Virus record (IMG/VR): IMGVR_UViG_3300020472_000052
Coordinates: 1-46,356 of that record
Length of the DNA: 46,356 nt
Source: a virus
Strand: one strand, 5' to 3'
Part shown: positions 1 to 46,356 of the stretch, piece by piece
How positions within the stretch are numbered: the stretch's first letter is position 1
How the letters are laid out: each line of letters opens with the position of its first letter
Translations under genes and position numbers: made by a program
Notes under the pieces: generated by a model
What the model saw: the letters and a program-made list of their open reading frames with translations, nothing else
What the model was told of the DNA's origin: nothing
Database searches by the model: none

Positions 1-1317
1 ACAGGAAGTCGCGCAGATTTAATGATCTTGGACGACATAGAGGTTCCTGGAAATTCCATGACGGAGTTAATGCGTGAGAAATTACTTCAACTCTGTACGG
101 AAGCGGAGTCAATTCTTACCCCCAAAAGTGATAGCCGTATTATGTATCTCGGGACTCCTCAGACTACTTTTACTGTTTATCGTAAGCTGGCAGAGCGTAA
201 TTACCGTCCGTTCGTTTGGCCCTCAAGATACCCAAGAAAATCAAAGCTTAGTCAATACGAAGGGCTCCTTGCCCCTCAAATAGTTGATGATCTTGAAAAC
301 GGTGCCTTGGATTGGGATTGTACAGACCCAGATAGATTTGATAATGACGACCTAGTAGAACGTGAAGCATCTATGGGTCGTTCTAACTATATGCTTCAGT
401 TCCAATTAGATACCTCCCTATCCGATGCTGAGAAATTCCCACTTAAGATGGCTGATCTTGTCATCACTAGTGTTAATCCCACTAAAGCTCCCGACTCCGT
501 TGTATGGTGCTCAGACCCATCAAACGTTATCAAAGATCTCCCAACAGTCGGACTCCCAGGGGATTATTTTTACTCTCCAATGCAGCTTGCTGGAGAATGG
601 ACCCCCTACTCCGAAACAATTTGTTCAATTGATCCCTCTGGACGAGGAACAGATGAGACAGCAGCAGCTTTCTTATCCCAAAAGAATGGGTTCCTATACT
701 TGCATGAAATGCGAGCTTACAGAGACGGATACTCAGACAACACCTTGTTGGATATACTTCGAGGATGTAGAAAATTTGGAGTTACCAAACTTGTAATTGA
801 AACTAACTTTGGTGATGGTATAGTATCTGAATTATTTAAAAAACATTTACAACAAACAGGACAAGCAATTGATATTGAAGAGGTACGTGCTAACGTTAGG
901 AAAGAAGATAGGATCATTGATAGCTTGGAGCCTGTTCTTAATCAACATCGTTTGGTTGTTAATAAAAGTGTCATTGATTGGGATTACAAATCTAATCCAG
1001 ACGCAGCTCCTGAGCTACGCTTGCTATACATGCTTTTCTATCAAATGTCCAGAATGTGTAGAGAGAAAGGAGCCGTTAAACATGATGACAGATTAGATTG
1101 CTTAGCACAAGGTGTACAATACTTTACAGATGCACTATCTATTAGTGCTGATGAAGCTATTAAAACTCGTAAGAGAGAAGAGTGGAATTCTTTATTAGAA
1201 GATTTTATAGATAGACCCCAAGCATCCGCTAATCATATGGTGTTTGGAATGAATAAAGATCAACGAGATCAAGCTAATGGACTTGAAGATGGTAAGTCAG
1301 TCCCCACCTGGTTTTAG
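1..1317 (+). CDS. terL: Terminase large subunit, 3' part (partial at window start)
   Basis: C-terminal part of the DNA-packaging motor (T7 gp19 family), which cuts concatemers and pumps DNA into the prohead. The frame is open from base 1, where it reads TGSRADLMILDDIE: the Walker B/ATPase region of T7-like terminases (LMILDD). The nuclease domain follows, with acidic clusters in CSIDPSGRGTDE, ETNFGDG and KHDDRLDCLAQ near the end, as in phage terminase RNase H-fold nucleases. The first ATG in frame is at 22, but that is not the real start, because the N-terminal half with the Walker A motif is at 45948-46356. The gene stops at 1317 and is followed by stacked hairpins. Family assignment is secure; the 5' end is cut by the window edge. 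Confidence 0.95.
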   Translation, partial: TGSRADLMILDDIEVPGNSMTELMREKLLQLCTEAESILTPKSDSRIMYLGTPQTTFTVYRKLAERNYRPFVWPSRYPRKSKLSQYEGLLAPQIVDDLENGALDWDCTDPDRFDNDDLVEREASMGRSNYMLQFQLDTSLSDAEKFPLKMADLVITSVNPTKAPDSVVWCSDPSNVIKDLPTVGLPGDYFYSPMQLAGEWTPYSETICSIDPSGRGTDETAAAFLSQKNGFLYLHEMRAYRDGYSDNTLLDILRGCRKFGVTKLVIETNFGDGIVSELFKKHLQQTGQAIDIEEVRANVRKEDRIIDSLEPVLNQHRLVVNKSVIDWDYKSNPDAAPELRLLYMLFYQMSRMCREKGAVKHDDRLDCLAQGVQYFTDALSISADEAIKTRKREEWNSLLEDFIDRPQASANHMVFGMNKDQRDQANGLEDGKSVPTWF

Positions 1318-1323
1318 CTTGAT

Positions 1324-1340
1324 CCCTGCCCTATACAGGG
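1324..1340 (+). other. Small hairpin after terL, part of a repeated 21-nt sequence
   Basis: CCCTG at 1324-1328 pairs with CAGGG at 1336-1340 around a 7-nt loop. The surrounding 21 nt (1320-1340) recur with one mismatch inside the RNA polymerase gene at 6862-6882. A second short stem, GAAGG/CCTTC, follows at 1345-1359. Function unknown; it may be RNA processing or part of a terminator complex. Confidence 0.5.
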
Positions 1341-1368
1341 GAAGGAAGGGTGGACCTTCTCCTCCAAG

Positions 1369-1406
1369 GGAGGAATCTCTGTCTTTCAGACATCAATTCC
1401 TCCTTT
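1369..1406 (+). terminator. Probable terminator hairpin downstream of terL
   Basis: GGAGGAAT at 1369-1376 pairs perfectly with ATTCCTCC at 1396-1403. A second stem, TGTCT/AGACA (1380-1392), is nested inside, and a short T run follows (1404-1406). It lies 52 nt after the terL stop, at the end of the late transcription unit. The T run is weak, so this could be a processing or mRNA-stabilising structure instead. Confidence 0.55.
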
Positions 1407-1480
1407 CTTAATACTTATATCCCCTATTCTACCACCATCTCAAAAAGAATATTTGGATATACATATTACACTTACTGGTA

Positions 1481-1633
1481 ATGAAGAAACATCAAATTAA
1501 ATCATCCTGGTATTATATCTTCTGGGGAGCTGCTACACTTTCTGTACTTATTGGACAATTACATGTAGGAAGTGGTTATAGTAGATTATCTAATACCTTA
1601 GAACTTCACCTTCTTAAAAATTGTAATGATTAA
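1481..1633 (+). CDS. Small membrane protein, 50 aa
   Basis: An ATG at 1481 opens a 50-residue protein with a short basic N-terminus (MKKHQIKSSW) and one hydrophobic stretch (YYIFWGAATLSVLIGQ), so a single-span membrane protein is expected. It resembles the short conserved membrane proteins with a WYYIFWG motif that I recall from marine cyanophages; no function is known to me. The stop overlaps the start of the next small gene (ATG at 1626), which suggests translational coupling. The length is below most gene callers' cut-offs, but the clean start, composition and tight packing support it. Confidence 0.65.
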   Translation: MKKHQIKSSWYYIFWGAATLSVLIGQLHVGSGYSRLSNTLELHLLKNCND

Positions 1634-1778
1634 AGAAGAAGTAGGTGATATAGTCTTAAACGCATTACTTATATCTTCTCATGATACAGATTACCTAATG
1701 CAGAAACCTGACGGTACTAAATACATAGTTAAAGTCCGTAAAGGTAATAATAAAACAATTTTAAAATATGATTCATAA
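1626..1778 (+). CDS. Hypothetical protein, 50 aa
   Basis: Soluble, charged 50-residue protein (MIKEEVGDIV... KYDS). It overlaps the preceding small membrane-protein gene by 8 nt and the thyX start by 11 nt, so three genes form a tightly coupled chain. No domain recognised. The segment QKPDGTKYIVKVRKG looks like a small beta-hairpin. Support comes only from the packing and an uninterrupted frame. Confidence 0.5.
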   Translation: MIKEEVGDIVLNALLISSHDTDYLMQKPDGTKYIVKVRKGNNKTILKYDS

Positions 1779-2415
1779 CGCTTCCGTAATCCATCATACG
1801 AAAGATGGTGATGACTTAATAGCTCACATGGCTAGAGTGTCCAACCCAGCTGGCCAAGAAAAAGCGAGCGAAGCGAGCGGCTTAATAGGTTACTTAATTA
1901 AACATGGACATTGGTCACCCTTTGAAATGGTTAATATGTGTGTGGAGATTAATACTACACGCTCTATAGCAGCTCAAATACTTAGACATAGGTCGTTTAG
2001 CTTTCAAGAGTTCTCTCAACGGTACTCTACTGTTACAGATCTAGGCTTACCTATACTTCCAGAGCTTAGAAGACAAGATACGAAGAATAGACAGAACAGT
2101 ATTGATGATATTGACCATCATGATCAACAAGTGTGGTTGAAGATGATAGATAAACACTTTAAACAAGGTATGGACCTGTATTCTAATATGATAGAAGCGG
2201 GGATAGCTAAGGAATGTGCAAGAGAGGTACTTCCAATGGCTTCAGTGAGTCGATTATACATGAATGGTACATTGAGGTCATGGATACATTACTGTAAGCT
2301 TAGAGGAGCAGAGGGGACTCAATCAGAGCATCGTAAGATTGCTATGGAGATTAAGAAGTTGATTAGAGAGTGTTTCCCTAAAACCTATATCGCAGCGTCT
2401 TATTATATGTCTTAA
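1768..2415 (+). CDS. thyX: Flavin-dependent thymidylate synthase
   Basis: Makes dTMP from dUMP using FAD, NADPH and methylene-tetrahydrofolate, supplying thymidylate for phage replication. The 215-aa length fits the ThyX family. The signature RHRxxSxxExSxR is present as RHRSFSFQEFSQR near residue 73, and HWSPFEM, typical of the N-terminal FAD/dUMP region, lies just upstream. Further on, ARVSNPAGQ precedes a loop encoded by GC-rich codons (ASEASG), where a 20-nt repeat element sits (1863-1882). The C-terminal LPMA...LYMNGTLRSWIHY is also typical. It occupies the slot after terL where several cyanopodoviruses carry other auxiliary genes. Start ATG 1768 overlaps the previous gene. Confidence 0.95.
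   Translation: MIHNASVIHHTKDGDDLIAHMARVSNPAGQEKASEASGLIGYLIKHGHWSPFEMVNMCVEINTTRSIAAQILRHRSFSFQEFSQRYSTVTDLGLPILPELRRQDTKNRQNSIDDIDHHDQQVWLKMIDKHFKQGMDLYSNMIEAGIAKECAREVLPMASVSRLYMNGTLRSWIHYCKLRGAEGTQSEHRKIAMEIKKLIRECFPKTYIAASYYMS
1863..1882 (+). repeat. GC-rich 20-nt repeat, copy 1 (inside thyX)
   Basis: AGCGAGCGAAGCGAGCGGCT, itself built from the direct repeat GCGAGC. It is the exact reverse complement of 2531-2550 and sits in a surface-loop position of ThyX. It is much more GC-rich than its AT-rich surroundings. Confidence 0.85.
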
Positions 2416-2466
2416 AATTTTGACAAAAATTAGTGAAGCCTATTAACGTTATTACAGCGACGGTGA

Positions 2467-2495
2467 ACCCCCCAAGGGGGTGTCCGAGTTGGGAC
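2467..2495 (+). other. Two consecutive GC-rich hairpins
   Basis: ACCCCC (2467-2472) pairs with GGGGGT (2476-2481) around a 3-nt loop. Directly after it GTCC (2482-2485) pairs with GGAC (2492-2495). There is no T run, so a classical intrinsic terminator is unlikely; an RNA 5'/3' structure or protein-binding site fits better. Confidence 0.55.
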
Positions 2496-2498
2496 GGT

Positions 2499-2517
2499 GA
2501 GAATGATTATCATTCCC
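2499..2517. promoter_or_regulatory. Fur-box-like palindrome
   Basis: GAGAATGATTATCATTCCC matches the classical 19-bp Fur consensus at 15 of 19 positions. Its core GAATGATTATCATTC is a perfect 7-1-7 inverted repeat. It lies about 225 nt upstream of the -35 of the first early promoter. The palindrome is seen directly; binding by the host ferric-uptake regulator is only an inference. Confidence 0.4.
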
Positions 2518-2530
2518 AAGGATGATTTAG

Positions 2531-2550
2531 AGCCGCTCGCTTCGCTCGCT
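2531..2550 (-). repeat. GC-rich 20-nt repeat, copy 2 (inverted)
   Basis: Exact reverse complement of 1863-1882, about 650 nt away and outside any gene. The pair could fold into a long-range stem or could mark a small mobile repeat. Confidence 0.85.
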
Positions 2551-2719
2551 CGTTGACACATAGCAGCAGGATTGCACATGTTATATGTTATTAACCGCGC
2601 AACCTTAGCGAGGAGGCGAAGCCGACGAGCGGCAGTCTCATTAATCTCAGTATCAACGCGTCGCGATCTGTTGCCTTATGTAATACATAGTGATGCACAC
2701 TAAATAACATTGTAACTAA

Positions 2720-2771
2720 GTGTGTCGGTTTGCTTATATCGCTTGTGTTATCCGTTGATCCATGGTATGAT
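2720..2771 (+). promoter_or_regulatory. Early host-type promoter P1 (in a 52-nt repeat)
   Basis: -35 TTGTGT at 2743-2748, a 17-nt spacer, and -10 TATGAT at 2766-2771: a good sigma70 layout. The whole 52-nt block (GTGTGTCGGTT ... ATCCATGGTATGAT) recurs without gaps at 3165-3216. It stands just upstream of the first early gene (ATG 2795) and is probably recognised by host RNA polymerase at the start of infection. Confidence 0.75.
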
Positions 2772-2794
2772 ATGTATATACAAATGAATGAGGT

Positions 2795-2962
2795 ATGATG
2801 TTATTAAACAAGAAACAATTGGTTGAATCATTATTACAATTAGTGCAAGGTGATTACAATTTATTAAATGATATAATGAATGAGTATGTTAATTCAATTG
2901 ATAATAAAAGATTCGATGAATTAGAAGAGTATGTTAACTCTAACCTTAACGAACTTATCTAA
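2795..2962 (+). CDS. Hypothetical early protein, 55 aa
   Basis: First gene after early promoter P1. Small acidic protein (MMLLNKKQLVESLLQLVQGD at the N-terminus, then repeated EYVNS segments), probably helical. No family recognised. Start could be ATG 2795 or 2798. In T7-like phages this position encodes host-takeover proteins, so an anti-host role is possible but unproven. Confidence 0.55.
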   Translation: MMLLNKKQLVESLLQLVQGDYNLLNDIMNEYVNSIDNKRFDELEEYVNSNLNELI

Positions 2963-2993
2963 CAACAAAGCACACCTTATTTAAATTATTATT

Positions 2994-3149
2994 ATGTTAA
3001 ACTATCTTGAACAATATGGAGTATCAAAAGGATACTCAGTGCGTGAATTACACGAGACTAAGAATACTCACAGTCAAGAGTATCCAGATCGTTATGATAC
3101 ATATGATGAGTATCTTAATGCTCTACATGATTACTTAAATGGAATGTAA
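2994..3149 (+). CDS. Hypothetical early protein, 51 aa
   Basis: Tyr- and acid-rich 51-residue protein (MLNYLEQYGVSKGYSVRELH...) with no recognised domain. The codons ACT CAC AGT CAA inside it carry the first copy of the TTCACAGTCA-type element (3067-3076, with C in place of the first T). It lies between early promoters P1 and P2, so it could be read from P1 only. Confidence 0.5.
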   Translation: MLNYLEQYGVSKGYSVRELHETKNTHSQEYPDRYDTYDEYLNALHDYLNGM

Positions 3150-3164
3150 TTCATTTATTACAGA

Positions 3165-3216
3165 GTGTGTCGGTTCACTGATATTGCTTGTGTTCCGCTC
3201 TCATCCATGGTATGAT
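3165..3216 (+). promoter_or_regulatory. Early host-type promoter P2 (second copy of the 52-nt repeat)
   Basis: -35 TTGTGT at 3188-3193, a 17-nt spacer, and -10 TATGAT at 3211-3216. It aligns end to end with 2720-2771 without gaps; changes lie mostly in the spacer and between the conserved blocks GTGTGTCGGTT, GCTTGTGTT and ATCCATGGTATGAT. It precedes the gene at 3261. Confidence 0.75.
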
Positions 3217-3260
3217 TAATACATAATCAAAAGTTCATTCAACTTCCATCTAATTTAATT

Positions 3261-3467
3261 ATGTTTGATAAACAATTGCATCCAATGTATAATGATTCAG
3301 TATTAATGAATTGTCATGCATTAGCAGACGAAGCAATCAACAACGTTCTTAAAAGAGCACAACAAGATAACTTCGTATTCAAGAATGTATCACAAGATCA
3401 TATAACTGTTGATGAGTTTATTTGTGATGAGCATCTTGATAACTACGGTGAAGAGTTTGGTTGGTAA
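3261..3467 (+). CDS. Hypothetical early protein, 68 aa
   Basis: First gene after promoter P2 (44 nt from the -10). Acidic 68-aa protein (MFDKQLHPMYNDSVLMNCHA... EEFGW), predicted mostly helical, no known domain seen. A long imperfect hairpin (3484-3544) follows its stop. Confidence 0.6.
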   Translation: MFDKQLHPMYNDSVLMNCHALADEAINNVLKRAQQDNFVFKNVSQDHITVDEFICDEHLDNYGEEFGW

Positions 3468-3483
3468 CTAACTCTTACTGTTA

Positions 3484-3544
3484 GATTCTTTCTTTATAAC
3501 ATTCACAGTGAAAGTATTGCTGAGTATGTTATAACGAAGGATTC
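3484..3544 (+). other. Long imperfect hairpin with a TTCACAGTGAA palindrome
   Basis: Bases 3484-3502 and 3526-3544 pair over 19 positions with two mismatches and one G-U, including the perfect block TTATAACAT/ATGTTATAA. The loop side holds TTCACAGTGAA (3502-3512), a fully palindromic version of the dispersed element. It lies between two early genes with no T run, so it resembles an RNase III-type processing site more than a terminator. Confidence 0.6.
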
Positions 3545-3577
3545 AATAATTTCCTTCAACCTTAACAATTATTATTT

Positions 3578-3895
3578 ATGTTTTCTATGTTAATTACTGT
3601 TCCTAATCGCACTTCAACTGCAATCAAAACATTACAAGTTGATGCTTTAAACTCTCAAGCTTATGTAACATTCAAGAATGGTAATTCATATGCTTATGGT
3701 AATGTATCCAAGCGTGCAATCGTTAATGTTCTATTTAATCCTGATGTAAGTCTTGGTTTCTGGGTTAACAACAACCTTGTGCAATCTGAAAGAACTGAAG
3801 TATTAAATGGTGATGAGTTTGACTATAAAGCTATTACATCAACACCATACTTAAAAGAGTTAGAAACTAAGGTAGAACTACCACAGTTTGTATAA
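3578..3895 (+). CDS. KTSC-like small protein, 105 aa
   Basis: Early protein whose central part (QAYVTFKNGNSYAYGNVSKR, then a segment ending LGFWVNN) resembles the KTSC fold: a small beta-rich domain built around an F/V-x-N-G-x-x-Y-x-Y strand pair, found in phages and bacteria and of unclear function (a lysyl-tRNA synthetase-associated or nucleic-acid-binding role has been suggested). Start ATG 3578; a second ATG at 3587 is possible. It is followed directly by the tRNA gene. Domain assignment is by eye and tentative. Confidence 0.6.
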   Translation: MFSMLITVPNRTSTAIKTLQVDALNSQAYVTFKNGNSYAYGNVSKRAIVNVLFNPDVSLGFWVNNNLVQSERTEVLNGDEFDYKAITSTPYLKELETKVELPQFV

Positions 3896-3934
3896 CTTTA
3901 TCTAATCTAATTGACTCTTCATTGAGTCTTTCCT

Positions 3935-4006
3935 GATCCTATAGATTAACGGTTAAATCATGTCACTGTCACTGACAAGATAAGGGTTCAATTCCCTTTA
4001 GGATCG
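3935..4006 (+). tRNA. tRNA-Asp (GUC anticodon)
   Basis: A complete 72-nt cloverleaf. Acceptor stem GATCCTA (3935-3941) pairs perfectly with TAGGATC (3999-4005). D stem GATT/AATC (3944-3947, 3956-3959). Anticodon stem TGTCA/TGACA around loop CTGTCAC with anticodon GTC at 3968-3970. T stem AAGGG/CCCTT with loop TTCAATT. The discriminator base is G (4006), the aspartate identity base. No CCA is encoded. There is no intron and no arm is missing, so it should be functional. Confidence 0.93.
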
Positions 4007-4007
4007 T

Positions 4008-4023
4008 TGACACTTCGGTGTCA
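4008..4023 (+). terminator. UUCG hairpin just after the tRNA
   Basis: TGACAC (4008-4013), loop TTCG, GTGTCA (4018-4023): a perfect 6-bp stem capped by the very stable UUCG tetraloop, one base after the tRNA discriminator. It lacks a T run, so it may act as a tRNA 3'-processing guide or weak terminator. Confidence 0.6.
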
Positions 4024-4035
4024 TTGTTAACATTA

Positions 4036-4045
4036 TTCACAGTCA
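4036..4045 (+). promoter_or_regulatory. TTCACAGTCA element upstream of the 125-aa early gene
   Basis: Exact copy ending 6 nt before ATG 4052, in the position where a ribosome-binding site would be expected; no Shine-Dalgarno sequence is visible there. Confidence 0.5.
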
Positions 4046-4051
4046 AATCCT

Positions 4052-4429
4052 ATGAGTCAAACTGCATTTGAATCCGTTCAATTTTCATATGATATTGACA
4101 CTCTAAAAGAGATTGTCGAACATGGTTGTTCATCAGGTGTTGCACATCAGCACATCTATTACTCTGATACTATTAAATTCTTCGATAACTACGAAGATGA
4201 AATAATTGAATACATCGCTGATACTTTAGGTGAATACAATGAAGAGTTATGGTATAACAATCCATGTAATATAATAGGGTATAAGAATGACACAGTATGG
4301 TGCTTTGTTGAACTTGTAGCATCACAATTAGTTGGTGAATATGAGGATACAACATGTGAAGAACTATCTGAAGAATCTTATGAGATCTTAACAGGTAATG
4401 AAGCAATTCAGGAGTTAATGTCAGCATGA
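4052..4429 (+). CDS. Hypothetical protein, 125 aa (phage 'HGCSSG' family)
   Basis: Early acidic protein. The segment EHGCSSGVAHQHIYYSDTI followed by FFDNYEDEI is a signature I recall from a widespread family of small phage proteins (DUF7222-like) in which a Gly-Cys turn precedes a YY-x-x-T and acidic helix; function unknown. The C-terminus is strongly acidic (ELSEESYEILTGNEAIQELM). Start ATG 4052 follows a TTCACAGTCA element by 6 nt. The stop overlaps the start of a 25-codon frame (ATG 4426). Confidence 0.7.
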   Translation: MSQTAFESVQFSYDIDTLKEIVEHGCSSGVAHQHIYYSDTIKFFDNYEDEIIEYIADTLGEYNEELWYNNPCNIIGYKNDTVWCFVELVASQLVGEYEDTTCEELSEESYEILTGNEAIQELMSA

Positions 4430-4503
4430 CAACTCTAATCGTATGGGTATGTTTAAGCATACTCATTTTCATTATCTTAAAGAATACAATCAACCACGCT
4501 TAA
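4426..4503 (+). CDS. Possible 25-aa membrane peptide
   Basis: Tiny frame overlapping the previous stop as ATGA. It encodes a single hydrophobic helix (IVWVCLSILIFIILK) with a polar tail, the shape of a one-span membrane peptide. The overlap and the hydrophobic pattern are the only support. Confidence 0.35.
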   Translation: MTTLIVWVCLSILIFIILKNTINHA

Positions 4504-4507
4504 TTCT

Positions 4508-4642
4508 ATGCTTAAATATTCACAGTGTAAAACGTATATAGATAGTAATAAGTTAAATAAAATATATAGCATAGTAACTAAACCTAAACAGAAGAATTAT
4601 ACACCAATTCGTAAACATTACAACGTTCACTTATTCGGTTAA
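4508..4642 (+). CDS. Hypothetical basic protein, 44 aa
   Basis: Small basic protein (MLKYSQCKTYIDSNKLNKIY... HLFG) in the gap between two better-supported early genes. The TTCACAGTGT copy at 4519 lies in its first codons (TAT TCA CAG TGT). No family recognised. Confidence 0.4.
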   Translation: MLKYSQCKTYIDSNKLNKIYSIVTKPKQKNYTPIRKHYNVHLFG

Positions 4643-4648
4643 CTAACA

Positions 4649-4957
4649 ATGAGCCACCCTAATCAACCTGAATACTTCACACTATCAACGATATGTGAGT
4701 ATGACGGATCATCAACAACACTTGGAATCTATGAAAACATTGATGCTGTCATGTATAGAATCAAACGATGTTATATAACTTGCGGTGATCAATTCCGTAT
4801 TGAATGTTTTCACTTAGGAACTAAAGAAGGAGAAGCAGAGTTATATACAGAACAGACAGTTAATAGAGTTAAGTATAAGAAAGAAGAAGCAGAAAAGGAA
4901 GCAAAGTTAAAAGAATATGAACTATTAAAGAATGGAGAAGATAACAATGAAATATAA
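4649..4957 (+). CDS. Hypothetical protein, 102 aa
   Basis: Early protein with an N-terminal folded part (YFTLSTICEYDGSSTTLGIY then IECFHLGTKEGEAELY) and a highly charged Lys/Glu helix at the C-terminus (KKEEAEKEAKLKEYELLK), likely coiled coil. No known domain. Its stop overlaps the next small gene (ATG 4947). Confidence 0.6.
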   Translation: MSHPNQPEYFTLSTICEYDGSSTTLGIYENIDAVMYRIKRCYITCGDQFRIECFHLGTKEGEAELYTEQTVNRVKYKKEEAEKEAKLKEYELLKNGEDNNEI

Positions 4958-5096
4958 ATATCCATGTTCTTTTGAAATTAACTTAACATTAGAAGATAAA
5001 GACGTTGAACATCTATTATCATTACTAGATGAATATCCACAAGATAGTAAAGAGTATGCAATTAGAGAAGAGATCTTCTTACAAACCTATGAGTAA
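4947..5096 (+). CDS. Hypothetical protein, 49 aa
   Basis: Acidic small protein (MKYKYPCSFEINLTLEDKDV...) overlapping the preceding gene by 11 nt. The stop TAA at 5094-5096 abuts the TTCACAGTGA element at 5097, which itself runs into the GTG start of the next gene. No family recognised. Confidence 0.45.
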   Translation: MKYKYPCSFEINLTLEDKDVEHLLSLLDEYPQDSKEYAIREEIFLQTYE

Positions 5097-5102
5097 TTCA
5101 CA

Positions 5103-5291
5103 GTGAAACAGTATCAAATTACATTAAAGATTAAAACCGCTATCTTACCTAAAGATATCATATGGTTTGTAACACAAAAGCTAAAAGGTGTGCTACCTAT
5201 AATATCAATTAACTATGAAGTTATAGAAGATAGAGATACATCAGTTGAACATCATGGAGGAATTGATGATAACACCAAATTGGAAACATAA
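5103..5291 (+). CDS. Hypothetical protein, 62 aa (GTG start)
   Basis: The start codon is GTG at 5103, and it lies inside the palindromic element TTCACAGTGAA (5097-5107). The protein begins KQYQITLKIKTAILPKDIIW, a beta-strand plus helix pattern, and ends in a charged tail. No domain known to me. Confidence 0.45.
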   Translation: MKQYQITLKIKTAILPKDIIWFVTQKLKGVLPIISINYEVIEDRDTSVEHHGGIDDNTKLET

Positions 5292-5388
5292 CTCTGGAAA
5301 GTATCTTAAACCCAAGTTAAAACCTGTTGCTATTAGACACTCTAAAGCAAGATTAAAGGCACTAATTAACAAATTAAAAGCTAATTAG
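5266..5388 (+). CDS. Hypothetical basic protein, 40 aa
   Basis: Strongly basic peptide (MITPNWKHNSGKYLKPKLKP... KLKAN) overlapping the end of the previous gene by 26 nt. It could bind nucleic acid, but nothing proves this. Low confidence because of its length. Confidence 0.35.
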   Translation: MITPNWKHNSGKYLKPKLKPVAIRHSKARLKALINKLKAN

Positions 5389-5405
5389 TGTCTCTTTTAT
5401 AACCA

Positions 5406-5415
5406 TTCACAGTCA
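5406..5415 (+). promoter_or_regulatory. TTCACAGTCA element in an early intergenic gap
   Basis: Exact copy 17 nt before ATG 5433. A second copy (ATCACAGTCA, 5440-5449) lies only 34 nt downstream inside the first codons of that gene, the closest-spaced pair in the window. Confidence 0.5.
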
Positions 5416-5432
5416 CTATTTCAAGGACGCTC

Positions 5433-5591
5433 ATGTTTAATCACAGTCACACAAAATATATGTGTACTCTTGAAAGTGGTAGAACTTTTGTTCTTTCAAT
5501 GCCTACCAATGATTCAATAGAGGCAGCATATGAAGCTTTTGAAGAAGCTGCATTAATGGATGATTATTTAACTGATCTTATTAAATTATGA
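5433..5591 (+). CDS. Hypothetical protein, 52 aa
   Basis: Small acidic protein (MFNHSHTKYMCTLESGRTFV... LTDLIKL) with a beta-rich first half and a helical acidic C-terminus. Its stop overlaps the start of the next gene as ATGA (5588-5591), so the two are probably translationally coupled. Confidence 0.5.
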   Translation: MFNHSHTKYMCTLESGRTFVLSMPTNDSIEAAYEAFEEAALMDDYLTDLIKL

Positions 5592-5920
5592 AAAAGAAAA
5601 AGCCCTATTTCCCTAACAATTGGGAACAACTAAGAGCAACTCCATACATGTTGTTTGATCCTATGGAGTTTGATGTATTTATGGATTGGAAGATTGGTGG
5701 TTATGAAATACCTTCTTCTATAGCAGCTATTGTGCGTGTAAAAGATATAGATACATGTAAAGTCAAGGAGTATGTATATCAAAGACGTCATGCAGCTCAA
5801 AAGAAAGTTACGAAACTAATGACTGGTGGAGTACCTAGAGAAATTGTTGTTTGCACTGACGGAGCAGTACATTTTATTTATCCTAAAAATTATGAAATCT
5901 TTAGTAATGAACATGCCTAA
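5588..5920 (+). CDS. Hypothetical protein, 110 aa
   Basis: Early protein of mixed alpha/beta type, starting with a Lys-rich N-terminus (MKKKKPYFPNNWEQLRATPY) and containing YQRRHAAQKKVTKLM, a basic helix. No family recognised. It is coupled to the small genes on either side by short overlaps and is one of the last genes before RNA polymerase. Confidence 0.6.
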   Translation: MKKKKPYFPNNWEQLRATPYMLFDPMEFDVFMDWKIGGYEIPSSIAAIVRVKDIDTCKVKEYVYQRRHAAQKKVTKLMTGGVPREIVVCTDGAVHFIYPKNYEIFSNEHA

Positions 5921-6071
5921 TTCTATAAAAAAGATTATAGATTATCAAAAGGAAGCTATTGCTTCTATACCATCAGATCATCCACATAAGGATGAGATCA
6001 TCAATCTACTAAATGAACAAGTAAAAGACGATCTTCACAGTCAATTATGCAGCCAACCACAGCACAAATAG
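5913..6071 (+). CDS. Hypothetical protein, 52 aa
   Basis: Likely start ATG 5913, which overlaps the previous stop by 8 nt; the frame is open further upstream (possible starts at 5907, 5892 or 5826). Encodes MPNSIKKIIDYQKEAIASIP and a helical C-terminus. It runs 25 nt into the RNA polymerase gene, and the TTCACAGTCA element at 6034 lies in its last codons (LHSQ). Confidence 0.45.
   Translation: MPNSIKKIIDYQKEAIASIPSDHPHKDEIINLLNEQVKDDLHSQLCSQPQHK
6034..6043 (+). promoter_or_regulatory. TTCACAGTCA element at the RNA polymerase start
   Basis: Exact copy ending 3 nt before the RNA polymerase ATG (6047). There is no Shine-Dalgarno sequence at this start, so the element may influence expression of the polymerase gene itself. 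Confidence 0.5.
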
Positions 6072-8389
6072 ATGAGCAAGTTGAATTAGAACGAGATCAA
6101 ATCCGTCAAGGATTGAAAAGACTACAAGACAACACTCTCAAACTAGAGAATCAGTCTTATTCATCAGCTACTATTTATGGTATCTCATCAATTGATACAT
6201 TATTACCTTTGTTAGTTAAAAGGTTAGAAGACACTAACTTGAAAATACATAAAGGTAAATATGGTGTAGCTTTCAAGGACATTCATGGTTACTTAAGTAA
6301 TCTTGAGCCTATGGCAGCTGCAGCTATAGCATGTAAGATAACCTTTGATAAGGTATTCGGTTTCAAGGATGGTAGTAACCAAGCTACAAAGGTATGTGAA
6401 GCTATAGGTAAGGGTATAGAGGATGAATGTCATATGAGGCATTATGAATCCCATGCTCCAGCCTTATTACATACACTGAAGAAGAATTATTGGCATAAAT
6501 CATGCGGCACTCAACAGAAACTTGTAATTATTCGTACACTGATGAATCGTTACAATATACAGCAATGGACTTCTTGGAGTACTGCTGTTAGGGTGAAGCT
6601 TGGTGGATGGTTACTTGATTGCATCATGGAATCTAGCGGCTGGTTTTACAAGCTACCCATCAGAGAAGGTAGAAAGACTACGCTATATGTAGTGCCTACC
6701 CCTGAATTTTTGGATATCAAGGATGAGGTGATGAGTAATGCTGAATTATTCTCTCCTTTAGCATGGCCTATGCTAGTGCCACCAAGGGATTGGAGTAATG
6801 AAAGTCCAGGCGGATACATCACTAATGAAGTGATGCAAGGTCATGATTTAATTAGAAAATCTGATCCCTACCCTATACAGGGAGAACTACCACTGGCTTT
6901 TTTGAACAAGATTCAAACAGTTGGGTACACACTAAATCAGTTCACAGTCAATGTCGCTGAAACCTTACAAGTTAAAGGTATTAGTGTTGATAAGTTCTTA
7001 CCTATAATTAACTATGATCTACCACCTAAACCTGTAGATATAGATACTAATTACGATTCACGTAAGAAGTATAGAAGGGATGCTGCAGAAGTAATGAATA
7101 AGAGGGCTGCAGAGTTTAAGAAGTCTTGCAGAACTCGAATGACTATGGAAGCTGTACAAAGGTTTAAAGATAGAGATAGGTTCTTTGTTCCGTGGTCTTT
7201 TGATTACAGGGGTAGAGCATATCCTATACCTTCCTTTCTAACTGTTCAGGATACTGACTTTGGTAAATCACTCATAAGATTTGCTGATGAGTCGTATATC
7301 ACGGACGCAGGAGAGAAATGGTTGGCTTTCCAAGTTGCAACAACTTACGGTCTGGATAAGGAAACGATGGCTGATAGGTTATTGTGGGTTACACAGAACA
7401 TACCGTTGATTACCAGAGTAGCCACTGATCCTATAGGGAACATTGGTGACTGGGAGGCAGCGGAGGAACCGTGGCAGTTTATGTCAGCTTGTGAAGAATA
7501 CTACTCAGTTGTCTTAACTAAGAGTAGACTAACAACAGGATTATGCGTGGCCACCGACGCCACCTGCTCTGGACTCCAGATTTTGGCAGGGTTGGCAAGG
7601 GATAAGTCCACAGCTCAGTTGGTTAATGTAATACCAGCTGATCGTCCTCAAGACGCCTATAAGGTTGTAGCAGATAAGGCTAAATCGAATTGCCCTATTC
7701 ACATACAACAAGTAATGGATAGGAAGGTGGTCAAAAGAACCGTCATGACTATACCTTACAATGCTAAACCTTATTCAAACCGATCCTACATCAGAGATGC
7801 TTTATCTGAAAAAGGTGTAGAGATTGATAAAGAAGATCTAACTCAAACAGTACAAGCTGTTAGAGATGCTATGCATATCATAGTACCAGGTCCAATGGCT
7901 GTTATGAAATGGATAGAAGATGAAGTAGCTAAGGCTATTAAGAGGGGTGTGAAGGAGTTAGAATGGGTAACACCTTCTGGCTTTGTAGTTAACCAAAGGA
8001 TAATGAAAAAGAAGATTGAGGTCTTTGATCTACAACTTCTAGGTCGTTGTCAACTCAAGGTCGCTACACAAGATAAGAATGAGGTAGACCGTGCTAGGCA
8101 CAAAGCTGCTACAGCACCTAATCTAATTCACAGTCTAGATGCCTCGCTATTACATCTTGGAACTATTCGATTTAACAACCCAATTGCTTTAATACATGAC
8201 TCAGTATTATGTAGAGCTACAGATATGGATGAACTGTCAACTATTGTCAGGGAAACATATATGCATCTCTTTGCTGAGAATGATTATTTAACTGACTTTG
8301 CTCACCAAATAGGAGCAGAGACTAAACCACCGATCATAGGAGACTTAGAACCCTCTAACGTGATTGACTCAACTTATTTTTTCTGTTAA
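6047..8389 (+). CDS. T7-type single-subunit DNA-directed RNA polymerase
   Basis: Phage-encoded polymerase that transcribes middle and late phage genes in the host cytoplasm (T7 gene 1 equivalent). At 780 aa it is about 100 residues shorter than T7 RNAP. All catalytic motifs are visible: motif A VATDATCSGLQ with Asp504 (T7 Asp537), motif B KRTVMTIPYNAK with Lys563 and Tyr571 (T7 Lys631/Tyr639), and motif C IHDSV with Asp718 (T7 Asp812). FDYRGRAYP is the conserved segment upstream of motif A. The N-terminal domain is divergent, so promoter specificity is expected to differ from T7. Start ATG 6047 overlaps a small gene; the stop overlaps the SSB start as TAATG. Two TTCACAGTCA-type elements lie inside (6941, 8127). 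Confidence 0.97.
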   Translation: MQPTTAQIDEQVELERDQIRQGLKRLQDNTLKLENQSYSSATIYGISSIDTLLPLLVKRLEDTNLKIHKGKYGVAFKDIHGYLSNLEPMAAAAIACKITFDKVFGFKDGSNQATKVCEAIGKGIEDECHMRHYESHAPALLHTLKKNYWHKSCGTQQKLVIIRTLMNRYNIQQWTSWSTAVRVKLGGWLLDCIMESSGWFYKLPIREGRKTTLYVVPTPEFLDIKDEVMSNAELFSPLAWPMLVPPRDWSNESPGGYITNEVMQGHDLIRKSDPYPIQGELPLAFLNKIQTVGYTLNQFTVNVAETLQVKGISVDKFLPIINYDLPPKPVDIDTNYDSRKKYRRDAAEVMNKRAAEFKKSCRTRMTMEAVQRFKDRDRFFVPWSFDYRGRAYPIPSFLTVQDTDFGKSLIRFADESYITDAGEKWLAFQVATTYGLDKETMADRLLWVTQNIPLITRVATDPIGNIGDWEAAEEPWQFMSACEEYYSVVLTKSRLTTGLCVATDATCSGLQILAGLARDKSTAQLVNVIPADRPQDAYKVVADKAKSNCPIHIQQVMDRKVVKRTVMTIPYNAKPYSNRSYIRDALSEKGVEIDKEDLTQTVQAVRDAMHIIVPGPMAVMKWIEDEVAKAIKRGVKELEWVTPSGFVVNQRIMKKKIEVFDLQLLGRCQLKVATQDKNEVDRARHKAATAPNLIHSLDASLLHLGTIRFNNPIALIHDSVLCRATDMDELSTIVRETYMHLFAENDYLTDFAHQIGAETKPPIIGDLEPSNVIDSTYFFC
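6862..6882 (+). repeat. 21-nt repeat shared with the terL 3' flank
   Basis: TGATCCCTACCCTATACAGGG matches 1320-1340 at 20 of 21 positions. Here it is coding (inside the RNA polymerase gene); there it is non-coding and forms a hairpin. Confidence 0.7.
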
Positions 8390-8955
8390 TGGCTAGAACC
8401 ATACATACAACTGATAAACCAGTAACACTAGAAGGATTCCAAGCAGTACTAGCTCCTAGTAAGTTTGGTTATTCCTTATCGGCTATAGTTGATACTAAGA
8501 CTATCGACAAGCTAGAAAATGAAAGGTCTGAAGTCCTTAAGTGGGCTGAGTCCAAGCTCAAGAATCCTAAGCGTAGTACTCTCAAGCCAGAACCTTGGGA
8601 AGAAGTTAGTGAAGGACAATATAAAATAAAGTTCTCGTGGTCAGAAGATAAACGACCACCTGTAGTAGACACAGAAGGAGTACCTGTAACAGATGTTAAA
8701 ACACCATTATATGCAGGGTCTACGGTCAAGCTGGGTTTCTATCAGAAGCCTTATATCCTCCGAGATGGAGTTACCTATGGTAGTTCTCTTAAGTTGGTTG
8801 GTGTACAGGTTGTCTCAGTAAAAGGTGAGGCAGGCGTTGACACTGGTGACTTAGATGCTGACGCAGTAGCTGAACTATTCGGTACTACATCAGGCTTTAA
8901 GACTGGTGATCCTAACGTAACACCTACCACCAATGACGAAGAAGAAGACTTCTAA
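8389..8955 (+). CDS. Single-stranded DNA-binding protein (gp2.5-like)
   Basis: Coats ssDNA during replication and recombination and contacts the replisome through its acidic tail. The position directly after RNA polymerase and before endonuclease, the 188-aa length, the OB-fold-like beta content and the very acidic C-terminus (TNDEEEDF) all fit the T7 gp2.5/cyanophage SSB family. Start ATG 8389 overlaps the RNAP stop (TAATG); the last 23 nt overlap the endonuclease gene, and the acidic tail is encoded in that overlap. Confidence 0.85.
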   Translation: MARTIHTTDKPVTLEGFQAVLAPSKFGYSLSAIVDTKTIDKLENERSEVLKWAESKLKNPKRSTLKPEPWEEVSEGQYKIKFSWSEDKRPPVVDTEGVPVTDVKTPLYAGSTVKLGFYQKPYILRDGVTYGSSLKLVGVQVVSVKGEAGVDTGDLDADAVAELFGTTSGFKTGDPNVTPTTNDEEEDF

Positions 8956-9367
8956 AGAAGAATCACTTGAATGGGCTCAGAAAGCCTATGATGATTTAAA
9001 GAATAAGAAACCTATTAAATTTAGATCTGGTCTTGAAGAGAAGGTTGCTGATCTTCTTGAAGGACTAGGTGTATCATATCAATATGAATCTGAACGAGTT
9101 CCTTATACTATACAACATAATTACGTTCCTGACTTTGCTCTTCCTAATCATGTACTACTTGAAACTAAAGGGTATTGGGACGCAGCGGACAGACGTAAAA
9201 TCTTGGCAGTTAAAAAGGATAACCCGTACTTGGATTTAAGAATGGTATTTCAATCTCCATTCAATAAGATAAGTAAGAAAAGTAAAACAACGTATGCTCA
9301 ATGGTGTGACAAACATGACATACCATGGACTGCATACCATAATATTCCACTCGAATGGTTAATCTAA
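8933..9367 (+). CDS. Endonuclease I (T7 gp3-like Holliday-junction resolvase)
   Basis: Cuts branched DNA and, in T7, helps degrade host DNA and trim concatemers. The 144-aa length is standard. The family pattern is visible: FRSGLEEKVADLLE at the N-terminal helix, then the catalytic core YVPDFALPNHVLLETKGYW, giving the PD-(D/E)xK-type Asp and Glu-x-Lys. The start overlaps the SSB tail and the stop overlaps the primase start, typical of the compact T7 2.5-3-4 block. Confidence 0.93.
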   Translation: MTKKKTSKEESLEWAQKAYDDLKNKKPIKFRSGLEEKVADLLEGLGVSYQYESERVPYTIQHNYVPDFALPNHVLLETKGYWDAADRRKILAVKKDNPYLDLRMVFQSPFNKISKKSKTTYAQWCDKHDIPWTAYHNIPLEWLI

Positions 9368-10941
9368 CCAACGAATTCGTAAGGCACATGCCTTGCAGTA
9401 ATTGTGGCTCATCAGATGGGAATTCCCTTTATACTGATGGGCACACATACTGCTTTGTCTGTCACGAAAGAACAGGCGACAATGCTGTTATTCACAGTCA
9501 AAGAATGACTAAAACTGTACACCTTACTGGCTCAGCCGAACGGCTGCATAAAAGAAAGATATCTGAAAAGACTAATAGATTCTTCCAAATCTACAGGGAC
9601 GGGGACGTGTTACGGTTTCCTTACCATGATGAATCAGGTATATTATTAGGTGTTAAAACCAAGACAAAGCAAAAAGACTTTCGATATGAAGGAGTTTCCA
9701 CTGATACCTTATTCGCTCAGCATAAGTTTCCTAATACTGGTAAACGTATTGTTGTTACTGAAGGTGAACTAGATGCAGCATCGTGTTATGAAGCTATGCC
9801 AGGATGGCCTATGGTTTCCTTACCACATGGTGCTGCTAGTGCGAAGAAAGATATACAAAAACAAATCCCATTGTTCCAAGGTTATGAAGAGATTGTATTA
9901 TTCTTCGATGGAGATGACGCAGGGCGTAAGGCGGCTGAAGAGGCGGCATCAGTATTACCAGCTGGCAAGGTATCCATCGCTCGCCTTGAAGGCTTTAAAG
10001 ACCCCAGCGAGGCTTTACAAGCTGACGATGCTGAAGCGATTCGAAAGGCTATTTGGGACGCTAAACCCTTTAGACCTGATGGCATCGTCGATGGCAAGAC
10101 ACTCCTCAAGACAGTTACGACACCGCAACCACCATTTGATCATGAATACCCCTTCGCAGGACTTAACAAGAAACTACACGGGATCAGGTACGGAGAACTT
10201 ACTACATTTACTGCGGGCACTGGAGCCGGAAAGACATCAATCATGCGTCACCTCGCAACTGATTTACTCCAAAAAGGGGAATCAGTTGGGATCTTGGAGC
10301 TTGAAGCAAGTAATAGAAGAACAGCACTTGGACTGATGTCCACAGCTGTTGGGAAAAACCTAGCACTAGGAGAACACACAGAAGATGAACTTACAGAAGC
10401 TTTCAATAATTCCATTGCTAATTGGAATTTGTATATGTTTGATGGGTTCGGAAGTTTTGACCCCGATCTTATCTATAACCGCATTGAGTATATGGCTACG
10501 GGATTGGAATGTAAGATTATATTCTTAGATCACCTATCCATATTATTAAGTGGTCTATCTGGTGATGAGCGTCGCATGATTGATTCTACTATGACAAAAT
10601 TAAGATCATTAGTAGAACGTACAGGCATAGCTCTATTCCTAGTATCACATTTACGGAGAAGTAATAATGACAGTAATGCGCACGAAGAGGGTGGAAGAGT
10701 TTCCCTCTCACAACTACGAGGATCTCATTCGATTGCTCAGATCTCAGATAATCTCGTTGGGCTCGAAGTCGATCAACAAAGTGAAGGAGGAAGAAGTCCT
10801 ACGACTGTTAGAATCCTTAAAAATCGTTATTCTGGCGAAACAGGCACGTGCGGAACACTCAACTACAACTTAAACACTTGCAGATTTACAGAAAATGAAG
10901 CTACGGAACCACCAGTTTTCAACCCAGCCACAGATTTTTGA
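9355..10941 (+). CDS. DNA primase/helicase (T7 gp4-like)
   Basis: Bifunctional replication-fork protein, 528 aa. The N-terminal zinc-binding domain has Cys14, Cys17, Cys33 and Cys36 (CSNC ... CFVC). The TOPRIM primase core shows VVTEGELDAA and FFDGDDAGR. The C-terminal RecA-like hexameric helicase has Walker A GTGAGKTS, Walker B-like IIFLDHLSIL, and the later motif LVSHLRR. Start ATG 9355 overlaps the endonuclease stop. A TTCACAGTCA element at 9491 encodes part of Ile-His-Ser-Gln between the zinc and TOPRIM parts. Confidence 0.96.
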   Translation: MVNLTNEFVRHMPCSNCGSSDGNSLYTDGHTYCFVCHERTGDNAVIHSQRMTKTVHLTGSAERLHKRKISEKTNRFFQIYRDGDVLRFPYHDESGILLGVKTKTKQKDFRYEGVSTDTLFAQHKFPNTGKRIVVTEGELDAASCYEAMPGWPMVSLPHGAASAKKDIQKQIPLFQGYEEIVLFFDGDDAGRKAAEEAASVLPAGKVSIARLEGFKDPSEALQADDAEAIRKAIWDAKPFRPDGIVDGKTLLKTVTTPQPPFDHEYPFAGLNKKLHGIRYGELTTFTAGTGAGKTSIMRHLATDLLQKGESVGILELEASNRRTALGLMSTAVGKNLALGEHTEDELTEAFNNSIANWNLYMFDGFGSFDPDLIYNRIEYMATGLECKIIFLDHLSILLSGLSGDERRMIDSTMTKLRSLVERTGIALFLVSHLRRSNNDSNAHEEGGRVSLSQLRGSHSIAQISDNLVGLEVDQQSEGGRSPTTVRILKNRYSGETGTCGTLNYNLNTCRFTENEATEPPVFNPATDF

Positions 10942-11110
10942 ACATTATAAACATCCGTGGTATGAGCACAATGAGAAATTAGATAAGCAAGAATTAATTA
11001 AACCTAACCCACCTACGCAACAAGCAATTGAAAAGGCCAAATTCGTTGACAAAACCTACGAGTGGGATAGGACCAATAGTATTCGACCTAGAAACAAACG
11101 GTCTACTTGA
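10895..11110 (+). CDS. Hypothetical protein between primase and DNA polymerase, 71 aa
   Basis: Charged, proline-containing small protein (MKLRNHQFSTQPQIFEHYKH ... EWDRTNSIRPR). It overlaps the primase end by 47 nt and the exonuclease-domain gene by 83 nt or less. It is the only frame that fills the gap 10942-11027. No known domain; the overlaps on both sides keep confidence modest. Confidence 0.45.
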   Translation: MKLRNHQFSTQPQIFEHYKHPWYEHNEKLDKQELIKPNPPTQQAIEKAKFVDKTYEWDRTNSIRPRNKRST

Positions 11111-11600
11111 AAATGCTACCCACATCCACTGTATTGTACTTAATTATGTCAAAGAGAATTACACAGATAGTTACAACGATGAATGCCCTGGCAAAGGGAT
11201 GTCTAGCCCTGTGGTTAGAGCAATCCAATACCTCGAAATGGCTGATTATATCATCGGTCATAATATCGTGGGTTTTGATATCCCTATCATCAAGTCTATA
11301 TTTAGTTGGTTTAATCCCACTGGCATCATTATTGATACTCTTCTTTTATCTAGGCTTTATCATCCGAATTTACTCGACATAGATAAAAGACACGCATGGA
11401 AACACATGCCATTACAATTATATGGACGCCACTCCCTTGAGTCCTACGGTTACAGGTTAAATGAATACAAAGGAAACTTTGGACAAACTACTGACTGGCA
11501 GAAATGGTCTCAAGAAATGGAGGACTATTGTGTCCAAGACGTTAATGTAACCACAAAACTATGGAATCATTTCCTACCATACCTGAATGGATCACGCTAG
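11028..11600 (+). CDS. DNA polymerase A, 3'-5' exonuclease part (separate gene)
   Basis: Encodes only the proofreading domain of a T7-type family A DNA polymerase. ExoI is FDLETNG with Asp20 and Glu22, ExoII is GHNIVGFDIP, and ExoIII is YCVQDV. The protein ends right after the exonuclease fold; the polymerase domain is in the next gene, in another frame (-1 relative). The annotated start is TTG 11028; the true start is uncertain because the usual start just before IVFDLETNG lacks an ATG. The 40-nt overlap with the polymerase gene suggests coupled synthesis of two subunits. Confidence 0.88.
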   Translation: MKRPNSLTKPTSGIGPIVFDLETNGLLENATHIHCIVLNYVKENYTDSYNDECPGKGMSSPVVRAIQYLEMADYIIGHNIVGFDIPIIKSIFSWFNPTGIIIDTLLLSRLYHPNLLDIDKRHAWKHMPLQLYGRHSLESYGYRLNEYKGNFGQTTDWQKWSQEMEDYCVQDVNVTTKLWNHFLPYLNGSR

Positions 11601-12829
11601 AACATCAGGTAGCAGAAATCCTTACCCAACAACAAATCCATGGATGGTACTTTGATGAGCAAGCTGCACGGACACTTGAGTCTACTCTCCGAAAAGAGTA
11701 TGAAGACACTACTCAAGTACTTCGAAACAGGTATCCTTACGTCAAAGGAACAGAATTTACTCCTAAACGATCTAACAAAAGAACGGGATACGTCGAAGGT
11801 GCAACACTTACAAAACTAAAGGAATTTAATCCCACTAGTAGGGACCACATATCATGGATCTTACAGACACATTATGGCTGGACGCCTTCATCACTGACGA
11901 ACTCAGGGAAGGCAGTTATAGACGAGACCGTCTTAAAAGAACTTGGGACGGATATTGCTCTGAGCTTTCTGAAACTATTGGATCTGACGAAGCAGTTAGG
12001 GATGATATCAGAAGGCGTGAACGCATGGCAGAAGCTTGTTACGAAGTCTAGAATACATCATCACTGCTCAGTTGCTACAGCCACATTTAGATGTGCACAC
12101 CGTACTCCGAATCTCGGACAAGTTCCAAGTGATGAAAGATTTAGACGTTTATTTATTGCTACTCCAGGCTTACGAATGGCTTCTGCTGACCTTAGCGGGA
12201 TTGAGCTACGTATGCTTGCTCACTATCTCGGCAGATATGACGGAGGTAGGTATGCTAAGATCCTCGTCGAAGGAGACATACACCAAACAAATGCTGATAA
12301 GATTGGGGTTACAAGAAAACAAATCAAGACAATTTCGTACGCATTTTTGTACGGAGCTGGAAATGCCAAACTAGGACACTCTTATGACAAATTACTTTCA
12401 CAGTCAAAAGCCGAGAAGAAGGGAAAAGAGATTAGAGAAGCTTATATTGATGCCATACCAGGTCTTGCAGAACTCTTGGAGGGCGTACAAAAAGCTAGTA
12501 AGAGGGGTTATGTTCATGGACTTGACAACCGTAAGATCCTCGTTGACAAAGGACATAAGGCTTTAAACTACCTATTGCAAGGGTCGGCTGCAATAATAGC
12601 AAAGAAATGGATGGTTACCACTCATGACCATATCAAAGAAATGGGTTTACGCTGCAACCAGCTCGCTTTTATTCATGACGAGTTGCAGTTTGAATCCGAG
12701 CCAGAACATGTTGATGATCTCAAATCTCTTCTTGTTCTCTCCGCAGCTGAGGCTGGCGAGTATTACAATATGCGAATACCCGTAGGTGCTGAGGCTAAAG
12801 ACGGAGCCACATGGGCTGACACCCACTAA
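11561..12829 (+). CDS. DNA polymerase A, polymerase part (separate gene)
   Basis: Replicative polymerase domain, 422 aa, beginning almost exactly where the T7 gp5 polymerase domain follows its exonuclease domain (EWITLEHQVAEILTQQQIHG). Motif A is ASADLSGIELR with Asp210, motif B is RKQIKTISYAFLYGAG, and motif C is FIHDELQFE with Asp373. FNPTSRDHI, a T7-family landmark, is present. Its own ATG (11561) lies 40 nt before the stop of the exonuclease gene. It carries a TTCACAGTCA element at 12397 (LSQSK). Both halves look intact, so a split enzyme is more likely than a pseudogene. Confidence 0.93.
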   Translation: MESFPTIPEWITLEHQVAEILTQQQIHGWYFDEQAARTLESTLRKEYEDTTQVLRNRYPYVKGTEFTPKRSNKRTGYVEGATLTKLKEFNPTSRDHISWILQTHYGWTPSSLTNSGKAVIDETVLKELGTDIALSFLKLLDLTKQLGMISEGVNAWQKLVTKSRIHHHCSVATATFRCAHRTPNLGQVPSDERFRRLFIATPGLRMASADLSGIELRMLAHYLGRYDGGRYAKILVEGDIHQTNADKIGVTRKQIKTISYAFLYGAGNAKLGHSYDKLLSQSKAEKKGKEIREAYIDAIPGLAELLEGVQKASKRGYVHGLDNRKILVDKGHKALNYLLQGSAAIIAKKWMVTTHDHIKEMGLRCNQLAFIHDELQFESEPEHVDDLKSLLVLSAAEAGEYYNMRIPVGAEAKDGATWADTH

Positions 12830-12832
12830 CAT

Positions 12833-13597
12833 ATGAAATTATTAATAGATGCAGACTTCATCGTCTACAAAAATTGCGCTGCTGTCGAAACTGAACTTGA
12901 TTTTGGTGATGATGTCATCATTGTCACTTCTAATTTTAGCGACGCATATGCCGCAACAAATAGAGAACTTACCAGAATTAAAAACAAATTTGGGTCATTC
13001 TCTGATGTGATACTATTCTTCTCCGATAGTGAGAATTTTAGAAAGAAAATTTTACCTGAATATAAGGGTCATCGTAATCGTAAGAAACCTTGTGGATACA
13101 AGCGTGTTATAAACGCCTTACGTAAAGAGTATAAGGTTATCATTAAACCTACACTTGAAGCTGATGACAGCATGGGGATTTATGCTACAAAATACCCAGG
13201 AAATATGATTGTCTCTCCTGATAAGGACATGCGCCAAATACCTGGTAAATTATATAACTTTGATGAAACATTCACAGTCAGTAAAGAAGAAGGTGCAAAA
13301 TGGCATCTGATTCAAACCATGGCTGGGGATCAGACAGATGGTTATAAAGGACTCGAAGGAGTAGGAGTTAAAAGAGCTACTACTTTATTCGAAGATAAGG
13401 GTTACAGCTGGAAGACAGTATTAAATGCTTTTAAAGAAAAAGGTTTTACTGAAGAATCTGCTTTAGTTAATGCCCAATTAGCACGTATATTAACAGTAGA
13501 TGACTATGACTTCAACAAAAAAGAACCTAAACTTTGGACCCCCTCCCCCGATTACACAATTGACAGTGGAGCAAGATCTAAAAATGAGGATAATTGA
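12833..13597 (+). CDS. 5'-3' exonuclease (T7 gp6-like)
   Basis: FEN/RNase H-type nuclease that removes RNA primers and degrades host DNA. 254 aa. Metal-binding acids are visible in LLIDADF (Asp6, Asp8), LEADDSMG and VSPDKDMRQIPG, followed by the helix-3-turn-helix region MAGDQTDGYKGLEGVGVKRA. It directly follows the polymerase gene, as in T7. A TTCACAGTCA element at 13271 encodes part of TFTVS. The stop overlaps the next small gene. Confidence 0.92.
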   Translation: MKLLIDADFIVYKNCAAVETELDFGDDVIIVTSNFSDAYAATNRELTRIKNKFGSFSDVILFFSDSENFRKKILPEYKGHRNRKKPCGYKRVINALRKEYKVIIKPTLEADDSMGIYATKYPGNMIVSPDKDMRQIPGKLYNFDETFTVSKEEGAKWHLIQTMAGDQTDGYKGLEGVGVKRATTLFEDKGYSWKTVLNAFKEKGFTEESALVNAQLARILTVDDYDFNKKEPKLWTPSPDYTIDSGARSKNEDN

Positions 13598-13784
13598 AGA
13601 TAGACTTAATGAAACTTACGAAGAAAATAGAGAACATATCATTACTCTTTTCATGGCCTTACAACGACAGAACTTTGTACTAGGCAATTCACTCACCAAT
13701 TTATTAGACAAATGGCCAATGGTCCATCCTACTATAAACGAGGTTCCAGCGATGTTTGGGATTTCATTAGAGAGCAAGGATTAA
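13584..13784 (+). CDS. Hypothetical protein, 66 aa
   Basis: ATG 13584 starts MRIIEDRLNETYEENREHI, a charged helix, followed by a more hydrophobic helix and a short tail. It overlaps the exonuclease stop by 14 nt and the DUF3310-like gene by 73 nt in another frame. No family recognised. The frame is open to 13500, but the upstream part is the shadow of the exonuclease gene. Confidence 0.45.
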   Translation: MRIIEDRLNETYEENREHIITLFMALQRQNFVLGNSLTNLLDKWPMVHPTINEVPAMFGISLESKD

Positions 13785-14002
13785 ACTTTCATCTCGGAAA
13801 TGCTATCAAGTATATCTGCAGAGCAGGATTTAAAGATAGTAAAATTCATGACTTAGAAAAAGCTATTCATTATTTACAAAACGAACTCACCTATGAAAAA
13901 GACCTTTATTTCCGAGCAAGCCAGGGAATTCCGTACGAAGTACCAGCTCAAGAGCTCAGCGGATCGCTCCACGAGGTCGTGTCAGAAAAATCTGATTGTT
14001 GA
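13712..14002 (+). CDS. DUF3310-like (SaV-type) protein
   Basis: Small phage protein with the DUF3310 signature: SYYKRGSSDVWDFIREQGL, then NFHLGNAIKYICRAGFKD and DLEKAIHYLQNEL. The domain is widespread next to nucleotide-metabolism genes in phages and is thought to be a nucleotide-related helical protein, but its activity is unknown. The conserved part ends near residue 60; the C-terminal tail (110 nt) overlaps the MazG-like gene in another frame and is probably unconstrained. Confidence 0.8.
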   Translation: MANGPSYYKRGSSDVWDFIREQGLNFHLGNAIKYICRAGFKDSKIHDLEKAIHYLQNELTYEKDLYFRASQGIPYEVPAQELSGSLHEVVSEKSDC

Positions 14003-14273
14003 GGAGTTCAAAGAATTCTTAGAAGCTGAGGGGTCTTTATTTAGAGAACATCCTGACGCACAAGAAGAAACATTAAAAGAACTAGCTGATCTAGTATATG
14101 TATGTTATCAATACGCCGAGAACATGGGTTGGTTTTTAGATGAAGCATTAGATAGAGTACATAAAAGTAATATGTCTAAGCTAGGAGAAGATGGCAAACC
14201 TATATATAGAGAAGACGGAAAGGTTCTTAAAGGACCAAACTATAAACTACCAACTTTAACAGATTTATTTTAA
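13893..14273 (+). CDS. MazG-like nucleotide pyrophosphohydrolase
   Basis: 126-aa all-alpha NTP-PPase of the MazG/HisE superfamily. It probably hydrolyses (d)NTPs or (p)ppGpp-like compounds to adjust the nucleotide pool in the infected cyanobacterium. Metal-binding acids lie in VEEFKEFLEAEG and KELADLVYV (the ExxE...ExxD layout). The C-terminal SNMSKLGEDGKPIYREDGKV is typical of the phage version. It overlaps the DUF3310-like gene by 110 nt and the RNR alpha start as TAATG, forming a nucleotide-metabolism operon. Confidence 0.88.
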   Translation: MKKTFISEQAREFRTKYQLKSSADRSTRSCQKNLIVEEFKEFLEAEGSLFREHPDAQEETLKELADLVYVCYQYAENMGWFLDEALDRVHKSNMSKLGEDGKPIYREDGKVLKGPNYKLPTLTDLF

Positions 14274-15658
14274 TGCCAGAACTTATCTCCCGCACTGGTC
14301 GGGTCCAACAGTGGTTGGATAACCCAGAATCAAGACTTCCAGTGAGCTGTACTGTATTTGTCGTCGAGGACTCTATGGAGGGTCCAGAAGGCATCGAGGC
14401 TAGCTGGAGATTCGCGTCTCATGCATTGAGGCATGGGGCAGGGTGTGCAGTGCACCTATCAAAACTCAGACCTAAAGGTCACGAGAACGGGAAAGGACTC
14501 ACAGCAAGTGGTCCAGTTTCCTTTGCAAAAATTTATTCAGTATTAAATGAAACACTTCGCAGGGGGGGACATTATAAGAATGGGGCTGTTGTTGCCCATC
14601 TTGACATTAACCACCCCGATATTATTGAGTTCGTGCAGCTTCCAAGGGCTGATGCTCCGTGGATTAAACGATGCGTCGACCTCGATACCGGACTCTGGTC
14701 AGCTGCAACTGCCAGGACAAAAACTGCCATCATTGAAGGAATCAAATCAGGGGACATCTGGCTTAACAAAATAAAATATGAACATGGAAAACGAATATAC
14801 GGCAACGTCTGTCTTGAGGTTTATTTGCCCTCACGTGGAACATGCTTGCTCCAACATGTCAATCTCTCAGCTTGTGAACCACGGGACTTACAAAAGGCTT
14901 TCGCTCAAGGTATGTCCGAGTTGTGCGATCTCCATGGGAGAACAGGTGTTGGAGGGACTGGAGAGTACCTTTCGTCAGAAACAGACAGGCAAGTCGGACT
15001 TGGAATGCTCGGACTGGCCAACTTACTCAGACGCTTAAAGATAAGCTATGCTGACTTTGGTACTGCATTAGATTCTATTAACCATAATGGTGTAGGTGCT
15101 AATGTAGCTAGTAAAGATGCACATGACTTAGCTTGGAAATTAAGAGAAGCTATACAAGGCGCAGCATATATAGCTAAGAGTCATAACATGGTAAGAGCTT
15201 TTGCTATAGCTCCTACAGCTAGTTGTAGCTACAGATCTAAAGATCTAGATGGTTACACAGCTACTCCAGAGATAGCACCTCCTATAGCTAGGAGTGTTGA
15301 TAGAGATAGTGGCACCTTTGGTGTAGAACACTATGATTATGGTGATGTAGAGATTGCCAGCGAGGTCGGTTGGGATGCTTATAGAAGCGTTACAGACGGA
15401 ATCGTGACTATGTTAAATAATACGGGACTTCTTCACGGCTATAGCTTTAACTCTTGGAGTGATGTTATAGAATACGATATCAACTTCGTGGAAGAGTGGT
15501 TACTATCACCCCAGACCTCCCTCTACTACAGCCTTCAAGTAATGGGCGACGTACAGGATAAGAGCGATGCGTATGCAGCATTAGATAAAGCCGAAGTCGA
15601 TGATTACTTGCAGGATATACTCGGAAACGAGCCAATAACCTGTGATTGTCAAGAATAA
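14273..15658 (+). CDS. Ribonucleotide reductase, large (alpha) subunit, class I-type
   Basis: Reduces ribonucleotides to deoxyribonucleotides for phage DNA synthesis. Compact 461-aa alpha subunit without an ATP-cone. Active-site residues: Cys26 (PVSCTV) and Cys201 (NLSACE) as the redox pair; Asn178, Cys180 and Glu182 (NVCLE) for radical chemistry; a C-terminal Cys pair (TCDC) for re-reduction. A double tyrosine, Tyr418-Tyr419 (SLYYS), sits where class I enzymes carry the radical-transfer pair. With the beta-like gene immediately downstream this argues for class I; cyanopodovirus enzymes of this kind were formerly called class II. Start ATG 14273 overlaps the MazG-like stop; the stop overlaps the beta start. 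Confidence 0.9.
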   Translation: MPELISRTGRVQQWLDNPESRLPVSCTVFVVEDSMEGPEGIEASWRFASHALRHGAGCAVHLSKLRPKGHENGKGLTASGPVSFAKIYSVLNETLRRGGHYKNGAVVAHLDINHPDIIEFVQLPRADAPWIKRCVDLDTGLWSAATARTKTAIIEGIKSGDIWLNKIKYEHGKRIYGNVCLEVYLPSRGTCLLQHVNLSACEPRDLQKAFAQGMSELCDLHGRTGVGGTGEYLSSETDRQVGLGMLGLANLLRRLKISYADFGTALDSINHNGVGANVASKDAHDLAWKLREAIQGAAYIAKSHNMVRAFAIAPTASCSYRSKDLDGYTATPEIAPPIARSVDRDSGTFGVEHYDYGDVEIASEVGWDAYRSVTDGIVTMLNNTGLLHGYSFNSWSDVIEYDINFVEEWLLSPQTSLYYSLQVMGDVQDKSDAYAALDKAEVDDYLQDILGNEPITCDCQE

Positions 15659-16380
15659 TGAGAAAACATCCTTATCAAAAATTATTAGAAAGAAAAAGAA
15701 CCTGGACACCAGTTAAACCATCTAAAGGAGTTTATAAAGAAGGTGCAGAAGAAACCATCAAACGTGCTCTCGCAATACGTCATATGGAGTTACCAGTGGG
15801 AGACTTCATCAGTGAAGCACTTAAAAAAGAAGTACCATCACTTGCTAGGGAGCTTCTTGAATCGAACGTTAAAGACGAGATTAAACATGATATTGCCTTG
15901 GGCTATATAGCTGAAGTCAATGGAACAGATTCACAGTCAGAAAAGGAGGCGATTAAGTTAAGAGATGCTTGGATTGAGCACCCTGACCATACCCTACTTA
16001 AAGCACTTGTCGCAGAACGAGCTATATTCTTTGTTCTACTTCCTTTCTTTAGGTTTAATGGGGACGCTGCTCTTAGGACAGTATCGGCAGATATCTCAAG
16101 AGACGAACAGATCCATGTCGGAAGTAATTCAATTGTATGTGCAGAGTTGGGTCTTTCTGCTTCTCCTTCTTTGGACCGTCTTAGGAAGGCAACTATTAAT
16201 TGGATATTAGAGCCACTAGGTATAAATACTACCGATAAATATTTAGACAAAAAATTTTGGCTGGATGCTAGTGATCGCTTAATGTATGAGGGCAAAGCCC
16301 CAGAGTTTTCTGATACTAAGCGAGCCCGTATGCCAGCTTTTTTCGAGCATAGCAATGTCAACCTACCCAAATACGCTTGA
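15658..16380 (+). CDS. Ribonucleotide reductase, small (beta) subunit-like, ferritin fold
   Basis: Partner of the alpha subunit; would hold the metal cofactor that starts the radical. Start ATG 15658 is inside TAATG at the alpha stop, giving 240 aa (a TTG at 15646 is also in frame). Candidate dimetal ligands form the NrdB spacing: Glu74-x-x-His77 (DEIKHD), Glu120 (VAERAIFF) and Glu150-x-x-His153 (RDEQIHV), plus an upstream acid (Glu44 or Asp49). The residue four after His77, where E. coli NrdB has its radical Tyr122, is Leu81, so a tyrosyl radical at the usual place is not possible. A TTCACAGTCA element at 15930 is the last copy in the window. Confidence 0.82.
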   Translation: MRKHPYQKLLERKRTWTPVKPSKGVYKEGAEETIKRALAIRHMELPVGDFISEALKKEVPSLARELLESNVKDEIKHDIALGYIAEVNGTDSQSEKEAIKLRDAWIEHPDHTLLKALVAERAIFFVLLPFFRFNGDAALRTVSADISRDEQIHVGSNSIVCAELGLSASPSLDRLRKATINWILEPLGINTTDKYLDKKFWLDASDRLMYEGKAPEFSDTKRARMPAFFEHSNVNLPKYA

Positions 16381-16537
16381 ACCTTTACTAGGTCCAACGC
16401 CACAATCCCTCATCCTAGAGATGAAGGAAAAATTTCCACCTTTAAACCCACATCCTAAAGAGGAGTTAGCTAGTATTATGTACAAAGCAGGACAACGCTC
16501 TGTTATAGAGTGGTATGAAGATAGAATAGAGGAGTAA
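16355..16537 (+). CDS. Hypothetical protein, 60 aa, preceding the virion genes
   Basis: ATG 16355 gives MSTYPNTLEPLLGPTPQSLI ... with the C-terminal pattern EELASIMYKAGQRSVIEWYE. I recall this 'IMYRAGQRSVVEW'-type motif from short conserved proteins in many T7-like phages; role unknown. It overlaps the RNR beta end by 26 nt. The frame is open from 16286, but that extension is the shadow of the beta gene. Confidence 0.65.
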   Translation: MSTYPNTLEPLLGPTPQSLILEMKEKFPPLNPHPKEELASIMYKAGQRSVIEWYEDRIEE

Positions 16538-16539
16538 TC

Positions 16540-17415
16540 ATGGCTTATCTTTGGGAGTCATTCCAGCCTTTACCATATCAAGAAGCAAAATCAAAATCAC
16601 AATGGTCTACTCAATGGGATAAACCATTAGAAGATGCTACTACTGCTTGGAAAGAAGCTGTAGACGCCAGAGATAATTATCTAGGTGGACGTACTATAGG
16701 AAGCCAAGCTGAGTTTGTAGGGTGGCAAGATTTATCTAACAAAGTTGATTGGGCTCAAAGAGATGTGGATGCTTTAACATCTTATCAATCTCAAGAGGCA
16801 GCTGGTTCAACAGGTGCTTGGTACCCTGATTGGTGGGATGGAGAGAAAGCATCTCCTGGTCCTACATTAACTAAGGAACAGCAAGGATGGCTACTGCCTA
16901 CAGCTGATCAAATCCCACCAGGTGCACCATCTCCTGAACCAGAGAAACCTATAATAGATACATCTAAATTTACTGAATCTCAATTAGCACAATACAATGA
17001 ATCTAGTGAGGTTTATAAGGAACATCTAGATTCTGCTAAAAATATATATGGATCAGCAGATGAATTATCAGAACGTACACCATTTCGTGGTGTTCGTATA
17101 GCTAATTGGCATGATGTTGATCGTGGTAATGTGGCACAAGGTGTCCAGAGTTTAACTAACAGATCTGGTATGAGAATATCTGAGAAAGAAACTGGAGTAC
17201 CTGCCTCTTTATCTGGTTGGGATAATGTACTAAACTTATTACCTCAAGAAAGTCAGGATAAAATAACATCTTCTCCTGACTGGAAGAATAGAACAGAAGG
17301 TTTAGGGAATAAATTATGGAAAACTTTGAAACCATATAAAAATAATATCAATACTAACTCATTAACTAGTAATTTAACTATACCTGATGAGTGGAAAACA
17401 CAATTACTCAATTAA
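16540..17415 (+). CDS. Unknown protein, 291 aa, upstream of portal
   Basis: Soluble, Trp- and Pro-rich protein starting MAYLWESFQPLPYQEAKSKS, with a GAGGAG ribosome-binding site just before the ATG. Residues about 30-85 look helical (KPLEDATTAWKEAVDARDNY). A Pro-rich linker (IPPGAPSPEPEKP) follows, then a C-terminal half with repeated Trp. No family recognised. It lies immediately upstream of portal, where T7 carries small head-assembly genes, so a virion or assembly role is likely but unproven. Confidence 0.7.
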   Translation: MAYLWESFQPLPYQEAKSKSQWSTQWDKPLEDATTAWKEAVDARDNYLGGRTIGSQAEFVGWQDLSNKVDWAQRDVDALTSYQSQEAAGSTGAWYPDWWDGEKASPGPTLTKEQQGWLLPTADQIPPGAPSPEPEKPIIDTSKFTESQLAQYNESSEVYKEHLDSAKNIYGSADELSERTPFRGVRIANWHDVDRGNVAQGVQSLTNRSGMRISEKETGVPASLSGWDNVLNLLPQESQDKITSSPDWKNRTEGLGNKLWKTLKPYKNNINTNSLTSNLTIPDEWKTQLLN

Positions 17416-17417
17416 TA

Positions 17418-18998
17418 ATGACAGCTAAATCTAGATACGACTATTTATCTAGTGACCGTTCACAATTTTTAAACGAAGCAAGTGATGCTTCAAAGCTTAC
17501 CCTTCCATATCTAATCCGTGGTCATGAAGACTACTCGAAAGGTATGAAGCAACTCCCTACACCATGGCAATCAGTTGGAGCTAAAGGGGTAGTAACATTG
17601 GCAAGTAAATTGTCTTTATCATTACTACCACCTCAAACTAGCTTCTTCAAATTGCAAGTAGATGAGAGTCAATTAGGGCAAGACTTTGGACCTGAAGTTA
17701 AATCTGAATTAGACTTATCTTTCGCAAAGATAGAGCGTACAATGCTAGAAGCTATTGCAGCTTCTGATGACCGTGTGGTTATACACCAAGCTTTACAGCA
17801 TTTGGTAGTAGGTGGTAATGCTTTAATCTATATGGGTAAGCAAGGATTGAAACTCTATCCTCTAAATCGCTTTGTTTTAGAAAGAGATGGTAACGGTCAA
17901 GTGATTGAAATAGTTACTAAAGAAAGGATTAACAAAAAATTAATAGAGAAGTACTTGCCTGAAGACTATGAAGAAGATGAAACTTCAGCAGTTGATAGCG
18001 ATCAAAGTACAGGTGGAGATAAAGAGTGTGATGTATACACTCATGTGATACGTGATAACAATAGATTTATCTGGCACCAAGAAGTATACGGAAAATTACT
18101 TAAAGGTAGTGAAGGTAAATCACCTGTAGATTCTACACCATGGTTACCTCTACGTTTTAATACAGTAGATGGTGAAGCTTATGGACGTGGTAGAGTAGGT
18201 CAATTCATTGGAGATCTCAAATCTCTTGAGGCTTTATCTCAAGCACTCGTAGAAGGATCTGCTGCTGCAGCCAAAGTAGTATTCGTAGTGTCACCATCAT
18301 CAACTACTAAACCTGCTACTCTAGCTAGAGCTGGTAATGGTGCAATAGTACAAGGTAGACCTGATGATATAGGTGTTGTACAAGTAGGCAAGACTGCTGA
18401 TTTTAGAACAGCCTATGAATTAATGGGTCAACTTGAGCGTAGATTATCAGAAGCATTCTTGATAATGAATGTACGCCAAAGCGAACGAACAACTGCAGAA
18501 GAAGTTCGTATGACACAAATGGAATTAGAACAGCAGTTAGGAGGTCTATTCGGATTACTTACTACTGAATTCTTGGTTCCATATTTGAATAGAAAATTAA
18601 AAGTATTCCAAAGCACAGGAGAAATCCCTAAAATACCTAAGAATTTAGTTAAACCTACTATTGTTGCAGGTATAAATGCATTAGGAAGAGGCCAAGATAG
18701 AGAAAGTTTAGGTCAATTCCTACAAACTATAGCTCAGACTATGGGTCCAGAAGCTATAATACAATACATAAATCCAGAAGAGGTTGTTAAACGTTTAGCA
18801 GCTGCACAAGGTATAGATGTATTGAATCTTGTTAAGAGTGTACAAGAAGTACAGCAAGAGAAACAGCAAGCAATGGAGCAGCAACAACAATTAGAACAGA
18901 CTAAAGCTCTACCTAATATGATGAAGGCTCCTATGATGGACCCTAGTAAAAGTCCCGCAGCTGCAGAAGCTGTTGGAGCAGAACCACCTACTGAATAA
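17418..18998 (+). CDS. Portal (head-tail connector) protein
   Basis: Dodecameric connector at the packaging vertex (T7 gp8 family). With start ATG 17418, just after the previous stop (TAATAATG), it is 526 aa, the usual length. Family features: N-terminal LPYLIRGHEDYSKGMKQLPT, PWQSVGAKGVVTLASKL, ALIYMGKQGLKLYPLNRFVL, and ERRLSEAFLIMNVRQSERTT ahead of the C-terminal helical barrel. The C-terminus is Gln-rich (QQEKQQAMEQQQQLEQ). A GTG 27 nt upstream is in frame but overlaps the neighbouring gene. Confidence 0.95.
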   Translation: MTAKSRYDYLSSDRSQFLNEASDASKLTLPYLIRGHEDYSKGMKQLPTPWQSVGAKGVVTLASKLSLSLLPPQTSFFKLQVDESQLGQDFGPEVKSELDLSFAKIERTMLEAIAASDDRVVIHQALQHLVVGGNALIYMGKQGLKLYPLNRFVLERDGNGQVIEIVTKERINKKLIEKYLPEDYEEDETSAVDSDQSTGGDKECDVYTHVIRDNNRFIWHQEVYGKLLKGSEGKSPVDSTPWLPLRFNTVDGEAYGRGRVGQFIGDLKSLEALSQALVEGSAAAAKVVFVVSPSSTTKPATLARAGNGAIVQGRPDDIGVVQVGKTADFRTAYELMGQLERRLSEAFLIMNVRQSERTTAEEVRMTQMELEQQLGGLFGLLTTEFLVPYLNRKLKVFQSTGEIPKIPKNLVKPTIVAGINALGRGQDRESLGQFLQTIAQTMGPEAIIQYINPEEVVKRLAAAQGIDVLNLVKSVQEVQQEKQQAMEQQQQLEQTKALPNMMKAPMMDPSKSPAAAEAVGAEPPTE

Positions 18999-19000
18999 TC

Positions 19001-19786
19001 ATGGCAGAAACATTAACATTTGAGCAAGAAACAGAAGTAACATCAATTGATAACTTAACTGAAGATGAGAAATCATCTTTAGAACTTGGTGAAAAGATGC
19101 AAGCTGAGCAAGATCAATTACTTGCTGGTAAATATAAAAATGCAGAAGATTTAGAAACTGCTTACATTGAACTTCAAAAGAAATTAGGTGATAATAAAAC
19201 TGAACCTGAAGAAGATTCTCAAGACCCACCTGAAGCTGAAGCTAAATCTGAAGAAGAGTATGTACCTGACACTGCTTTTTTAGATACATTATACGAAGAA
19301 GCTAAATCAGATGCTCCTACTCAAGAGACTAAAGATAAATTATCAAAGATGTCTCCTGAAGAACTTGCAGATATGCATTTACAATATCGTAGGCAAATAG
19401 AAGAAGGTTCTAATACTAAAGATTTATCTCCTGAAGATGTTAAAACAATAAAAGGTGTAGCAGGTGGAGAAGGTGAGTATGAAAGGATGATAAGTTGGGC
19501 TCAAGATAATCTTGGTAAACAAGAAATAGATATGTTCGATGCTGTTATGGATAAAGGTGATAGATTAGCTTCATTCTTTGCAGTACGTTCTTTAGCATAT
19601 AGATATCAAGATGCTATTGGTGTACAACCTGATTTAGTAACAGGCTCTGCACCAAAATCAAGTGATTCGCAGTTCCGCAGTCAACAAGAAGTTGTGTCTG
19701 CTATGTCAGACCCTCGTTATGAGAAGGACCCTGCTTATAGACAAGATATAATGAGAAAATTAGATAGATCAAACGTTAAGTTTTAA
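19001..19786 (+). CDS. Capsid assembly (scaffolding) protein
   Basis: Very acidic, mostly helical 261-aa protein between portal and capsid, the position and composition of T7 gp9 scaffold. The N-terminal half is dominated by Glu and Asp (FEQETEVTSIDNLTEDEKSS). The C-terminal region has MSDPRYEKDPAYRQDIMRKL, a helix typical of cyanopodovirus scaffolds that binds the capsid protein. The photosynthesis cassette is inserted between this gene and the capsid gene. Confidence 0.88.
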   Translation: MAETLTFEQETEVTSIDNLTEDEKSSLELGEKMQAEQDQLLAGKYKNAEDLETAYIELQKKLGDNKTEPEEDSQDPPEAEAKSEEEYVPDTAFLDTLYEEAKSDAPTQETKDKLSKMSPEELADMHLQYRRQIEEGSNTKDLSPEDVKTIKGVAGGEGEYERMISWAQDNLGKQEIDMFDAVMDKGDRLASFFAVRSLAYRYQDAIGVQPDLVTGSAPKSSDSQFRSQQEVVSAMSDPRYEKDPAYRQDIMRKLDRSNVKF

Positions 19787-19793
19787 ATTTAGC

Positions 19794-19820
19794 GGCTGAC
19801 CCGAAAGATCGTCCTCGGCC
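19794..19820 (+). other. GC-rich hairpin upstream of hli
   Basis: GGCTGA (19794-19799) pairs with TCGGCC (19815-19820), including one G-U, around a 15-nt loop. The segment is clearly GC-richer than the phage average and sits in the 61-nt gap before hli, so it may be part of a leader that came with the photosynthesis genes. Confidence 0.4.
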
Positions 19821-19847
19821 ATCACGAACTTTTACTCTTCTTTATTA

Positions 19848-20033
19848 ATGACTACTACAACTGAACAGGGCGGACGCCAAAACAAATTTGCAACTGAAGC
19901 ACAGGCACAAGTAATTGAACAGCCTTACTTCGATACTGCTGAGCGTGTTAACGGTCAACTAGCAATGATAGGTTTCGTTGCTGCCCTTGGTTCATACATA
20001 ACAACTGGACAAATTATTCCTGGCATTTTCTAA
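19848..20033 (+). CDS. hli: High-light-inducible protein (Hli)
   Basis: Small one-helix chlorophyll-binding protein that protects photosystem II assembly and damps excess light energy in the thylakoid membrane. 61 aa. The Hli signature is AERVNGQLAMIGFVAALGSY, with the ExxNGxxAMIG chlorophyll-binding helix, followed by TTGQIIPGIF. The psbA start codon follows the stop directly with no spacer (TAA-ATG), so the two are translated together. Cyanophage hli genes derive from the host. Confidence 0.97.
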   Translation: MTTTTEQGGRQNKFATEAQAQVIEQPYFDTAERVNGQLAMIGFVAALGSYITTGQIIPGIF

Positions 20034-21092
20034 ATGGCAACAACAGTACAAATAACAAAACCAACTGATAACTGGCAGAGTTTTTGTGACTGGACAACAA
20101 GTACCGACAACCGACTTTACGTTGGTTGGTTCGGTGTCCTTATGATCCCTGCACTCTTAACAGCTACGACATGCTTTATCATAGCATTCATAGCAGCTCC
20201 TCCAGTTGATATAGATGGTATACGCGAACCTGTATCAGGCGCATTACTCTATGGAAACAACATCATTTCAGGGGCAGTCGTCCCGTCATCTAACGCAATC
20301 GGTCTTCACTTCTACCCAATCTGGGAAGCTGCAACCATCGACGAATGGTTGTATAACGGAGGACCATATCAACTCATTGTGTTCCACTTTCTCATCGGTA
20401 TCTCAGCATACATGGGACGCCAATGGGAACTTAGTTATAGACTAGGAGCTAGACCATGGATACCCATAGCGTACTCAGCTCCAGTCTCAGCAGCCTTTGC
20501 AATATTCTTAGTATATCCTTTCGGACAAGGGAGCTTTAGTGATGGTATGCCTCTTGGTATTTCAGGCACTTTCAATTTTATGTTTGTTTTTCAGGCAGAA
20601 CATAATATTCTTATGCATCCTTTCCACATGCTCGGTGTTGCAGGGGTATTCGGTGGAGCTTTATTCGCTGCTATGCATGGAAGTCTCGTTACTTCCTCAC
20701 TCATTCGTGAAACAACTGAAACAGAGTCGCAGAACTATGGATATAAATTCGGCCAAGAGGAAGAGACGTATAATATCGTCGCGGCTCATGGCTACTTTGG
20801 CAGACTTATCTTCCAATACGCCAGCTTTAATAATAGTCGGGCTCTTCATTTCTTCCTTGCTACTTGGCCAGTCGTTGGCATATGGTTCACCAGTATGGGA
20901 ATCTGCACTATGGCTTTTAATCTCAACGGCTTTAACTTCAATCAATCAGTGGCTGACTCCAGCGGTAGGGTTATCCCTACTTGGGCAGACGTCCTGAACC
21001 GTGCTAACTTAGGCATGGAAGTGATGCATGAAAGAAACGCACATAATTTCCCGCTTGATCTAGCGGCTAAAGAGATCAAATCAATTGGTTAA
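20034..21092 (+). CDS. psbA: Photosystem II D1 protein
   Basis: Core reaction-centre subunit replaced often under light; the phage copy keeps photosynthetic energy flowing during infection. 352 aa with standard D1 numbering: Tyr161 (LVYPFGQG) is the redox-active tyrosine, HNILMHPFH holds the His190/His198 region, and the Glu-rich stroma-side loop [20 protein letters not shown] is intact, as is the QB-site segment [20 protein letters not shown]. The C-terminus [13 protein letters not shown] ends at Ala344 and is followed by an 8-residue extension (AKEIKSIG) that CtpA would remove. There is no intron. Codon use is more GC-rich than in the structural genes, in line with host origin. Confidence 0.99.
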
Positions 21093-21107
21093 CATCACGT
21101 CCGTTCA

Positions 21108-21122
21108 ACCTTCTTTGAAGGT
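21108..21122 (+). terminator. Short hairpin after psbA
   Basis: ACCTTC (21108-21113), loop TTT, GAAGGT (21117-21122), 15 nt after the psbA stop. There is no T run after it, so it may stabilise the psbA mRNA 3' end rather than stop transcription. Confidence 0.45.
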
Positions 21123-21170
21123 CGCATGAATTCACAGCATGGAACGGGGCTGTGATAGTGGAGAATCTTA

Positions 21171-21209
21171 ATGACTCTTACCTATCGTGGTGTAACTTAC
21201 ACAAAATAA
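21171..21209 (+). CDS. 12-codon DUF4278-like mini-frame (possible remnant)
   Basis: ATG 21171 encodes MTLTYRGVTYTK and stops. The peptide matches the conserved opening of cyanobacterial DUF4278 proteins (M-x-L-T-Y-R-G). It may be a leftover of a host gene carried in with psbA, or a very short gene. It stands in the 132-nt gap between psbA and the exported protein. Confidence 0.4.
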   Translation: MTLTYRGVTYTK

Positions 21210-21224
21210 CATTTAATTAAAAAC

Positions 21225-21581
21225 ATGAAAAAAATTGCACTAGCCCTGGCGGCAACTCTCGCTTCGACTCCTGCAATGGCTGGCGTCTACGTGAATGCCG
21301 AGTCAAACGCATCTTATACAGGTAATGATTATACCTCCAGAACAACTGACCTCCACGTCGGTTATGAAGGTGAGGTAGGAGCTCTTGGATACTATGTCCA
21401 AGGTGGTCCTGCATTCACTGCAGCTGATGGAGCAGATGGAAGCACAGATTTCTCAGGTAAGCTCGGAGGTTCCGTAGCAGCATCAGAGAAGCTCGGTGTA
21501 TATGGAGAGATCTCATTCAAGACAGATGAGACTGCAGATAACGCATACGGTACTAAAATAGGTGCCAAGTATTCTTTCTGA
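21225..21581 (+). CDS. Exported small beta-barrel-like protein, 118 aa
   Basis: N-terminal signal peptide (MKKIALALAATLASTPAMAG, cleavage after AMA). The mature part alternates polar and hydrophobic residues (VYVNAESNASYTG, DLHVGYEGEVGALGYYVQGG, KLGGSVAASEKLGVYGEISF) and ends in a C-terminal Phe (GAKYSF), the pattern of outer-membrane beta-barrel proteins, though short. Its job in the phage is unknown. It could insert into the host outer membrane, for example in superinfection exclusion or lysis. It lies between psbA and the capsid gene. Confidence 0.75.
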   Translation: MKKIALALAATLASTPAMAGVYVNAESNASYTGNDYTSRTTDLHVGYEGEVGALGYYVQGGPAFTAADGADGSTDFSGKLGGSVAASEKLGVYGEISFKTDETADNAYGTKIGAKYSF

Positions 21582-21757
21582 TGTCACAACAAAGTAATAA
21601 AATGAGGGCATCAGTTACCAGCTTAAGGTTAGCTGATGAACCACTCCCAGTAGTAATTACTGATGAACAGATCGATACAGCACCTTGTGAATATCAACCA
21701 TTAGGTGTAGATGAAAAAGAAGAAAAAGAAGAACCTCAAGGTGCCCCTTCTTACTAA
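21581..21757 (+). CDS. Hypothetical protein, 58 aa
   Basis: ATG 21581 overlaps the last base of the previous stop. The protein starts MSQQSNKMRASVTSLRLADE and ends in a Lys/Glu-rich and Pro-containing tail (DEKEEKEEPQGAPSY), probably disordered. No family recognised. The one-base overlap supports translation. Confidence 0.5.
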   Translation: MSQQSNKMRASVTSLRLADEPLPVVITDEQIDTAPCEYQPLGVDEKEEKEEPQGAPSY

Positions 21758-21783
21758 AAGCTTTTCTAAATTAAATGAATTAT

Positions 21784-21809
21784 GGGTAGGGGTTTTTTTA
21801 CTCCTATCC
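21784..21809 (+). terminator. Strong hairpin upstream of the capsid gene
   Basis: GGGTAGGGGT (21784-21793) pairs with ACTCCTATCC (21800-21809) over 10 positions with two G-U pairs; the loop is six Ts. It separates the psbA/exported-protein group from the capsid region. There is no T run after the stem, so it is either a weak terminator or an RNA-processing structure that sets the capsid mRNA 5' end. Confidence 0.5.
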
Positions 21810-21852
21810 TTATTCACTTATATAGAATATAGTCACTTACAATTTCATAGAA

Positions 21853-21969
21853 ATGAGACACCTCAGAGTCGGACCTCATTTCAATTGGCACTGGCCCGTA
21901 CGCGGATACCCTTTGCCGTCTAGACGGTGGGAAAGACCACAACAAATTGATCAAAAAAATTTCAGCTGA
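21853..21969 (+). CDS. Possible 38-aa Arg/Trp/Pro-rich peptide before the capsid gene
   Basis: ATG 21853 encodes a 38-residue peptide, MRHLRVGPHFNWHWPVRGYP followed by LPSRRWERPQQIDQ. It is much GC-richer than its surroundings and ends 28 nt before the capsid ATG. A perfect 12-nt palindrome (CCGTCTAGACGG, 21916-21927) lies inside. It could be a real short gene or a conserved leader. No similar protein is known to me. Confidence 0.35.
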   Translation: MRHLRVGPHFNWHWPVRGYPLPSRRWERPQQIDQKNFS

Positions 21970-21997
21970 GAAAGTTAATATTTTTTATCCCATATAA

Positions 21998-23140
21998 ATG
22001 GCACATCAAAGTACAGACATGACCAGTTCACTGACCCAATTAGGTCAGGCAAATGGAGCTGGTGATAAGCGAGGTTTATACCTGAAGTTGTTTTCGGGGG
22101 AATTATTCAAAGGATTCCAACATAACGCCATCGCTAGAGACCTTGTAATGAAGAGAACCCTAAAGAATGGGTCCTCATTACAATTCATCTACACAGGACA
22201 CACCAAAGCGGAATACCATACACCAGGAAACTCAATCCTAGGTAACTCCGATGGTTCACCTCCAGTAGCACAGAAATCAATCACAGTTGATGATCTACTC
22301 ATCTCCAGTGCATTTGTCTATGAGCTAGATGAAACTCTCGCACATTATGAATTAAGAGGAGAAATATCTAAGAAGATTGGATATGCTCTTGCTCAAAAAT
22401 ATGACAGACTTATCTTCCGTGCTATCACACGTGGAGCTAGGGTTGCATCACCTATCACGAAGGCTAACTTCGTTGAACCAGGTGGAACTCAGATACGCGT
22501 AGGTACTACAGGTACTAATGCATCAGATGCTTATAACTCAGCAAACCTAGTTAATGCATTCTATGACGCAGCTGCTGCCCTCGATGAGAAGGGAATCAGT
22601 ACTGACGGACGTGTAGGTGTACTAAACCCAAGACAGTACTATGAGCTTATCCAAGCTGTAGGAAGTAATGGTTTAGTTAACCGTGATAATCAAGGTTCTG
22701 CACTACAAGAAGGCAACGGTATCATTGAAATTGCAGGCATCAAGATCTACAAGTCAATGAACATACCATTCTTCGGTAACTACGGTACTAAGTTTGGTAC
22801 AGCTTCTGCTACAAACCCTGGAGTTACTTCTCCTGGTAACATCGGTTCATTCATCGGTGAAACTGCAGAAGATGCTTCGGGAGCTCAAACCGGTATTCAA
22901 AATGATTACGGTACAGCTACCGAATTAGGGTCTCAATCTTGCGGTCTTATCTTCCAGAAAGAAGCTGCAGGTGTAGTAGAGTCTATTGGTCCTCAAGTCC
23001 AAATAACTTCTGGGGACGTTTCCGTGATTTATCAGGGTGACGTGATTCTAGGACGTTTGGCAATGGGAGCCGATTACCTAAATCCAGCTGCTTCTGTTGA
23101 ACTGTACGCAGGTACAGCAACTGCTCCAGCTGCATTCTAA
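21998..23140 (+). CDS. Major capsid protein (T7 gp10-like)
   Basis: HK97-fold shell protein, 380 aa. It follows the T7 capsid layout: N-terminal ALKLFSGEL-type segment (LYLKLFSGELFKGFQHNAIA), extended loop FIYTGHTKAEYHTPG, helix ETLAHYELRGEISKKIGYAL, and the P-domain segment RVGVLNPRQYYELIQ. No programmed frameshift product is evident, since the stop is followed at once by a terminator. The AT-rich 28-nt leader lacks a clear Shine-Dalgarno sequence, surprising for the most abundant virion protein. Confidence 0.95.
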   Translation: MAHQSTDMTSSLTQLGQANGAGDKRGLYLKLFSGELFKGFQHNAIARDLVMKRTLKNGSSLQFIYTGHTKAEYHTPGNSILGNSDGSPPVAQKSITVDDLLISSAFVYELDETLAHYELRGEISKKIGYALAQKYDRLIFRAITRGARVASPITKANFVEPGGTQIRVGTTGTNASDAYNSANLVNAFYDAAAALDEKGISTDGRVGVLNPRQYYELIQAVGSNGLVNRDNQGSALQEGNGIIEIAGIKIYKSMNIPFFGNYGTKFGTASATNPGVTSPGNIGSFIGETAEDASGAQTGIQNDYGTATELGSQSCGLIFQKEAAGVVESIGPQVQITSGDVSVIYQGDVILGRLAMGADYLNPAASVELYAGTATAPAAF

Positions 23141-23165
23141 GTTCACAACTTTAACCAACATCCAA

Positions 23166-23192
23166 GGGGAGTCTTCGGGCTCCCTTTTTTTT
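23166..23192 (+). terminator. Intrinsic terminator after the capsid gene
   Basis: GGGAGTC (23167-23173), UUCG loop, GGCTCCC (23178-23184), then eight Ts (23185-23192). It is the best Rho-independent terminator in the window and sits exactly where T7 has T-phi behind gene 10, which would limit transcription into the tail genes and favour capsid mRNA. Confidence 0.92.
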
Positions 23193-23212
23193 ATTTACAT
23201 AAATTTATAATT

Positions 23213-23842
23213 ATGCCCTTTCCAACCACTAACGCTACCCAAGAGTTACCAGCTATAAATCAAATACTTGCGTCTGTGGGTCAGGCACCTGTAACGACAC
23301 TCGATCAAACCAACCCAGACGTTGCGATTGCATACGATACACTGTTACAAGTGTCACGGGAAGTGCAAGCTGAAGGATGGACTTTCAATAGAGAGTACCA
23401 TGTGGAGTTTACACCTGATACAAACAACGAAGTTTTGATAGCAAATAATGTATTACAAATTAAACTGACAAACAACGCTTCTAATATGGATTATAATGCT
23501 GTAAGAAGAAGCGGTAAATTATATGACAATCAACATCACACTTATTCTTGGGCTGATTTTTCAGGAGAAAAAATTAAATGTGATGTAGTTTGGTTCTTTG
23601 ATTGGGTTGACCTACCTAAACCTATTCAAGACTTTATTACAGCAAGAGCTGCTGTTTTAGTTTCTTCTAGAATTGTAGGAGACACTGCTCAGTATCAAAT
23701 GCTCCAACAAAACGAAGCATATACAAGAGCATTAGCTTTAGAGTATGAAACTAATCAAGGTGAGTATACCTTCTTTGGACATCCTGAAGGTGATCAAAAT
23801 TATTATAATAGCTACCAACCTTACCAAGCACTGTACCGATAA
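23213..23842 (+). CDS. Tail tubular protein A (T7 gp11-like)
   Basis: 209-aa gatekeeper/adaptor ring protein that joins the portal to the tail nozzle. N-terminal ELPAINQILASVGQAPVTTL and VQAEGWTFNREYHVEFTPD are hallmarks of gp11, and FITARAAVLVSSRIVGD is the C-terminal helix. It is the first gene after the capsid terminator and is followed by gp12 with no gap. Confidence 0.95.
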   Translation: MPFPTTNATQELPAINQILASVGQAPVTTLDQTNPDVAIAYDTLLQVSREVQAEGWTFNREYHVEFTPDTNNEVLIANNVLQIKLTNNASNMDYNAVRRSGKLYDNQHHTYSWADFSGEKIKCDVVWFFDWVDLPKPIQDFITARAAVLVSSRIVGDTAQYQMLQQNEAYTRALALEYETNQGEYTFFGHPEGDQNYYNSYQPYQALYR

Positions 23843-26680
23843 ATGCCTTCTGTAACTCAACGAATTGACAATTATTTAGGTGGAGTATCTAGGCAATCTG
23901 ATGATAAAAAAAACCCAGGTCAAGTCCGAGAGTGTCTCAATGGTTATCCAGACTCAACTTTTGGATTAACTAAAAGACCAGGATTAAAATTTATCAGTAA
24001 CTTAGGTACTGGCACTACATATGATTCATCGAAATGGTTTTATATAGCCAGAGATGATAACGAAAAATACATAGGATGTATCACACCTGCTTCTGGAGGA
24101 AGTCCAGGGGACATTGATATATGGAATGCATCAACTGGAGCTGCATGTACTGTTAACTATGGTACAGGAGCACAGGCATACCTTACAGGAGCACGTACAA
24201 ACTATGACGTACTGACTGTACAAGATACATCTATTATAACAAATAATTTATTAACAGTAGCTACATTAGCTAACCCAAGTTTTACTCCTAAAAAGCAAGC
24301 AACTCTTGTTTTAAATGGTTCAACAGCTAGTGTAACTTATAGTTTTAATATTAATGGAGTAGCATTTACTGTAGCAACAGGTGCTAGTGATACATATGAT
24401 AGTACATTAACATTAATTAAAACTGAATTAGATAGTAGAAGTGTAGCAAATAGCTGGAGTCTCACTAATACTAAATATCAAAACTCTTTACAAATAGATA
24501 GAGCAATTGCTTTTACTATCACTGCTAAAGGTGGAGATAATAATGATAGAATAAAAGTATTTCAAGATGAAGTTACTACAATAACAGAACTACCTAATCA
24601 ATCTTTTAATGGACATATTGTTAAAATTAATAATACTGATTCAGTAAACGATACTTACTTTTCAAAATTCATAGCATATGATGGGACATCAGGTGAAGGT
24701 TATTGGGAAGAGACTAGAGATCCATCAAAGTCTTCAGGTCTTAATAATACCACAATGCCTCATGAGTTAATTAATAATTCTACTAATACATTTACATTTC
24801 AAAAAATAACATGGACTGCTAGATTAACTGGTGACGATACTACAAATGAACATCCTAGTTTTGTTGGTAATAAAATACAACAATCATTTTTTCATAAAAA
24901 TAGATTAGGTTTTTTATCAAAAGATAATGTATCATTAAGTCAAGCATCAGAATATTATAATTTCTATTTTACGTCAGCGCGTACAGTTACAGATTCAGAT
25001 CCTGTAGACTTAGGCGTCTCTACTACAAAACCTGCATTTCTACATGCTGTTATTCCTACTACTCAGGGTCTCGTACTCTTCAGTAAGAACCAGCAATTCT
25101 TAATGTCAGGCGCAGATGGAAATTTAACACCATCAACTGTTACTACTTCAGTTATCTCCAATTATGAAATGGATGATACTGTTGATCCAGTTGATATGGG
25201 TACTAATATTAATTTTATAAGTAAGACACCAAGTTATACTCGAATATTCGGTATGGTCACACGTGGTCAAAACGAAAACCCAGACGTCTTAGACATAGGA
25301 AGAATTGTAAAAGAATGGGTACCAGCTACTGTAGATACGTTTATTGCTAGCCCCCAAAATCAATTCATAGCTTTGTCAGGACAAGCTTCTAATAAGATAT
25401 ATTTTTATAGAACATATAGTGAAGGAGAACAGAGTATTGTACAAGCATGGTTTAATTGGCAACTGTGTGGTACGGTACAAGGCATGGCAGTTGACTCCGA
25501 TGATATGTATATTGTTACTAAGCAAGGTAGTCAATTTTCATTAAGTAAAGCAAGTTTAAGTCAAAGTCCTGAAGATGCTATAATTGTCAGCAACCAAGGT
25601 CAAAGAATTAATCCTTGTGTAGATTTATATGCTGTTGCATCCAGTGTTCATTATAGAGGTGTAGATAGTATTACTATAACTAATGGAGGATCTGGTTATT
25701 CATCAGCACCAACTGTTACTATAACAGGGGTTACAGGAACATCTGCTACTGGTACGCCAGGGTCAGGTGCTACTGCAACTGCTACAGTAACTAGTGGAGC
25801 TGTATCAGCCATAACTATAACAGCATCAGGTAGTGGATATACTAATGGTATAGCAATTACAATTTCAGGTGGAGGAGGTTCTAGTGCAACTGCAACTGGA
25901 ACTATGTATGAAGGAACTAAGGTTTACTTACCTTATAATAATGTTCCAACTTTAACACCAGTATTAGTTATTGCTGGTAGTACAGCTACAGGTCAATTCA
26001 TTGAATCTGGTTTCACATCAACCCCTGAAAGTTCAACTGATGGTGTAGGTACATATTTAAAAGTACCTAAAAAAGATTTTACAAGTGTTGCATCTGATGT
26101 CTATGTTGGATGGAAATATGACTTTGATATTATTTTACCTAAAACTTATTTCAGGTCAGAGTCTGGATCAGATTTCTCAGCTAAACTTACTATTGCGAGA
26201 ATGAAATTTGCTGTAGGTTTATCAGGTGTTATGGCATTCAAACTTAAATCCACAGGTGTCAGGCAAGGTGAAAAAGAATTTCAAGGTGATGGTACTACAA
26301 AAGATTTTGAATGGCTTACTAGTGAAATAGATACAGTAGATAGAGATCAAATAAAAGTAAAAGTAAATAATGTTGTACAGCAGTCAACTGCTTTCTCATT
26401 CCTAAGTGATACTAAAATTAGATTTGGTACTGCTCCAACTGCTACTGAAACAGTATTAGTTTATATAGACGAATGGTATGACCTTAATCCTACTGCAATA
26501 GCTGATACATATCTAGCTAATGATGTAGCATTATCAGAACAATCAGTTTTCAGTTTACCAATTCATCAAAGAACTGAGAATTTTCAATTAAGAATCTTTA
26601 ATGATTCACCATTCCCAGTTTCTTTAAACTCTATGATGTGGGAAGGAAATTATTCACCACGTTTTTATAGGAGAACTTAA
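23843..26680 (+). CDS. Tail tubular protein B (T7 gp12-like nozzle)
   Basis: Nozzle protein of the tail tube, 945 aa. The N-terminus (VTQRIDNYLGGVSRQSDDKK, then CLNGYPDSTFGLTKRPGLKF) is diagnostic. The region HKNRLGFLSKDNVSLSQASE and the C-terminal FQLRIFNDSPFPVSLNSMMW are also typical. Residues about 612-690 form a Gly/Ser/Thr-rich insertion (ITITNGGSGYSSAPTVTITG and similar repeats), longer than in T7 gp12, that resembles surface-exposed adhesive beta repeats. It abuts gp11 and precedes the internal virion protein genes. Confidence 0.94.
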   Translation: MPSVTQRIDNYLGGVSRQSDDKKNPGQVRECLNGYPDSTFGLTKRPGLKFISNLGTGTTYDSSKWFYIARDDNEKYIGCITPASGGSPGDIDIWNASTGAACTVNYGTGAQAYLTGARTNYDVLTVQDTSIITNNLLTVATLANPSFTPKKQATLVLNGSTASVTYSFNINGVAFTVATGASDTYDSTLTLIKTELDSRSVANSWSLTNTKYQNSLQIDRAIAFTITAKGGDNNDRIKVFQDEVTTITELPNQSFNGHIVKINNTDSVNDTYFSKFIAYDGTSGEGYWEETRDPSKSSGLNNTTMPHELINNSTNTFTFQKITWTARLTGDDTTNEHPSFVGNKIQQSFFHKNRLGFLSKDNVSLSQASEYYNFYFTSARTVTDSDPVDLGVSTTKPAFLHAVIPTTQGLVLFSKNQQFLMSGADGNLTPSTVTTSVISNYEMDDTVDPVDMGTNINFISKTPSYTRIFGMVTRGQNENPDVLDIGRIVKEWVPATVDTFIASPQNQFIALSGQASNKIYFYRTYSEGEQSIVQAWFNWQLCGTVQGMAVDSDDMYIVTKQGSQFSLSKASLSQSPEDAIIVSNQGQRINPCVDLYAVASSVHYRGVDSITITNGGSGYSSAPTVTITGVTGTSATGTPGSGATATATVTSGAVSAITITASGSGYTNGIAITISGGGGSSATATGTMYEGTKVYLPYNNVPTLTPVLVIAGSTATGQFIESGFTSTPESSTDGVGTYLKVPKKDFTSVASDVYVGWKYDFDIILPKTYFRSESGSDFSAKLTIARMKFAVGLSGVMAFKLKSTGVRQGEKEFQGDGTTKDFEWLTSEIDTVDRDQIKVKVNNVVQQSTAFSFLSDTKIRFGTAPTATETVLVYIDEWYDLNPTAIADTYLANDVALSEQSVFSLPIHQRTENFQLRIFNDSPFPVSLNSMMWEGNYSPRFYRRT

Positions 26681-26682
26681 AT

Positions 26683-27681
26683 ATGTATCAAATGATGAAT
26701 CATGACTTTGGAGTTCCCTACTCTGACGCTGAAGAAAATTTAAAACCTAAAGGTGCTAATAGATTTCATGAGAAACATCTAGCTGAATCTGGTTTAGAGA
26801 TGAATTTTTGGAACTTCTTCATACCAATTGTTAGTACTGTTTTCTCTTCAGTATCTAAGAAGAACGATCAAAGACAGCAAGCACAAGCACAAGATAATAA
26901 TTCAGAATTACAATACGAATATAATTTAGATGCCTGGAAAAAGAGAGGTGAAGTTACTCAATTAAATTATGATCATAATGTAAAGAAATCTAAAGCTACA
27001 TATGAGCATGGATTAGATATGGCAAGGCTTCAAGATGAAGTCAATACTCAGAAATATAATCAACAATTAAAGATAAGGCAGCTTGAATTAGAAGGTAAGG
27101 ATTCAGAGTTTGGTCATTCTGAAGCTTTATATGAAGCACAAATAGGTTTCAATAAATTAAGTGCTCAAGCTGCAATCAATGCAGAGTATAATCAATATCA
27201 AGAAATTAGATATGACAATCTAATGAAACTACAAGATGAAGAATTATCTAGTATAGTAGCTATGGGAGCTGCAAAACTTAAAGGTGATTGGCGTAATTCA
27301 CGTAAAATCGCTCAAGCACATTTATATCAAACAGGTGTAAATGAACAAGTTTTATATGATTCTTTATTAAGTGGAGCTAAAGCTACAAAAGATGCAATCA
27401 ATCAAGTAGGTTTAGATAAATTAGGAGCTGATGTACGTGCTCAAGCTGAAAGGATAAAACAACCTGGTGAAGTACCTATGCCTTTACAACCATTCGCTAC
27501 ACCATTACCAATGCATATACCCCCAAGACCTCTTACAGAAGCTGACTTCGGTGCTGCACCAATTAAAGGTGCCGCTGCATATGCACCTAGTGCTATGTCT
27601 ACAGTAGGAGACGTTGTTGGTGGATTAGGTAGTTTAGACCAAAATGTATGGGAAGGTTTAGGGGATTGGCTCAAAAAATGA
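26683..27681 (+). CDS. Internal virion protein, gp14-like
   Basis: 332 aa. A hydrophobic segment near residue 42-57 (NFWNFFIPIVSTVFSS) is followed by a long Gln-rich coiled coil (RQQAQAQDNNSELQYEYNLD onwards) and a Pro/Gly/Ala-rich C-terminus. Size, order (between gp12 and gp15-like) and the single hydrophobic patch fit the ejected protein that forms the outer-membrane channel in T7. Sequence similarity itself is low, so the call rests on position and architecture. Start could be one of several Mets. Confidence 0.75.
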   Translation: MYQMMNHDFGVPYSDAEENLKPKGANRFHEKHLAESGLEMNFWNFFIPIVSTVFSSVSKKNDQRQQAQAQDNNSELQYEYNLDAWKKRGEVTQLNYDHNVKKSKATYEHGLDMARLQDEVNTQKYNQQLKIRQLELEGKDSEFGHSEALYEAQIGFNKLSAQAAINAEYNQYQEIRYDNLMKLQDEELSSIVAMGAAKLKGDWRNSRKIAQAHLYQTGVNEQVLYDSLLSGAKATKDAINQVGLDKLGADVRAQAERIKQPGEVPMPLQPFATPLPMHIPPRPLTEADFGAAPIKGAAAYAPSAMSTVGDVVGGLGSLDQNVWEGLGDWLKK

Positions 27682-27694
27682 CTAGTAACTAAAC

Positions 27695-30187
27695 ATGAGT
27701 AACAACAAAAGAAATTTCGAGGGGCACGCCCGTCGTACAGGCTTTAATAGTATACAACTAAGTAGAGCTGCAATTAATGCTAATAAACAATCTAATGCTG
27801 AGAGTTTACGAGTTCTTAGAGAGCAACAGATTGATGAAGAGCAGAAAAAACTACAACTTATTAGAGGTAAAGATGCTGCATTCAGAGCTGATCAAGCACA
27901 GATGGATGCTAACCAAAACCTTGAAGGAGATTATGCTCAGAATTATTTGAATTCTATAGCTACTAATAAAGGTATAGCTAATGAATCTTTAAATACTAGA
28001 TTAGATAATATTAAAAGAAAAGGTGAAGATTTAAGAACCTTTAGTGAAGGTGCAGCAAATATTGCAATTAACATAGATAAGATACGAACTGAAAATAAAG
28101 AAGTAGCTGCTTTGATAGCTGGTTTTGATTTTGATTTATCTGATGAACAAGTTCAAGAAGAATTAAAAAATTCTAAAATTGCTGAAGACACGCTACAAGC
28201 TTATTCTACACAACGTCAGAAACAAGTAGCTTTATATTTAAAAGCTGGTTTAGATCCAAAATTTATCGCAGAAGAAGTTTCTAAAGATAAGAATGCTGAT
28301 TTTAGATTAGTTAAAGAAAATATAAAAGTACTTGCAGCTCAGTATCCACAATGGTTTCAAAATAAAATACATGAATTAGGGGTTACTACTTCTGCTGAAA
28401 TTGCTATAGCTAGAGGTGCTATATCTTATCAATACTTAGCTGAAAATGGTTTTGTTGATGAAAAAGGTAAGGTAATCAATAGATCTGCATTAAGGCCATT
28501 ATTTCAGGGTATGCAATCAGCATACAATTCTGAAGTCAATGCTGCTACTATGCAGGAATTAGAAGTAGCTACTACAAGTAAGTATACTGATTACCTAGAT
28601 GTCTGGTCATTAGATAAAGATAACCCACAGAATTTTTATAACTTAATAGAAAGTACTAAGAACTTAGTAAAGGATGGGAAGGCTGTAGGTACAGGTGCTG
28701 TACAATATCTAATGACAAATGTTTTATCAGATGTTGATACAGTAAGTAACCAAGAATTAGAAGATATACTTGATCTACCTATACCAAAGGAGTGGGCACA
28801 AAAAGCTGGACAAACTTTCAGAGATCGATATCAAACAGGTGGTGTCAATGGAGCTATCCTTGCTGAAGTTTTTGAAAAACGCAGTACTGATGCACATAAC
28901 AATAGAGTTAAAAATGAAAGAATAGAAGCACAAGTTCATAAAAAGAAAATAGAAGAGTCTCTAGCATATGTAAGGGGAGATGATCCTGATAAAGCATGGG
29001 ATGGAGATGAAAAAGATCTTAACAAACTTATCCTTGAAATGAAGAAAGAGGGTATTGATACTAATCAACTAGAGGTGTATCTTGTAGAGAGTAATGAAAA
29101 TAAAAATGAATTATGGTGGACTGAATATTTGCAAGAAAAAGATGATAATGGTGATTTACTTTTAAGTGATCTTACAGATGCAGCTATACCACCTGATGTT
29201 CGTACTAAATTTGCAGACAAAGCCCGTTCCATGGAGGATCTATATAAAGAGGCTGGGGCACAAGAATCAGAAATAACAAGTACATTCAATACATTATTAA
29301 GAGGTAAATTAGGAGCAGAATCAACTGACGATCAAGTATCCTATACACTTAACCCTGCTTTATGGGAAGCTAGAAAACTATTCAAAAGAACATTTAAATA
29401 TAATCTTAAAACTACTGATCCAGTTAGAGCTTTAAACGATGCAGTAACTAGTACTGTTGAGACTATAGAGAAAGGTGAAGGTAAGTGGAAAGTTATCGGA
29501 GGTAGAGAGCATGGAGGAAAAGGCTTTTTCGCAGGATTTAAATCTGGAGATCATGAAGGTGCTTATACAGTAAAACCTGATCTATTAGAAGAAACATTAG
29601 TAGAGATAGCTAAAGATCCTTCAAAATTAAAAACTCAATTATTATTCGAACCTTCTGTATATAAAAAAATCAACGAGCAGCTTAAAGGAGGAGGCTCTAT
29701 AACTATGCCTGACTTATTGAATGACCTAGATATAAGTACAAAAGGTGAGTATGGTACTAGAAGTGAAATGCTAAATAATCAATTAGAACTTTTCGATAAA
29801 CAGAATGATGGTATATACCCAGAGAGAATGGGTGTTACTATAAGAGACAAACTTCTTGAGGAAACTGAAGATGATGCAATTAAAAATATAATTAAAAGAA
29901 TTAAAACCCCAACTGATTTATATAATGCAGCTAAAATTATTGAAGCTGAAAAAGGTAACATAGATCCAAAAGAATTGATGGATCCGTCTGTTGCTTCTCA
30001 AGTTACAGATGAAACTAGCATTGATCAGGGTGGTTCTGAACCTTATGATTATGATATCAAGGCATCTGATTTTCCATTACCAGAAAGCAATGGGTCTTCA
30101 ACTATCCAAGAAGTTGACCTTGATGGTACAATCGATTATGTAGAAACTATCGGTGGTAAACGTGTCCGCTTAAATACTTATGAATGA
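27695..30187 (+). CDS. Internal virion protein, gp15-like
   Basis: Large, mostly helical, soluble protein of 830 aa (T7 gp15 is about 750) in the gp15 slot. The N-terminus is basic (NNKRNFEGHARRTGFNSIQL). It is expected to be part of the inner core stack and to be ejected with gp14- and gp16-like proteins as the periplasmic DNA conduit. No catalytic motif seen. It overlaps the gp16-like gene by 8 nt. Confidence 0.82.
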   Translation: MSNNKRNFEGHARRTGFNSIQLSRAAINANKQSNAESLRVLREQQIDEEQKKLQLIRGKDAAFRADQAQMDANQNLEGDYAQNYLNSIATNKGIANESLNTRLDNIKRKGEDLRTFSEGAANIAINIDKIRTENKEVAALIAGFDFDLSDEQVQEELKNSKIAEDTLQAYSTQRQKQVALYLKAGLDPKFIAEEVSKDKNADFRLVKENIKVLAAQYPQWFQNKIHELGVTTSAEIAIARGAISYQYLAENGFVDEKGKVINRSALRPLFQGMQSAYNSEVNAATMQELEVATTSKYTDYLDVWSLDKDNPQNFYNLIESTKNLVKDGKAVGTGAVQYLMTNVLSDVDTVSNQELEDILDLPIPKEWAQKAGQTFRDRYQTGGVNGAILAEVFEKRSTDAHNNRVKNERIEAQVHKKKIEESLAYVRGDDPDKAWDGDEKDLNKLILEMKKEGIDTNQLEVYLVESNENKNELWWTEYLQEKDDNGDLLLSDLTDAAIPPDVRTKFADKARSMEDLYKEAGAQESEITSTFNTLLRGKLGAESTDDQVSYTLNPALWEARKLFKRTFKYNLKTTDPVRALNDAVTSTVETIEKGEGKWKVIGGREHGGKGFFAGFKSGDHEGAYTVKPDLLEETLVEIAKDPSKLKTQLLFEPSVYKKINEQLKGGGSITMPDLLNDLDISTKGEYGTRSEMLNNQLELFDKQNDGIYPERMGVTIRDKLLEETEDDAIKNIIKRIKTPTDLYNAAKIIEAEKGNIDPKELMDPSVASQVTDETSIDQGGSEPYDYDIKASDFPLPESNGSSTIQEVDLDGTIDYVETIGGKRVRLNTYE

Positions 30188-33100
30188 AGAATTATTAGAT
30201 CCTGAATTAAAACGACTTCAGGAGCAGTATGCTCGTGATAAAGAGGAAACTGCAATACAAGATACGCCAACACCTGCGACACCTACCACACCTGAACCTG
30301 ATCCTATACCTGCTGCTGATGCACAGATTGCTGCTAACCAACAATTATTAGATAAATTTAAACCTAACGATGTTAGTATGAGTTCGTATCTATCTAATAC
30401 AAATAATCTATTAGGTTTATCAGAGCAAGAGAAAAAAGATTTACCAAGAAACCTTGCAGAAGGTATAGCTGCTGTACCAATAGGACAGCTTGATTTTGGT
30501 GGAGATTTAATTAAAGGTGTTAGTGGAAAGCTTGGTTTAAGTACAGAAAAATTAGATGATGTTTGGGATGAGAAAACTAAATTCAAAAACCCAGCCATTC
30601 AATCAATACGTGAGATGTCTTCAGTTGTTTTACCAACTATAGGGGCTATAGCTGGCGGTAACACACAACTAGCTGCAACTCGATTACCATTGCTTTGGAA
30701 AGGTTTATCATCAATAGGAATGACTGCAGCTATCGATGCAACCATGATCAGTATAAGTGATGAAGGTGAAAAGGATACATCTATGACAGCTTTAGTTAAA
30801 GCTTTTCCTGGTGTATTCGGTACAGATGGCATCATACCTATCCATGAAAAGTTCATAACTTTAAGTGGTGATAGTGCTGCTGTAAGAAAAGAGAAAAATA
30901 GATATGAATCAGTAGCACTTAGTATTGCTGCAGATATTTTAGGCTACACTTTAAGTCTCGGTAAGCCTATCATGAAATGGTTTAAACCAAATGATAGTAC
31001 AGCTGCAGCTTATAAAGCTTCTCAACAAGCAGTAAATGCTGATAATGCTACGATGATTCGTATGCAAAAGATAGAGGAGTCATTAGCTACTGGAGCATTA
31101 ACAACTGCTGAGAAGAAAGCTCTGATAAAAGAACAAGAAAGATTAGCAAAAGAACTTGTAACTACAGGTCAATCTAGTCAAACAGACAATGGATTAGAAT
31201 CTTATATAAAAAGACAAACAGATACACGTGATGCTCAGACAACAGCATCAGCTGTAGAGAAACTTCAATCAGGTAAAACAGGATTTGATCCTGATATATA
31301 CTCCGAAGTATCTAGTGACGCCTCTAAGGCTAGGCAGAGCTTCGAGCCTGGCAGTGTAGCCAATAATATGGGACAAACTACCGGTATCAAGAAAGGTGAC
31401 ATTACAGGCGATCCTAGCCCTATGTTCACTGAATCGATGTTAAGAAAAGGTTTAGCCTCTGGTGGTTCAACTAGAAACTCAGTTATGGGTGTAGCAAAGC
31501 ACACCGAAATGATGGGTGATTGGGATGCTATTATTGATGGATTTAAGTATACTAAAAAGGATATGGATGATGCTGCTTGGGAAATTTACCAAAGCATCAT
31601 GAGAGCTGATAGTAAAGAATCTCTTAAAAAACTATTTATTTCTGATAAAGACTTTACTAAGATTATAGAAGGTGTTACAAGAAACAGACAACTAGCTGGT
31701 ATGTCACAAACTGTTGAAGTAGAAATGCGTGGTATGGCATTTGCTTTACGTGATTTAACTGATAGATATTTAGGACGTTCTGTAACAACAACTTCTGCTA
31801 GAGCTATGGATACTTTAGGTAGAGAAGTAAGTACTATTGCTGAAGCTGGTAGAGCTTTCAAAGAAACTGCAGACTCAGACCGTATCAATGAATTAATACT
31901 CGATAAAATGCAATTCCTATTTGAGGAATATGGTATTAATAAATATGTATCTGGTTGGCAATTACAGAATAAAAACTTTTGGAATAATTTTTTAAGGAGA
32001 CAGAATCCACAAGAAATAGCTACAGCAACAGCAGAAGAATTCCAACAGGCACTTAATAAAGAACATGCTAAGGCCATGGAATTTAGGAAAACTTTAGAAA
32101 CTGTAGCTAAAGAAGAGCCTTTAACAATGAAAGCTTTAGTTGATTCTTATGCATTAAGTCATGGTGATGTTGATACTATCATGAAACTTAATAAGTATGT
32201 TGAAAACGAATTGACATGGAAGGGTTTGATTAAAAGTCCTGATCCTAACCGTGTTAATACATTTACAAAATCTTTATGGGCTGTAAGATATAATAATATT
32301 TTATCAGGTCCAGCTGCTTTAGCTGCATTAGTAGGTAACACAGGTAGTTTAATCCTTAAACCAATTAATAGTTTCTTAGGTGCTGGTATAGAATCAATTA
32401 CAAAGGGAAGTATTGAGCCACTTAAAAAAGCAGTATACTACCATGCAGCTGTAAGAGAGACTAATAGACGTGCATTAACTGATGCCTTCCAAACATTGAA
32501 AATGGTTAATAACGATCCTAAAGCAATGATGGGTCGTATACGTGAAGATTTCGTTTTAAAAGAAGATAAAACTTGGGAAATATTTGAATCATTAGTACCT
32601 CATTGGGAAGCGACTAATAATAGAGGCATGTTGATTCAGTATCAGATAGCTAAAAATGCTCATGAAATGAGTAAAATGTCAGCCTTACGTTATGGTATGA
32701 CTGGTATGTCGGGTGTTGACTCTTATACAAATACAGCGTTAGCAACTCATATATCTAGACTACGTGCTTGGGATGATGTCTTTACTAAACATGGTAAGGT
32801 TACACCAGAGTTATTAAGAATAGCAGAGAAGAAACATTATGCAACTATGTTTGATAAAAATGGTCTTATTAAAGACTCTGCTGTGAAAAGTGCTGCTGGT
32901 GAAATTGCACTTAATTTAGATGATGGTATTGCTACTTATATGAATAAAGCTACAACAGCTGTTCCTCTGCTCAAAGGGGCTTTGATGTTCCCTAGAACAG
33001 GAATGAACTCAGTTAAAATGGCTTCATCATATACACCATTAATGGCTATACCTGGTTTAAATAAATATAGTGCTGTCTTACATGCAGGTAATAGTATAGA

Positions 33101-34280
33101 TAAAAAAATTGCAGCTTTAGCACAACATGGTATTGATTATCATACAACTCCTAATGCTGATGCAATCTTTCAAAACTTAAAAAATGAGTATACAGGTAGA
33201 TTAGCATTTTCTGGATTATTAACTGCTACTGGTTTTGGTTATGCAATGGATGGTAATATCAGAGGTAACGGTCCTGCTAGTGCATCTGAACGTAGAAGAA
33301 TGAGATCATTAGGATGGAGACCTAAAGAAATTAAAATCCTTGGTAAATGGATAAGCTTTAAAGGAATACCTGGTGTTGAACCAGTATTAACTTTACTTGG
33401 TGATATGGCATATTATCATAATGATTTAGGTGAAGCACCTTTAGCAAATTTCCAAGATAAACTTTCTTGGAGTTTAAGTGCAACTTTCTTAAATGAAACC
33501 CCAATGCAAGGTGTTGAAACTTTAATTTCATTATTCAATCAAGATGAAGCAGCTTTAAAAAGGTTTGCAGCTAATGAAGTATTGAGTTATGTACCACAAG
33601 TTGGTGCGTTAACTGTTGTATCTAATGCAATTGATAGTGCTCAAAAGGACATACATAATGATATGTTCGATTATATTAAAAACAGACTTCCTTTAGCTAA
33701 ATCAACTTTACCAAATCAGATAGATATATGGACAGGTGAACCTTTAAATAATATTGACAATCCCTTACTAAGTGCACTTCAAGCTGGAAGCCCAGTTAAA
33801 GTTCATGATGCTGGAGAAGATTGGCGTCAAAAGATGCTTGAATCAGGATGGGATGGAATTAGTATGCTTAGAAAAGATTCGACTGGTAAATTTGAATACT
33901 CTAATACTCAACGTGAAGCTATTAATAAAATTCTAGGAACTTATAAATTATTTGAAGGGGTAAAAGAAATTCTAAATTCTCCTACTTATGAAGACCAAGT
34001 TAATGCTATGAGAATGTTTAGACGTTCAAATGTAACATATGAACAAATTAAAATGAACGAACAATCTTTACCTATGTTTAGAGAATTGAATAATTTTGTA
34101 AGAAGAGCTATTAAAGATGCTGAACTAGAATTACAGAAAACTCAACCTGAAATCTATCAAACTATTATTGATCAAAGATTAATAGATAATTATATTAGAT
34201 CAGGAGATGTAAAGTCTGCAATAGGTGTAGCAGAACAGAATAAAGAAGATGTCACCCGTTTAATTAACACACGAAAATAA
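30180..34280 (+). CDS. Internal virion protein, gp16-like
   Basis: Longest gene of the window, 1366 aa, in the gp16 slot; the largest inner-core protein, expected to be ejected and to span the inner membrane. The N-terminal part is Pro/Thr-rich (QDTPTPATPTTPEPDPIPAA), and I see no lytic transglycosylase domain where T7 gp16 has one. Hydrophobic stretches occur around residues 150-190 (VVLPTIGAIAGG, GMTAAIDATM) and 690-740 (NILSGPAALAALVGNTGSLI). The middle is helical. The assignment relies on order and size. Confidence 0.82.
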   Translation: MNEELLDPELKRLQEQYARDKEETAIQDTPTPATPTTPEPDPIPAADAQIAANQQLLDKFKPNDVSMSSYLSNTNNLLGLSEQEKKDLPRNLAEGIAAVPIGQLDFGGDLIKGVSGKLGLSTEKLDDVWDEKTKFKNPAIQSIREMSSVVLPTIGAIAGGNTQLAATRLPLLWKGLSSIGMTAAIDATMISISDEGEKDTSMTALVKAFPGVFGTDGIIPIHEKFITLSGDSAAVRKEKNRYESVALSIAADILGYTLSLGKPIMKWFKPNDSTAAAYKASQQAVNADNATMIRMQKIEESLATGALTTAEKKALIKEQERLAKELVTTGQSSQTDNGLESYIKRQTDTRDAQTTASAVEKLQSGKTGFDPDIYSEVSSDASKARQSFEPGSVANNMGQTTGIKKGDITGDPSPMFTESMLRKGLASGGSTRNSVMGVAKHTEMMGDWDAIIDGFKYTKKDMDDAAWEIYQSIMRADSKESLKKLFISDKDFTKIIEGVTRNRQLAGMSQTVEVEMRGMAFALRDLTDRYLGRSVTTTSARAMDTLGREVSTIAEAGRAFKETADSDRINELILDKMQFLFEEYGINKYVSGWQLQNKNFWNNFLRRQNPQEIATATAEEFQQALNKEHAKAMEFRKTLETVAKEEPLTMKALVDSYALSHGDVDTIMKLNKYVENELTWKGLIKSPDPNRVNTFTKSLWAVRYNNILSGPAALAALVGNTGSLILKPINSFLGAGIESITKGSIEPLKKAVYYHAAVRETNRRALTDAFQTLKMVNNDPKAMMGRIREDFVLKEDKTWEIFESLVPHWEATNNRGMLIQYQIAKNAHEMSKMSALRYGMTGMSGVDSYTNTALATHISRLRAWDDVFTKHGKVTPELLRIAEKKHYATMFDKNGLIKDSAVKSAAGEIALNLDDGIATYMNKATTAVPLLKGALMFPRTGMNSVKMASSYTPLMAIPGLNKYSAVLHAGNSIDKKIAALAQHGIDYHTTPNADAIFQNLKNEYTGRLAFSGLLTATGFGYAMDGNIRGNGPASASERRRMRSLGWRPKEIKILGKWISFKGIPGVEPVLTLLGDMAYYHNDLGEAPLANFQDKLSWSLSATFLNETPMQGVETLISLFNQDEAALKRFAANEVLSYVPQVGALTVVSNAIDSAQKDIHNDMFDYIKNRLPLAKSTLPNQIDIWTGEPLNNIDNPLLSALQAGSPVKVHDAGEDWRQKMLESGWDGISMLRKDSTGKFEYSNTQREAINKILGTYKLFEGVKEILNSPTYEDQVNAMRMFRRSNVTYEQIKMNEQSLPMFRELNNFVRRAIKDAELELQKTQPEIYQTIIDQRLIDNYIRSGDVKSAIGVAEQNKEDVTRLINTRK

Positions 34281-34289
34281 CAAAACATT

Positions 34290-37200
34290 ATGGCAACACA
34301 AAATTCCTGGGTTGGCAACGGGAGTACAACAGATTATCAATTTGATTTTCCATATCTGAAAGCCGCTGATATTAAAGCTAGTATCGACGCTGCAGAAGAG
34401 ACTGGTTTTAGTCTTTTAAATGCTACCACTGTACGCTTTAATACCGCCCCTTTAAATGGTGAAAAAATTAAAGTATATCGTGAAACGGATAACTCTTCCT
34501 TAACTGCAACATTTTATGCAGGATCAGCAATAAAATCAGAGGATTTAAATGATAATTTTACACAAAGTCAATACGGTGTACAAGAGGTTACTGAAAGATA
34601 TCTAAGTAATCTTGGCGGTAATATGGTTGGTGACCTTGAATTAAAAGAAGATGTTAAAATAATCTTCGAAGGGGCTACCGACGATGCACATGAAACTACA
34701 CTTACTGTAATAGATCCTACTGCTGATAGAACTATTAGTTTACCTAATGTTACAGGTACTGTAGTTACAACAGGAGATACTGGTACTGTAACAAGTACTA
34801 TGCTTACTGATGCTACTATTGTAGATGCTGATATAAATGCTTCAGCTGAAATAACAGTTAGTAAATTAAAGGATGGTGCAGCAAGACAAGTTCTACAAAC
34901 TGATTCTGGAGGCACAGGCGTTGAATGGACTGATAATTTAGATCTTCCTGGTACATTAGATGTTACAGGAGCTACTACATTAGATGGTACATTAAACGTT
35001 ACAGGTACTTCAACTCATGCAACAGTTGATATTAATGGTGGTGCTGTAGATGGTACTATTATTGGAGCTAATTCTGCAGCAGCAGGAACCTTTACAACGG
35101 GTACTATTGCTACAGCAGATATCAATGGTGGTGCTATTGATAACACTACTATTGGGGGAACAGCTACAGCTGCTGGTTCTTTTACAACTGTAAATGCTTC
35201 TGGTGCAATAACTGGTAATCTAACTGGAGATGTAACAGGAGATGTAACAGGAGATGTAACTGGTGATTTAACTGGTAACTCTGCTGGAGTACATACTGGA
35301 GCTGTAACTGGTAATGTTACAGGTAACGTAACTGGTAATTTAACTGGTAATGTTACAGGTAATGCAGATACAGCTACAGATTTAGCAGCTGCTACTAAGA
35401 TAACTAATAGTGAACAGGCTACACATACAGCAAATGATACTACATATTTCACTACATCAGCATCAGATGCTAGATACTTTAATATAAGTTCTGGTGATAC
35501 AATTAAAGATGGGGTTACATTCCCTGATAATGATACAACTATTGCTACAACAGCAGCTATCAATGATAGGATTATTGACTTAGTTGATGATGTTGGTGGT
35601 TTCTGGCCAATAGCAAATGAAACGAGTTTCCCTACTGCTAATCCTGATGTTAATAATGGTACTGGTACTCTTGTTAGTATTAAAGAATTCGCAGCATCAC
35701 ATACACCCTCTAGTGGTTCCGTTACCATCGCGAACGGTGCTGGATCAGGAAATACGGTTACCATTACCGGTTGCGGTAGTACTGTATTAGCCGCTGGATT
35801 TGGTGGTATAGTTGAAACAACAAGTACTTTACATGAATATACATTCCATAGATTAACTCCTAAAGCAACAGAAGTTACAACAGTTGCAGGTATATCCGGT
35901 AATGTAACTACAGTGGCTGGTATATCTGGTAATGTAACTACAGTTGCAGGTATAGCTAGTAATGTAACGTCTGTAGCTGGTAATGCTACAAACATTAATA
36001 CAGTAGCTGCTAATAATACAAACGTAACTACAGTTGGTACTAATATAGCAGATGTTAATAATTTTGCAGATTTATATCAAATAGCTACAACAGCTCCTGC
36101 TAATGATGGAGGCGGTAATAATTTAGCAGCTGGAGACTTATGGTTTGATTCGTCTTCCAATAAGGCGATGAAAGTACATAATGGTACGTCCTTCCAAGCT
36201 GTTACTCCTACTCAATCAGTACTTACAGACATAGCTATTGTATCAGGTAATATAACATATACAGAAGACTTAGGTCTTATAACTGATGCTACAACAACAG
36301 GTAGTGGTAATAGCATACCTACTGTTGCAGCTGCCATAACTAATGTTAATACTGTAGGTACTAATATAGCTAATGTTAATACAGTAGCAACTAATAATAG
36401 TAACGTAACAGCTGTAGCTGGGAATGCAACTAATATCAATGCTGTACAAGCCAATGCTACTAATATCAATGCTGTAGCGAGTAATGCAACAAATATTAAC
36501 GCTGTAGCTGCCGATGCTACAGATATTGGAGTAGTGGCTGGTAAAGCTACAGAGATTGGCCTTCTAGGTACGTCAGCTGCAGTAGCAGATATGGCTATAC
36601 TTGGTACGGCTGATGTAGTTGCTGACATGAATACGCTAGCTACAGCAGATGTAGTAGCTGATTTAAATACATTAGGAACAGCTGATGTTGTAGCTGATTT
36701 GAATACTCTGGCTACAGCAGATGTTGTAACAGACATGAATACTTTAGGTACTGCTGATTGCGTATCAGATATGAATACTCTAGGTACTTCAACTAATGTT
36801 ACTAACATGAATACCTTAGCTGGTATTTCTTCTAACATTACAACAGTAGCTGGTATAAGTGCTAATGTAACAACAGTAGCAGGTGTAAGTTCTAATGTAA
36901 CAACAGTAGCAGGATCTATAGCAGATGTAAATAGATATGCAAATGAATACCTTATACAAGCAGGTACTCCAAGTGGACCAAGTGCAGGTGATTTATGGTA
37001 TAACAGTACAGCTAATACTTTAAACTACTATAGTGGTAGTGGATGGACTGGTATAGCACCAGGTATATCTTCTGTTAGTTCTGACACAAGCCCTCAACTA
37101 GGTGGTCACTTAGATGCTAATTCTAAAAATATAACAAATGGTGGGACATTTACTGCTACATTCGTAGGTAACTTAACTGGAAATGTAACAGGTAATACAT

Positions 37201-37322
37201 CTGGTTCTTCTGGATCTTGTACAGGTAATGCTGCTGGATTAACAGGCTCACCTAATATAACTGTAGGTACTATTGATGGTACTGCTGGATCTAACTTACA
37301 ACTCGACTTTGGAACAATTTAA
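34290..37322 (+). CDS. Tail fibre protein (T7 gp17-like N-terminus)
   Basis: 1010 aa. The first ~110 residues match the tail-attachment domain of T7-like fibres (NSWVGNGSTTDYQFDFPYL ... KIKVYRETDNSS ... AIKSEDLNDNFTQSQYG). The rest is low-complexity beta-repeat shaft: TGN/TGD repeats at about residues 309-360, 'NVTTVAGIS' repeats at 529-587, and 'NINAVA'/'ADVVADMNTLGT' repeats at 684-886. These are likely trimeric beta-helical or triple-beta-spiral segments that reach the host surface. The gene overlaps the next fibre gene by one base. Confidence 0.92.
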   Translation: MATQNSWVGNGSTTDYQFDFPYLKAADIKASIDAAEETGFSLLNATTVRFNTAPLNGEKIKVYRETDNSSLTATFYAGSAIKSEDLNDNFTQSQYGVQEVTERYLSNLGGNMVGDLELKEDVKIIFEGATDDAHETTLTVIDPTADRTISLPNVTGTVVTTGDTGTVTSTMLTDATIVDADINASAEITVSKLKDGAARQVLQTDSGGTGVEWTDNLDLPGTLDVTGATTLDGTLNVTGTSTHATVDINGGAVDGTIIGANSAAAGTFTTGTIATADINGGAIDNTTIGGTATAAGSFTTVNASGAITGNLTGDVTGDVTGDVTGDLTGNSAGVHTGAVTGNVTGNVTGNLTGNVTGNADTATDLAAATKITNSEQATHTANDTTYFTTSASDARYFNISSGDTIKDGVTFPDNDTTIATTAAINDRIIDLVDDVGGFWPIANETSFPTANPDVNNGTGTLVSIKEFAASHTPSSGSVTIANGAGSGNTVTITGCGSTVLAAGFGGIVETTSTLHEYTFHRLTPKATEVTTVAGISGNVTTVAGISGNVTTVAGIASNVTSVAGNATNINTVAANNTNVTTVGTNIADVNNFADLYQIATTAPANDGGGNNLAAGDLWFDSSSNKAMKVHNGTSFQAVTPTQSVLTDIAIVSGNITYTEDLGLITDATTTGSGNSIPTVAAAITNVNTVGTNIANVNTVATNNSNVTAVAGNATNINAVQANATNINAVASNATNINAVAADATDIGVVAGKATEIGLLGTSAAVADMAILGTADVVADMNTLATADVVADLNTLGTADVVADLNTLATADVVTDMNTLGTADCVSDMNTLGTSTNVTNMNTLAGISSNITTVAGISANVTTVAGVSSNVTTVAGSIADVNRYANEYLIQAGTPSGPSAGDLWYNSTANTLNYYSGSGWTGIAPGISSVSSDTSPQLGGHLDANSKNITNGGTFTATFVGNLTGNVTGNTSGSSGSCTGNAAGLTGSPNITVGTIDGTAGSNLQLDFGTI
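35215..35370 (+). repeat. Tandem TGN/TGD coding repeats in the fibre gene
   Basis: Repeated units of about 12 nt (variants of ACTGGTAATGTA and ACAGGAGATGTA) encode TGNVTGNVTGNL-type runs. Such repeats permit length variation of the fibre shaft by slippage or recombination. Confidence 0.85.
35875..36050 (+). repeat. NVTTVAG-type repeats in the fibre gene
   Basis: About 30-nt units encode GNVTTVAGIS and relatives; the same unit returns at about 36820-36915, so two distant repeat blocks could recombine. Confidence 0.8.
36340..36915 (+). repeat. NINAVA / ADVVADMNTLGT repeats in the fibre gene
   Basis: Units of about 30 nt (TNINAVASNA type) grade into 33-39-nt units (TADVVADLNTLG type) and then back to NVTTVAG units. 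The gradual drift suggests a shaft that grew by duplication. Confidence 0.8.
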
Positions 37323-38689
37323 TGGCAAAATTATTAAAATTAAGACGTGGAACTACCACGCAACATGGTAGCTTTACTGGAGCCGAAGGTGAAGTTACAA
37401 TTGATACAGATAAAGAAGTACCTGTAGTACATGATGGATCAACAGCTGGAGGTCATCCTGTAGCTGCTGAAGACATGGCTAATGTTTCTAGTGCAAATAT
37501 AGTTGGAAGATTATCTGCTGGTTCTATAGCTCATGCTTCCTTAGCAGCTGACGCAGTAGATGGTGATAACATAGCAGACGATGCAGTTGGTGCTGAACAT
37601 ATAGAAGATTTAGCTGGAGATGTTGTATTTAAAGGTACTACTTCTAACTGCGATATGCTGTGGGATACATCTAGAGATTCCCTAGTATTTAAAGATAATG
37701 CTTATATAGAACTTGGAACAGGCACAGATTTACAAATCTACCATAATGGATCTAATAATAAAATAAAGACCACTAACGGATCTATCTCTTTCGAGACAGC
37801 TAGTGAGAGTATGTTAGATATTCATCCAAATGGAGCCGTTGAACTCTACTATGATGCTGTAAAGAAATTAGAAACATCTTCGACTGGAATACTTGTATCA
37901 GGTACATCTAGTAGGATTCAAAGCTCAGGCGAAGTTAATCTAGCCATAGGATCTACCGATGCTGGTGGAGCGGCAATCTATCTTGATGGTGATTCGAACG
38001 GAGATTGGTCTGGTGGCGATTATTCGTGGATAAGGCATACGACTGGTGGAGATATGGAGATATGTGCTGATAATCCTTCTAGTGATGGTCATATCTATTT
38101 AAAAGTAGCAGATGGAAACGAAAATGCAGTTGTTGCTTTAGCAAACGGAGCCGTTGAACTCTACCATGATAATATAAAGACTTGTGAGACACATAGTAAT
38201 GGAATAACAGTTCAAGGTCCAGAAGGCGGTAGTGCGCAAATTGCTTTGAATGCAGATGAAGGTGATGATAATGCAGATAAGTGGCTGATTAATGCAGCAG
38301 ATGGATCAGATCTTACAATACAGAACTACTCTACAGGATCTTGGCAGAATGAACTAACTTTAACTAATGCTGGTAATTTAACTGCTCTTGGCAACATAAC
38401 TGCTTATTCTGATGCTAGACTAAAGACAGATATCAAAACTATTGATAATGCTCTTGATAAAGTAACTAAACTCAGAGGTGTATCATATAAAAGGTTAGAT
38501 ACACAAGAAGCAGGTATTGGTGTTATAGCTCAAGAAATAGAGAATGTATTACCTGAAGTAGTCGAAGATGGTTCTTATAAATCAGTTGCCTATGGTAATG
38601 TTGTAGGTGTCTTAATTGAAGCTATTAAAGAATTAAAAGCTGAATTAGATGAACACAAGAAAAAATGTCCTGCTACTGGAGGTGAATAA
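37322..38689 (+). CDS. Tail fibre/spike protein with C-terminal S74 chaperone domain
   Basis: 455 aa. The N-terminus (LLKLRRGTTTQHGSFTGAEG, then EVTIDTDKEVPVVHDGS) matches the phage tropism-determinant-like domain used by fibres and spikes. The middle has two copies of a LQIYHNGS / NGAVELYYD-type beta motif. The C-terminal ~100 residues (SDARLKTDIKTIDNALDK ... GVIAQEIENVLPEVV) are a peptidase S74 intramolecular chaperone: it trimerises the fibre and cuts itself off, typically at the Ser of the SDARLK motif. It overlaps the genes on both sides by 1 base. Confidence 0.93.
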   Translation: MAKLLKLRRGTTTQHGSFTGAEGEVTIDTDKEVPVVHDGSTAGGHPVAAEDMANVSSANIVGRLSAGSIAHASLAADAVDGDNIADDAVGAEHIEDLAGDVVFKGTTSNCDMLWDTSRDSLVFKDNAYIELGTGTDLQIYHNGSNNKIKTTNGSISFETASESMLDIHPNGAVELYYDAVKKLETSSTGILVSGTSSRIQSSGEVNLAIGSTDAGGAAIYLDGDSNGDWSGGDYSWIRHTTGGDMEICADNPSSDGHIYLKVADGNENAVVALANGAVELYHDNIKTCETHSNGITVQGPEGGSAQIALNADEGDDNADKWLINAADGSDLTIQNYSTGSWQNELTLTNAGNLTALGNITAYSDARLKTDIKTIDNALDKVTKLRGVSYKRLDTQEAGIGVIAQEIENVLPEVVEDGSYKSVAYGNVVGVLIEAIKELKAELDEHKKKCPATGGE

Positions 38690-40122
38690 TGGCTTGTCCT
38701 GCAAGTGGAACTATATCAATACAAGATATTGTTGATGAGTTTGGTGGGTCAGGCCCACACTCACTCAGTGAATATTATAGAGATGGTGCAAATGTACCAG
38801 GTAATAATACCTCTGTACCTACTTCAGGTGCAATAGCTCTGGGAAATTTCTACAGTGCAGTTAATGAAATACAATATACATGTAGTTCTGATGTACAAAA
38901 TCTAAATCTAGAAACTGCATTTACTAATAGTAACTGGACATCTACTGTACCTAAGAGATTAATAGTTAATTCTGGTGTTACTGTAGGTACTACTGGTAGT
39001 AACTATGCTATAAATGTACCTGCTAGTATGGCGGGTACTCTAACTATAGATAATAATGGTAACATTTATGGTTCCCCTGGATCAGCTGGATCAGCTGGTT
39101 CTAATGGAGGTGTAGGTGGTACTGCTATATTCATACATTCTGGTAATACAAGTGCCAATATAACTATAAACAACGCTTCTGGAGCCAACATTAAAGGTGG
39201 CGGAGGAGGCGGTGGCGGTGGCGGCACCGGAGGAGCTGGTGGATCAGGTGGTACAGGCGGGACTGGTGGTAATGGTACTTATTATTCTGGTACTGCAACC
39301 ATAACTGGTCCTGGTGTTTGGGGTAATGGTAATACGATATCACTTCACGCTGGTGTCTGTCGCGATCAATTAAATGGATATTGGAGAGGTTCCCCTCATA
39401 ATGCTTGTGGTCAGACTATGACTTACTCAAATATGGTATGTAGGAATCATGCTGGATCTGGTAGTTATTATAATGGTCATAACTGGCCTCCTTCAGGAAA
39501 TTCCTCATGTCAAAGTGGTTGTATAGATACCCACAGTATTGCAGGAACTTGTGACTCTACTAATATGAGTACTCACTTTTACAACCCTGGTATTTTATGT
39601 CAAATATTCCCTGGAAACCCTGGATATGAAATAAAATGTAAAGGTACTCAAAGTAACTCCCAATCTGGAGGTTCAGGTGGAGGCGGAGGATCAGGCGGAG
39701 CTGGTGGATCAGGCGGAGCTGGAGGTACTGGTCAAGACTGGGATTCTGCAGCAGGTAGCGGATCTTCTGGATCTGGTGGATCAAGCGGTAATGGTGGATC
39801 AAGTGGATCTAATCCTGGTAATAATGCTGGACAAGGTGGTACTGGTGGTACTGGTGGAACCGGAGCTACTGGTGGAGCCGGAGGTGCTGGAGGTGCATTA
39901 GGTGCATCTGGTAGTAACGGTTCTGGTGGACCAACCGGAAATACTGGAGCTACTGGAAATACCGGAGCAAATGGTAATTCATCTAACGGATCTGGTGGAT
40001 CTTCTGGATCTGGCGGTTCTGGTGGAGGATCTGCTGGTTCTGGTGCAGCAGCTGGTTATTATATACAAAATAAAGGTAGTGCCACATTAAATAACAGCGG
40101 TACTGTTGCTGGACAAGTTTAA
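38689..40122 (+). CDS. Glycine-rich adhesin-like tail protein with a cysteine-rich module
   Basis: 477 aa. The N-terminal domain (GTISIQDIVDEFGGSGPHSL ... TSGAIALGNFYSA) is a small module common at the N-terminus of phage tail-tip proteins. Next comes a beta-rich domain, then long poly-Gly runs (residues ~167-200 and ~325-455: GGAGGSGG, GATGNTGANG). Between the Gly blocks sits a ~100-residue segment (nt ~39345-39645) with eight cysteines (GVCRD, NACGQ, MVCRN, SSCQS, SGCID, GTCDS, ILCQI, IKCKG). It is probably a receptor-binding adhesin with a poly-Gly-II-like sandwich, as in gp38-type adhesins. Function inferred from composition and location. Confidence 0.8.
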   Translation: MACPASGTISIQDIVDEFGGSGPHSLSEYYRDGANVPGNNTSVPTSGAIALGNFYSAVNEIQYTCSSDVQNLNLETAFTNSNWTSTVPKRLIVNSGVTVGTTGSNYAINVPASMAGTLTIDNNGNIYGSPGSAGSAGSNGGVGGTAIFIHSGNTSANITINNASGANIKGGGGGGGGGGTGGAGGSGGTGGTGGNGTYYSGTATITGPGVWGNGNTISLHAGVCRDQLNGYWRGSPHNACGQTMTYSNMVCRNHAGSGSYYNGHNWPPSGNSSCQSGCIDTHSIAGTCDSTNMSTHFYNPGILCQIFPGNPGYEIKCKGTQSNSQSGGSGGGGGSGGAGGSGGAGGTGQDWDSAAGSGSSGSGGSSGNGGSSGSNPGNNAGQGGTGGTGGTGATGGAGGAGGALGASGSNGSGGPTGNTGATGNTGANGNSSNGSGGSSGSGGSGGGSAGSGAAAGYYIQNKGSATLNNSGTVAGQV

Positions 40123-40136
40123 ACTATTACACAATT

Positions 40137-40688
40137 ATGTCTTTTAAATACAAAATTACAGGCGTTACAACAGCTCATCTTACTGTTGATTTCGAAAATG
40201 GGAATTGGGCAAATGTTCCAATCATAAAAGGAGAAACTAAAGAAGAAATAGAAGAAAGAATAAGACAATATGCTACACAAACATCTAAAGTTTTTGATAG
40301 TGTATCTGATGTTCCTTTTGCAGTTAATGATGAAGCTACTATATTGAATAGTGTAGAACAGCGAGAAGCTGAAGCTGAGCTAGGAGCTATTAATACTGGG
40401 AATACAGTATTGGATTATAAAAGCCAACGTTGGGCACAATACCCTGGAGCAATGGTTCAATTAGAAGCTATGTATAAAGCTAGGCAAGGCGATAGTACAT
40501 TATTAGATTTAGTTGATAAAACTATTAATGATGTTAAAGCTAGATTCCCTAAAGATACTTCTAATACAACACAAAAAGAGTATTTTGAAGCATGGGATAA
40601 AGGTGATATACATGCTGCTAATAAAGAAGGTGATACTAAAACGAAACGGATAATGGGGTATAATGACACTACTCTACACGTATTGTAA
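40137..40688 (+). CDS. Hypothetical protein, 183 aa, after the adhesins
   Basis: N-terminal beta-hairpin segment (KYKITGVTTAHLTVDFENGNWANVP trimmed) then helical (AELGAINTGNTVLDYKSQRW, MVQLEAMYKARQGD). It may be a fibre chaperone or small tail protein, judging by its place straight after the adhesin gene, but I recognise no family. Confidence 0.6.
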   Translation: MSFKYKITGVTTAHLTVDFENGNWANVPIIKGETKEEIEERIRQYATQTSKVFDSVSDVPFAVNDEATILNSVEQREAEAELGAINTGNTVLDYKSQRWAQYPGAMVQLEAMYKARQGDSTLLDLVDKTINDVKARFPKDTSNTTQKEYFEAWDKGDIHAANKEGDTKTKRIMGYNDTTLHVL

Positions 40689-40693
40689 TTACT

Positions 40694-40879
40694 ATGTCCA
40701 CTAAATTGACAGTACAAGAATATGTCAAACGTATGGCAAATAAATATAATGAACGTCTTCAGATCTGCAATGGATGTGATGAATTAAGGCAAAATATAAA
40801 GGTATGTAAAATATGTGGATGTTTTGTAGTAGCTAAAACAGCTATACCAAGTGCAAGATGTCCCATAGATAAATGGTAA
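40694..40879 (+). CDS. Small zinc-ribbon-like protein, 61 aa
   Basis: Six cysteines at 25, 28, 38, 41, 43 and 56 (CNGC, CKICGC and ARCPIDKW) form a compact Cys cluster of the kind seen in short phage proteins with a CxxC...CxxCGC...CPxxKW pattern (DUF6171-like by recollection). It probably binds one metal ion; the function is unknown. Confidence 0.7.
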   Translation: MSTKLTVQEYVKRMANKYNERLQICNGCDELRQNIKVCKICGCFVVAKTAIPSARCPIDKW

Positions 40880-40894
40880 CTAATTGAAAACAAA

Positions 40895-41599
40895 ATGACC
40901 ACCCTTAACCATCATACTCGTTATAGAGTACAAAAACTTATAGATTCTAAAACTGCAAAAGAATTCATTAAATTTTGTGAGACAAAGGAAACAAAAGACG
41001 GTATAGAATCAGTATACTCTCCTTTTAATACGGATACAAACCTTAAAAATTTATTAAAAAATAATAAAGAAGCTACTATTAATCAATCTGAAATACAATT
41101 TCCTGAAAAATTCCATGATAATTTAAAAGACTTAGGAATTTGGATACGACCTAAATTTTCTACTGATTACTTTTACTCAACTTATGAGAAAGGGTGCTTT
41201 TATAAGGCACATCTAGATTCATGGAACACTGGACACTTTAGTCATACCTTGTTCCTAACTAATCCTAAAAGTTATGAAGGAGGGGAGTTAGAATTACTTA
41301 TAGATGGTAAATTGAAAAAAATAAAACCTAGTGCTGGTTATGTTGTTAGTTATGAAACTGGTATCCCACATCAAGTATTAGAAGTAAAGTCAGGGGTAAG
41401 AAAAGCTTTAGTTTGGTGGACAACTTCGATATTTAATTGTATGCAAGATTTATATGAATCTAGATGGCTTTCAAGTAAAGCTTCTGAGGATTACCTAAGA
41501 ACAGAAGCTGATATAACAACTGATTTAAAATATTTTGCATCTATAGATGAAGTTATGAAACAGACAGAATTAAATAATAAATTAAGAGCTACTTTATAA
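40895..41599 (+). CDS. 2-oxoglutarate/Fe(II)-dependent oxygenase (PKHD-type)
   Basis: 234-aa double-stranded beta-helix dioxygenase that uses Fe(II), O2 and 2-oxoglutarate. Facial triad: His106-x-Asp108 (KAHLD) and His159 (IPHQVLE), with Arg169 (GVRKAL) as the 2-oxoglutarate anchor; YEGGELEL and GYVVSYETG are typical DSBH strands. The substrate is unknown (protein hydroxylation or nucleic-acid demethylation are possible). Such genes are common in marine cyanophages. It lies between the adhesin group and the membrane/lysis-like genes. Confidence 0.9.
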   Translation: MTTLNHHTRYRVQKLIDSKTAKEFIKFCETKETKDGIESVYSPFNTDTNLKNLLKNNKEATINQSEIQFPEKFHDNLKDLGIWIRPKFSTDYFYSTYEKGCFYKAHLDSWNTGHFSHTLFLTNPKSYEGGELELLIDGKLKKIKPSAGYVVSYETGIPHQVLEVKSGVRKALVWWTTSIFNCMQDLYESRWLSSKASEDYLRTEADITTDLKYFASIDEVMKQTELNNKLRATL

Positions 41600-42010
41600 G
41601 TGGATCCTTATATAGATATACCTAGTGCTGGCCTCCCTAAGCCTCTAGATATCCCTCAGTTATACCTCAAACAGCCTTCAGCATATGTACCATCATATAA
41701 ACCTATGGTGATCGCACCTGCTGATTTAGAACGACCTGAAGAAACTAAAGCAGAAGAAACATCAGAACAACCTGAACCACCAAGCTTAAAGATTCCGGTA
41801 TTGGATATACAGATGCCAATACCAGAAACAGCTGTAGTGGTAACAGCAGTAACAACAGCGGTGGTAGCAGTAGCTACTACCTCTATTACTCAAACTCTAT
41901 TTGAACCAATTAAGAAAAAGGTTCAGAAACAACTACAAGCTAAAGTTAATAAATGGAAGGAAAACCAGAAGAAAAAAAAGGACTCCTCACCAAAATCAAA
42001 GACGGAATAG
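41600..42010 (+). CDS. Proline-rich membrane-anchored protein, 136 aa (GTG start)
   Basis: Starts at GTG 41600, directly after the oxygenase stop. The first ~70 residues are Pro-rich (IPSAGLPKPLDIPQLYLKQP), then comes one hydrophobic segment (VVVTAVTTAVVAVATT), then a basic C-terminal helix (KKKVQKQLQAKVNKWKENQK). The layout suggests an inner-membrane protein with a long extended domain, possibly spanin-like, next to a holin-like gene. No family recognised. Confidence 0.65.
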   Translation: MDPYIDIPSAGLPKPLDIPQLYLKQPSAYVPSYKPMVIAPADLERPEETKAEETSEQPEPPSLKIPVLDIQMPIPETAVVVTAVTTAVVAVATTSITQTLFEPIKKKVQKQLQAKVNKWKENQKKKKDSSPKSKTE

Positions 42011-42258
42011 AGGATCAAGATGCTCAGATACAGATACTCGGCACTTTCGTCAGACTTGGCGTAGTTGTTTGGTCTGGCTTTATCATAACTATGAATTATG
42101 TAGAATTGCCTATGATTAAGAAAGCTGGTAACTCAGATATCACGTTCGTTGCTTCGGTGTTTACTGGAGCATTAGCAACTTTTGGCTTATCTACTGGTAA
42201 TTCAAACAAAGATAAAGGTACTGTAAACTGTCCTATGGCAAAGAAAAAGGAAGAATGA
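41953..42258 (+). CDS. Holin-like small membrane protein, 101 aa
   Basis: Charged N-terminus (MEGKPEEKKGLLTKIKDGIE), two hydrophobic helices (LGVVVWSGFIITMNYV and ITFVASVFTGALATFGLS) and a charged C-terminus (MAKKKEE), the shape of a class II holin. It overlaps the previous gene by 58 nt and the next exported protein by 4 nt (ATGA). Lysis timing is the likely role; not proven, and no endolysin gene is recognisable nearby. Confidence 0.65.
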   Translation: MEGKPEEKKGLLTKIKDGIEDQDAQIQILGTFVRLGVVVWSGFIITMNYVELPMIKKAGNSDITFVASVFTGALATFGLSTGNSNKDKGTVNCPMAKKKEE

Positions 42259-42626
42259 AGAAATGGCTTTTACTCTTAGCACTGTTCTCCCCCTCGGTAG
42301 CAAGAGCAGAGTTAGTCACGCCCCAATTCACCCAGGGTTCGATGAACTCAACAACGACTACAACTCAAGAGATCGTGGAGGATATAACCATCACGAAATA
42401 TGGATCCGTGTTAAATACATGGGATGGAAACAATATTACTCATACTTCAGCAAGTTCTGGAGGAATATTAGATACAGATTCAGTATTCACGATTCATACA
42501 GTTGGAGATCCCTTTACGTTAGAAGTAACAACAAGGGCAGCAACTCAAGTGTTAGAAACACAAGTAATAGAAAGAGAAATCGACACTACTTCTACTACGG
42601 TCTCCTTATCAGTCTTCTCTCAGTAG
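42255..42626 (+). CDS. Exported protein, 123 aa
   Basis: Clear signal peptide: MKKWLLLLALFSPSVARAE with cleavage after ARA. The mature part is Thr-rich (NSTTTTTQEIVEDITITKYG, then DTTSTTVSLSVF) and beta-rich. It starts in the ATGA overlap with the holin-like gene. Similar small exported proteins occur near lysis genes in marine cyanophages, role unknown. The 3' end runs in the frame next to that of the following exported protein. Confidence 0.75.
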   Translation: MKKWLLLLALFSPSVARAELVTPQFTQGSMNSTTTTTQEIVEDITITKYGSVLNTWDGNNITHTSASSGGILDTDSVFTIHTVGDPFTLEVTTRAATQVLETQVIEREIDTTSTTVSLSVFSQ

Positions 42627-43324
42627 CACCAGTTCGTGCTAATGAAGGTGAGACAAACAATACATCTAATCCTGTGGCGGCTGCAACGGGCAATGTGACC
42701 AACCAAGCCGTCCAATTTCAAAACAATGGTGCTCCATCTAGACAACACTATGGTCCAAACATAAGTTGTAATGGTAGTACTATGACCTTCTCCCCATTCT
42801 ATATGGGTAATCATACGAAACCTTGGGATATTGATGAAGATGGTATGTCACCCTCTAGCTATACTATGGCTGAGAACTGGGGTGGTCAAATCAACTTCAT
42901 GGTACCTTTGGATAGAGAAGGTTTAAATCGTTGTAGATCTATAGCAAAGCAGCAGCATGAAAAGATGAAGTTGAATTATGAGCTAGTTCGAATTGATAAC
43001 TGTGCTAAACTTCAACAAAAAGGTTTCATGTTACTTCCAGGTTCACGGGTCTATCACCTATGTAGTGATGTCATACCTATATCTACTTGGAAGGCAGCTG
43101 AAGCTAAAGTTCTTAAATGTAAATCCCCACCAAAACCTTGGTACAAACCTTGGGATAAACCTAAAGACACATGTAAAATGAGCTCATTAACTGTACAAAG
43201 AAAAGATAACACACCCAATCTTGATGGACCTAACGACCTTCAACCGGTAGTAAAAACATCACGTATAATTGAAAATGAAGCTGCAGAAGCAGCAGTCAAA
43301 CAAACAAAAACCACTAAAAAATAA
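42263..43324 (+). CDS. Exported Cys-containing protein; true start unclear
   Basis: Frame open from ATG 42263, but the first ~106 codons look like the shadow of the overlapping exported gene. From about 42581 the sequence becomes protein-like: RHYFYYGLLISLLSVAPVRA is a good signal peptide, then NEGETNNTSNPVAAATG and a soluble domain with paired Cys (ISCNGSTMTF, GLNRCRSIAKQQHEKM, DNCAKLQQKG, YHLCSDVIP, KCKSPP, KDTCKM). No ATG, GTG or TTG lies in frame between 42422 and the signal peptide; ATG 42419 is the nearest. Either a non-standard start (for example ATC 42608) or a frameshift from the upstream gene is needed. Function unknown; a periplasmic protein. Confidence 0.6.
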   Translation: MAFTLSTVLPLGSKSRVSHAPIHPGFDELNNDYNSRDRGGYNHHEIWIRVKYMGWKQYYSYFSKFWRNIRYRFSIHDSYSWRSLYVRSNNKGSNSSVRNTSNRKRNRHYFYYGLLISLLSVAPVRANEGETNNTSNPVAAATGNVTNQAVQFQNNGAPSRQHYGPNISCNGSTMTFSPFYMGNHTKPWDIDEDGMSPSSYTMAENWGGQINFMVPLDREGLNRCRSIAKQQHEKMKLNYELVRIDNCAKLQQKGFMLLPGSRVYHLCSDVIPISTWKAAEAKVLKCKSPPKPWYKPWDKPKDTCKMSSLTVQRKDNTPNLDGPNDLQPVVKTSRIIENEAAEAAVKQTKTTKK

Positions 43325-43479
43325 TGTCACTATTAATCAAGCCCATCCTTCTCGCCTTTATTAAATCAGATTCTGTTAAGCAATTACTAGTAGATGTACT
43401 AGAAGCTTATGTAAAGAGAACTGATAATAAACTTGATGATAAAGCTCTCGAACTTGTAAAAGAAAAACTATTCTCTTAA
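43324..43479 (+). CDS. Hypothetical protein, 51 aa
   Basis: Amphipathic, mostly helical small protein (MSLLIKPILLAFIKSDSVKQ ... ALELVKEKLFS). Start ATG 43324 shares one base with the preceding stop (TAATG). I recall near-identical 50-residue proteins in marine cyanophages, without known function. Confidence 0.65.
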   Translation: MSLLIKPILLAFIKSDSVKQLLVDVLEAYVKRTDNKLDDKALELVKEKLFS

Positions 43480-43483
43480 AAAA

Positions 43484-43618
43484 ATGTCTGAAAAAGATTA
43501 TACAAAAGATTCAACGAAGTGGCCAGAAACACCTGGTAAACCTGGCTGGCAAGTAGCGAAAGGTAAAAAGAAAAACGGGAAAAAGACTAAAAACATAAAA
43601 ATCTGGGATCAAGCCTAA
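43484..43618 (+). CDS. Hypothetical basic protein, 44 aa
   Basis: Lys/Gly/Trp-containing peptide (STKWPETPGKPGWQVAKGKK ... IWDQA). It stops in a TAATG overlap with terS, so it is coupled to the packaging genes. Strongly basic; it may bind DNA, unproven. Confidence 0.5.
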   Translation: MSEKDYTKDSTKWPETPGKPGWQVAKGKKKNGKKTKNIKIWDQA

Positions 43619-43875
43619 TGGCTAAAGCCACAGAAGAACAGTTTAATGAACTGCATAGCCTTGTCACAACTGAATTCCTTAAACGGGTCAGAAGTGGCGA
43701 GGCTACAACTCAAGATTTAAAAGCAGCCTGTGATTGGCTGAAGACTAATGATGTTAGTGGTGTTGCTTATGAAGGCAGTCCATTAGATAAATTAGCGGCA
43801 ATCATGCCTACAGTAGATCCATCACTAGTACAACATAGACTCTATGGGACCAAAACTAAGTCCAAATCCAGGTAG
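43618..43875 (+). CDS. terS: Terminase small subunit
   Basis: 85-aa packaging-initiation protein. It has the T7-like TerS pattern: an N-terminal helix LHSLVTTEFLKRVRSGEATT, then QDLKAACDWLKTNDVSGVAY, and a terminal part with SPLDKLAAIMP. It recognises the phage concatemer and hands it to TerL. It stands about 2.1 kb before terL rather than next to it, with two unknown genes (and a small basic one) in between. Starts as TAATG with the previous gene. Confidence 0.82.
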   Translation: MAKATEEQFNELHSLVTTEFLKRVRSGEATTQDLKAACDWLKTNDVSGVAYEGSPLDKLAAIMPTVDPSLVQHRLYGTKTKSKSR

Positions 43876-44104
43876 AACCGCAAGGTACTATCGAAGTAAC
43901 CCTAAAGCTAGGGCTAAACATGTTAGGGATAACACTAAAATAAATAAAACCCCTGCTAAACGGAAATACAGAAAAGATTTGATGAAGATACGTAATAAGA
44001 AAAAACCTGGTCCACAACAGGATGTGTCTCATAAAGCAGGAGGTGGTACTACAATTGAATCACGTAAAACTAACCGCGCTAGAGGCGGGGCTAAGAGGAA
44101 ATAA
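43844..44104 (+). CDS. Small highly basic phage protein, 86 aa
   Basis: Very Lys/Arg-rich (TARYYRSNPKARAKHVRDNT, KRKYRKDLMKIRNKKKPGPQ) with the C-terminal pattern DVSHKAGGGTTIESRKTNRA. I recall this 'YYxSNPxAR ... D.SH ... NR.RG' family as a short basic protein found near terminase genes in many phages; no proven function, perhaps DNA binding. It overlaps terS by 32 nt. Confidence 0.7.
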   Translation: MGPKLSPNPGRTARYYRSNPKARAKHVRDNTKINKTPAKRKYRKDLMKIRNKKKPGPQQDVSHKAGGGTTIESRKTNRARGGAKRK

Positions 44105-44106
44105 GG

Positions 44107-45633
44107 ATGCCTGATGTTACAGAATTTGGCCAACCATTAGGGATAGAGAAACTACCTCCAGATCAACGGGAATCTTCACTACTCGTACATTGGCTTAGAG
44201 GTAAAGTAAACAGATTCGGTGAGCTAGCAAAAGAAGCTGGTCAGTTGAAAAAAACTGGAGGTAGTTCTGAAAGATTAACTAGAGGTAAAAATAATAAACT
44301 ATTTGACAACTTAGGTCAAGAGATCAGTGGTTCCCAAGTAAAACATGTACTGCGAGGCACAGGAAGTACACTAGTTACTCCGCCTGAATGGTATGCGCCA
44401 ATTGCTCAGAACCTGCTTGATCTTAATGCAACAGATAAACAAGTTCATAGTAAACTTCGAGTTATTCTTGATGATCTTTTAAAAGCTAGGAAAGTTACAC
44501 CAACAGATCAGATGCACCATTGGGTTGCTTCTAATATTTTTAGATGGGCACATCAGCAAATGCCTGAAAATGTTAGGTTAGGTGGTATGGGGTTAATCAA
44601 AAAAACTTTTGGGGTAGATTTTGGAGAACATACAACTGGACAATCTTTGACTAGAAGAAGCCATTTAGGTACTTCTGATCCCTTAGATAAACAGTTATCA
44701 CAAATACCAAAATATAAAAATAAAATATGGACTCCAGATCCAGCACTTAGTGCACATCCAACTGCATTAGGTGGTACAACGGGTAACCGTCTTGTAGAAC
44801 AAGTCAGAAGAGCAATGACTAGAAATGGTAAACTCTACATACCAACAACTGATTTAGAATATTTTAATATGTTCCGACCTATTTATCAACAATTATTAGA
44901 TGCTGATACTTTAGGTGTACTTGTAGATGAAACAAGACGTGGAGTAATTAGAGATTGGGCTAGTATAAATAATCCTAATTTAGGATTACCAGAGAACTTC
45001 GACCCATTCTCTCTGAATAATAAACTAGAAGATACGATTACATTCCAAAAAGCTATAGGTGCAGACGAAGGAGTACTTAAAAAAGCAGCAACGACATGGC
45101 ATATACCTGATAAAGCTAAGAACTTTGCGAAAAAAGTTGGTTTGTTTGGTACTGTTGCAGTCGGTACTTCTGTCATTAACCCAGGCTCATCATATGCAGC
45201 TGGAACAGGTATAAAAGCCTTACAAGAAGGTGATATAGACACAGCTAAATCTCAAATCAAACCTTTCGTTGAAGGTGCAGTTAATGATCTAAAATGGCAG
45301 GCAGGTTTCATGCTTGCTTCAGGCGTATTAGCTAAGCAGGCTTCAGGTAAAGCCCTTGCTGCTAAATTCTCTAGTGGTCTTGCACCTCCAGTAGCTGGAG
45401 CTTTATTACTTAAAACAGGTTATGATGTAACTAATGCATTTATTGAAGGTTACTCTGGTAATACTATAGAAGGACATGTAGGTAAATATATAGGTGAAGG
45501 TAGGCATAAAGGTAGGACTTATACTGATAAGTCTGGTGAGAATGCTTGGTATGCTAATCCAGATTTAAGCATTGAAGCTCTTAATGAACAATTAAAAACC
45601 AAAAAGTATCAAACATCAATTACATCAAATTAA
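44107..45633 (+). CDS. Unknown 508-aa protein between terS and terL
   Basis: Starts MPDVTEFGQPLGIEKLPPDQ after a good ribosome-binding site (GAGGAAATAAGG). Residues ~135-200 hold His-rich motifs (DQMHHWVASNIFRWAHQQMP, then FGEHTTGQSLTRRSHLGTSD) that loosely resemble His-Me-finger/HHxx-type nuclease domains. Two hydrophobic segments follow (KKVGLFGTVAVGTSVINPG near 340-360; GFMLASGVLAKQA and APPVAGALLL near 400-440). The C-terminus has EGHVGKYIGEGRHKGRTYTD. It may be an ejected or membrane-associated protein; no family recognised. Confidence 0.65.
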   Translation: MPDVTEFGQPLGIEKLPPDQRESSLLVHWLRGKVNRFGELAKEAGQLKKTGGSSERLTRGKNNKLFDNLGQEISGSQVKHVLRGTGSTLVTPPEWYAPIAQNLLDLNATDKQVHSKLRVILDDLLKARKVTPTDQMHHWVASNIFRWAHQQMPENVRLGGMGLIKKTFGVDFGEHTTGQSLTRRSHLGTSDPLDKQLSQIPKYKNKIWTPDPALSAHPTALGGTTGNRLVEQVRRAMTRNGKLYIPTTDLEYFNMFRPIYQQLLDADTLGVLVDETRRGVIRDWASINNPNLGLPENFDPFSLNNKLEDTITFQKAIGADEGVLKKAATTWHIPDKAKNFAKKVGLFGTVAVGTSVINPGSSYAAGTGIKALQEGDIDTAKSQIKPFVEGAVNDLKWQAGFMLASGVLAKQASGKALAAKFSSGLAPPVAGALLLKTGYDVTNAFIEGYSGNTIEGHVGKYIGEGRHKGRTYTDKSGENAWYANPDLSIEALNEQLKTKKYQTSITSN

Positions 45634-45639
45634 AATATT

Positions 45640-45954
45640 ATGAATTATGATTATGGCTTGAAGATAGGTAATCAATCAAATCTCTCACCTTTATATGGTG
45701 ATCCTGGTGTAGGTGCTAATGATTTGAAAATAGGTAATGTAGCTTTAAACCCAAAAGTTGAGAAAAAAGTTAAGAAATTTAAACCTGGTTTAATGAGAAA
45801 TCAATATAGACAAGGTTTACAAAGTATTGCTGGTGGTACTGGTAATTTATTTCCTGGTGCAATGGATAATCTCGGTAAAAAACTTGGTATGTCAACTGAT
45901 GAAATACTAAAACCACAGAATGCTAAAGATCTTCTTGACAAAATTAAATGGTAG
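45640..45954 (+). CDS. Unknown 104-aa protein immediately upstream of terL
   Basis: Basic, Gly/Asn-rich small protein (MNYDYGLKIGNQSNLSPLYG ... KDLLDKIKW), with a Lys-rich central helix (EKKVKKFKPGLMRNQYRQGL). It overlaps the terL start by 7 nt. No domain seen; position suggests a packaging or head-completion role. Confidence 0.55.
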   Translation: MNYDYGLKIGNQSNLSPLYGDPGVGANDLKIGNVALNPKVEKKVKKFKPGLMRNQYRQGLQSIAGGTGNLFPGAMDNLGKKLGMSTDEILKPQNAKDLLDKIKW

Positions 45955-46356
45955 TAGATGCTCTATCTTCATTAAAAGGTGATTTTAAATTATTCTTGAC
46001 TGCTTTATGGGAGCAATTAGAACTCCCTCCTCCCACTAGAGCACAGTACGCTATCGCTGACTACTTACAGAATGGACCAAAAAGATTACAGATCCAAGCC
46101 TTTAGAGGTGTTGGTAAATCTTGGATTACTGGTGCTTTTGTCCTTTGGACACTCTTTAATGATCCAGAAAGAAAAATAATGATTATATCTGCTTCTAAAG
46201 AAAGAGCAGATAATATGTCAATCTTCCTACAGAAACTTATTATTGAAACCCCATGGCTATCTCATCTCAGACCGAAATCAGACGATTCACGTTGGAGTCG
46301 CATCAGCTTCGACGTCGCCTGTTCTCCTCACCAAGCCCCAAGCGTAAAGTCGGTGG
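45948..46356 (+). CDS. terL: Terminase large subunit, 5' part (cut by window end)
   Basis: ATG 45948 overlaps the previous stop. The 136 complete codons encode the N-terminal ATPase half: helix-rich start (FKLFLTALWEQLELPPPTRA), Walker A-like AFRGVGKS with Lys57, then KIMIISASKERADNMSIFLQ and VACSPHQAPSVKSV. T7 gp19-type terminases continue with GITGQLTGSRAD; the window stops after SV plus one base and restarts at base 1 with TGSRAD. The two parts are therefore one gene. Confidence 0.95.
   Translation, partial: MVVDALSSLKGDFKLFLTALWEQLELPPPTRAQYAIADYLQNGPKRLQIQAFRGVGKSWITGAFVLWTLFNDPERKIMIISASKERADNMSIFLQKLIIETPWLSHLRPKSDDSRWSRISFDVACSPHQAPSVKSV

Follow-up and report, generated by a model that had tools for sequence, protein, structure and literature searches.

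The replicative DNA polymerase of phage T7, gp5, is encoded by one gene. Relatives of the same polymerase family and with the same genomic position, namely the MPP-A cyanopodoviruses Syn5, S-CBP2 and SS120-1 as well as P-RSP2, the roseophage CRP-125 and the pelagiphage HTVC031P, carry a fused gene as well. In P-SSP7 (PSSP7_017A/017B) and S-TIP37 (STIP37_17A/17B) the polymerase is found as two genes in a -1 frame relation with a 40-nt overlap, and the notes in the corresponding GenBank records read 'split variant or programmed frameshift'. A 2012 paper on P-SSP7 gives a "putative frameshift or is a split variant" as confirmed by proteomics, which left a choice between the two (PMC3350473), and the question has been standing in the literature since at least that year. 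The split itself is already known; what the comparison adds is a probable and testable answer as to which mechanism operates. A phage replicative polymerase made of two polypeptides has also been described in family B, where Aeromonas phages 25 and 44RR have a split polymerase gp43A/gp43B whose halves, in the case of phage 25, co-purify and are active (PMC2988022).

The locus investigated here displays the same arrangement as P-SSP7 and S-TIP37, with two genes, a -1 frame and an overlap of 40 nt, and shares with them the positions of the polymerase start and of the exonuclease stop as well as the gene order. Its polymerase is 59% identical to that of P-SSP7 and 64% to that of S-TIP37, and its exonuclease gene starts at a TTG or GTG further upstream instead of the ATG of these two phages. 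The likeness to gp43A/gp43B is limited to the presence of two polypeptides, since the Aeromonas polymerases belong to the unrelated family B and the one studied here to family A, and their split is associated with either the gene of a homing endonuclease or an insert that is not translated, while ours goes with a linker indel and an overlap.

Two overlapping reading frames cover a T7-type polymerase

The window, by which we mean the whole stretch of 46,356 bases that was analysed, is an IMG/VR virus record that covers the greater part of the genome of an uncultured marine cyanophage, which is T7-like and belongs to the MPP-B type. Pfam and PHROGs identified T7-like RNA polymerase, primase-helicase, endonuclease, exonuclease, connector and capsid genes, and this gene set, together with the psbA and RNR genes also carried by the phage, marks it as a cyanopodovirus. 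The two polymerase genes, the features of their junction and the small gene upstream of them lie on the plus strand. The gene for a proofreading 3'-5' exonuclease (DnaQ-like) subunit, hereafter exo, occupies positions 11028 to 11600 (190 aa from a TTG start) and corresponds to T7 gp5 residues about 1-195, and the gene for a family A polymerase subunit, hereafter pol, occupies 11561 to 12829 (422 aa from an ATG) and corresponds to residues about 195-704. PHROGs designated the two products as 'DNA polymerase exonuclease subunit' and 'DNA polymerase I' respectively, and pol matched Pfam DNA_pol_A at 1.6e-43. In sequence comparison with T7 gp5, exo corresponds to residues 2-183 and pol to residues 212-248 and 319-704. 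The DEDD-type exonuclease motifs DxE, N...D and YxxxD are present and conserved in the exo alignment (D20-x-E22, N79...D84 and Y167xxxD171, numbered from 11028), and family A motifs A, B and C are represented by D210, K256, Y260 and H372-D373-E374, which are invariant in the pol alignment.

Structure prediction of the separate halves yielded mean pLDDT values of 89.8 for exo and 91.9 for pol, and both halves are thus predicted to fold well autonomously. T7 gp5 was the best structural match for each of them, with pol 1-422 placed on gp5 195-704 by VIA-align (Z about 38), and the comparison located the cut at about gp5 residue 195-200, that is at the boundary between exonuclease and polymerase. 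Jointly, the two halves are homologous to all of gp5 and include all of its exo and pol motifs. Around the thioredoxin-binding insertion of the thumb, T7 has about 70 residues (gp5 249-318) and the present polymerase about 30 (pol 46-75), a difference of about 40. At the DNA level the two halves lie in different frames, unlike the single exo-pol chain of T7 gp5, although recoding might still yield a fused product.

Both frames are read through the 40-nt overlap at 11561-11600, where the tail of exo is WNHFLPYLNGSR and the head of pol is MESFPTIPEWITL, the pol frame being -1 relative to that of exo. The first base of the pol start codon ATG (11561-11563) is also the third base of CTA (11559-11561), a Leu codon of exo. 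At the other end, the exo stop TAG (11598-11600) is made by the pol codons CTA-GAA (Leu-Glu), and 12 nt beyond it the exo frame has another TAG (11610-11612). An earlier note made from this DNA had described the two ORFs, the -1 frame and the 40-nt overlap as we find them, and its claims that the split falls exactly at the T7 gp5 domain boundary and that catalytic motifs are retained on both sides are borne out by the structure comparison and the alignments. Overlaps are ordinary in this module, because 11 of its 12 adjacent gene pairs overlap, by 1-110 nt.

The split is conserved and arose once

In order to compare the boundary in relatives, as the earlier note had proposed, we examined 347 sequences originating from four IMG/VR scans, GenBank stretches and the window itself. 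Ten could not be scored, mostly with the exo part or the junction missing or masked; in one of the loci (L037) exo is full of N and the apparent in-frame reading was discounted. The scored sequences comprised 248 split loci, 88 fused loci and P-GSP1, which is broken by extra indels. All 248 scorable loci of the clade, among them isolates whose sequences come from different groups, have the same -1 relation. The overlap measures 40 nt in 215 of the loci, 52 nt in 19, 34 nt in nine and 43 nt in five; the overlap of 52 nt is seen in loci that are devoid of the first TAG and read on to the second. Among these 248 loci no revertant to a fused frame was observed. Using tblastn, the arrangement was also detected in P-SSP7, S-TIP37, S-CBP1, S-CBP3, S-CBP4, NATL1A-7, S-RIP2, 9515-10a and others.

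A tree was built from 121 polymerases after removal of their first 12 residues. All split sequences, that of the window included, fell on one side of a single branch (SH-aLRT 100%), corresponding to one state change on the tree, while MPP-A and pelagiphage relatives are fused. The linker between the exo YxxDV and pol EH motifs measures 63 nt in 40 of the 44 fused representatives, which have one open frame, as compared to 50 nt in 76 of the 78 split representatives (selected at <85% nucleotide identity). We conclude that a net 13-nt linker loss, a single event at the root of the MPP-B cyanopodoviruses, gave rise to the split. Such a loss equals -1 modulo 3 and therefore places the halves in different frames. 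The exo frame then enters, out of register, the pol Leu-Glu codons (CTA-GAA or TTA-GAG), which are the source of the TAG.

These data also dispose of the idea that the split reflects an indel introduced during sequencing or assembly, or the decay of a polymerase gene. In favor of an indel, two PCR-derived 'complete cds' records of S-CBP1 and S-CBP3 (EF535232 and EF535233) read as a single frame, but each of them has, at the same spot within the overlap, one extra C that the genome record of its own phage lacks, generating a false single ORF, and the genome of S-CBP3 is available in more than one record, all of them split. Moreover, all of the 248 loci have the split, and on either side of it the motifs are intact and the proteins strongly conserved. 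Error and decay, which we regard as having practically no chance of being correct, are refuted for the clade, in agreement with the earlier statement that the locus encodes a two-subunit enzyme or a frameshift and not a gene in decay. The two PCR-derived records, which are counted among the 88 fused sequences, were excluded from the tree.

Start codons of the two reading frames

The pol start codon is found at the same place in all 248 split loci, as ATG in 245 and as TTG in three. In 78 representatives, the exo Leu codon that lies over it is TTA (39), CTA (36) or CTT (3), and none ends in C or G. By parsimony, the silent first base of this codon changed at least 19 times, whereas its third base changed only three times, always to T with a resulting TTG start. 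As a control, six further conserved Leu columns located earlier in exo were examined, and their third base underwent 14-28 changes. The following exo codon is restricted to TGG or TGC in the 78 representatives, as the start codon requires. These substitution patterns show that selection maintains the pol start codon inside exo. A used start codon predicts such a constraint on the third base and a frameshift does not, and two separate starts are therefore favoured. A Shine-Dalgarno site before pol was found in none of the 248 loci, and most genes of the window phage likewise have none. RNA structure is low at -10 to +10 around the pol start, a feature that is not unique to that place.

In exo, at the position of T7 Met1, 24 of the 25 representatives of the window's sub-clade have no ATG (but CCA, ACG, ACA etc.). 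All 73 loci of the sub-clade nonetheless carry a TTG, GTG or ATG 14-21 codons before the exo FDxETNG motif, and no such codon was found in the other two frames of this zone in the 25 representatives. In loci that lose the TTG of ATTGAA, the GTG of CGTGCC replaces it. Because the start zone is kept in all loci and is absent from the other frames, exo very probably starts on its own, and the codon at 11028 is likely to be its start. Since ATG is missing, we also considered that ribosomes might enter exo by a +1 frameshift out of the small upstream gene, but set this aside, given that the zone of TTG, GTG or ATG is kept in every locus. Across loci L001-L080, TTG and GTG interchange at neighbouring codons of the start zone (11020-11085), which lies wholly within the overlapping small gene at 10895-11110.

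Two proteins or a frameshift

Taken as a whole, the sequence comparisons strongly favor a gp5-type polymerase made of two separately initiated proteins from overlapping genes, exo (11028-11600) and pol (11561-12829). As the comparison shows, the linker of an ancestral fused gene lost a net 13 nt at the base of the clade and the frames parted, after which selection maintained the pol start, the exo start and both sets of catalytic residues. Translation of pol would begin at its internal ATG with no Shine-Dalgarno site, as for most genes of this phage, and ongoing translation of exo may assist it; separate exo and pol products would be present in cells, and the exonuclease would dock on the polymerase much as the T7 gp5 domains do, allowing proofreading in trans.

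The main alternative is a programmed -1 ribosomal frameshift in the overlap, producing a fused gp5-like polymerase alone or beside free exonuclease, as proposed in the GenBank notes. The existence of fused relatives and the invariably -1 relation of exo and pol are in line with it, although this relation is equally given by a single ancestral indel. Per-base conservation reveals that within the overlap, at about +10 to +22, coding constraint on the exo frame gives way to constraint on the pol frame, a handover that is compatible with both the two-protein and the frameshift models. In 90 of the 248 loci a closure of the pol frame from 3 nt before its ATG leaves only about 43 nt for a slip. A strict XXXYYYZ slippery heptamer occurs in none of the 248 admissible stretches, consistent with the earlier remark that a classic one is absent, and the weaker single-tRNA (P-site only) slip options that do exist are at variable places, without one that is conserved. 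Transcriptional slippage was considered as well and rejected, the longest homopolymer in the admissible stretches being 6 nt and present in five loci only.

A stimulatory RNA was sought with dinucleotide-shuffle z-scores over 46 nt and clade-wise RNAalifold. A possible hairpin, TACCTGA...TCAGGTA, spans 11580-11611 with the exo stop in its loop, at weak significance (mean z about -1.1). Hairpin tendency downstream is seen in two sub-clades, that of the window and, in another register, that of P-SSP7, and would fit a frameshift, but no helix is common to all sub-clades: the P-SSP7 and 9515-10a clades gave no common helix, and there is hardly any compensatory change. Nor did the z-scores point to a conserved stimulatory structure, with a local value of about -1.1 at +10 to +20 against -1.0 at the unrelated position +120. 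The constraint on the pol start codon, finally, is something that a frameshift does not predict, and on balance we consider this mechanism unlikely. A mixed expression, with mostly two proteins and a minor fusion from low-level frameshifting, could make use of the P-site-only slip options; however, neither a conserved slip site nor a conserved structure was found, and we judge it very improbable. Irrespective of these mechanisms, the hairpin and the second TAG (11580-11612) are well conserved in the window's sub-clade and could serve as a backup stop or reinitiation aid.

If the two-subunit reading is true, these abundant phages of the sea are a natural source of a family A polymerase whose proofreading can be separated from it. 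Separable proofreading of this kind is comparable to that of the alpha and epsilon subunits of E. coli Pol III. We further suggest, tentatively and with more doubt than confidence, that ever since this globally common phage clade arose its family A replicative polymerase has worked as a stable enzyme of two subunits, proofreading in trans, the amounts of the subunits being adjustable and proofreading hence tunable.

Sequence records and neighbouring genes

Because the gene is split, many genome records are without a polymerase annotation at this place, and old PCR-based polymerase records may be forced into one frame. S-CBP1, S-CBP3, S-CBP4, NATL1A-7, S-RIP2, P-SSP2, P-SSP3 and P-GSP1 have no annotated polymerase over the pol match, which is intact or nearly so in these eight GenBank phage records. 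P-GSP1 (L177, HQ332140) was set aside in our analysis for its further frame breaks, the extra indels in both its exo and pol frames being probably sequence errors. Polymerase marker databases may hold more false single-frame records like EF535232 (L164) and EF535233 (L166).

A small conserved upstream gene whose function is unknown (phrog_18695, 10895-11110) sits between the helicase gene and exo and overlaps both, the start of exo by 83 nt and in another frame. The exo frame dictates the final codons of this gene, in which the DNA encoding FDLETNG is read as RPRNKRS. Further downstream, at 13500-14273, three more small genes (phrog_27006, a DUF3310/nucleotide-kinase-like gene and a MazG-like gene) overlap one another and the upstream exonuclease gene by 73-110 nt.
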